Shown here one piece after another: positions 1 through 41,097 of a stretch of 41,097 nucleotides of DNA. Location of the stretch: positions 104,865-145,961 of the forward strand of contig JABAQZ010000020.1 of assembly GCA_019187405.1 (NCBI GenBank). Reading direction: 5' to 3'. Origin of the DNA: Ignavibacteria bacterium (GTDB lineage Bacteria; Bacteroidota; Ignavibacteria; Tepidaquicellales; Tepidaquicellaceae). Under the pieces are notes generated by a model, which was given only the letters and a program-made list of their open reading frames with translations, was not told where the DNA came from and made no database searches. Numbering within the stretch: the first letter of the stretch is position 1; each line of letters starts with the position of its first letter. The translations under genes were made by a program, and so were the position numbers.

Positions 1-1130
1 TTTCTCGCAGATAACGCAGATACTTTCTCGCAGATTCCACAGAGACTTTCTCGCAGATTACGCAGACTCTCTCACGCAGAAACCGCAGAGACTTCCTCGC
101 AGATAACGCAGAGACTTTCACGCAGATAACGCAGACTCTCTCTCGCAGATTTCGCAGACTCTCACTCGCAGATTACGCAGACTTTCTCGCAGATTTCGCA
201 GACACCTAACGTAGATTCCACAGATACTTTCACGCAGATAACGCAGAGACTTTCTCGCAGATTCCGCAGACTCTCGCAGATTCCGCAGACTTTCTCGCAC
301 AGATTCTGCAGACTCTCGCGCAGATTCCGCAGACTCTCGCGCAGATTTCGTTGAAGTTTCTCGCAGATAACGCAGATACTTTCTCGCAGATTCCACAGAG
401 ACTTTCTCGCAGATTACGCAGACTCTCTCACGCAGAAACCGCAGAGACTTCCTCGCAGATAACGCAGAGACTTTCACGCAGATTACGCAGACCCTCTCTC
501 GCAGATTTCGCAGACTCTCACTCGCAGATTACGCAGACTTTCTCGCAGATTTCGCAGACACCTAACGTAGATTCCACAGATACTTTCTCGCAGATTCCGC
601 AGAGACTCTCTCACGCAGAAACCGCAGAGACTTCCTCGCAGATAACGCAGAGACTTTCACGCAGATTACGCAGACCCTCTCTCGCAGATTTCGCAGACTC
701 TCACTCGCAGATTACGCAGACTTTCTCGCAGATTTCGCAGACACCTAACGTAGATTCCACAGATACTTTCACGCAGATTCCGCAGAGACTCTCTCGCAGA
801 TTCCGCAGAGACTCTCTCGCAGATAACGCAGAGACTTTCTCGCAGATTCCGCAGACTCTCGCAGATTCCGCAGACTTTCTCGCACAGATTCTGCAGACTC
901 TCTCGCAGATTCCGCAGACACCTAACGCAGATTTCGCAGACTCTCGCTCAGATTCCGCAGACACCTAACGCAGATTCCGCAGAGACTTTCACGCAGATTC
1001 CGCAGAGACTTTCACGCAGATACCGCAGAGACTTTCACGCAGATACCGCAGACATCTCACGCAGATTCCGCAGACATCTCACGCAGATTATACAGAGACT
1101 TATACGCAAATTCCGCTGACACTTCGCACA
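1..1130. repeat. Large array of degenerate 19-24 bp direct repeats (core CGCAGATTNCGCAGA)
   Basis: The first 1.1 kb consists almost wholly of units of the form CTTTCTCGCAGATTNCGCAGA, about 19 to 24 bp long and directly repeated. There is also a higher-order structure: the stretch from 1 to about 230 recurs from 357 to about 586, and 421 to about 585 recurs from 604 to about 769 (offsets of 356 and 183 bp). Copies two and three share variants that copy one lacks, such as GCAGACCCTCTC, so the last duplication is the youngest. Units decay towards 1080-1130. The array is open in several frames on both strands, giving long apparent proteins rich in Ser, Arg and Gln. These show no ribosome binding site and no protein-like composition, so I read the region as non-coding. 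It runs off the left edge of the window. Confidence 0.93.
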
Positions 1131-1258
1131 GTTTTAATTAATCATAAATAATTTTTCAAAACTAAAAATATATTTAAAATGAAGTCAAAATTAGCGGACT
1201 TGAAGAGAAAAAGCATATATTATAATTTGTAATATGTAAATTATTTAAACATTAGAAG

Positions 1259-2800
1259 ATGAAAGATAAACTAAAAGAATTACGGGAAATCAGGGCAGAA
1301 GCTTTAAAAGGAGGTGGACAGAAGAGAGTTGATTCTCAGCATAAAAAGGGAAAACTTACAGCAAGAGAAAGAATTGAATTGTTGCTTGATGAGGGAAGTT
1401 TTGAAGAAATAGATTTATTTGTTAGACATCAGTCGCATGATTTTGATCTCGATAAGCAAAGATATTATACTGACGGAGTAATTACCGGAACAGGAAAAAT
1501 AGAGGGACGAACTGTATGTGTTTTTTCTCAGGACTTTACGATACTTGGAGGTTCGCTTGCCGAATATTATGCAAAAAAAATCTGCAAGGTTATGGATCTT
1601 GCGATGAAAATTGGAGTTCCGGTAATCGGCATAAACGACAGCGGAGGTGCAAGGATACAGGAAGGAGTCGTATCGCTTGGCGGTTACGCTGATATTTTTC
1701 TAAGAAATACACTTTCAAGCGGAGTCATACCTCAGATTTCTGCTATTGTGGGACCATGCGCAGGCGGAGCTGTTTACTCTCCTGCAATAACAGATTTTAT
1801 ATTCATGGTTGATAAAGTTTCATACATGTTTGTTACCGGGCCTAACGTTGTAAAAACTGTTACACATGAAGAAGTTACATTTGATGATCTTGGAGGAGCA
1901 AAGACTCATGCTATTAAAAGCGGTGTTAGTCATTTTACAGCTGATAATGAAGTTCAGTGTTATCAGGATATACGAAAACTGATGTCATATATTCCGCTTA
2001 ACAATATAGATTCTGCTCCATTCAGGGAGTATGAAAAAGAAGAAAAGGATCTCGAATTTTTAAACACGTTTATTCCTGAAAATCCAAACAAGCCTTATGA
2101 TGTAAAGGAAGTAATTGAAGCATTGATTGATGAAGATTCCTTTTTTGAAGTTCATAAGGAATATGCTGAAAATCTCGTTGTTGGATTTGGAAGAGTAAAA
2201 GGCAGATCGGTCGGAATTGTTGCTAATCAGCCGCTTGTACTTGCAGGAGTGCTTGATCTGAATTCGTCTATTAAAGGCGCAAGGTTTGTAAGATTCTGTG
2301 ATGCATTTAATATACCTTTGCTTGTGCTCGAAGATGTTCCCGGATTTCTTCCCGGGACAGATCAGGAATGGAGAGGCGTAATCAGACACGGAGCAAAACT
2401 GCTTTATGCATTTTGCGAAGCTACCGTTCCGAAAGTTACCGTGATATTAAGAAAAGCTTACGGCGGAGCTTATGATGTCATGAATTCAAAGCATGTAAGA
2501 GGTGACATTAATTTAGCATGGCCTTCAGCGGAAATTGCAGTGATGGGGGCACAAGGAGCAGCTGAAATTATATTTAAAAAAGAAATTGATGCTGCCGAAG
2601 ATAAAGTTGCAGCTTTAAAGGAAAAAGTGGATGAGTTCACAGATAAATTTGCAAATCCATATCTTGCTGCCGAGAGAGGATTCATTGATGATATTATAGA
2701 GCCAAAGGATACCCGGAAAAAACTTATTTACTATTTTGAAATTCTCGAAAACAAAGTAGATACAAATCCGAAAAAGAAGCACGGCAATATTCCGTTGTAA
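1259..2800 (+). CDS. pccB: Propionyl-CoA carboxylase, carboxyltransferase (beta) subunit
   Basis: This is the carboxyltransferase subunit of a biotin-dependent acyl-CoA carboxylase. It transfers CO2 from carboxybiotin to propionyl-CoA to give methylmalonyl-CoA in the cytoplasm. The 513 residues match the family length and contain both crotonase-like halves. Visible motifs are [23 protein letters not shown] and [10 protein letters not shown] in the N half, and [21 protein letters not shown] and [14 protein letters not shown] in the C half. The Asp in GGAYDVM (residue 406) is, in actinobacterial homologues, associated with preference for propionyl-CoA over acetyl-CoA. No biotin carboxylase or biotin carrier gene lies nearby, so the partner must be elsewhere. 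The ATG at 1259 has no clear Shine-Dalgarno sequence. A methylmalonyl-CoA decarboxylase alpha subunit (MmdA) is a close relative that sequence alone cannot exclude. Confidence 0.9.
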
Positions 2801-2818
2801 AAAAATATAAAATTAATT

Positions 2819-2866
2819 AGGGCTGTGAATTATAATTTTATAATCCGCAGCCCTGAAATTTTTTAT
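2819..2866 (+). terminator. Rho-independent terminator after pccB
   Basis: A 17-bp stem (2819-2835 with 2838-2854) contains one U.G wobble and one A-C mismatch and has a 2-base loop. Its outer part AGGGCTG pairs with CAGCCCT. It is followed by GAAATTTTTTATT. It lies 18 bases after the pccB stop codon. Confidence 0.85.
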
Positions 2867-3202
2867 TGTCTGCTGCACAATCCTTCATCCTTTATTTTCT
2901 GCAGAATGAATTACTTCAATTTGATTACACAATGACATACTGCCTGAATAACATTATCATTTTTATATTTTAAAAATATTCATCTAAAAGTATCCATTTG
3001 CTGAAATTTTGTAAAATAATATACTGGTGGAAATTTCGTCTGTTAATGATGCATTGAAAGAAAAAAAAATGATAACTTTACGATTCTTTCTTTGAAGAAA
3101 TATGGTTTAAGAAATAAAATTTAGAGTTGGAGATGAACTCGAAAAGGCAGTAACTTCAAATTTTAGAAAATGAAAATTTTCGGATGACACGAAAAAGCCG
3201 AA
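2867..3202. other. Intergenic region with no recognised gene
   Basis: About 340 bp of AT-rich sequence separate the pccB terminator from the atp promoter. I see no open frame with coding character, no tRNA and no strong hairpin. It may hold a long 5' regulatory region for the atp operon. Confidence 0.6.
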
Positions 3203-3233
3203 TTGATTTTATAGCACAATTTCGTTAATTTTG
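3203..3233 (+). promoter_or_regulatory. Candidate Bacteroidota-type promoter for the atp operon
   Basis: TAATTTTG (3226-3233) fits the Bacteroidota -7 consensus TAnnTTTG exactly. A TTG at 3203-3205 lies 20 bases upstream, the spacing expected for the -33 element. Transcription would begin near 3239, almost at the first start codon, so the transcript may be nearly leaderless. That this lineage uses the consensus is assumed, not shown. Confidence 0.4.
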
Positions 3234-3239
3234 TAAAAT

Positions 3240-3554
3240 GTGAAGGTTATGGAAACGGGCGGGAAAAATTCAGAGAAACCAAAAAATTCATTGAAGGAAT
3301 TTCTGACGAAACCGTTGATCAGTACGGATTCAAAAGTAGCCCAATACTCCGGATTAGGCATAACGCTTGTTGTTACAATTCTGTTGTTTTTATGGTTTGG
3401 AAAATGGCTTGATGGCAAATTGGGAACCGGCGTATTGTTCACATTAATTCTTACATTTATCGGATTCTCTGCAGGATTTTACAGCTTTTATTTAAATGTA
3501 AAAAAGCTGACTGAAGAAGATAAAAAAGAAAATCCAAAATTCAACAAATACTGA
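3240..3554 (+). CDS. atpZ: AtpZ/AtpI-family F0F1 ATP synthase accessory protein
   Basis: A small membrane protein of about 104 residues with two predicted helices (around VTILLFLWFGKWL and LILTFIGFSAGFYSFYL) and charged ends. Its size, the pattern GLGITLVVTILLFLWFGKWLD and its place first in the operon fit the AtpZ/ATPase_gene1 family. That family is thought to assist F0 assembly or Mg2+ supply together with AtpI. The start is uncertain: GTG at 3240 would be almost leaderless from the promoter just upstream, while ATG at 3249 (METGGKN...) is the other choice. Its stop overlaps the probable CTG start of the next gene by three bases. Confidence 0.8.
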   Translation: MKVMETGGKNSEKPKNSLKEFLTKPLISTDSKVAQYSGLGITLVVTILLFLWFGKWLDGKLGTGVLFTLILTFIGFSAGFYSFYLNVKKLTEEDKKENPKFNKY

Positions 3555-3934
3555 AAACCGGAGATTACAGGAGATTTATACTTAAAACACTGATTATCGG
3601 AATATCAGTTTTTGCGGTTGCGGTAATAATTCTTCAGATAACAGGTAACGGTAAATTTCTAATTCCGGCATCAACGGGCTGGATAATAAGCATGATGAAT
3701 TTGTTAGCCGGCAGTTACGTAATTTTCAGAGCTTTCAAAATTTCGGGAAAAGGATTTTTTAACATTGTTCTTTTAAGTATGGTCGCAAGATTATTCATTA
3801 TTTCGGGATTAGTCTTTGCCCTAATTTATTTCCTGAAGCTTGAAAAATTCAGTTTGGTAATATCAATGTTTTTCTTTTACTTTTTGTTTTTAATATTTGA
3901 AATTAGTTTTCTATCACGGATTCAGAAATCATAA
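3551..3934 (+). CDS. atpI: ATP synthase subunit I (AtpI), probable non-ATG start
   Basis: The first ATG in this frame (3692) would give only 80 residues and cut the protein in the middle of a membrane region. The same frame is open upstream as far as 3524. From 3551 it encodes a hydrophobic stretch (LIIGISVFAVAVIILQI) followed by PASTGWIISMMNLLAGSYVI, then two more helices. The full product of about 127 residues with four helices matches the usual size and topology of AtpI, which helps assemble the c-ring. I therefore place the start at CTG 3551, which overlaps the TGA of the previous gene. CTG 3590 or an ATT or ATA codon are alternatives. The extended frame is clear from the sequence; the exact initiation codon is inferred. 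Confidence 0.7.
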   Translation: MKTGDYRRFILKTLIIGISVFAVAVIILQITGNGKFLIPASTGWIISMMNLLAGSYVIFRAFKISGKGFFNIVLLSMVARLFIISGLVFALIYFLKLEKFSLVISMFFFYFLFLIFEISFLSRIQKS

Positions 3935-3948
3935 CAGTAATAAATTAA

Positions 3949-4905
3949 GTGACATTGCTCTCAGTAATTAAGTTTACCGGTTTTTTAAAACAATCTTTTT
4001 CAGTTTTCTTTAAAATATTCTTTTTAGTTTCACTTCTTTCTTCGATTAATCCCGTTTATAATTCTTTATTGGCAGATGACAAGAAATCTCCCGAATCAAT
4101 TGAACATGAAGCCGAAGAAGAATTTAACATAATCGATAAAGTAGTTGACCATCATTACATAGATTTTTATTTCCTTGGAAAGCTTTATCTCCCGCATTTT
4201 AAGCCTGTGAATATTTTAGGCATGGAATTCGATTTTTCCATCACTAAAAGTCTGTTCATGATTTTTTTAGCATCGATATTGCTAATAATCATAATGGCTT
4301 ATGCAGCATCTGTTAATAAAAAGAATAAAATACCTAAAGGAATGGGGAACATGGTTGAATCAATAATCGTGTTTATCAGAGACGAAATTGTAGTTCCCAA
4401 TATGGGAAAAGAAGGATTAAAACTACTTCCATTTTTTCTTACTCTTTTCTTTTTCATATTGATTGCCAATCTGATAGGACTATTTCCTTTTATGGCGCAG
4501 CCGACGAAAAACATTAACGTTACCACGGCTTTGGCGCTTGTAACTTTTTTTATCACACAGGCAAAAGGAATACAGGCGCAGGGTTTTTCGGGATATGTAA
4601 AAGGGCTTGTCCCTCCGGGAGTTCCGGTATTTGTACTTCCGATAATGATTATCGTTGAGTTTATAGGATTGTTTACAAAACCTTTTTCACTGCTGATGAG
4701 GCTGTTTGCAAACATTACCGCAGGTTCGATAATCATATTTTCACTGATTGGTTTGATTTTTGTAATGGAGTATGCAGGAACGGTTATAGCGATTCCTTTT
4801 GCATTATTCATATACATGATGGAAATTTTCATAGCGCTGCTGCAGGCATATATTTTTACAATGCTTTCGGTGCTATATATTAACATGGCAATGCATCATC
4901 ATTGA
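3949..4905 (+). CDS. atpB: F0F1 ATP synthase subunit a
   Basis: Subunit a forms the half-channels through which protons reach the c-ring. The start is GTG at 3949, 14 bases after atpI. The 318-residue product begins with a hydrophobic segment resembling a signal peptide (residues ~15-40), then an acidic loop, then the standard helices. The essential arginine lies in FSLLMRLFANITAGS (Arg251, equivalent to E. coli Arg210). The C-terminal helix carries EIFIALLQAYIFTML, containing the conserved ALLQAYIF motif, and the protein ends in three histidines. The N-terminal extension is longer than in E. coli, as is common in Bacteroidota. Confidence 0.96.
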   Translation: MTLLSVIKFTGFLKQSFSVFFKIFFLVSLLSSINPVYNSLLADDKKSPESIEHEAEEEFNIIDKVVDHHYIDFYFLGKLYLPHFKPVNILGMEFDFSITKSLFMIFLASILLIIIMAYAASVNKKNKIPKGMGNMVESIIVFIRDEIVVPNMGKEGLKLLPFFLTLFFFILIANLIGLFPFMAQPTKNINVTTALALVTFFITQAKGIQAQGFSGYVKGLVPPGVPVFVLPIMIIVEFIGLFTKPFSLLMRLFANITAGSIIIFSLIGLIFVMEYAGTVIAIPFALFIYMMEIFIALLQAYIFTMLSVLYINMAMHHH

Positions 4906-4948
4906 TTTGACAAAAATTCACTTGAGTTTGGATTTAAGCAAGAGATTG

Positions 4949-5018
4949 AAAAAAATAATTAAATAAAAATTATAAAATAATTAAAAATTAATTTAACTAA
5001 ATAAACTTACATAAGGAG
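4949..5018 (+). promoter_or_regulatory. A/U-rich leader and strong ribosome binding site of atpE
   Basis: Between atpB and atpE lie 123 bases. About 57 of them (4949-5005) are almost pure A and T. They are followed by AAGGAG at 5013-5018, ten bases before the ATG. This is the strongest Shine-Dalgarno in the operon and sits before the gene whose product is needed in the highest copy number. An unstructured A/U-rich stretch upstream of atpE acts as a translation enhancer in E. coli. The same role here is inferred. Confidence 0.5.
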
Positions 5019-5028
5019 AATTATAAAA

Positions 5029-5250
5029 ATGGATTTTGCATTTTTAGGCGCCGGTATAGGAGCCGGATTAACAGTAATCGGAGCAGGAATTGGAATCGGA
5101 AGGCTTGCAGGCTCAGCAATGGAAGCCAGCGGAAGACAGCCGGAGGCTCTCGGTGAAATCAGAACGTCAATGATCATTGCAGCAGCTCTTGTTGAAGGTG
5201 TTGCTCTGTTCGGTCTGGTTATCTGCATACTTCTTGCTACCAAGAGTTAA
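5029..5250 (+). CDS. atpE: F0F1 ATP synthase subunit c
   Basis: A 73-residue hairpin of two helices that forms the rotating c-ring. Helix one carries the glycine-rich packing motif (GAGIGAGLTVIGAGIGIG). The loop has the conserved RQPE (residues 36-39). Helix two contains the ion-binding carboxylate Glu56 in AALVEGVALFG. The Na+-binding pattern (Gln in helix one, Glu followed by Ser/Thr in helix two) is absent: residue 23 is Ile and Glu56 is followed by Gly-Val. A proton-driven enzyme is therefore expected. Confidence 0.97.
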   Translation: MDFAFLGAGIGAGLTVIGAGIGIGRLAGSAMEASGRQPEALGEIRTSMIIAAALVEGVALFGLVICILLATKS

Positions 5251-5266
5251 TTTAAAAAATCATACA

Positions 5267-5293
5267 GGTTTTTGATTATACAGATCAAAAACC
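5267..5293 (+). promoter_or_regulatory. Intercistronic stem-loop between atpE and atpF
   Basis: A perfect 10-bp stem GGTTTTTGAT/ATCAAAAACC (5267-5276 with 5284-5293) encloses a 7-base loop, 17 bases after the atpE stop. It lacks a following T-run, so it is more likely an mRNA-stabilising or processing hairpin, or a partial attenuator, than a full terminator. That would fit the need for more c subunit than other subunits. Confidence 0.6.
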
Positions 5294-5319
5294 GCATATT
5301 AATTAAAACAAAAAGATAA

Positions 5320-5880
5320 ATGATATATCATATATCAGTATTGTTCAATCAATTGCTTGTCTTTATGCTTAGCTCCGGTGACGAAAAGCCAATGCTGCTT
5401 TCAGTCAATCCGGGTTTAATAATATGGCAGTTGGTAATATTCGTAATACTTCTTTTTATATTAAAGAAGATTGCGTGGAAGCCGCTGCTGACCTCGCTAC
5501 ATTCAAGAGAGCAGCACATAAGTGATTCAATTGAAAAAGCTGAAAAGCTTCATGAAGATGCAAAAAGTCTTGTCGAGCAGCACAAGCAGAATCTGGCAGA
5601 GGCGAATTCTCAATCAATGAAAATCATTAATGATTCAAAAGAGATGGCAAACAAACTGAAGGATGAGATTGTCAGCAAGGCACAGGAAGATTCGAGAAAA
5701 TTGATTGAGCAGGCAAAAGCCGAGATAAAGCATGAAAAAGAAACCGCAATGGCTGATTTAAGAAATGAAGTTTCCGATCTTGCGATAAAAGCTGCAGAGA
5801 AAATACTTCAGGATAATCTTGATGAAGCAAAGCAGAAGAAAATTGTAAATGATTTTATTTCACAGATACCAAAAAATTAA
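5320..5880 (+). CDS. atpF: F0F1 ATP synthase subunit b
   Basis: The peripheral stalk subunit: one N-terminal membrane helix (LIIWQLVIFVILLFILKKI, residues ~33-51) followed by a long charged coiled coil to the C-terminus. The motif KKIAWKPLL just after the helix is typical of subunit b. The given start adds about 24 residues before the usual MLLSVNPGLIIW. An internal ATG at that Met (residue 25) gives the more standard length, and neither site has a clear ribosome binding site. Confidence 0.93.
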   Translation: MIYHISVLFNQLLVFMLSSGDEKPMLLSVNPGLIIWQLVIFVILLFILKKIAWKPLLTSLHSREQHISDSIEKAEKLHEDAKSLVEQHKQNLAEANSQSMKIINDSKEMANKLKDEIVSKAQEDSRKLIEQAKAEIKHEKETAMADLRNEVSDLAIKAAEKILQDNLDEAKQKKIVNDFISQIPKN

Positions 5881-5893
5881 TCTACTGAATTAA

Positions 5894-6442
5894 ATGACAT
5901 CAAAAGCTTCAAGACGTTATTCACAGGCGCTGTATGGATTGGCTGAGGAAAAAGGAATGCTTGACAGGGTTTCGGGAGATATTACAAACTGCCTTAACAT
6001 GATAAAGTCAAGCAGGGCGCTTGCTTTATTTTTTCACAGTCCGGCAATTCCTAAATCCAAAAAGCTTATTGCTGCTGAAGAAATATTCAAAGGGAAAATC
6101 TCTGATCTGACACTGAATTTCATTAAGCTGCTTATACAAAGAGGAAGGGCAGAGCTTACAAACGGTATCTTTGAAGACTTTATCAGTTTGAAAAAAGAAA
6201 AAGACGGAATTTTGGATGTGAAAATAACTACATCTATTGATCTTAGCAGCGATGAAAAATCTGCAATGAAAAAGAAGATTGATGAATATACAAAAAAGAA
6301 CGGTATATTGGATTTTGAAAAGGACAAAAACATAATCGGAGGATTTGTCGCCAGGATCGGTGATACAATTCTCGACGGCAGCATAAAAAGACAGCTTGAA
6401 TTATTAAGAGAAAAATTCAAGCAGGGTGAGATGCTGAATTAA
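5894..6442 (+). CDS. atpH: F0F1 ATP synthase subunit delta
   Basis: This stalk subunit (182 residues) links the alpha/beta head to subunit b. It shows the family N-terminus SKASRRYSQALYGLAEEKG and the C-terminal GGFVARIGDTILDGSIKRQL, the OSCP/delta signature. It begins 13 bases after atpF, consistent with one transcript. Confidence 0.95.
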   Translation: MTSKASRRYSQALYGLAEEKGMLDRVSGDITNCLNMIKSSRALALFFHSPAIPKSKKLIAAEEIFKGKISDLTLNFIKLLIQRGRAELTNGIFEDFISLKKEKDGILDVKITTSIDLSSDEKSAMKKKIDEYTKKNGILDFEKDKNIIGGFVARIGDTILDGSIKRQLELLREKFKQGEMLN

Positions 6443-6487
6443 CATTACAATAAAAAATTAGATAAAAACAAACAGGAGAAATATACA

Positions 6488-8011
6488 ATGGCAGAAGTAA
6501 AATCTGACGAAATATCTGCGATATTACGAAAACAGTTATCAGGATTTGAAACGGAAGTAGATGTTTATGATGTGGGAACTGTGTTATATGTAGGAGATGG
6601 CGTAGCCAGAGTTTACGGATTATCAAAATGCGAAGCAGGCGAGCTGATTGAATTTCCAAACGGAGTATTTGGAATAGCTCTAAATCTCGAAGAGGATAAC
6701 GTTGGCTGTATTCTATTCGGAGAATCTTCGCTTGTAAAAGAAGGCGACATGGTAAAGAGGACAGGGAAGATTGCATCAATGCCTGTGGGTGAAGCAATGC
6801 TTGGCAGAGTTATAAATCCACTAGGACAGCCTCTCGACGGTAAAGGTGAAATTCACACTGAAAAATTTCTTCCGCTTGAAAGGAAAGCTTTGGGAGTTAT
6901 ACAAAGACAGCCTGTTAAAGAGCCATTGCAGACAGGTATAAAAGCTATTGACGCTATGATTCCGATTGGGAGAGGACAAAGAGAGCTTATCATCGGAGAC
7001 AGGCAGACAGGAAAGACTGCAGTTGCAATTGATACCATCATCAATCAGAAAGGCAAAGATGTATTTTGTATTTATGTAGCTATTGGACAAAAGGGTTCGA
7101 CTGTTGCACAGGTTATCCGCAGTCTAACGGAAAACGGAGCAATGGATTATTCTACGGTTATTTCTGCTACCGCTTCTGATCCTGCGCCGATGCAGTACAT
7201 AGCAGCATTTGCCGGAGCAACGCTTGGAGAATATTTCAGAGATACTGGAAGACATGCGCTTGTAATTTATGATGATTTATCGAAGCAGGCAGCATCTTAC
7301 AGGGAAGTTTCATTGCTGCTCAGAAGACCTCCGGGAAGAGAAGCTTATCCGGGTGATGTTTTTTATCTTCACTCGAGATTACTCGAGAGAGCATCTAAAC
7401 TTTCAGAAGATCTGGGAGGCGGAAGTTTAACGGCTTTACCGATAATTGAAACTCAAGCAGGCGACGTAGCCGCATACATTCCTACAAATGTTATATCCAT
7501 TACCGATGGACAGATTTATCTCGAGCCGAATTTATTTAATGCCGGAATTAGACCTGCTATTAACGTTGGTATCTCGGTTTCAAGAGTAGGCGGTAATGCG
7601 CAGATCAAAGCGATGAAGAAAATTGCCGGAACTTTGAGGCTTGAGCTTGCGCAGTTCAGAGAGCTCGAGGCGTTTGCAAAATTCGGTTCAGACCTCGACA
7701 AAACCACGATGCAGCAGCTTAGAAGAGGTGAAAAGCTCGTGGAAGTGCTGAAGCAAAAGCAATATGAGCCTATGAAGGTTGAAAATCAGGTGCTGATAAT
7801 ATTTGCTGCGACAAAAGGATTTCTTGATGAGATTCCAACATCCGATGTCAGCAGATATCAGAATGATTTTCTGCAGGAAGTTGAAAATCTTCATCCTGAC
7901 ATTATACAAAGCATTTCAGAAACAAAAGATTTAACGCAGGAGAATACAGATAAGTTAATGAATGTCTTGAAAGATTTTACGGAAAGATTCAAATCAACCA
8001 TAAAGCAATAA
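6488..8011 (+). CDS. atpA: F0F1 ATP synthase subunit alpha
   Basis: The non-catalytic nucleotide-binding subunit of the F1 head, with 507 residues as usual. The P-loop GDRQTGKT spans residues 170-177. The Walker B region is [12 protein letters not shown], followed by [28 protein letters not shown] contains the arginine finger (Arg366) that reaches into the beta-subunit active site. An AGGAG at 6474-6478 lies nine bases before the ATG. The beta subunit it must pair with is not encoded in this window. Confidence 0.98.
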
Positions 8012-8029
8012 AGGGAAATCAGGTAAACA

Positions 8030-8944
8030 TTGGCTACTTTAAAAGAGTTAAAAGTCAGAATAAGCGGAATAAAGAGCACTCAGAAGATAACCAAAGCTAT
8101 GAAAATGGTATCTTCTGCAAAAATGAAAAGAGCGCAGGATAAAATAATTGCCGCAAGACCATTTGCATATAAAATCAACAAAATGCTGAATGAGTTGATA
8201 CTAAATGCCGAAACGGGAAGTATTGACGATTTGCTGAATGTAAGAGAAGTAAAGACAAAATGCGTCGTAATTGTTTCATCGGACAAAGGTTTAGCAGGAT
8301 CTTTCAATACAAACATAATACGATATTCCTCAAATTATCTTGCTAAGCTTGATCCTGAGACAAAGATAATTACCGTTGGAAAAAAAGCAACAGATTTTTT
8401 CAAAAAGAAAAAAGTCAGGCTGATAAACAGTTACCCGGGAGTTTTTAATGACCTTACAATTGACATATCAAATGAAATAGTAAATTACATTGTAGAATCT
8501 TATAAGAAAAAAGAGTTTGATAGTGTGGAAATAATTTACAACGAATTTAAATCAGTTGTAAAACAGCTAACGGTGAAAGAACAGTTTCTGCCGTTAACAG
8601 GTGAAGAAGTTAAGGATGGAAAAAACAAATCGACAGATCTCAAGAATGAAAATACAGACGAAAAAAAGAAAGCTGTAAAGACAGACTACATTTACGAGCC
8701 TTCGCTAATTGAGATTATAAAAGAGCTTATACCAAAGCAATTAAAGGTTCAGTTCTGGAAAATTCTTCTCGAATCAAATGCAGCTGAGCAGGCAGCGAGA
8801 CTGACGGCAATGGAAACTGCAACAAAAAATGCACAGGACTTACTTAAGATACTTGAAGTTTCATACAATCAGGCAAGACAAGCTGCAATTACAAAAGAAA
8901 TACTTGAGATTGTCGGCGGAGCTGAAGCTCTTAAAGAAAGTTAA
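8030..8944 (+). CDS. atpG: F0F1 ATP synthase subunit gamma
   Basis: The central rotor shaft. It starts at TTG 8030 with the family N-terminus ATLKELKVRISGIKSTQKIT followed by KAMKMVSSAKM, which fixes this start although it is not ATG. The C-terminal helix has the family pattern MTAMETATKNAQDLL, here as LTAMETATKNAQDLL. Residues ~190-224 form a lysine- and aspartate-rich insertion (EEVKDGKNKSTDLKNEN...) absent from the E. coli protein. Length is 304 residues. It is the last gene of the operon. Confidence 0.96.
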   Translation: MATLKELKVRISGIKSTQKITKAMKMVSSAKMKRAQDKIIAARPFAYKINKMLNELILNAETGSIDDLLNVREVKTKCVVIVSSDKGLAGSFNTNIIRYSSNYLAKLDPETKIITVGKKATDFFKKKKVRLINSYPGVFNDLTIDISNEIVNYIVESYKKKEFDSVEIIYNEFKSVVKQLTVKEQFLPLTGEEVKDGKNKSTDLKNENTDEKKKAVKTDYIYEPSLIEIIKELIPKQLKVQFWKILLESNAAEQAARLTAMETATKNAQDLLKILEVSYNQARQAAITKEILEIVGGAEALKES

Positions 8945-8965
8945 AAAATATTTATACATGAAATT

Positions 8966-9002
8966 AAATCCCGGAATTCAATCGGATTCCGGGATTTTTT
9001 AT
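8966..9002 (+). terminator. Rho-independent terminator of the atp operon
   Basis: A perfect 12-bp stem AAATCCCGGAAT/ATTCCGGGATTT (8966-8977 with 8986-8997) with an 8-base loop runs into a T-tract (GATTTTTTATTT). It lies 21 bases after the atpG stop and marks the operon end, confirming that atpD and atpC are not part of it. Confidence 0.92.
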
Positions 9003-9083
9003 TTAAAATTGGAAAATGATTTCTTAACTTAAAGCAAAGTTATTCGTATAATTCTTGTGAAATTCATAAAAATTTAATTACAC

Positions 9084-10166
9084 TTGTCCGAACAGAACAT
9101 CATAAAAAAAATTTACAATTTCTACTCAAAGGATCTTACCGCCGTTGAATTTGAAAAGCTGATTTTAAAGGACACACCGGAGAAATACAGGTATTACATC
9201 AGGAGCATGGATAAATCTGAGAATTCAAAGAGCAAGCCGGTTGAATTTTTCAGATTCATAAAAAACTTTGCGCTGGCATTTTTAAGAAAGCTGAGTCCTG
9301 TAATCAGAGTAATTTATACTGCAGTGATTATAATATTTATTCTGGCATGGATGAACGATAAATGGGATTGGGCGATGTTGTCGTTCATCGTGCTGAACAT
9401 ATTGATAATGTTTGAGATAGCAGACAAGCTTACGGCACGTGACGAGCTTGAAGTAGCAAGTGACGTTCAGAAAAACCTGATTCCTGACAGTGCGCCTTAC
9501 GATAAAAACTTCCAAACATCGTTTTATTATGAATCCGCAAAAGAAGTTGGTGGAGATTTTTTAGATTTCATAAAAAGAAACGACGGTAGTTATCTGATAT
9601 CCATCGGAGACATATCGGGCAAAGGAATGTCAGCGGCATTATACATGCTTCAGGTAAGGCTTCTTCTAAGATATATTGCCGGGCAGTCGCAGAATCCGCG
9701 ATGCATACTATCAATTTTAAATAAAAATATTTTTGAGCATGTAAAGAAAAACCTTTACTTCAGCATTTCATTAATGGAAGTAAGTGAGAAGAAACTAAAA
9801 TTATGCAGGGCAGGACATACGCCGCTGTTATATTTTAATTCAAAAGAAGGAATCTGTAGAGCAGTAAAACAAAACGGTATGGCAATTGGTCTTAACAATT
9901 CCGGACTTTTTGAAAAGTCGATTGAGGAAACTGAGATCGAGACTAACAGTAACGATATACTTGCACTTTATTCAGATGGATTAACCGAAACAATGAATTA
10001 CTGTAAGGAAGAATTCGGCACAGAGCGTCTCAAAGCAATTATCACTGAACACAGCGGCAAATCAGCTGAAGAAATTAAGAAGTGCATTATTACTGCAATA
10101 GAAAAATTCAGAGGTTATGCTGAAGTTCATGATGACATTACTCTTATAATAATGAAATCATTATAA
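9084..10166 (+). CDS. Membrane-anchored SpoIIE/RsbU-type PP2C serine phosphatase
   Basis: A 360-residue protein with a short N-terminal cytosolic part, two closely spaced membrane helices (residues ~72-115, VIRVIYTAVIIIFILAWM and AMLSFIVLNILIMF), then a linker and a SpoIIE domain from about residue 120. The metal-binding aspartates are all present: Asp158 in VGGDFLDF, Asp176 in GDISGKG, Asp298 in YSDGLTE and Asp350-Asp351 in HDDITLI, so it should be active. Such proteins dephosphorylate anti-sigma-antagonist (STAS) proteins in partner-switching pathways. No STAS or anti-sigma kinase gene is adjacent, so its partner is unknown. The start is TTG at 9084, and an ATG further in would remove part of the N-terminal region. 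It is separated from the atp operon by a terminator. Confidence 0.88.
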   Translation: MSEQNIIKKIYNFYSKDLTAVEFEKLILKDTPEKYRYYIRSMDKSENSKSKPVEFFRFIKNFALAFLRKLSPVIRVIYTAVIIIFILAWMNDKWDWAMLSFIVLNILIMFEIADKLTARDELEVASDVQKNLIPDSAPYDKNFQTSFYYESAKEVGGDFLDFIKRNDGSYLISIGDISGKGMSAALYMLQVRLLLRYIAGQSQNPRCILSILNKNIFEHVKKNLYFSISLMEVSEKKLKLCRAGHTPLLYFNSKEGICRAVKQNGMAIGLNNSGLFEKSIEETEIETNSNDILALYSDGLTETMNYCKEEFGTERLKAIITEHSGKSAEEIKKCIITAIEKFRGYAEVHDDITLIIMKSL

Positions 10167-10862
10167 ACTAATATCTGCGGCAGAGAATAATTCCCAAAAG
10201 ATTTTTTTTCAGGCAAGAATATTAAAGTCTCTTATAAATGATAGTTCGCAAACCATCTTACATTTACATCACATTTATACTAACAATTTTCTAACACTGT
10301 TAACTATTTACATAGCTGCGGATAATACATGGATGATTTTTTGGATAATGTTATCATGATTTATTTTGCAGAAATTGATTTCATTGAAGGGATTTGATAA
10401 AAACACGCCGCCATTGTCTTCCGGATTAATATTGCCTTCATTAATTTTGAAAATACAACTTAGGTAACTACGCCGTTTATGATATATTTTGATTTTACAA
10501 AAAAAATATTCGGGAGAAAAGTGACACTGATATGGAATTTATTTTATAGGGGAATACTTCTGAATATGTTTCATTTACAGTATTGTCAGTTACGTTTGCA
10601 ATTTAGAGATTGTCATTTGCTCAGCTGAATCTATAAGGATTCAGATTTATTGCAGTGAGGCTTCAGTGCATTATCGTTCCTGCAGCGGTGCTTTACCATC
10701 GGCTGACATTCAGTAGAAAATTAAGAATTAAGCATAAGTGTGAGATAAGATAAGGAATATTTGATAACGGTTTTTGTAGCCGTTAAATGTATTTCAAACA
10801 AACTATTAATTAAGAAAATCATTTTTTATATTGAAAAAAAAACAGCGAGGAGAAAATTTAAA
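10167..10862. other. Long intergenic region ahead of the peptide transporter operon
   Basis: Nearly 700 bp without a convincing gene. No tRNA or other structured RNA, and no strong hairpin. An open frame continues upstream of the transporter gene to 10761 but has no ribosome binding site and would destroy the lipoprotein signal, so I treat it as leader. AGGAG at about 10848-10852 is the binding site for the ATG at 10863. The region may carry promoters that I cannot identify. Confidence 0.55.
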
Positions 10863-12827
10863 ATGGTATTGAGAAAACTATTTTTCTTAACGGCATTATT
10901 AATATTACCGCTTTTGTTTATTTCATGCGGAGGCAAAGAAAATAAGAAAACGAACTCAGCGGGAATGAACACTCAGCCGATTTCAATAAAGCAATTCGAT
11001 ACACCTTCAGGAGCTGATCCTTCGGTCAGCGCAGAAATGGGTGGAGAAGGGTTTACGGGTGAAGGATGGACAACGAATACAAATTACAACAGTATAGGAG
11101 ATCCAAAAGCCACAAAGGGCGGACAGATCAACTGGTCGATTCCTGACTTTCCGGCAACATTAAGACTACTTGGCAAGGATGAAAATTCTTATTATACTAG
11201 GATGGCACAGACGATGATGTATGAATCGATGCTTGATCAGGATCCAGTGAATGAAGAATATACGCCGAGACTTGCAACTCACTGGAAAATTTCAGATGAT
11301 AAAAAATCTTTTAAGTTCAGAATAAATCCAAATGCAAGATGGGCAGACGGTAAACCAGTGATTGCAGATGATTATATAGCAACGTTTAAGCTGCTGCTTG
11401 ACCCGGGACTGCTGACGGGAGGCGATGAGTATTACAAAGAAAATTTTGACATGCCCGTTGCCGAAAGCAAGTATATAGTTTCAATAAATGCAAAGAAAGT
11501 AGGATGGCTTTATTTTGCAAGTGCGGCAGGGATCAGATTAATGCCGGCTCACATCATAGGAAACATAACCGGTAAAGATTATCTGGAAAAATATAATTAT
11601 GATTGTGTACCCGGAAGCGGACCTTATTACATAAAGAAAGAAGATGTGGAAAAAGGCAGAACCATAACAATGAGAAGATTGAGCAATTATTGGGGGGAGA
11701 AAGAAAAATTTGCATCGGGTTTATACAACTTTGACATAGTAAGAACGGAAGTTATTCAGGACGAAACTTTAATGTTTGAGAAATTCAAAAAAGGGGAGAC
11801 GGATGTTTACAACGTAAACAGAGCTCAATGGTGGGCAGAAAAAACTGATTTTGATGAAGTTAAAAGAGGATTGGTACAAAAGAGAAAAATTTACAATCAG
11901 AATCCGGGAGGATTATCGGGAATTGTAATGAACATGAGAAAGCCTCCTTTTGATGACATCAAGGTTAGAAAGGCATTTTCAATGCTTTATGACAGAAAGA
12001 AATTCAATGAAAAACTATTCTTTAATTCATATACACCCATAAAGTCGCATTTCTCCGGGACAGTTTATGAAAATCCGAATAATCATTTGGTAGAGTTTAA
12101 TTTAGACAGTGCGATACTTTTACTTGAAGAAGCAGGGTGGAATGAGAAAAATGCTGAAGGATATAGGATGAAGAACGGAAAAATGTTTGAAGTGGACATG
12201 ACATTTACACAACCGAGTCAGGAAAGATATTTTACAATATTTCAGGAAGATTTGAAAAAAGCCGGAGTGAAGCTTAATCTGAAACAAGTTGACGGAACGA
12301 CGTCTTTTAAAATAGGAAATGAAAGGAGCTTTACTTTAATCCCTGCTAATTGGGGCGGACAGAATCCTCCAAATCTTGAATTCAATGTTACCACAAAAAC
12401 TGCCGATGATCCAAACAGCACAAACTGGTCGGGGATTAAAATTCCGGAGATAGATGTAATAGCTGATCAATATGCGACAACATTTGATAAGAAAGAAAGG
12501 ATATCACAAGTAAGGAAAGTTGATGCAATGCTTGTTGAACAGCAGCCATATATTTATGGTTGGTATGCCAATTATCAACGGATTCTCTTCCATAATAAAT
12601 TCGGTTATCCGAAATGGTATTTGTCGAGGTTTGATGATTATTACGGCGGTAAAGAGCTGGGAATATTTGCCATTTGGTGGATTGATCCGGAAAGATTTGC
12701 TGCATATCAGGAAGCATTAAAGGATAAAACAAAATCATTAGCAGTCGGTGAAGTGGAAGAAAAATTCTGGATTGATTTAAAAACCAGGGAAGATAAAGGT
12801 GAAGTAGTAATGTTAACGCCTCAATAA
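10863..12827 (+). CDS. Peptide ABC transporter substrate-binding lipoprotein (family 5)
   Basis: The extracytoplasmic binding protein of the transporter that follows. Its signal peptide (VLRKLFFLTALLILPLLFIS) ends in the lipobox FISC with lipidated Cys22. The mature part has the family 5 signatures YTPRLATHWKISDDKKSFKF, WADGKPVIADD and VRKAFSMLYDRKKFNEKLF. KGGQINWSIPDFPATLR near residue 80 recalls YejA-type proteins, as do the permeases downstream. I chose ATG 10863 (654 residues) because an AGGAG precedes it and the signal peptide then begins correctly. The upstream start would give an implausible 34-residue extension. Substrate is presumably oligopeptides; which ones cannot be told. Confidence 0.9.
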   Translation: MVLRKLFFLTALLILPLLFISCGGKENKKTNSAGMNTQPISIKQFDTPSGADPSVSAEMGGEGFTGEGWTTNTNYNSIGDPKATKGGQINWSIPDFPATLRLLGKDENSYYTRMAQTMMYESMLDQDPVNEEYTPRLATHWKISDDKKSFKFRINPNARWADGKPVIADDYIATFKLLLDPGLLTGGDEYYKENFDMPVAESKYIVSINAKKVGWLYFASAAGIRLMPAHIIGNITGKDYLEKYNYDCVPGSGPYYIKKEDVEKGRTITMRRLSNYWGEKEKFASGLYNFDIVRTEVIQDETLMFEKFKKGETDVYNVNRAQWWAEKTDFDEVKRGLVQKRKIYNQNPGGLSGIVMNMRKPPFDDIKVRKAFSMLYDRKKFNEKLFFNSYTPIKSHFSGTVYENPNNHLVEFNLDSAILLLEEAGWNEKNAEGYRMKNGKMFEVDMTFTQPSQERYFTIFQEDLKKAGVKLNLKQVDGTTSFKIGNERSFTLIPANWGGQNPPNLEFNVTTKTADDPNSTNWSGIKIPEIDVIADQYATTFDKKERISQVRKVDAMLVEQQPYIYGWYANYQRILFHNKFGYPKWYLSRFDDYYGGKELGIFAIWWIDPERFAAYQEALKDKTKSLAVGEVEEKFWIDLKTREDKGEVVMLTPQ

Positions 12828-12831
12828 TCGA

Positions 12832-13863
12832 ATGACGACATATTTTTTACGAAGATTTCTGCTGATAATTCCGACTTTCTTTGGGATTACTTTAATTACT
12901 TTCTTGATACTTCAGATTGTACCTGGCGGACCGCTTGAGATGGAAATTATGAAGATCCGTATGGGAGGACAAACGAAAGGCTCCGAATCAGGAAGCAATA
13001 CAGGGACTACACAAAACATACCTCAGTCAGCAATAGAGGAGCTTCAGAAATTTTATGGATTTGATAAACCCATTCATCAAAGATATCTCATTTGGATAGG
13101 AAATCTTTTTAAATTTGATCTTGGAAAATCCTATGTTTATTCCGAGCCGGTGCTGGATGTAATCACATCGAGATTTCCTGTTTCTATTTATTTTGGTTTG
13201 ATTGGATTTATGCTTACGTATATTGTATGCGTACCGCTTGGAGTTTATAAAGCCGTAAAAAACGGTTCGACTTTTGACTTTTTATCTTCAGCAATAGTAT
13301 TCATCGGTTATGCAATACCAGGATTTGCTTTTGGAGCATTAATGCTTGTGCTTTTTGGAGGCGGAAGTTTCTGGGATGTATTTCCTTTGGGAGGATTCAG
13401 GTCAACTGATTACGAGTCGCTTTCATTTACAGGTAAAATAACAGATCAGATACATCACACAATACTCCCGGTGATGAGTTATGTGATAGGCAGTTTTGCA
13501 ACACTCACAATACTTACGAAAAATTCTGTCATAGAAAATTTAAGTCAGGATTATATAAGGACGGCATTTTCAAAAGGATTGTCGGAGAAGAAGGTCATAT
13601 TCGGACATGCATTAAGAAATTCACTTATACCGATTTCAACAGGGCTGGGGCATGCAGTATCGCTAGTGCTTGCCGGGAGCATACTTATTGAGAAAGTATT
13701 TAACATTAACGGAATCGGGCTGCTCAGCTACGATTCGATTGTTCAGAGAGATTATCCCGTTGTAATGGGAATACTTGTAATATCATCTTTACTGCTTTTG
13801 ATAGGAAACATACTATCTGATGTTTTGTATGCGATTGTTGATCCGAGGATAAGATTTAAATAG
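12832..13863 (+). CDS. Peptide ABC transporter permease, OppB/DppB/YejB type
   Basis: An inner membrane permease of 343 residues, four bases after the binding protein. The N-terminus TTYFLRRFLLIIPTFFGITL, with IVPGGPLE after it, is the standard OppB/YejB start. The EAA coupling loop that contacts the ATPase is seen as AFSKGLSEKKVIFGHALRNS. The GGPLE motif and the long first periplasmic loop resemble YejB more than DppB. It forms a heterodimer with the next gene product. Confidence 0.93.
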   Translation: MTTYFLRRFLLIIPTFFGITLITFLILQIVPGGPLEMEIMKIRMGGQTKGSESGSNTGTTQNIPQSAIEELQKFYGFDKPIHQRYLIWIGNLFKFDLGKSYVYSEPVLDVITSRFPVSIYFGLIGFMLTYIVCVPLGVYKAVKNGSTFDFLSSAIVFIGYAIPGFAFGALMLVLFGGGSFWDVFPLGGFRSTDYESLSFTGKITDQIHHTILPVMSYVIGSFATLTILTKNSVIENLSQDYIRTAFSKGLSEKKVIFGHALRNSLIPISTGLGHAVSLVLAGSILIEKVFNINGIGLLSYDSIVQRDYPVVMGILVISSLLLLIGNILSDVLYAIVDPRIRFK

Positions 13864-13878
13864 ATGCAATAAAAAATC

Positions 13879-14940
13879 ATGAAAGAAAAAAAAGAAAACA
13901 ATAAAGTTTCTACTTCTTTATTCAGGAAACGCTGGAAGAAGTTTAAGTCGCTTAAAAGAGGATACTATTCTTTTTTAATAATTCTGACATTGTATCTTAT
14001 ATCGTTTATACTGCCGATTTTTATTGGAAGAGATGCGCTAATAGTAAAATATAATGGAGAATTTTACTTCCCGATTTTTAAGTATCAGTCAGCCGAATCG
14101 CTCGGACAAAATCTTCAAGGCGAAGCAAACTACAGACTTCTGAAAAAACAATATCAGGAAGAAGGAGGCGATAACTGGGTATTTATGCCAATATATCCAT
14201 ACGGACCGAATGAAAATCTGCTGAGCGAGCTCGAAGGAAATCCGCCTCATCCTCCTTCGTCAGAGCATTGGGCAGGAACCGACGACAGAGGAAGGGACGT
14301 TTTCGCAAGACTTGCTTATGGATTTAATATTGGACTTTCATTTTCAATAATAGTAACATTGTTTGCTTATTTTATCGGCATTTCAGTAGGAGGCACACTT
14401 GGATTTTACGGCGGTAAGATTGACATATTCGGATTAAGGCTGATAGAGATGTGGAGTACCATTCCTTTTCTATATACAATAATCATCATCAGCTCGATTA
14501 TTCAGCCGAATTTTATACTGCTTACATTTGTGCTGACATTATTCGGATGGATAGGAATAACTTATTATGTAAGAGGCGAATTTTACAGAGAGAAAGCGAG
14601 AGATTATGTATCAGCTGCTGTATCAATGGGAGCAAAAAACAAGACGATAATATTCAGGCACATATTACCGAATTCACTAACACCGGTAATTTCCTTTGCT
14701 CCGTTTGCAATTGTTGCAAATATATTTTCACTTGTATCGCTGGATTTTCTGGGCTTCGGATTGCCGCCGCCAACGCCGAGCTGGGGACAGTTGATGCAAC
14801 AGGGACTTGTTAATATTGAATATTGGTGGCTGATAGCGACTCCGCTTGTTTCCATGTTTCTTACCTTGTTGTCAATAACATTTATTGGGGAAGCAATCAG
14901 AGAGGCATTTGACCCGAAAGTATATTCAAGATTAAGATAA
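13879..14940 (+). CDS. Peptide ABC transporter permease, YejE/OppC type
   Basis: The second permease, 353 residues. After the first helix it carries a ~100-residue periplasmic segment including KYNGEFYFPIFKYQSAES and NPPHPPSSEHWAGTDDRGRD. That long segment with a 'Y-GxxYFPxF' element is characteristic of YejE and not of ordinary DppC, so this is probably a Yej-like system. The EAA loop is VSMGAKNKTIIFRHILPNSL. A strong C-terminal EAIREAFDPK completes the family pattern. Confidence 0.92.
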   Translation: MKEKKENNKVSTSLFRKRWKKFKSLKRGYYSFLIILTLYLISFILPIFIGRDALIVKYNGEFYFPIFKYQSAESLGQNLQGEANYRLLKKQYQEEGGDNWVFMPIYPYGPNENLLSELEGNPPHPPSSEHWAGTDDRGRDVFARLAYGFNIGLSFSIIVTLFAYFIGISVGGTLGFYGGKIDIFGLRLIEMWSTIPFLYTIIIISSIIQPNFILLTFVLTLFGWIGITYYVRGEFYREKARDYVSAAVSMGAKNKTIIFRHILPNSLTPVISFAPFAIVANIFSLVSLDFLGFGLPPPTPSWGQLMQQGLVNIEYWWLIATPLVSMFLTLLSITFIGEAIREAFDPKVYSRLR

Positions 14941-14978
14941 TACATTAATTCAGAGAAAGGATTATATTAGAAAATTTC

Positions 14979-16073
14979 ATGCAGAAAAAACTTGTCGAAA
15001 TAAAAAATCTGAAGACTTACTTTTTTGTTGAGGCAACAGACAAGCAGATTGCCGAGAAAACGCAGCGTGTAGATTCATCTTTAAATGAATTATATCAAAA
15101 GGACAGTTATCTTAAAGGTAAAGTTCCTGCAAAAGCTGTTGATGATGTAAGCTTTGACATAATCGAAGGCGAGGTATTGGGAATAGTTGGTGAATCTGGT
15201 TCAGGTAAGTCTGTTACTGCATATTCAATAACCCGTTTGATACCAGATCCTCCGGGAAAGATAGTCGGCGGTGAAGTAATTTTTAAAGGAGTAAATTTAC
15301 TTGATTTATCGTTTGATGATATGAAAAAATACAGAGGGAAGGAGATTGCTATGATATTTCAGGAGCCGATGACATCGCTAAATCCAGTCATGAAGATCGG
15401 AGATCAGATCACTGAGGTAATACTTCGTCATGAAAAGATTACAAAGGAAGAAGCCGAGAAGAAAGCCGTTAACATGCTCGAGTTGGTTGGAATCCCTTCT
15501 GCCGAAAGCAGGCTGAAAGATTATCCACATCAGTTCAGCGGAGGGATGCGTCAGAGAGTTATGATAGCAATGGCACTTTCATGTCACCCGGCTTTGCTGA
15601 TAGCAGATGAGCCCACGACTGCGCTTGACGTAACGATACAGGCGCAGATACTTGAACTAATGTTAAGACTTAAGAAAGAAAGAATGGAGGCAGCGATACT
15701 GTTGATTACTCATAATTTAGGGGTTGTAGCTGAAATGTGCGACAGGGTAATAGTGATGTATGGCGGTAAAATTCAGGAAATTGCCGATGTGGATTCATTA
15801 TTTGAAAAACCACTTCATCCGTACACGGTTGGATTGCTTTCGTCATTACCTGATCCTGACAATCCAAAAGAAACATTGCAGGCAATCCCGGGAATAATTC
15901 CGCACATACTTGAGTTACCGGCGGGCTGTAAATTTTCTACCCGATGTTCAAAAGTATTTGAAAAATGTCTGGAAGTCGAACCTACGTTGATAAATGTAAG
16001 CGCAAACAGATACGTAAGATGTCATTTATATGAAGAAGGAAAACAAATTTCAATAGGCACAGAAAATAAATGA
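14979..16073 (+). CDS. Peptide ABC transporter ATP-binding protein, OppD/DppD type
   Basis: One of two ATPases that drive the transporter. Walker A is GESGSGKS, the ABC signature is FSGGMRQRV, Walker B is LLIADEPTTALD, and the H-loop is LLITHNLG. The C-terminal oligopeptide/dipeptide domain has four conserved cysteines (CKFSTRC, KC and VRC) that in relatives hold an iron-sulfur cluster. Unusually, about 35 residues (EATDKQIAEKTQRVDSSLNE onwards) are inserted between the first beta strand (NLKTYFF) and AVDDVSFDI, where OppD normally has only a few. The stop overlaps the next start (ATGA). Confidence 0.94.
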   Translation: MQKKLVEIKNLKTYFFVEATDKQIAEKTQRVDSSLNELYQKDSYLKGKVPAKAVDDVSFDIIEGEVLGIVGESGSGKSVTAYSITRLIPDPPGKIVGGEVIFKGVNLLDLSFDDMKKYRGKEIAMIFQEPMTSLNPVMKIGDQITEVILRHEKITKEEAEKKAVNMLELVGIPSAESRLKDYPHQFSGGMRQRVMIAMALSCHPALLIADEPTTALDVTIQAQILELMLRLKKERMEAAILLITHNLGVVAEMCDRVIVMYGGKIQEIADVDSLFEKPLHPYTVGLLSSLPDPDNPKETLQAIPGIIPHILELPAGCKFSTRCSKVFEKCLEVEPTLINVSANRYVRCHLYEEGKQISIGTENK

Positions 16074-17071
16074 AACCTGAAAACATATTAGAAGTAAAAG
16101 ATTTAAAAGTTAAATTTCCCGTAACCGGCGGATTATTTCTCAGAAAAGTTGCTGAAGTAAAAGCTGTTGACGGTGTTAGTTTTGAGTTAAGGAAGGGCGA
16201 GACCTTGGGATTGGTAGGAGAGTCCGGCTGCGGAAAATCGACCATTGGTAAAGCCATCATAAACATTTTAAAATTTTCTGCTCCGGATGTTGAGATAACG
16301 GGTGAAGTTTATATGCGGATAGAAGACAAGGAAGTAAATCTGCTTGAATTAACGAGAGGAGAAATTAGAGAATACAGAGGTATGATACAGATGATTTTTC
16401 AGGATCCATATTCGTCTTTAAACGCAAGAATGTCAGTCGGGCAGATAATTGAAGAGCCGATGCTTTATCATACCGATCTTAATAAGAAGCAAAGAACGGA
16501 AAGAGTATCATGGCTGCTTGAAAAAGTAGGTCTTCAAACTGAACAATCCAAACGGTATCCGCATGAATTTTCGGGTGGTCAGCGGCAGAGGATTGGTATT
16601 GCGAGGGCATTGAGTACTAACCCCAAAATCATAATAGCCGATGAGCCGGTATCAGCGCTTGATGTTTCAATTCAGGCTCAGGTTATCAATTTACTTCAGG
16701 AGCTGCAAGGTGAATTTGATTTAAGCATTTTATTTATCGCGCATGATCTGTCTGTTGTTGAGCACATCAGTTCAAGGATTGCCGTAATGTATTTAGGAAA
16801 CATAGCCGAGCTTGGACCTGGTGAAAGAATATATCACAAGCCGATTCATCCATACAGTAAAGCATTATTATCCGCTGTTCCGTTGCCTAATCCTAAATTA
16901 AAGAATAAAGAAAGAATAATTTTAAAAGGAGACGTACCTACTCCTATGAACAAGCCAAGCGGCTGCGGATTCAGGACGAGATGTCCCATAGCAAGAAAAG
17001 AATGTGCTGATTTTATTCCTGAGCTTGAGATCAAAGAAGAGCAGCATTATGCCGCATGTCCTTTTGTGTAA
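16070..17071 (+). CDS. Peptide ABC transporter ATP-binding protein, OppF/DppF type
   Basis: The second ATPase, 333 residues, translationally coupled to the first by a 4-base ATGA overlap. Walker A is GESGCGKS, the signature FSGGQRQRI, Walker B IIIADEPVSALD and the H-loop LFIAHDLS. The C-terminal cysteine motif (CGFRTRCPIARKEC and ACPF) is also present. In E. coli-type Yej systems the two ATPase halves are fused in YejF; here they are separate, so the operon is a hybrid of Yej-like permeases with Opp/Dpp-style ATPases. Confidence 0.94.
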   Translation: MKPENILEVKDLKVKFPVTGGLFLRKVAEVKAVDGVSFELRKGETLGLVGESGCGKSTIGKAIINILKFSAPDVEITGEVYMRIEDKEVNLLELTRGEIREYRGMIQMIFQDPYSSLNARMSVGQIIEEPMLYHTDLNKKQRTERVSWLLEKVGLQTEQSKRYPHEFSGGQRQRIGIARALSTNPKIIIADEPVSALDVSIQAQVINLLQELQGEFDLSILFIAHDLSVVEHISSRIAVMYLGNIAELGPGERIYHKPIHPYSKALLSAVPLPNPKLKNKERIILKGDVPTPMNKPSGCGFRTRCPIARKECADFIPELEIKEEQHYAACPFV

Positions 17072-17172
17072 ATTTAATTTCCAATCACAGATATAGTTTG
17101 CATCTTTCACTTTAAGTGATCGTAAATAACAGATGTAAACAGAGTATAAATTACCGCATTTTTAATAATCTC

Positions 17173-17190
17173 TTGCAATATTTATTGTAA
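17173..17190. promoter_or_regulatory. Candidate operator palindrome upstream of the TetR gene
   Basis: TTGCAATATTTATTGTAA is an imperfect 18-bp palindrome with 8-base arms and one mismatch. It lies 53 bases before the TetR start. Size, symmetry and position fit a TetR dimer site that would autoregulate the gene and perhaps the efflux genes. The area is very AT-rich, so chance symmetry is possible. Confidence 0.35.
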
Positions 17191-17242
17191 ATTTAAAAAA
17201 ATAAATTTAGATACCTTGAAAGAATAAAATATTATTATTAAT

Positions 17243-17914
17243 TTGGAAACCAATAAAACGAAAATAGTTTCTTTGAAAAATACACATCCCGCTTTAGAAG
17301 AGAGAAATAAAATCCTCAAATATACTCGTGATAAGTTCTATAAGGAAGGATTTTATAAGACATCAATGGATGAGATTGCCGGGGAGCTTCACGTCAGCAA
17401 AAAAACCATATATAAATATTTCCCTTCGAAAGATAATCTCATAAAAGAAATCTGCAGTCATACTACAAAAGAATTAATCAATGTTGTTGATAAAATTGTC
17501 GACGGGAAAGAAGATGTAGTTTTAAAATTTATTAAGCTGATGAACATGTACGGCGGATTTTTGAGCGGAGTCAGTGATAAATGGTTTAACGATATCAGCA
17601 TACATGCTCCGAAATTAAAAAAGGATATTGAAGTTAAAAGGAATGAAAAAATAGTTTTCATCATGAAAAAGTTGCTTGAGCAAGGTAAGAAAGAAAAGCT
17701 CATTGTAAATTATCCGACGGATCTTATAATTCAGATTTTTATTTCTTCTCTCAAGTCTGCACTGAACAGTGATTTTCTGATAATGAGCAGATTTTCAATG
17801 TCTGATGCGTTTAGACAAACTTATGAAATTTTACTAAACGGTATTTTGACAAATAAAGGCAAAGAAAAATACAGCAGGGAAAAACAGAAACTTTCTAAAT
17901 ACTTATTAGTATAA
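17243..17914 (+). CDS. TetR/AcrR-family transcriptional regulator
   Basis: A 223-residue repressor with the TetR helix-turn-helix at residues ~30-72 (FYKTSMDEIAGELHVSKKTI followed by YKYFPSKDNL). The all-helical C-terminal half is the ligand-binding and dimerisation domain and shows no family-specific signature. The start is TTG at 17243. It sits directly upstream of the TolC/adaptor/RND genes in the same direction, so it most likely controls that efflux operon and itself. The inducer is unknown. Confidence 0.9.
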   Translation: METNKTKIVSLKNTHPALEERNKILKYTRDKFYKEGFYKTSMDEIAGELHVSKKTIYKYFPSKDNLIKEICSHTTKELINVVDKIVDGKEDVVLKFIKLMNMYGGFLSGVSDKWFNDISIHAPKLKKDIEVKRNEKIVFIMKKLLEQGKKEKLIVNYPTDLIIQIFISSLKSALNSDFLIMSRFSMSDAFRQTYEILLNGILTNKGKEKYSREKQKLSKYLLV

Positions 17915-17967
17915 TCGTATATTGGAATGAGTAATATAAGAAAAATTAAAAAATTAGTAATGAAATT

Positions 17968-19296
17968 ATGGCTTCAATGAAAACTTTAACCTGTTTAATA
18001 ATTTTATTTTTTTATGTATTCATGTATTCAACTGATGCTGAAGCGCAGAAAGTAAAAGAAATCACAGGTATAGATGAAGCAATTTCACTTGCATTGGAAA
18101 ATAATTCCGCGCTTAAGGAAGCAAAGTATGACAAACTGAAAGCCGACGAAAAAGTATCAGAGGTTTACAGCGAAAATCTCATACCCAATCTAACTTTGAA
18201 TTCAAGATACAGCAGGACATTTCAGAAGCAGGTGTTTGACATTTTCGGAGAGAAGTATGAAGTTGGATCTGATAATTCGATAACAAATACATTAGATATG
18301 ACATTAGCGCTTCCGGTTCTTGGAACGCCCGTAATGAATGGAATAAGAATTGCCGAATTTTATTCGAAGTATCAGTCTGAAAATATACTTTCGGTTAAGG
18401 CGGACATAAAAAATAATGTAAAGAAAGCATACTACGGAGTTTTACTTGCCAGAGCAGTTGTGGAGGTTAACAAGATGACATTAGAAAATACCAAAGCAAA
18501 TTATGATGTTGTAAATGCAAGATATAGAAGCGGAGTTGCAACGGAATTTGATTTTCTCAGGGCAAAAGTGAAAATGGACAACGTAAAGCCTTTGCTTTCG
18601 CAATCTGAAAGGAATCTCGAAATAAGCAAGAAGATGCTTTCGAATGCGATAGGATTTAAGGATGTAGAAAGCATTGAAGTGAAAGGGGAGCTTGAATACG
18701 ACAGTACAGAGGTTTGGGAGGACATTAATACAATGATAAAGAAAATTTCTGAACAGAACGTAGCAGTTAGGCAGATGAAACTGAACAGAGAAATCAATAA
18801 AGAACTTGTCAGTGTGGATAAATCTGATTATCTGCCGAAGTTGTATGTATTTGGTCAATATGCTCTTTCATCAAATGAAAACGATTCGAGGTCTGTCTCT
18901 TCTTACAGATTTTTTAATACTTCTTATGCCGGACTTGGACTTACATGGGAGTTGAATTTATTCAGAAAACAATATAAAGTAAATCAGTCAGAACTTGAAT
19001 TAAAGAAAAATGATGAACAGATAGTAGACCTCATGCAAAAGCTGAAATTGTTATCAGAAAGTGCAATAATCGCGCTCAATGATGCAAAAGAAAGAATAAT
19101 ATCGCAAAAGATGACAGTCGAGCTTGCAGAGCGAGGACTTGAACTTGCAAATGCGAGTTACCGAGCCGGAACTTTAAATCAGATAGATGTTCAGGATTCG
19201 GAACTGTCACTATATAATTCTAGATTAAGCTTTTATCAGGCTGTTTATGATTATCAGGTCGCAAAAGCGGAACTAGAAAAATTACTTGAAAAATAG
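17968..19296 (+). CDS. TolC-family outer membrane efflux channel
   Basis: The outer membrane channel of a tripartite pump, 442 residues. A signal peptide (MKTLTCLIILFFYVFMYSTDAEAQ) is cleaved near AEAQ, then two repeats of long helices with EAISLALENNSALKEA near the N-terminus, the usual outer membrane efflux protein opening. The second repeat contains ASYRAGTLNQIDVQDSELSL, a standard motif. ATG 17977 would give a tidier signal peptide than 17968. It is followed closely by the adaptor gene; the stop falls between two candidate starts of that gene. Confidence 0.92.
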   Translation: MASMKTLTCLIILFFYVFMYSTDAEAQKVKEITGIDEAISLALENNSALKEAKYDKLKADEKVSEVYSENLIPNLTLNSRYSRTFQKQVFDIFGEKYEVGSDNSITNTLDMTLALPVLGTPVMNGIRIAEFYSKYQSENILSVKADIKNNVKKAYYGVLLARAVVEVNKMTLENTKANYDVVNARYRSGVATEFDFLRAKVKMDNVKPLLSQSERNLEISKKMLSNAIGFKDVESIEVKGELEYDSTEVWEDINTMIKKISEQNVAVRQMKLNREINKELVSVDKSDYLPKLYVFGQYALSSNENDSRSVSSYRFFNTSYAGLGLTWELNLFRKQYKVNQSELELKKNDEQIVDLMQKLKLLSESAIIALNDAKERIISQKMTVELAERGLELANASYRAGTLNQIDVQDSELSLYNSRLSFYQAVYDYQVAKAELEKLLEK

Positions 19297-19321
19297 AGCA
19301 AACTATAATTACATAATAACA

Positions 19322-20359
19322 ATGAAGAAAATTTTTTATTCGTTTTTTCTTTTGCCTGTAATCGCATTAATATTAAGCTCGTGCGAAAAGGAAGGAGAAA
19401 CTAAGATCGAGAATGAAAAAAAACTGCAGGCGATAAAGATAAGAGAATTGGAGACCGAAGATTTTATTGAAACATATAATGTAGTCGGCATAGTGAAGCC
19501 TTATCAGACGGCAAAGGTTTCTTCCGAAGAAGGCGGATTGATAACTTATCAGCCATTTGATAAAGGCAGCAAAGTATATAAAGGACAGACGGTAGTGAGA
19601 TTAAGAAAAGATCAGGACTTTGCAACTTATGATCAAGCTGAAACTCAATATGAACTTGCAAAAAGTAATTTTGAAAGACTTCAAAAACTCTACAGTGAAA
19701 ATGTTGCTACCGAGCAGGATTTTACAAATGCAAAATTCCAACTTGAGCTTGCCGAAAAAAGTCTTGAAGTACTTGAAACAAGGATTGAAAAGTCGTATAT
19801 CCTCTCTCCCATAAGCGGTATTGTCGATCAAAAATACATGAGCAAAGGAGAAGTTTGCGGTCCGGGTACACCAATTTTAAATATTGTAGATGTCTCCAAA
19901 GTAAAGATCAGCGCCGGGATACCGGAATCATATATAGGCGAAGTAAATAAAGGCATCAATGTTAAAATCAAGTTTGATGTTTATCCCGATGAGGAGTTTG
20001 ATGCAACTGTCAATTATGTTTCTCCGACATTAAGTCCCGTAAACAGAACTTTTGAAATAGAACTTGTTCTTAATAACACCGGCGGTAAATTTAAACCGGA
20101 GATGAGTGCAAATATTCAAATTACAAAATCCGTTATAAACGACGCAATTGTACTTCCGCAGGATTTGATTATTGATTATGGGAATGAAAAATTTGTGTTT
20201 GTTCTCGAAAATGACATAGCCAGGAAGAGGATAATTAGTTTAGGAGGAAGAAACAACAATGAAATTTTAATTACTTCCGGATTATCCAAAGGAGATAAAC
20301 TTATATATGAAGGTTATCAATCAGTAAATGACAGCGATAAAGTAATTGTTATAAATTAA
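19322..20359 (+). CDS. RND efflux periplasmic adaptor (membrane fusion protein), lipoprotein
   Basis: The adaptor bridging the RND pump and the TolC channel. From ATG 19322 it has a lipoprotein signal (KKIFYSFFLLPVIALILSS) with lipidated Cys21. Then come a lipoyl/barrel-sandwich half (KPYQTAKVSSEEGG), a helical hairpin (~residues 95-150, LAKSNFERLQKLYSENVATE), the second half (YILSPISGIVDQKYMSKGE) and a beta-barrel domain with VSPTLSPVNRTFEIEL. The upstream in-frame TTG (19286) would bury the signal peptide, so it was not used. The length of 345 residues is normal. Confidence 0.92.
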   Translation: MKKIFYSFFLLPVIALILSSCEKEGETKIENEKKLQAIKIRELETEDFIETYNVVGIVKPYQTAKVSSEEGGLITYQPFDKGSKVYKGQTVVRLRKDQDFATYDQAETQYELAKSNFERLQKLYSENVATEQDFTNAKFQLELAEKSLEVLETRIEKSYILSPISGIVDQKYMSKGEVCGPGTPILNIVDVSKVKISAGIPESYIGEVNKGINVKIKFDVYPDEEFDATVNYVSPTLSPVNRTFEIELVLNNTGGKFKPEMSANIQITKSVINDAIVLPQDLIIDYGNEKFVFVLENDIARKRIISLGGRNNNEILITSGLSKGDKLIYEGYQSVNDSDKVIVIN

Positions 20360-20372
20360 TTCTGAGATTGAA

Positions 20373-23300
20373 ATGAATATATCAAAATTAGCAGTCAACA
20401 ACAAAGTTACGGTTTACATACTGATGCTGCTTATCTTTTTTCTTGGGGTATTGTCTTATTCAACGATTCCCAAAGAAGCTGCGCCTTCAATAACGATTCC
20501 CAATATTTTCGTATCTACGCTTTATTTCGGAGTTTCACCTAAAGACATAGAGAATCTTGTAACACAGGAAATAGAAAAGGAAGTAAAAGGTATCAAAGAC
20601 GTTAAAAAGATAACTTCATCTTCACAGGAAAGTTTTTCGATAGTAAATATTGAATTTAATCCGGATGTAAAGATAGAAGAAGCGCTTCAGAGAGTAAGAG
20701 ATAAAGTTGCCATTGCCAAGACCAAAATGCCTTCTGATATTGAAGAGCCAACTGTTACAGAAATCAATTTATCCGAAATGCCTTTTCTATATTTAAATCT
20801 TTCCGGCAATCTTGGATTGGGAGGATTAAAAGACATTGCCGATAAATTAAGCGATGAAATAGAAGCAATACCCGGAGTCTTAAGCGCTGATGTAATAGGT
20901 GGTTTGGAAAGAGAAGTAAAGGTAAATGTTGACGCCAACAGACTTAAGTATTACAATCTTTCTTTCAATGATATAATTGGCAAAATAAATGCGGAGAATC
21001 AAAATATTCCCGGAGGCGCAGTGGATGTAGGTTCTCAGAATTATTTAATAAGAGTCCCCGGGCAATATGAAGATCCTGAACTCATCCGAGACATTGTCAT
21101 TAAAGCCGACCAAGAAAAGCCAATTTACATCAGAGATGTGGCGCAGGTGATATACGGTTACAAGGAGAGAACTACAATGGCAAGAGAAAACGGCAATGAA
21201 GCAGTAACGCTTGTCATTAAAAAAAGAAGCGGAGAAAACATCATAAATATTTCCGATGAAATAAAAGAGCTTGTTAAAGAAAAAGAACCCAATTTCCCGC
21301 CTGGAGTCATAGTAAGTTTTACGGGTGATGAATCAAAATCAATAAAAAATACAGTTCATGAACTTGAAAATGGCATCATTACGGGATTCCTGCTTGTATG
21401 TATGATTTTGCTTGCTTCAATGGGTTTGAAAAATGCTTTTCTTGTCGCTACCTCGATTCCTTTTTCATTTATGATATCGTTTATTGTTCTGAGTTCATTT
21501 GGAGTTACGATGAATATTGTTGTATTATTTTCTCTGATTCTTGTACTTGGGATAATAGTTGATGATGCTATAGTAGTTACCGAAAACATATACCGACTGC
21601 AGGAAACTGAGGGTTACTCACCTCATGATGCTGCTCTCGAAGGACCAAGGGAGGTGCAGGTACCGGTAATCATAGCAACATTTACAATTATTTCTTCATT
21701 TGCGCCATTGCTATTTTTTCCGGGAATTGTCGGTGAGTTCATGAAATATCTGCCGATAACGCTGATTGTCTGCCTTTTCTCATCGCTGTTTGTTGCGCTG
21801 GTAATAAACCCAGTACTTTCAGCTAAGTTTATAAATTATAAGAAAGACAGAGAAAAGCATGAAAGAAAAAATAAATGGTATAACTTCATAACAAAATTTC
21901 ATTTATGGTTTGATAATCTTTTTGCAAGGATAGTAAAAAAATACGAGAAGTCTCTGAGATTTGCAATGAGGCATAAGAAGCTTACTATACTCGGGACAAT
22001 TGGCATGCTGATTTTTGTATTCTTCATATACGGCGCTTTCAATAACGGGATAGAATTTTTTCCTGAAGTAGAACCACAGCAAGCATATATATATGTAAAC
22101 ATGCCTGTTGGCACTAATTTGGAAAAATCAAATGAAGTAACTACAGTTGTAGAAAAGAAACTTCCACAATTCAAAGACATCGAATACTATCTTACAAATG
22201 TCGGCGCTGAAATTGGAAGCGGTTTTGGGAGTGATGCTCCGAATCTCAATACAATAACTCTGAGTTTTTATGATAAAAAGGACAGGACGCAAAGTTCATT
22301 TAAAACGCTTGAGGAGATTAGAAATGCTGTAACAAATATTACTACAGCAGATGTAAGAATTCAAAAGCAGGAAGGCGGACCGCCGACAGGACCACCTGTA
22401 AATATTGAAATCTCCGGAGATGATTTTGTAAAGTTGGGCGCTCTTGCTGATGAAGTAAAGAAGATGATTAAAAATGTCCCCGGCATGAAAGATCTGAAAG
22501 ATGATTTTGACGAAGCAAGACCTGAAATCAAAATTATTGTTGACAGGGAAAAAGCTTCACTGTATGGATTGAACACATCTGTAATTGCATCAACTATCAG
22601 GACAGCGATAAACGGAACAGCAGCAAGTAAATACCGAGTATCCGATAAAGAATATGATATTACGGTAAGGCTTGATTCCAATCAAAGAGAAAACATTTCC
22701 ATTATTCGTGATATTTATATACCCGGAAGAGAAGGAGCAATGGTGCCTTTGACTTCAGTCGCTGAAATCGATTTTACCGGGGGCATCGGAAAAATTAACA
22801 GAAAAGATCTCAAAAGAGTAGTAACCGTAAGTGCAAATGCCGAAGGAAGACTTGGAAATGAAGTACTTAGTGATGCACAAAAAATATTAAAAGATTTTAA
22901 TCTTCCTTCAGGATATCTGATCTCATATACAGGCGAGCAGGAAAGCCAGGAAGAATCACAGACGTTTTTATCACAGGCATTTATAATATCACTTCTTCTT
23001 GTTTTCTTTTTTCTTGTAATTGAGTTTAATTCAATCATCTCGCCGATTATTATTATGTTTACCATTATTCTATCTCTTATTGGAGTGCTACTCGGATTGC
23101 TCATTACAAGAACTCCATTCGGAATAATCATGACAGGTATTGGAGTTATTTCACTCGGAGGCATTGTTGTAAGGAATGCGATTATACTGCTTGATTTTCA
23201 AATTGAACTTGAAAAAAGAGGTTTGTCGAGGGAAGAGTCTGTAATTCAATCAGGCATGATCAGACTCAGACCGGTGTTTCTAACAGCTGCGGCAACTATT

Positions 23301-23549
23301 CTGGGATTGGTACCGCTGACAACCGGAGTTGATTTTGATTGGAGAACATTTTCCTGGGTAATTGGAGGTGAGAACACTGCATTCTGGAGACCGATGGGTG
23401 TTGCAATAATTTTTGGTTTATCAGTGTCAACATTTCTTACGCTTGTAGTAGTGCCTGTAATATTTGTTTCGGTATCTAATTTCAGAGATAGAATTTCCAA
23501 AAAATTCACAAGAAAAGTACCGGATGAGTTAGCGATGCAGAGCGAATAG
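20373..23549 (+). CDS. RND-family efflux transporter (AcrB/HAE-like)
   Basis: The inner membrane proton-driven pump, 1058 residues, with two repeats of six helices and large periplasmic loops. Helix 4 carries the paired proton-relay aspartates Asp397-Asp398 (LGIIVDDAIVVTEN), as in drug-exporting members. In helix 10 the lysine that pairs with them in AcrB (Lys940, AKNAIL) is replaced by arginine (Arg934, VVRNAIILLDF). Metal-exporting CzcA pumps have a different helix 4 pattern, so an organic substrate is more likely. It is last in the TetR/TolC/adaptor/pump operon and is followed by a terminator. Confidence 0.94.
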   Translation: MNISKLAVNNKVTVYILMLLIFFLGVLSYSTIPKEAAPSITIPNIFVSTLYFGVSPKDIENLVTQEIEKEVKGIKDVKKITSSSQESFSIVNIEFNPDVKIEEALQRVRDKVAIAKTKMPSDIEEPTVTEINLSEMPFLYLNLSGNLGLGGLKDIADKLSDEIEAIPGVLSADVIGGLEREVKVNVDANRLKYYNLSFNDIIGKINAENQNIPGGAVDVGSQNYLIRVPGQYEDPELIRDIVIKADQEKPIYIRDVAQVIYGYKERTTMARENGNEAVTLVIKKRSGENIINISDEIKELVKEKEPNFPPGVIVSFTGDESKSIKNTVHELENGIITGFLLVCMILLASMGLKNAFLVATSIPFSFMISFIVLSSFGVTMNIVVLFSLILVLGIIVDDAIVVTENIYRLQETEGYSPHDAALEGPREVQVPVIIATFTIISSFAPLLFFPGIVGEFMKYLPITLIVCLFSSLFVALVINPVLSAKFINYKKDREKHERKNKWYNFITKFHLWFDNLFARIVKKYEKSLRFAMRHKKLTILGTIGMLIFVFFIYGAFNNGIEFFPEVEPQQAYIYVNMPVGTNLEKSNEVTTVVEKKLPQFKDIEYYLTNVGAEIGSGFGSDAPNLNTITLSFYDKKDRTQSSFKTLEEIRNAVTNITTADVRIQKQEGGPPTGPPVNIEISGDDFVKLGALADEVKKMIKNVPGMKDLKDDFDEARPEIKIIVDREKASLYGLNTSVIASTIRTAINGTAASKYRVSDKEYDITVRLDSNQRENISIIRDIYIPGREGAMVPLTSVAEIDFTGGIGKINRKDLKRVVTVSANAEGRLGNEVLSDAQKILKDFNLPSGYLISYTGEQESQEESQTFLSQAFIISLLLVFFFLVIEFNSIISPIIIMFTIILSLIGVLLGLLITRTPFGIIMTGIGVISLGGIVVRNAIILLDFQIELEKRGLSREESVIQSGMIRLRPVFLTAAATILGLVPLTTGVDFDWRTFSWVIGGENTAFWRPMGVAIIFGLSVSTFLTLVVVPVIFVSVSNFRDRISKKFTRKVPDELAMQSE

Positions 23550-23574
23550 ATTGAATTGAACAAAGTTTATTATT

Positions 23575-23610
23575 ACAAATAGCAGGTGAATCCTGCTATT
23601 TGTGTTTTTA
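23575..23610 (+). terminator. Rho-independent terminator after the RND operon
   Basis: A perfect 12-bp stem ACAAATAGCAGG/CCTGCTATTTGT (23575-23586 with 23592-23603) with a 5-base loop, followed by GTTTTTAAAA. Confidence 0.85.
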
Positions 23611-23661
23611 AAATATCAATAATTAAATTGAATAACCTGAATAATAGCTTTATTTTAATCC

Positions 23662-24657
23662 ATGAATAAAAAATATCTTGATCAATTATTCAATAATTCC
23701 AAATCTGAAAAGATTTTTGTTATTGGCGACATTATGCTCGATAGGTATCTTTTTGGGGATGTAAACAGAATTTCTCCAGAAGCTCCTGTACAAGTATTTG
23801 ACATAAGAAGAAGCGAATACCGTCTCGGAGGAGCGGCGAATGTCGGTCTTAACATAAAATCTTTGGGATCAGAACCTGTTTTAATCGGGGTTATTGGCAA
23901 TGACAATGAAGGAAAACTGCTTATAAATGAGCTGGAGAATCTTAATCTTAGAACAGACGGGCTGATTATTGAAGACGATAGACCCACTACCTGTAAAACA
24001 AGAGTAATCTCAGATTCCCATCATCTGCTCAGAATTGACAGTGAATCAAAAGATGAAATCAGCGAAGTATCCGAAAAAAAAATTATCTCCTATCTTGAAA
24101 AGACAAGTGATGAATCCGGAATTATCATACTTCAGGATTATAATAAAGGAGTGCTTTCAAAAAGCATTATTAAAAAAATAATTAAGTTTGCCGAAGAAAG
24201 AGGAATTAAAATACTTGTAGATCCTAAGTTTGACAATTTTTTTGAATTTGGAAACGTTTATTTATTCAAGCCAAACAGAAAAGAACTTGAAGATGCATTT
24301 GGAAGAAAGATGAAGAACAGCGAAGATTTTGAGCAGACAGCGAAAGAACTGTTGAATAAACTGAAATGTGAAAACCTAATTCTGACTCTTGGAGAAAAAG
24401 GAATGATGATACTTGAAAACAGTAACGGTGAATTAAAAATAGGTAAAATAGAAACAAAAGCGAGAAAGGTTGCGGATGTTTCAGGCGCTGGTGATACTGT
24501 GATTTCTACTATTGCGGTATGTCTTGCAGGAGGAGCAGGCATAAAAGATGCTGCCGAAATTTCAAATCATGCGGCAGGACTTGTGGTTGAAGAAGTCGGG
24601 ATTGTTCCCGTCAACAAAGAATCACTGATTGAAAATATATTAAAGGATAACATTTGA
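23662..24657 (+). CDS. rfaE1: D-glycero-beta-D-manno-heptose-7-phosphate kinase (HldE domain I / RfaE1)
   Basis: A PfkB-family kinase that phosphorylates heptose 7-phosphate at C1 in ADP-heptose synthesis for lipopolysaccharide core. The N-terminal pattern VIGDIMLDRYLFGDVNRISP, then EAPVQVF and GGAANVGLN, is specific for RfaE. The ATP-site motif is DVSGAGDT with catalytic base Asp278. The 331 residues correspond to the first half of E. coli HldE. The stop overlaps the start of the adenylyltransferase gene, so the two activities are made side by side from separate proteins. Confidence 0.95.
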   Translation: MNKKYLDQLFNNSKSEKIFVIGDIMLDRYLFGDVNRISPEAPVQVFDIRRSEYRLGGAANVGLNIKSLGSEPVLIGVIGNDNEGKLLINELENLNLRTDGLIIEDDRPTTCKTRVISDSHHLLRIDSESKDEISEVSEKKIISYLEKTSDESGIIILQDYNKGVLSKSIIKKIIKFAEERGIKILVDPKFDNFFEFGNVYLFKPNRKELEDAFGRKMKNSEDFEQTAKELLNKLKCENLILTLGEKGMMILENSNGELKIGKIETKARKVADVSGAGDTVISTIAVCLAGGAGIKDAAEISNHAAGLVVEEVGIVPVNKESLIENILKDNI

Positions 24658-25127
24658 TTACAACCAAAGAAAATTTCAGAGATATTAGAGACGGGATCAG
24701 AAAGAACAACAAGAAACTCGTATTTACCAACGGATGTTTTGACATTATTCACAGAGGTCATGTAACTTATCTGAATGAAGCAAAGAAACTTGGAGATTAT
24801 CTTGTAATTGGTTTGAACTCCGATGAATCAGTCAAAAGGCTTAAGGGAGACAGCAGACCTGTTAACAAAGAGGATGACCGGGCATTTATACTGGACAATC
24901 TGAAATCAGTTGATTATGTAATTAAGTTTGAAGAAGATACTCCTTATAATCTTATAAAAGACTTAATCCCTGATTTTCTTGTCAAAGGTGGCGACTGGAA
25001 GGAAGAAGACATTGTCGGTCATGATATCGTAAAATCAAACGGCGGGAAAGTATTTAGTCTTAATTTTGTTGACAACTATTCAACTACGGGTATATTGAAG
25101 AAAATTGATGAAGCAAATTATAAGTAA
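24654..25127 (+). CDS. rfaE2: D-glycero-beta-D-manno-heptose 1-phosphate adenylyltransferase (RfaE2)
   Basis: The cytidylyltransferase-fold enzyme that makes ADP-heptose. It corresponds to the second half of HldE. The nucleotide-binding motif is FTNGCFDIIHRGH with HxGH at residues 33-36. KGDSRPVNKEDDRAFIL, VKGGDW and DNYSTTGIL match the RfaE2 family. It starts at TTG 24654, overlapping the kinase stop by four bases (TTGA), which implies coupled translation. Confidence 0.95.
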   Translation: MITTKENFRDIRDGIRKNNKKLVFTNGCFDIIHRGHVTYLNEAKKLGDYLVIGLNSDESVKRLKGDSRPVNKEDDRAFILDNLKSVDYVIKFEEDTPYNLIKDLIPDFLVKGGDWKEEDIVGHDIVKSNGGKVFSLNFVDNYSTTGILKKIDEANYK

Positions 25128-25227
25128 TAAATTGAAACTGATTAAGGCAATAGGAACTGATTTTTTGTGCATTATCGATTTGACCGGTATAAAATTAATT
25201 TCCTGATATAATTTATAAAGTGATTTA

Positions 25228-28200
25228 ATGTCTGAGAGTGAGGATAAAATACAAGAAGAAAGTATAAGTTCAGAGAAAAATACAAATATCTCTTCTAAGA
25301 AAAGCATTCCGGGAATTATACTGAAGTGGGTTTTACGTTTATTCTTATTACTGATAATCTTAATCATAGGTTTGCTTTTATTTATACAAACCGATTTATT
25401 TAACGGACTTGCGCTTGATTTCATTTTGGAAAAGGTGAACGAATCACTTGAAAAAAAGCAATCAGTCATTCATGCCTCTTCACTTTCCGGAAATATATTC
25501 AAAGGAATTAAACTTGAAGACGGAAGCATCAAAGTAAAAGAGGATACTTTGTTAAAGTTCAGAGCAGTGGAACTGAAGTATGATATATGGTCTTTGTTTG
25601 ATAAAGAAATAAAAGTGAACAAGGTTTTGATTGAAGAACCCGAAATAAATCTGACAAATGTAAGAAATGAAAAAGACAGTCTTGAACTAAATTTGAATTA
25701 TCTTTTAAGATCAGACGAAATTGATGAAGACACAACAAAATCAGAATTTGACTGGGGGATAATTGCAGAGGAAGTTCAGATCAGGAATGGCTCTTTCAGA
25801 TTTCTCGAAAATAAAAACTCTCCACTCCCGATTAGAGAAATTAAAATGCGTAATCTCGATACATTTGATTTAAAAGAATCTGATATAACCGGACTGAATC
25901 TGAATCTTTCTGCAAAATATTTCCCTGATAATAAGGAGATTAATATTAACAGTCTGAGTTTTAATACCAACTCTAAGCTCAACGTGAAGAACTTAACATT
26001 CAAAGCGGAAATAGATGAGGATAAAAACGAAACAGTTTTGAAAAATTTTTCACTAAGCACATCCAGATCAGATTTAACGATTAATTATTTATTGATGAAA
26101 GGACTAAATCCTTTTGATAAAGTGGATTACGAAGAATTTGAAAAAAATTACACAGAGATAGAACTCGAAACCGAAAGATTTAATTTTGACGATTTATCTT
26201 ATTTCCTTCCGCAACTGAATTTTCTTGATAGTACGGTTGCACTGAAATTAAAAGCAAACGGTGAATACAGCAATCTGAATATTACAGATTTAACTCTGAA
26301 TACTCCGAATTCAAAATACAACTTTGCAGGTAATGTAAAAAATCTCGAAAAACCAGAGAAGTTATTTTTAGACGTTACTGGAACTGATTTGAAGATTGAT
26401 CCGGCGGATGCAAAATTAATATTACCTGGTTTAAGCATTCCGGATTACAGTCATGTTGGAGTTGTCAGCATCCCTTATGTAACTTTCAAAGGCGAGCCTG
26501 ACAGATTCACAACGAGATTCGATTTCAAAAGTAATGCTGGAAATGCAGATGGAGAAGCATACCTCGACTTGAAGAATACTGCTGCAAGATATAAAGGCGA
26601 TATTAGCGTTTCAAATGTAAATATAGGAAAGATCATAAAGAATAAAGAACTTGAAAGCAATATTAACGGAAGATTTAATGTTGATGCAACAGGATTTGAT
26701 TACAAGACAGCAACAGGCAGGCTGAATTACAGTCTCAAGAATACAAAGTTTTACGGACAAAACATTACATCATCGGACGGTCAGATAAATTTTAACAAAG
26801 CAAATCTGAATCTTGAATTGACTTATAATGCTGATGCAGTAAAGGCTAAGACAAAAGGCAGAGTAAACATTTCCAATCTGAATAATATATCATACGATCT
26901 AAAAGGGACTGTTTCTGGACTAAACATTTCCGGATTTACAGAAGATAATTCACAAAACAGCAATCTAAATTTTGACTTTGACATTAACGGAAGAGGGACA
27001 GAGCCGGATGCGATTGCCGGAAATTTTAGATTAAACCTGAATCCATCTACATATTCAGATTACATTATACCTGCCACACCGCTTGATGTCGAAATTGATA
27101 ACAGCGGCAACATCAGAAGTATAACGGCGAAATCTGAATTTGCGGATCTCAGCTTCAAAGGAGACTTTAACATTAATGAACTGATCAATGTGATTACGGC
27201 TAATGCGGAAAAAATCAGATATGATTTAACTTCAGTCTATTTCCCGGATTCAGCCTCTCAGACTGTTCAGACGTTTTCATCTTCATGTGATAATTTTTAT
27301 CTCGATTATGACATTAATGTAAAAAATCTTGAGCCATTATACACATTTACTGGCGGAGATACTGTCAGAGTTTACGGAAGTATCAGGGGAATTATAAGCG
27401 ACAGTTGCGGATTATTTAGCCTTACATCGGACGGGTTATTAAGAAACATAAAGCTGAATGATTCGACTTTCATTTCAGATTCTTTATTTGTGAATGTAAA
27501 TTTAAGCAATGACATAAATTCTACGGGTCCGGAAAAACTTAATCTCGATATGAAAGTATTTTCCAATAGATTGAGTATTGGAAACTTTCCTCTTGATTCC
27601 ACAAATGTTTCGGTTAACATAATCGAAGGCAATAATAACTTTGCATTGAATACAAAAAGGGATTCAACCATAAGATTTGTAACTGAAGGAATGGTAGAAG
27701 ATTCGCTCAGAGTGAAATTTGACACAATGGATATTGCAATCAGGGAACTAAGACTTATCAACAATAAAGATTTGATTGTAAAATACGGGAGTGTTGACAG
27801 CAGCAGCTGGCTTGATTTCAGAAAATTTGCTCTGAATTTCGGTAATCAGAAATTATCCCTTGCAGGTATTTATTCATTTAATGATACCAGTAACATAAAA
27901 ATATCTACAGACAATCTGAAAATTTCGACGATACAGAGATTGATAAATCCTGATGCGGATACTTCGGGGATGCTGGCAGGAAACCTAAGAAGGATTGAGA
28001 TTGATTTTAAAGGCAGTCTTGAAAATCCTAATCTTTACCTTGAAGCAAACTCTGACATTATGAAAGTTGGCAATACCAGAATAGGAAGACTTGATGCCAT
28101 ATTAAACTACAATGATGAAATGCTTAGACCTGATATTTCATTTTACAATATAAATAACACCGGTAACATAAAAGTATTCGGATTGTTCCCATTTTTTAAT

Positions 28201-29859
28201 CCTTTAAAACCTGAGAATGAAGACAGCGCTTTAGTGATGAAGAAATTAACCGAAGCCAACATAGATCTAAATGTTCTTGCCAATAATTTTCAGCTGAAGG
28301 TTTTTCAGCAGCTACTCCCATACACATCTAATCTTGAAGGCAAGCTCGATGGGAAGATAATTCTCAAAGGAACAGCAAGCAAACCATTGTTAAATGGGAA
28401 CATGGATGTTAATGAAGGAAAGTTTTTTGTTACTTTGAATAAGATGAAATATAATTTTTTTGCGAAGCTCAAAACGAACGACGAGAAGCTGATTATAAAT
28501 AATGCAAAAGTCTTTTTTACGTCTGAGCCCTCAAGATTTATATCGGCAACCGGTTATGTAGATTTTACAAATCTTTCGCTCAATGATTTATTCATTGAGT
28601 TAAGCGGCGACATGAAAGCATTTGACAAAAAAAGCGGACAGACAGAGTTGGGAATTTCCGGCGACTTATGGGTAGGCAGCGGTACTCCAAAATTACAGCT
28701 CAGAGGTAATTCTGAAAGATTTGATCTTACCGGAAATCTTGTATTGATAAAAGGCAATGTAGTGTTTAATCCTTTTGTACAGGAAGCATACAACATATAT
28801 TCGGACAATTTCACTTACGGAGTAATGATAGATTCGCTTAAGAGCCTGAGGAATCCATACGGAAAGATAATTACACAAAGCATGGACAGTGATGTTGTCA
28901 TTAAAAATCTGAATTTAAATCCTTTTGAAAAAATCCTTTATGTAAAAAACAATACGCACATATTGCAGAAGGCAAAGGGAAAAGAAGGAATGTTTTATTA
29001 CAACATCTTTGTAAAAACGACAAATGATTTATACTTAAAATTTATTGTAAATGAAAAATCCCAGCAGGAATTTTTTGGGAATATCGATGCAGCGCTTTAT
29101 CTGGATAATCACACTGATTATAAAATGAAAGGCAACGGAACAGTAACGTTAGGGGATAACTGTTATTACAAATTTTTCAGAAAATTTGATGCGAAAGGTA
29201 AAGTTACATTTGAAGGTCCGGTTATCAATCCTACTCTTGACATAGAGGCGCAGTATAAAGGATATGCAACAACGGGATCAGGTCCTACAGGCGAGCAGAA
29301 TCTCGAAGATGTTATAATTGACATGCTTGTTACCGGATATGCAATGAATCCGACTCTTAAAATATCAATTGATAAAAACGGAAGAAAAGAATCCGGACCA
29401 AATGCAACGAGTGATGCAATTTCTTTTTTATTATTCGGTAAATTTCAGGATCAGCTTTCATTTGAGCAGAGTTCGAGTTTTGGAGCGAGTCTTGGAGCTT
29501 CGCTGCTTTCGAATTATGTTTCATCGTCGCTCGAAGAAATATTTCCTTTTCTGCTGAATACGAGTTTCAGCTATGTGGATTCTCCTTCGGGTTCAGTTGC
29601 GGAAAATACGGATGTCAGATTTACTGCTGCAATAGGAGATGCAATTGTCAGATTTGGAGGGCTTATTTTCAAGGATTTTGCGAGTGCTGACATAGTTATT
29701 GACTATCCATTGAACAAGCTTCTGAAAATTGAAGCTTTGTCAAATAATTTATTTTTAAGGCTTGAGAAAGTATATGATCCATTCATAGATCAAAGCGACA
29801 TTTCAAACACAACGGGCACCAGAGCAGGTGCGCTGATTTTTTATCGCATAAAATTTTAA
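25228..29859 (+). CDS. TamB-like translocation/assembly module or AsmA-family lipid-transfer protein
   Basis: A very long protein (1543 residues) with a cytosolic tail, one N-terminal membrane anchor (residues ~31-53, ILKWVLRLFLLLIILIIGLL) and then over 1,400 residues of beta-rich repeats in the periplasm. The AsmA/TamB start (LEDGSIKVKEDTLLKFRAVE) and the C-terminal TamB domain (LLLKGTASKPLL-like ILKGTASKPLLNGNMDV, AISFLLFGKFQDQ, GASLGASLLSNYVSSSLEE) are visible. Such proteins form a bridge with an Omp85 protein for outer membrane protein assembly or phospholipid transport. The Omp85 partner gene is not adjacent. It follows the heptose genes and precedes RNase R without a visible terminator, so it may be co-transcribed with them. 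Confidence 0.85.
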   Translation: MSESEDKIQEESISSEKNTNISSKKSIPGIILKWVLRLFLLLIILIIGLLLFIQTDLFNGLALDFILEKVNESLEKKQSVIHASSLSGNIFKGIKLEDGSIKVKEDTLLKFRAVELKYDIWSLFDKEIKVNKVLIEEPEINLTNVRNEKDSLELNLNYLLRSDEIDEDTTKSEFDWGIIAEEVQIRNGSFRFLENKNSPLPIREIKMRNLDTFDLKESDITGLNLNLSAKYFPDNKEININSLSFNTNSKLNVKNLTFKAEIDEDKNETVLKNFSLSTSRSDLTINYLLMKGLNPFDKVDYEEFEKNYTEIELETERFNFDDLSYFLPQLNFLDSTVALKLKANGEYSNLNITDLTLNTPNSKYNFAGNVKNLEKPEKLFLDVTGTDLKIDPADAKLILPGLSIPDYSHVGVVSIPYVTFKGEPDRFTTRFDFKSNAGNADGEAYLDLKNTAARYKGDISVSNVNIGKIIKNKELESNINGRFNVDATGFDYKTATGRLNYSLKNTKFYGQNITSSDGQINFNKANLNLELTYNADAVKAKTKGRVNISNLNNISYDLKGTVSGLNISGFTEDNSQNSNLNFDFDINGRGTEPDAIAGNFRLNLNPSTYSDYIIPATPLDVEIDNSGNIRSITAKSEFADLSFKGDFNINELINVITANAEKIRYDLTSVYFPDSASQTVQTFSSSCDNFYLDYDINVKNLEPLYTFTGGDTVRVYGSIRGIISDSCGLFSLTSDGLLRNIKLNDSTFISDSLFVNVNLSNDINSTGPEKLNLDMKVFSNRLSIGNFPLDSTNVSVNIIEGNNNFALNTKRDSTIRFVTEGMVEDSLRVKFDTMDIAIRELRLINNKDLIVKYGSVDSSSWLDFRKFALNFGNQKLSLAGIYSFNDTSNIKISTDNLKISTIQRLINPDADTSGMLAGNLRRIEIDFKGSLENPNLYLEANSDIMKVGNTRIGRLDAILNYNDEMLRPDISFYNINNTGNIKVFGLFPFFNPLKPENEDSALVMKKLTEANIDLNVLANNFQLKVFQQLLPYTSNLEGKLDGKIILKGTASKPLLNGNMDVNEGKFFVTLNKMKYNFFAKLKTNDEKLIINNAKVFFTSEPSRFISATGYVDFTNLSLNDLFIELSGDMKAFDKKSGQTELGISGDLWVGSGTPKLQLRGNSERFDLTGNLVLIKGNVVFNPFVQEAYNIYSDNFTYGVMIDSLKSLRNPYGKIITQSMDSDVVIKNLNLNPFEKILYVKNNTHILQKAKGKEGMFYYNIFVKTTNDLYLKFIVNEKSQQEFFGNIDAALYLDNHTDYKMKGNGTVTLGDNCYYKFFRKFDAKGKVTFEGPVINPTLDIEAQYKGYATTGSGPTGEQNLEDVIIDMLVTGYAMNPTLKISIDKNGRKESGPNATSDAISFLLFGKFQDQLSFEQSSSFGASLGASLLSNYVSSSLEEIFPFLLNTSFSYVDSPSGSVAENTDVRFTAAIGDAIVRFGGLIFKDFASADIVIDYPLNKLLKIEALSNNLFLRLEKVYDPFIDQSDISNTTGTRAGALIFYRIKF

Positions 29860-29934
29860 AAGATCAATCTTCGCATTCAAATATCAAACTTCTTCGAGAG
29901 ATTTCCAAATTCGGAATTTAAGATTAATTCAATT

Positions 29935-31971
29935 ATGAAAAAGCTGAAGCTAAAAGAAAATCAAAGAAAAAATTTGAAACAAATTCTCCATGAATTGTCT
30001 TCCGAAAAATACATCATTAGAAATAAGAAATATTTCAGATTGAACAGAAGAAAAGACAAAAGTAATCTTACAGGTATTATAGATTTCGGTAAAGACGGCA
30101 GAAAAGTAATCAGGCATATTACTGGAAAGAAAGATGAAGCTGTCATATATTCCATAAAAGCCGTAAAAAACCAAAGATATAAAGCAGGAGACAAAGCGGA
30201 ATTTAAATTAATCAGAAAAGACGGAGAAGAAACAGCTGTAATCATCAGGATAATTACAGAAGGTAAAAAATTTGTTGCAGGAAGATTTGAAAATTATCAG
30301 ACATACGGAATCGTATATCCCGATTCAAAAGAAATTAAGCAGGAAATACTGATCTCAACGGACAACTTTAACAATGCAGAGTCAGGAGATAAAGTTAATG
30401 TTGAAATAATAAATCCTGAAGAGCTGAGCACGGACAATCCGGAGCTGCGAGGAAAAATAACGGAAGTATTCGGAAAGTCCGGAGAAAGAGTAACAGAAGA
30501 ATTGTCAATATTAAGAAAGTATAATCTTAAAAAAGAATTTCCGCTTATTATAGAGGAAGAAGCTGAAAAGATTAGTAAACGCATTGACCTTAAGAACAGG
30601 ATAGACTTGAGAGATAAAGTAATTTTTACGATTGACCCCGAAGATGCTAAAGACTTTGATGATGCCGTATCAATTGAAACAACCGAATCAGGTGAATACA
30701 TTATAGGAGTTCACATTGCTGATGTATCTCATTATGTAACACATGATTCGCTTTTGGATAAGGAAGCTTTGAAACGAGGAACAAGCGTCTATCTGGTTAA
30801 AAACGTCGTTCCAATGCTTCCTGAAAAATTGTCAAATGACATCTGCTCGCTTAAGCCGGATGAAGACAGACATACATTCTCAGTGTTTATAAGATTAAGC
30901 AAACGTTATGCATTGAAGGGATATGAAATAAAGAAAACGTTGATAAGAAGCAAAAGAAGATTTACGTATGAAGAAGCACAGAGTATCATTGACAACGGCC
31001 GGGGGGATTTTGCGGATGAGTTACTTTTGATGCATAAGCTAAGCAAGTCAATAACATTAAAGAGACTGAAGGCGGAAAGTCTGGATTTTGATTCAAATGA
31101 AGTCAGGTTTGAGTTTGCTAAAACGGGTGAAGTGAAAAACATAGAGCTAAAGAAAAGGCTTGATTCAATGAGGTTGATCGAGGAATTCATGCTGCTGGCA
31201 AATAAATGCGCGACATTATTCGTTAAAGAACTTTCAAGGAAACTAAAAATAACTTTACCATTTCTCTACAGGGTACATGATATTCCGAATAAGGAAAAAA
31301 TGGAGGAGCTTTCGGAATTTGTCGGACAGTTTGGCTACAGTATAAATATTGAAGATAAAAATTCATTAAGGAGCCTTCTTGATTCCATAGAAGGCAGACC
31401 GGAGGAATATATTATAAATGATCTGCTAATAAGGTCAATGGCAAAAGCAGTTTATACGACAAAAAACATCGGACATTATGGACTCGGATTTAAGGACTAT
31501 ACGCATTTTACATCGCCAATAAGAAGATATCCGGATTTAATAATACACAGAATTCTAAACGAGTACATTTATCATACTGAAAAGATAAAAGAGAGTGCAG
31601 GATATTATAAAACTGTTCTTCAGGATATTTGCAGGCACAGTTCATCAATGGAGCAGAATGCAGAGCAGGCAGAAAGAGAGTCGATTAAGTTAATGCAGTC
31701 TGAATATTTAAGTAGACATCTTGGAGACGAGTATGACGGAATAATATCAGGAATAGTGCAATACGGAATATTTGTTGAAATAATTGAATTGCTTACAGAA
31801 GGGATGATAAGGTTCAGGGATATGGAGGATGATTATTATGAATTTAATGAAAAGAAACATATTGCAGTTGGTAGAAGGAAGAGAAAGATCTTCAGAGCAG
31901 GGCAGAAAGTCAGAATTAAAGTCATTAGAGTAAACATGGAAAGCAGGAAAATTGATTTTGCATTGGTATAA
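29935..31971 (+). CDS. rnr: Ribonuclease R (RNase II/RNB family exoribonuclease)
   Basis: A processive 3'-5' exoribonuclease, 678 residues. N-terminal cold-shock-like RNA-binding domains come first (residues ~55-190). The RNB catalytic domain starts near residue 220 with IDPEDAKDFDDAVS. Asp234, Asp240, Asp242 and Asp243 match the metal-binding aspartates of RNase II. HYGLGFKDYTHFTSPIRRYP, followed by DLIIHR, is the second catalytic signature. A C-terminal S1 domain (GIISGIVQYGIFVEI, ending KIDFALV) follows. The long C-terminal basic tail of E. coli RNase R is missing, so this is a compact version. Confidence 0.96.
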   Translation: MKKLKLKENQRKNLKQILHELSSEKYIIRNKKYFRLNRRKDKSNLTGIIDFGKDGRKVIRHITGKKDEAVIYSIKAVKNQRYKAGDKAEFKLIRKDGEETAVIIRIITEGKKFVAGRFENYQTYGIVYPDSKEIKQEILISTDNFNNAESGDKVNVEIINPEELSTDNPELRGKITEVFGKSGERVTEELSILRKYNLKKEFPLIIEEEAEKISKRIDLKNRIDLRDKVIFTIDPEDAKDFDDAVSIETTESGEYIIGVHIADVSHYVTHDSLLDKEALKRGTSVYLVKNVVPMLPEKLSNDICSLKPDEDRHTFSVFIRLSKRYALKGYEIKKTLIRSKRRFTYEEAQSIIDNGRGDFADELLLMHKLSKSITLKRLKAESLDFDSNEVRFEFAKTGEVKNIELKKRLDSMRLIEEFMLLANKCATLFVKELSRKLKITLPFLYRVHDIPNKEKMEELSEFVGQFGYSINIEDKNSLRSLLDSIEGRPEEYIINDLLIRSMAKAVYTTKNIGHYGLGFKDYTHFTSPIRRYPDLIIHRILNEYIYHTEKIKESAGYYKTVLQDICRHSSSMEQNAEQAERESIKLMQSEYLSRHLGDEYDGIISGIVQYGIFVEIIELLTEGMIRFRDMEDDYYEFNEKKHIAVGRRKRKIFRAGQKVRIKVIRVNMESRKIDFALV

Positions 31972-32041
31972 AATTATTAGTTTAGAAATTTTTGAACTAC
32001 CTGCATAAATGAATTAAGTGATATTGTAATTTTTCTTTCAT

Positions 32042-32683
32042 TTATATTTTCATAATGGCATTAATACTCAGCGATAATATTAAGAGATTAAACACAAACG
32101 AAATCAAACCATGAAATAGCGCGACTTTTCTGATTTGATTTGATTTAATCACAACGTCAGAAACCTGAAAAGTCATGCCAATTGTAAATGCAAAATATGC
32201 AAAGTCAATATAATTGGGCTCTTTTGTATCTGGAAAATCCAGCGGCAAAACGTTTTTTTCGTTTTTATAATAAATATGCGCATAATGAGTCGTAAAGATT
32301 GTATGCTGAATAAACCAAGATATTACAACTCCGGAAAAATATATAGCGGTGATTATTGGAACAGGCAGTTTCCATTCTTCATTATTTTTTAAAAGGAAAA
32401 GAATTGCAACGAGACTTAAAGTTGAAGCAAAGATAAGAATCAGAAAAACAAGATAATGACTCTTGTCAAACAATCCGGAATATTTTCTTAATTGAATAAG
32501 ATCATTTTTAAAGAAAGCTATCCAGCTTAATATAAGGAAGACAATTCCGGCCGAATTCCAAACTACCATTATCTTTGTAGAGATGTCCCAATCGTAATTG
32601 TATATAATGACAGTAGTCAAAACTGCGGTGATTATTGTAATAATCATCTTATGAACAGGGTTGGTGTAAAATCTAAAATTCAT
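32042..32683 (-). CDS. DUF1345-like integral membrane protein
   Basis: A 213-residue protein on the opposite strand, convergent with rnr, with about five or six hydrophobic helices. The motif DFAYFAFTIGMTFQVSDV, preceded by DTKEPNYI and followed by residues ending ALFHGLISFVFN, is the recognisable core of the DUF1345 family of unknown function. The 70-bp gap to rnr shows no clear bidirectional terminator. No function can be assigned. Confidence 0.8.
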   Translation of the reverse strand: MNFRFYTNPVHKMIITIITAVLTTVIIYNYDWDISTKIMVVWNSAGIVFLILSWIAFFKNDLIQLRKYSGLFDKSHYLVFLILIFASTLSLVAILFLLKNNEEWKLPVPIITAIYFSGVVISWFIQHTIFTTHYAHIYYKNEKNVLPLDFPDTKEPNYIDFAYFAFTIGMTFQVSDVVIKSNQIRKVALFHGLISFVFNLLILSLSINAIMKI

Positions 32684-33235
32684 ATTTATGTCTGAAAATT
32701 TTTAAATAGAAACAGGATTAACTTTGAAATCAATTTAGGTCAAAATAAATAATAAGAATGATTTTATAAATTGATAAAGATGCAAATAAAGCAGAGAAAT
32801 CAAGCGTCGTTTTACACAGAGCTATACTGGGTATTTAAAATATATATTCAGCGAAACAAGTAGGCTTGATTTAAAAATTGTTTCTTTTCTAAAATCAGCT
32901 TGATAAGCGAATCAAGACAGTTTTTTAAAAAAATGCAAATCCGATCAAATAATCAGTTTATATACAACTTTTACATTCAGTTATAAATTTATGAAATACA
33001 GCTACTGAATATTGATATACATTCAGTAAATTTTGTTCATGTGAAAGTATTTACTTTCATGTTCAGTGAATTATGATTCGTTATAATGGGATTTGTCTGC
33101 AATTTCAGAAATTATTTATCAGAGGTTCATTCAATTCGGCTGCTATTCAGACAATTCTTCACAGCATCAGTCTTGTACGTGGATTAATTGTTTTGAATTA
33201 TTTTATGTAATCATAGCAATTTCAGATTTTCCATT
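32684..33235. other. AT-rich intergenic region with repeated GCTTGAT motifs
   Basis: About 550 bp without a gene. AAATCAAGC (32797-32805) and GCTTGATTT (32864-32872) are inverted copies of each other. CTTGAT/ATCAAG (32899-32904 and 32911-32916) forms a short hairpin, so four related half-sites occur within 120 bp. A second hairpin TGAAAGTA/TACTTTCA lies at 33042-33059. I see no tRNA or structured RNA. The region separates the divergent DUF1345 gene and the uncharacterised three-gene cluster and probably holds their promoters. Confidence 0.55.
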
Positions 33236-33973
33236 ATGAATATGGTATGGTTAAAGCAGTTAAATTCTTTAAGCAATTTGCTATATTTGAAAAACAAACT
33301 GTCCGGGAGAATGGATCTGAATGGAATAATACAGTCAATCCTAAAAGACGGAGTTAACTCAGATAAGCTTAGAGGATTTCTTGAAATCTGCATCCGAATA
33401 TCCTTATCATGTCTTAATAATTCTAAATTCAAGAATGAAATATATTTTTATCTAAATCATTCACAGGAAGACATAGCAGTTGACCTGATTGGAGATTTAT
33501 TTAAGACAGAATCAGGAAGACTAATTTGTTTTGAAAAATACTTTTCGGGAATTAATATAGCCGAGACTGAGTCGGATATTTTAAAAGCAAAATTATCTGC
33601 AATAATATATAACACCGTTAATCAGCGAATTTCAAAATTAAGGTCTGAATTCGGAGAAATATACTTTTCGATTGAGAAAGCCGTAAATATAAACATAAGC
33701 CGACACCCCGAAAGATATAGGTTTTATATAAATGGGTCACATAAATATATTTATTCGGTTTGTCCGGAAAAGCTTATCAAAAATAAAGATCAATGTGATG
33801 AAAATACGCTCCTATCGGTATTATTTGAAAAAAAGCATAAAACATTTATGATACCCGAAGTAATGTCGAGCTTATTTGAATTTATAAATAACCAGGATGA
33901 ATTCAATAATTCACTTGAACATAATTTTATGTTAACCGTTATCACAAATTTTTTTAAAAAAAGAATCACTTAA
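33236..33973 (+). CDS. Uncharacterised helical protein with faint sigma-region-2 resemblance
   Basis: I do not recognise this 245-residue protein with confidence. It is predicted mainly helical and soluble, with no signal peptide or membrane segment. Two stretches recall sigma factor region 2: SQEDIAVDLIGDLFK (residues 76-90), like the 'DAEDLVQEVF' helix, and LKAKLSAIIYNTVNQRISKL (116-135), like the helix that contacts the -10 element ('AWLYRIARNLAIDRLR'). No region 4 helix-turn-helix can be seen, so if related it has diverged strongly. It is the first of three same-strand genes spaced by 49 and 4 bases, suggesting a common regulatory job with the next two. The resemblance is judged by eye only. 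Confidence 0.55.
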   Translation: MNMVWLKQLNSLSNLLYLKNKLSGRMDLNGIIQSILKDGVNSDKLRGFLEICIRISLSCLNNSKFKNEIYFYLNHSQEDIAVDLIGDLFKTESGRLICFEKYFSGINIAETESDILKAKLSAIIYNTVNQRISKLRSEFGEIYFSIEKAVNINISRHPERYRFYINGSHKYIYSVCPEKLIKNKDQCDENTLLSVLFEKKHKTFMIPEVMSSLFEFINNQDEFNNSLEHNFMLTVITNFFKKRIT

Positions 33974-33980
33974 TTAATAT

Positions 33981-34012
33981 TGTGGGATATTATTATTAAA
34001 GGTATGCCCACA
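33981..34012 (+). promoter_or_regulatory. Stem-loop with TGTGGGATATTAT motif before the second gene of the cluster
   Basis: TGTGGG (33981-33986) pairs with CCCACA (34007-34012) across 20 bases, just ahead of the ATG at 34023. The left arm belongs to a TGTGGGATATT motif also found before two other genes in the window. Its role is unknown. Confidence 0.35.
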
Positions 34013-34022
34013 CAATGATTAT

Positions 34023-34838
34023 ATGACAAAAGAAGAAAAGCATTATATTTATGTAATCAATAAATCCCTCCTTTCAGAAAAGGATATTGCTGAAATTGAA
34101 AGCAGGATTGAAAGAGATAAAAGTTTTGATGAATACATTTCATCGATAAGGAAAATCATGTCTGATTCAGAAAATGTAGATATATATGGAATTAATATTG
34201 ATGAAGTTTTCAAAAGATTGTTCGATCAAAGAGGATACAGCAATGAATTAAGCAGTATGTTTGAAAATAATGATGAAGAAAATATGAAGCTTGCTGCAAA
34301 GAATGCCGGAGATGTTAAAGATGAATTTAAATATTTTAATACTTATGCTGCCGCAGATAATTTTATCCTGATAAGAGTCTTAAAAAATACTTTCAGCAGT
34401 ATTTACAGATTTTATGTAATTACCGACGATATGGAACTTGTAAAAAATACCGTATTAAAAATAAATGATTCGGGAGATGCGTTTATTACCGATGATAATG
34501 GTGTAGCTTCAATATATTCTGAACATGTACATAAGAAAATTAATATAAAGGCAATGATTCCTGTTGATATATTTACAATTGATACGGACAATTTAAATTC
34601 ACCTTACATATCTGAAAGGAAAAATTCCGGTACGCAAATCTCCGTATTATTAAAAGATAATGAGCTTTCGATTAATTTCGAACGGGGTTATCTCGATAAT
34701 AAAACCTGCTATCTGAAATATGGAAATGATGAAGGAAAAACTATATTACCCGAAATAATTGACGGCAGAATAATAAATATAGAAGCGGTAAAAAACAAAA
34801 ATCAGCTAATCAGGCTTGTAATAGTAAACAACATTTGA
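34023..34838 (+). CDS. Uncharacterised protein, possible anti-sigma-like partner
   Basis: A 271-residue protein that I cannot assign to a family. The N-terminal ~100 residues are charged and helical (LSEKDIAEIESRIERDKSFD). The middle and C-terminal part looks beta-rich: RFYVITDDMELVKNTVLKIN, then ITDDNGVASIYSE, which resembles the 'TDxxGxA' turn of carboxypeptidase-regulatory-like folds, and a final ILPEIIDGRIINIEAVKNKN strand pattern. It has no signal peptide or membrane helix. It lies between the sigma-like gene and the membrane protein, only four bases from the latter. A cytoplasmic partner or anti-sigma-like role is suggested by order alone. Confidence 0.55.
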   Translation: MTKEEKHYIYVINKSLLSEKDIAEIESRIERDKSFDEYISSIRKIMSDSENVDIYGINIDEVFKRLFDQRGYSNELSSMFENNDEENMKLAAKNAGDVKDEFKYFNTYAAADNFILIRVLKNTFSSIYRFYVITDDMELVKNTVLKINDSGDAFITDDNGVASIYSEHVHKKINIKAMIPVDIFTIDTDNLNSPYISERKNSGTQISVLLKDNELSINFERGYLDNKTCYLKYGNDEGKTILPEIIDGRIINIEAVKNKNQLIRLVIVNNI

Positions 34839-34842
34839 AACA

Positions 34843-37017
34843 ATGCCCCAAGAGTTGTTTAATATTGAGCTTTCTCATCAGACCTTAAGACAAACACTTA
34901 AAAAGCAATCCAGCGCTAATTATAAACTGAAAAACATTTATGAATTTCTCAAACTGATTATTGACAATGATAATCAGAATGAACATAAATATGAATCATA
35001 TTTTGTTGAATTAAAACCGGATTTATTCAAACTGGCTTTTGAAAATGATTTTAAATTTATTGATCCGGAGTTTATCCGCAATATCAGCAGTAAGATTTCA
35101 GAGATGCAAAAGTTGTCATGCTTTGAAAATGAAAAAGAAGAATTTGCAAAGCTAATTAATCATTTGAATAAAGTTTATGAAACAAGATTGGATGAATTAC
35201 AATCAGGGCAGATAAATACTGATTCCGAAACAGATGCTGTGTCGATAGTGTTGCTCGAGAACAATTCGGATAACAAGCTTGAAACAGCTTTAATACAGAG
35301 ACTGAATTTAAGAACTTCTTACAGACTGAAAGGCATAGATAAAGATATAATTGAGTTTCTTAATATTACGGACGAATCAGATAAAAGCATCAAAGATCAG
35401 CTTGAAACCGACGTAAGAATTGCAAAATCTGAATGCAAAAAGCTCGGAGTTGTAGCGGGACATTATAATTTTACTTACTGGTTTGACGAGGGAAATTATA
35501 TTTATACGGGAGCATCATTAGGAATAGGAGCTATATGTCTTGCATATAATTCTTTGCTTGAAAAAGAACTTTACAAATATTATTACAGATTTTACAGCAA
35601 CACTGTATTTACTTCGGAAATAAGTAAAGATGGAAAATTATTGAAGATGGAGCCTGAAGTATTACGGGAAAAACTATCGGGAGTATTTTATTCCAGAAAC
35701 AGAAAATTTGTTATACCGGAAGATAATCTAATAGAAGCTAAGGAGTATTTAAAAATATTAAATGATAAATATCCAAGTCGTTTACTTGAGTTGATTCCAG
35801 TAAAAACATTTACTACAGTATTCAGGAATCTTGACATTGTGGAGAGATGCGAGTTAAAAACAACAGATAAAATTAAGTTTTTAACTAAGAAATATCAAAA
35901 ACCCATAAATTATATTTCAGCGGTTATATCATTTTTGATAGTTGCATATTTTGTTTACAAAGTTTTAATACCATTTATGGATAAAAATCCAGTAATGAAA
36001 AAGTATGAGGATGACAGAATTGCAGTTTACAATAAGTTCGACAGAAAGCTTTGGGAAACCGATTTTGTGTTAAATATCAGAAATGAAAAAGAGCAGGTAA
36101 AACATAAGGGAGTTACGGAGACATTAATTCTTAATGATCTGGATGAAGATGGCAGAAACGAAATCATTACAATCCATCCATCTAATGTAGATCAATTTGT
36201 TAGAAGAAAAATATTTTGTTACGAATCTGGTGGAGAGTTAAAATGGGAATACGGTTCGCCTGCTCATGTTATTGATTATTCGGGAAATAAATTTGAGGAT
36301 AATTTTATGTATTATCTTCTTGAAAGTTCTGATTATAAATTAAATAACAAGAAATATTTTATTTCTGTTGGAGGAGTTTATCAGTATTTTCCTTGCCAGG
36401 TAGCAGTTCATTCGTCTGATGGTAAAGAAATATCGACTTATTGGAATTCAGGTACGATTTATCAATTAAAAGTTTTTGATATCGATATGGATGGTAATGA
36501 GGAAATAATTTGTGTCGGAGTGAACAATAAATTCAGATGCGCGACTCTTCTTGTTCTTGATCCAAAAGTAATGAGAGGCAGCAGTCCGATGACCGACCCA
36601 TCGGGTTCCGGTATCAAAGGTACCGAAAAATACTGCATACTTTTTCCACACACTTTTTTTACATTGATAGGGGGTGAGGGATATAACTGGGCATACAGCA
36701 TCGGCTTAAAAGATTCGGGAAAAGTTACCATTGGAGTGATGGATTTGTTAAAAGAAGATTTGCTAAGTCCAAATACTCCTGTAATTAAATATGATTTCGG
36801 AAAAGATATGAAAGCAGAGTTTATAGGATTTTCATCTTCATTTTCTGCAAGATACAATGAAATGAAATATGATACTTCATACAATTTACCTGCTGAATTA
36901 AACTTCAGAAGTTATGCAGATTCATTGAAAAGAAGCCTGCGGTACTGGGACGGAGAGAAGTTTGTCAGCGAGGCGGTAATGAATAAGAATTACATTGAAG
37001 CATTGAAAAAAAAGTAG
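34843..37017 (+). CDS. Membrane protein with degenerate Lon-type (S16) domain and FG-GAP-like calcium loops
   Basis: A 724-residue protein in three parts. Residues ~130-355 look like a Lon protease domain: FTYWFDEGNYIYTGASLGIG aligns with the 'GPSAG' region and keeps the serine (Ser225). TSEISKDGKLL matches 'TGEITLRGRVL'. LREKLSGVFYSRNRKFVIPE, ending in DN, matches without gaps the Lon stretch 'LKEKILAAHRAGIKTVLIPKEN'. LLELIPVKTFTTVF matches 'LDIHPVKRIEEVL'. The catalytic Lys of the Ser-Lys dyad is replaced by Arg275, so activity is doubtful. One membrane helix follows (residues ~357-378). The C-terminal ~345 residues should be outside and carry two DxDxDG loops, at 432-440 (DLDEDGRNE) and 546-554 (DIDMDGNEE), typical of FG-GAP/EF-hand-like calcium sites. 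There is no ATPase domain. I compared with Lon from memory; the overall function is unknown. Confidence 0.6.
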   Translation: MPQELFNIELSHQTLRQTLKKQSSANYKLKNIYEFLKLIIDNDNQNEHKYESYFVELKPDLFKLAFENDFKFIDPEFIRNISSKISEMQKLSCFENEKEEFAKLINHLNKVYETRLDELQSGQINTDSETDAVSIVLLENNSDNKLETALIQRLNLRTSYRLKGIDKDIIEFLNITDESDKSIKDQLETDVRIAKSECKKLGVVAGHYNFTYWFDEGNYIYTGASLGIGAICLAYNSLLEKELYKYYYRFYSNTVFTSEISKDGKLLKMEPEVLREKLSGVFYSRNRKFVIPEDNLIEAKEYLKILNDKYPSRLLELIPVKTFTTVFRNLDIVERCELKTTDKIKFLTKKYQKPINYISAVISFLIVAYFVYKVLIPFMDKNPVMKKYEDDRIAVYNKFDRKLWETDFVLNIRNEKEQVKHKGVTETLILNDLDEDGRNEIITIHPSNVDQFVRRKIFCYESGGELKWEYGSPAHVIDYSGNKFEDNFMYYLLESSDYKLNNKKYFISVGGVYQYFPCQVAVHSSDGKEISTYWNSGTIYQLKVFDIDMDGNEEIICVGVNNKFRCATLLVLDPKVMRGSSPMTDPSGSGIKGTEKYCILFPHTFFTLIGGEGYNWAYSIGLKDSGKVTIGVMDLLKEDLLSPNTPVIKYDFGKDMKAEFIGFSSSFSARYNEMKYDTSYNLPAELNFRSYADSLKRSLRYWDGEKFVSEAVMNKNYIEALKKK

Positions 37018-37038
37018 ATCAATATTGAGAGTGATATT

Positions 37039-37440
37039 GTAGGGGTAACCCTCGAAGTTGTCCTGTGTGAAATGTGGTTGTGAATAAACAACAAAGCGAC
37101 AAAATCTGGTCAACCATAAAGGTCGCCCCTGCGAAAGAAATTTTATAAAATGTAGGGGCAATCCTTGTGGTTGCCCTGTTGTGTTATGAAATGAAAAAAT
37201 CGTAGGGGCAATCATTGTGGTTGCCCTGTTGTGTTATGAAATGAAAAAATCGTAGGGGCAACCATTGTGGTTGCCCTGTTGTATTATGAAATGAAAAAAT
37301 CGTAGGGGCAACCATTGTGGTTGCCCTGTTGTGTTATGAAATGAAAAAATCGTAGGGGCAACCATTGTGGTTGCCCTGATGTGTTATGTGGTTATGAATA
37401 AATATCTGGTGACAAAATCTGGACGACCATATTGGTCATA
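37039..37440. repeat. REP-like hairpin cluster with five 50-bp tandem copies
   Basis: Five units start at 37152, 37202, 37252, 37302 and 37352, an exact 50-bp period. Each contains the hairpin GGGCAACCA-TTG-TGGTTGCCC (the first two have single-base variants), then a spacer ending in ATGAAATGAAAAAATC. A diverged copy lies at 37039. Both ends of the cluster carry a second module, TGTGGTTRTGAATAAA followed by GACAAAATCTGG and a GGTC-ended hairpin (about 37074-37130 and 37388-37438). The cluster directly precedes a REP-associated transposase relic. Confidence 0.9.
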
Positions 37441-37482
37441 AATAAATTAGAAATTGAAATTGTCAAATTAATAAGGTTGAAA

Positions 37483-38028
37483 ATGAAAATCAGAAATACA
37501 ATAAGAAGAATAAAATCAATAAGAATGAAAGGATATGATTATTCTTCAAAAGAAGCTTTTCATGTTACAATATGTGCTCAGAACAAAGAATGCAGATTTG
37601 GAATTGTTGAAAATGAAAAATTAATTTTAAATAAAACAGGAATCATGATAAGTGAATGCTGGATATAAATTAAAAATTTATTTTCAAATGTCTGTTGGGA
37701 TGAGTTTATTGTTATGCCAAACCACTTTTATGGAATTGTATTTATAGTGTATTCCAATAATAGTTCTCTTAAAGATTCCCATCAAAATAATGAATCATTC
37801 TATAAAGTAATTTTAGGAGATATTATTGGAGCATTCAAATCCATAACAACTAATGAATACATAAAGAAAGTTAACAGCAAAGAATTACCCAGTTACCAAA
37901 ATAGAATCTGGAAGAGAAATTATCACGACAGAATAATTCGTAATGAAAATGAAATAAAAAATATCAGGGAATATATTAGAAATAATCCAATAAATTGGAA
38001 ATTTGATTATTTATTTGAATTTATTTAA
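37483..38028 (+). pseudogene. REP-associated tyrosine transposase (IS200-like Y1 family), inactivated
   Basis: A single reading frame of 182 codons is split by one in-frame TAA at 37666-37668. The two halves (start to ECWI, and IKNLFSNVCWDEFIVMPNHF onwards) join in the same frame without any shift. The family motifs are clear: AFHVTICAQNKECRFG near the start, then MPNHFYGIV, then NRIWKRNYHDRIIRNENEIK and the final REYIRNNPINW with the catalytic tyrosine. The HUH metal site (normally PNHxH) reads PNHFY, so the second histidine is lost too. Two independent lesions, each explicable by one base change, mark this as a recently dead gene. Such enzymes process single-stranded REP hairpins, and a hairpin cluster lies immediately upstream. 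The neighbouring ATG at 37714 would express only the C-terminal part. Confidence 0.9.
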
Positions 38029-38072
38029 CAATCCCGGAAATGTGGGATATTTCTATTTCAAAGTCGGCATAC

Positions 38073-38384
38073 ATGGTCCCAAGAAGAAGTATATTGAGAT
38101 GTATAAAAATATTTCTTTCGTTGACGATAGTAATTTTAATTTCGTGCGCATCATCCGAACCGGAAGATTATCTGAAGTCTTATGAATATTTTGTCAAAGA
38201 GTACGTAAAACAGTTTAAACTGAATATAGATATGGAGAGAATATTAAAAGCAAAAAAGTCTGCAAGCGAATATTATCTGCTGGTAATAAAGGAAATCGAG
38301 AAAGGAACTTATAATAACATAGAGCTCAGAAGTATAGATTCACTGAATTTTATAGCGTCTAAATACGGACTCTTTAAAAAATAA
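38073..38384 (+). CDS. Small lipoprotein of unknown function
   Basis: A protein of about 103 residues starting at ATG 38073. It has a basic N-terminus (MVPRRSILRCIKIF), a hydrophobic stretch and the lipobox LISC with Cys25 as the lipidation site, followed by an acidic-helical mature part (EPEDYLKSYEYFVKEYVKQF). An upstream in-frame ATG at 38040 (MWDISISKSAY) would add residues that fall on a repeated TGTGGGATAT motif, so I prefer 38073. I do not recognise a family. It lies between the dead transposase and the T9SS genes. Confidence 0.6.
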   Translation: MVPRRSILRCIKIFLSLTIVILISCASSEPEDYLKSYEYFVKEYVKQFKLNIDMERILKAKKSASEYYLLVIKEIEKGTYNNIELRSIDSLNFIASKYGLFKK

Positions 38385-38448
38385 TTCTGGATTTCAGAAA
38401 TGTGGGATATTATAATTAAAAGCAGTTGAAAGAACATTCTCCTTTCTG

Positions 38449-38482
38449 TAATCCCTTTCGCCCCAAAAAGGCAAGGGGATTA
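38449..38482. terminator. Hairpin between the small lipoprotein and the first T9SS gene
   Basis: TAATCCCTTTCGCC pairs with GGCAAGGGGATTA (38449-38462 with 38470-38482) with one wobble and one bulge, around a CCAAAAA loop. It lies 64 bases after the lipoprotein stop. No good T-run follows on the plus strand, so it may be a dispersed repeat hairpin and not a terminator. Confidence 0.4.
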
Positions 38483-38521
38483 TAGATATAAATATATAAT
38501 TTAATTTAAATCTGCTGAAAT

Positions 38522-39397
38522 ATGAGAAAATTATTACTGTGCATTCTGATAATATTTTTGATTTTCTCTCAGTTAAGCAAATTGTTTGGGCAGATTCCTC
38601 AATATTTTCTTACAGCAAGAAATTTACATCTGGTTGCTCCTGACAGTCTTTGGTTTGATATTTATCTGCTAAATATAAATTATCATATACCATTTGATTA
38701 TGCACATGGACAATACTTTATGAGTTTTAATCCGAATTTTGGAAATGGGGGGACATTATCATTCAGATTATTAGAAACTGAACCGGGTGACTGCCTGACT
38801 CCGGGAAATCTGAATGTGAGTTCAGGGACGTTAAGATTTTCCAGCACAACTTTTCCAGGACCGGGTAATGGATGTATTATTTCTCATTCGGGTTTAGGTT
38901 CATTGTTAGGGAGATTCAGCTTGAGAACTTCTAATATTTTTATGCCTATTGACTCATTTAAGTTGAAATGGCAAAATCCTCAAAGCATTCTTTCGACAAA
39001 AATTTTTGCATATATAGGAACTACAAATGTTGAAATTACCAATCCTGCAAATCATTTTATTGATCTGCTAACGAACATTGAGCATCAAAAAATTGAGCAT
39101 GCTGAAGATTTTGAATTATTCCAGAATTATCCAAATCCGTTCAACCCCGTAACGATCATCGCATTCACAATTCCACGCGTGGCACAGACTAATAGTCTGT
39201 GCTACGTTCAACTCTCGGTATATGATGTGACCGGAAAGGAAGTGACAAGAATAGTTGATGAATATAACAATGTGGGATATTATGAAGTTGAGTGGGATGG
39301 GAGTGAGTTTGGGAGCGGAATTTATTTTTATAAATTAGAAATCGAGAATGGCGGGAATAAATTTTCGGATACGAAGAGGATGATGTTATTGAAATGA
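38522..39397 (+). CDS. Secreted protein with type IX secretion C-terminal sorting domain (paralog 1)
   Basis: A 291-residue exported protein. The signal peptide (KLLLCILIIFLIFSQLSKLF) ends near FGQ. The middle is a beta-rich domain of unknown function (residues ~25-190, with FDIYLLNINYH, LKWQNPQSILSTKIFAYIG). The C-terminal ~90 residues are a T9SS sorting domain: FQNYPNPFNPVTIIAFTIP, then LSVYDVTGKEVTRIVDEY, VGYYEVEWDGSEFGSGIYFY and KRMMLLK. Between FTIP and LSVYD lie the extra residues RVAQTNSLCYVQ, whose DNA is the same palindrome as the repeat array downstream. The T9SS machinery would cleave the domain and release or anchor the protein at the cell surface. A paralog follows at 40055. Confidence 0.85.
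   Translation: MRKLLLCILIIFLIFSQLSKLFGQIPQYFLTARNLHLVAPDSLWFDIYLLNINYHIPFDYAHGQYFMSFNPNFGNGGTLSFRLLETEPGDCLTPGNLNVSSGTLRFSSTTFPGPGNGCIISHSGLGSLLGRFSLRTSNIFMPIDSFKLKWQNPQSILSTKIFAYIGTTNVEITNPANHFIDLLTNIEHQKIEHAEDFELFQNYPNPFNPVTIIAFTIPRVAQTNSLCYVQLSVYDVTGKEVTRIVDEYNNVGYYEVEWDGSEFGSGIYFYKLEIENGGNKFSDTKRMMLLK
39175..39207. repeat. Palindromic element in frame inside the sorting domain (copy 1)
   Basis: GCACAGACT (39182-39190), AAT, AGTCTGTGC (39194-39202) form a perfect 9-bp stem that extends outward with wobble pairs to about 39177-39207. The flanking ACGCGT recurs before the first unit of the array at 39402. The element encodes RVAQTNSLCYV within the T9SS domain. Copy 2 is at 40756-40788. Confidence 0.85.
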
Positions 39398-39401
39398 AAT
39401 T

Positions 39402-40034
39402 ACGCGTAGCACAGACTATTAGTCTGAGTTACGGTTGATATATTTGTAGCACAGACTATCAGTCTGTGTTACGTTTGATATATTTGTAGCACAGACTATT
39501 AGTCTGTGTTGCGTTTGATATATTTGTAGCACAGACTATCAGTCTGTGTTGTGTTAGATACATTTGTAGCACAGACTATTAGTCTGTGTTGCGTTTGATA
39601 TATTTGTAGCACAGACTATCAGTCTGTGTTGTGTTAGATACATTTGTAGCACAGACTATCAGTCTGTGTTGCGTTTGATATATTTGTAGCACAGACTATC
39701 AGTCTGTGTTATGGTTGACACATTTGTAGCACAGACTATCAGTCTGTGTTGCGTTTGATATATTTGTAGCACAGACTATCAGTCTGTGTTATGGTTGACA
39801 CATTTGTAGCACAGACTATCAGTCTGTGTTGTGTTAGATACATTTGTAGCACAGACTATCAGTCAGTGTTGTGTTAGATACATTTGTAGCACAGACTATC
39901 AGTCTGTGTTGCGTTTGATATATTTGTAGCACAGACTATCAGTCTGTGTTACGTTTGATATATTTTTAGCACAGACTATCAGTCAGTGTTGTGTTAGATA
40001 CATTTGTAGCACAGACTATCAGTCTGTGTTACGA
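39402..40034. repeat. Sixteen tandem 40-bp palindromic repeats between the T9SS paralogs
   Basis: Units start (at GTAGC) at 39406 and every 40 bp to 40006, sixteen in all; one (39966) begins TTAGC. Each has the hairpin CACAGACT-ATC-AGTCTGTG followed by an AT-rich spacer. Spacers come in three forms (GCGTTTGATATATTT, GTGTTAGATACATTT, ATGGTTGACACATTT) arranged in a partly regular order, showing expansion by blocks. The array fills the space between paralog 1 and paralog 2, ending 20 bases before the second start codon. No leader or cas genes, and spacers are not unique, so it is not CRISPR. Confidence 0.95.
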
Positions 40035-40054
40035 CAAACGAAAAAATTAAAAAT

Positions 40055-40978
40055 ATGAAAGGTGCAATTCAAATTGTGGTAGGTTTGTTAGTAACTGTTT
40101 TTACATTAAACAGAGCGTTGCCGCAAGTTCCTACTTATACATTATGTGTTAGAAACATCACTCACATCAGCATCAATTATCCTAATGATGCAATAGTATT
40201 CGACGTTTACTTGCTGAACACAAATCCATCAACGGAATTTAAATTAGCCGGCGGGCAGTTTTATCATTCATTTAATAGAAATATTTTTAACCCTCCTCCT
40301 CCATATCCGCCTGTTGGAAATGATAGTACATACATCAGCTACAAAATATTGGACTCCGAATTGCCTACGATATGGCAGCTAAGAAATCATTCGTTCTTAA
40401 TTGCAACGAATCCATCAGCGGATGTACTTGCAATTGGTAAAACTTTTCCAAATGTAATTATAGATACTGTTTATCCCGGTACATTGATTGCGAAAATGAG
40501 AATTTGGAATAAACTTGGTTCGATGAATAATGTACCGTTGAATTTGCAATGGAGAAATCCCCCAATTGTAAGCTTCGCGACTAAAATCTTTGCAGTTGTA
40601 AACAATTTTTTACGCGATATAACCACTCCTACAACACATTGTATAGAATCAATAACAAACATAAGAACGGAAAACGATATTCCCGCAAAATTTATTCTTT
40701 ATCAGAATTATCCTAATCCGTTCAACCCCGTAACGATCATCGCATTCACAATTCCACGCGTGGCACAGACTAATAGTCTGTGCTACGTTCGACTCTCGGT
40801 ATATGATGTGACCGGAAAGGAAGTTACGAGATTAGTGGATGAATATAGAAATGTGGGATATTATAAAGTAGAATGGGATGGGAGTGAGTTTGGGAGCGGA
40901 ATTTATTTATATAAATTAGAAAACGAGAATGGCGGGAATAAATTTTCGGATACGAAGAGGATGATGATGTTGAAATAA
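40055..40978 (+). CDS. Secreted protein with type IX secretion C-terminal sorting domain (paralog 2)
   Basis: A 307-residue relative of the preceding secreted protein. The signal peptide (KGAIQIVVGLLVTVFTLNRA) ends near LPQ. The middle domain is clearly related to paralog 1 (VFDVYLLNTNPS, GGQFYHSFN, LQWRNPPIVSFATKIFAVV) but much diverged. The last ~95 residues are nearly the same (YQNYPNPFNPVTIIAFTIP, VGYYKVEWDGSEFGSGIYLY, KRMMMLK), including the palindrome-encoded RVAQTNSLCYV. DNA identity over the sorting domain is high even at silent positions, in contrast to the rest of the gene, which implies recent cassette exchange. The 40-bp array ends 20 bases before this gene's start. Confidence 0.85.
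   Translation: MKGAIQIVVGLLVTVFTLNRALPQVPTYTLCVRNITHISINYPNDAIVFDVYLLNTNPSTEFKLAGGQFYHSFNRNIFNPPPPYPPVGNDSTYISYKILDSELPTIWQLRNHSFLIATNPSADVLAIGKTFPNVIIDTVYPGTLIAKMRIWNKLGSMNNVPLNLQWRNPPIVSFATKIFAVVNNFLRDITTPTTHCIESITNIRTENDIPAKFILYQNYPNPFNPVTIIAFTIPRVAQTNSLCYVRLSVYDVTGKEVTRLVDEYRNVGYYKVEWDGSEFGSGIYLYKLENENGGNKFSDTKRMMMLK
40756..40788. repeat. Palindromic element in frame inside the sorting domain (copy 2)
   Basis: GCACAGACT (40763-40771), AAT, AGTCTGTGC (40775-40783), in the same position and reading frame as copy 1, with identical flanks (CCACGCGTG before, TACGTTC after). Confidence 0.85.
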
Positions 40979-40991
40979 GGACATTTGTCCT
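40978..40991. terminator. Short hairpin after paralog 2
   Basis: AGGACA-TT-TGTCCT is a perfect 14-base palindrome overlapping the stop codon region of paralog 2. It is weak and lacks a T-run, so termination here is uncertain. Confidence 0.25.
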
Positions 40992-41034
40992 ATCAAAATT
41001 TGTTATAAATTAAAATAGCAGAGGAGATAGGCAA

Positions 41035-41097
41035 ATGAGTACAAGGAATAAATTATATATACAGAGGCAACAAAATAAAACATCAGAGGGAGAGTTC
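41035..41097 (+). CDS. Start of an unidentified gene, cut by the window edge
   Basis: ATG at 41035 is preceded by a good ribosome binding site (GAGGAGAT, about eight bases upstream) and opens a frame MSTRNKLYIQRQQNKTSEGE that stays open for all 21 codons to the end of the window. The product cannot be recognised from this fragment. Confidence 0.55.
   Translation, partial: MSTRNKLYIQRQQNKTSEGEF

Follow-up and report, generated by a model that had tools for sequence, protein, structure and literature searches.

Rickettsia palindromic elements (RPEs) resemble the locus described here in that they are palindromic inserts read in frame within unrelated protein genes, but differ from it in length (about 100–150 bp for RPE-1), in host group and in having no associated RAYT. 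Two of them, RPE-4 and RPE-6, have been grouped with the REPs, as members of the CGTC type (PMC3733652). The GTAG REPs, with their RAYTs (REP-associated tyrosine transposases) and REPtrons (PMC2817692, PMC3733652; for REPINs, PMC3116915), share more with this locus, namely a hairpin of 20–40 bp, a terminal GTAG, a RAYT between inverted copies, and an occurrence in arrays, in inverted pairs and, for some copies, within genes; the family analysed here differs from them in its few copies, their confinement to two clusters and the prevailing tag in one of these. Translated REPs are already known. Di Nocera (2013) described them in open reading frames (ORFs) of O. terrae, R. conorii and others, proposed that they insert neutrally where a protein has a flexible linker or loop, and found a REP at about the same site in recB of two Xanthomonas (PMC3733652). 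Those intragenic REPs are mostly scattered, many of them in DNA repair genes, whereas the cases below concern one loop of one abundant domain, two unrelated palindromes and several taxonomic families. The insertion site itself looks new. T9SS sorting tails are not reported as REP hosts in the accessible portion of the REP literature, the accessible portion of the structural work on T9SS CTDs (PMC11285876) describes no repeat element at loop L-beta2-beta3, and a search for palindromic repeats in T9SS tails, mostly outside subscription journals, returned no relevant paper.

The window analysed here, a stretch of 41,097 nucleotides from an Ignavibacteria bacterium, contains two plus-strand genes that encode proteins of 291 aa (gene 1, 38522–39397) and 307 aa (gene 2, 40055–40978). 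Both C-termini pass the Pfam and NCBIfam thresholds for the T9SS type A sorting domain (PF18962, 31.0 and 30.7 bits against a cut-off of 27; TIGR04183, 32.6 and 31.5 bits against 23); the domain spans approximately residues 196–291 in gene 1, and gene 2 has the same tail. A scan of the window located the perfect palindrome GCACAGACTAATAGTCTGTGC within each of these tails, at 39182–39202 and 40763–40783, where the in-frame codons of both genes, GCA CAG ACT AAT AGT CTG TGC, give A-Q-T-N-S-L-C within the segment RVAQTNSLCYV. Among the sequences searched, this segment was not found without the repeat. Coordinates, codons and profile scores thus bear out the claim of the initial annotation that a palindrome is translated inside two sorting domains; the arms, given there as 9 bp around AAT, turn out to be 10 bp long with a 1-nt spacer, the three letters being split as A/A/T. 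With their flanks, the two repeat copies occupy 39176–39210 and 40757–40791 on the minus strand. The first has array-like flanks (ACGCGTGGCACAGACTAATAGTCTGTGCTACGTTC) and carries a GTAG tag on the minus strand, with RVAQTNSLCYV encoded on the plus strand. Folded as single-stranded RNA, the in-gene hairpin forms 14 pairs at −23 kcal/mol (z −8.1).

The most fitting identification of the palindrome is a GTAG-tagged REP, not an RPE. In the genome that contains the window (G000; 3.78 Mb, 38 contigs), it is present in 44 copies, with up to two mismatches allowed, and these fall into two clusters only, one on the contig of the window (C11) and the other on contig C7 (150473–152185). The C7 cluster consists of two arrays of the palindrome with a 193-aa gene between them (L053:5039–5620, minus strand), which matches the RAYT profile NF047646 at 87.9 bits against a cut-off of 80. 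The nearest REP copies on either side of this gene stand in inverse orientation and point their tags towards it, the arrangement of a cognate RAYT flanked by inverted REPs. The C7 copies mostly end in GTAA, not GTAG; in the window, GTAG stands at the hairpin foot in both in-gene copies and in 15 of the 16 units of the array described below, and a GTAG in this place is the mark of GTAG REPs (PMC3733652, PMC2817692). The element is thus a short hairpin palindrome in the 20–40 bp range that is repeated in the genome, but REPs are usually dispersed in more than 100 copies, whereas the 44 copies here are clustered. We take such numbers to be typical rather than defining, because clustered families are published exceptions, as in T. 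roseum (PMC3733652) and in the REPs that are confined to the vicinity of a rayt gene (PMC2817692).

The space between the two window genes is filled by a plus-strand array of 16 REP units (39406–40030), each composed of GTAG and CACAGACT-ATY-AGTCTGTG. The spacing is exactly 40 bp, and the units are near-identical hairpins (39409–40009). The copy number and the family had been correctly recognized in the initial annotation, but the array does not carry exactly the in-gene palindrome: the array palindrome is usually GCACAGACTATCAGTCTGTGT, which differs from the in-gene one by 2–3 bases. The ACGCGT noted there as common to the first array unit and the in-gene copies is indeed present in both, and the similarity continues rightward too (TACGTTYGA).

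The two in-gene copies lie within a duplicated segment of the tail (39122–39394 in gene 1 and 40703–40975 in gene 2, both on the plus strand), which runs up to the stop codon and is identical at 258 of 273 nucleotides (94.5%), whereas the remaining protein is only about 32% identical. Given near-identical tails on a diverged remainder, we count the in-gene copies as one event. Both paralogs do carry the palindrome, but, to judge from the alignment, not through two separate insertions; probably, a single insertion was copied together with the tail. Mismatches are fewer near the REP (2 of 109 positions) than elsewhere in the tails (13 of 164; p = 0.03, a weak value because the boundaries were chosen after viewing the data).

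In an AlphaFold model of moderate confidence (mean pLDDT 69; the input was two nearly identical sequences), the insert lies between strands 18–24 and 34–41 of the tail. A PDB sequence search gave no useful match, and a fold search placed P. gingivalis PorU (6za2) at rank 4 among the top 50 hits (TMq 0.68, E 0.008). In the published CTD numbering, we assign the site to L-beta2-beta3, because the next turn, YDxxG, fits L-beta3-beta4, an essential motif that contains a conserved glycine. According to structural work, loops are strongly length-variable among solved T9SS CTDs, the L-beta2-beta3 connector of mirolase comprises 13 residues, and L-beta3-beta4 and the C-terminus, which contain conserved motifs relevant to T9SS function, are required for secretion in P. 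gingivalis (PMC11285876). The natural length variation of L-beta2-beta3 in mirolase, PorU and PorZ is matched in the genome of the window. The spacing from FNP to YD is 24 residues in the REP-bearing tails against 18 in 43 of 54 sampled tails (a sample biased towards long tails), a net gain of six; nine of the 54 tails, all without the repeat, have 22–29 residues, so that the natural range is 18–29 and a loop as long as that of the two genes can exist without a repeat. None of these nine long loops (L026, L028, L038, L042, L055, L059, L060, L069 and L070) contains a palindrome with arms of at least 8 bp. The 6–7 added residues of the initial annotation thus correspond to seven translated residues and a net gain of six, and its tolerated loop between two strands is supported by the model and by the natural length variation. 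The net gain may not equal the size of the insertion, because the relative closest to gene 1 (G013, 55%) has an equally long loop, of 25 residues, that is not palindromic. No other tail proved similar enough to stand in for an empty site, the best ones being about 50–64% identical at the amino acid level and that of G013 showing low DNA similarity, so the insertion boundaries and any target duplication cannot be fixed. In another sorting tail of the same genome (L062, G000:C9:56900–57600), two different loops are expanded, and their peptides, SVEGRPRT and LSTSSGQA, resemble translated repeats of additional families. A Y1-transposase gene (L018, G000:C6:19362–20267) lies about 280 bp from the long-loop tail L026, the loop of which is free of palindromes.

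The same loop is occupied by an unrelated palindrome in relatives of this bacterium. Across 391 genomes of the class, we searched for the pattern CCCCTCY..RGAGGGG shortly ahead of YDxLG and found 57 places in 17 genomes from four taxonomic families; the reversed control pattern gave one. Among 29 loci that were read, 26 are PNPF-type T9SS tails with the insert in the loop before YDxLG, two (L239 and L240) are, by eye, tails of the YPNPA type, and one (L249) has a broken frame. In the genome G602, 14 of the 27 copies of CCCCTC..GAGGGG lie in this loop, at a constant distance from PNPFNP. The 32-bp element of G602 has a mean identity of 94.5% over 52 pairs of tails whose downstream flanks are less than 70% identical, so its spread is, in part at least and probably to a large extent, independent of the tails. 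Other copies of this palindrome are intergenic or located in open frames of other proteins; among the latter are L283 and L290 (G602), L297 (G605) and L307 (G176), where the host domains are a WSTATE..GFE domain and an apparent histidine-kinase ATPase domain (NAFKFTPEGG...DTGIG). The palindrome is absent from the window's own genome.

That an unrelated hairpin sits in the same loop in relatives suggests that the loop is a recurrent home for palindromic repeats. Most likely, this recurrence is passive, with tolerated insertions spreading along with the tails. We give somewhat less than even weight to the stronger view that the loop before YDxxG is a preferred, reused acceptor for unrelated palindromes; the tails, which number from one hundred to several hundred per genome in this class, would then act as a reservoir in which the repeats last and multiply as translated modules, passing between tails at a higher rate than the tails themselves spread. 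The recurrence of CCCCTC..GAGGGG is compatible both with a preferred site and with tolerance multiplied by the great number of tails.

The pairing of the REP with a RAYT is seen in several genomes. The same stem also flanks RAYTs in G098 (RAYT 53% identical), G617 and G562, in the last of these in inverted pairs; the RAYT of G412 is accompanied by a one-step stem variant, CACAGATT/AATCTGTG. In a RAYT tree of 16 rows, G000, G617, G098 and G412 form one clade (support 95/92), and RAYTs outside this clade are associated with other palindromes, a pattern as expected if the enzyme and its REP co-evolve. The RAYT with the most similar sequence (56%), that of G453, lacks a nearby hairpin of this kind. 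The tagged palindrome is absent from all 28 other genomes of the family and present in 11 of the 391 genomes of the class, its own genome counted. The palindrome was also looked for in relatives, as proposed in the initial annotation; none of the sampled copies there lies in a T9SS tail, and the samples of the phylum and the class yielded no case of this REP in such tails. When 84,980 species, possibly without records of the window's own genome, were scanned for CACAGACT..AGTCTGTG ahead of a YDxxxG motif, a single place emerged (L221), which is not a T9SS tail. In a genome from another class of the phylum (G175, locus L094), an isolated GCACAGACTGGTCAGTCTGTG occupies the corresponding loop in a T9SS tail, with the loop of normal length; we rejected it as a case of the same REP, given that about 0.65 such matches are estimated to arise by chance in the search, and this palindrome is probably a chance one.

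We consider it quite probable that the window carries a GTAG REP with its cognate RAYT on C7, which entered a sorting tail once, in frame, after which the tail was copied and the array amplified. The C7 RAYT would be the cognate enzyme, on which the spread of the REP would depend, and is thus the presumed agent of insertion. One copy would have arrived by chance, in frame, in L-beta2-beta3 of a T9SS sorting tail; duplication or gene conversion would then have carried this tail over to the neighbouring gene, and a further, intergenic copy would have undergone tandem amplification into the 16-unit array. Such an insertion would be tolerated because the loop is exposed, length-variable and away from both the YDxxG turn and the C-terminus. 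We infer that the REP-bearing tails are still export-competent and that the protein gains no selected function from the insert. A RAYT would be unnecessary for the in-gene copies if a single old or recombinational arrival had been followed only by conversion and duplication of the tails. The near-identity of the two tails, with the fewest differences around the REP, the adjacency of the array to the genes with flanks in common, and the identical position of the G602 element in 14 tails all fit such a course; yet a first insertion would still be required, and the conservation of the G602 element across tails with dissimilar flanks argues against it, so we hold this course to be rather unlikely.

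We find it improbable that the hairpin, in mRNA or DNA, or the added loop is maintained by selection, for example for pausing or stability close to the mRNA 3' end, as a gyrase or nucleoid-protein site, or through an altered contact with the secretion machine. The hairpin is very stable, effects of REPs elsewhere on mRNA stability and supercoiling have been hypothesised (PMC3733652), and this loop has repeatedly taken up unrelated palindromes, but the element is present in only two of about 250 candidate tail places in the genome, the same palindromes also occur between genes and within other proteins, and recurrence is expected from tolerance combined with very many tails. The likeness to RPEs drawn in the initial annotation holds for behaviour, as the element is palindromic and in frame inside an unrelated gene, but not for kinship: the palindrome measures 21 bp, or about 35–40 bp with flanks, well short of RPE-1, it carries the GTAG tag, and a RAYT in the same genome points to the REP/RAYT system. 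Because of this RAYT association, an RPE in the strict sense is highly improbable. Even a coincidental palindrome has something in its favour, since 5 of 2000 codon shuffles of the tail alone reach a 10-bp arm and the isolated palindrome of G175 is similar in sequence; however, near-identical palindromes form the 16-copy array and flank the RAYT, and zero occurrences of GCACAGACTAATAGTCTGTGC are expected from shuffles of the window (n = 100). Because the in-gene palindrome matches both the array and the C7 cluster, chance is, for practical purposes, excluded.

A loop that has received two unrelated palindromes offers a natural series for the survival and movement of hairpins inside coding DNA, and also for the parts of the sorting signal that the export machine ignores. 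For annotation, low-complexity segments such as SPLLGGARGG and LSRGVSEGRG in these tails should be read as translated repeats. The RAYT on C7 and both of its REP arrays lie within a type III-A CRISPR locus (L053, G000:C7:146000–156500), with Csm4, a Csm6/Csx14-type ring nuclease, a Card1-like protein and a TM1812-family protein as neighbours. The window contains two further repeat arrays. At 37147–37388, about 4.9 copies with a 50-bp period carry another GTAG-tagged hairpin (GTAGGGGCAACCATTGTGGTTGCCC), which folds at −17.2 kcal/mol and is absent from the flanks of all seven Y1-transposase loci of the genome; this array is probably a different REP family. At the start of the window (1–1124), units of 23/46 bp (TTTCTCGCAGATTCCGCAGAGAC) are repeated in a long but imperfect tandem array.
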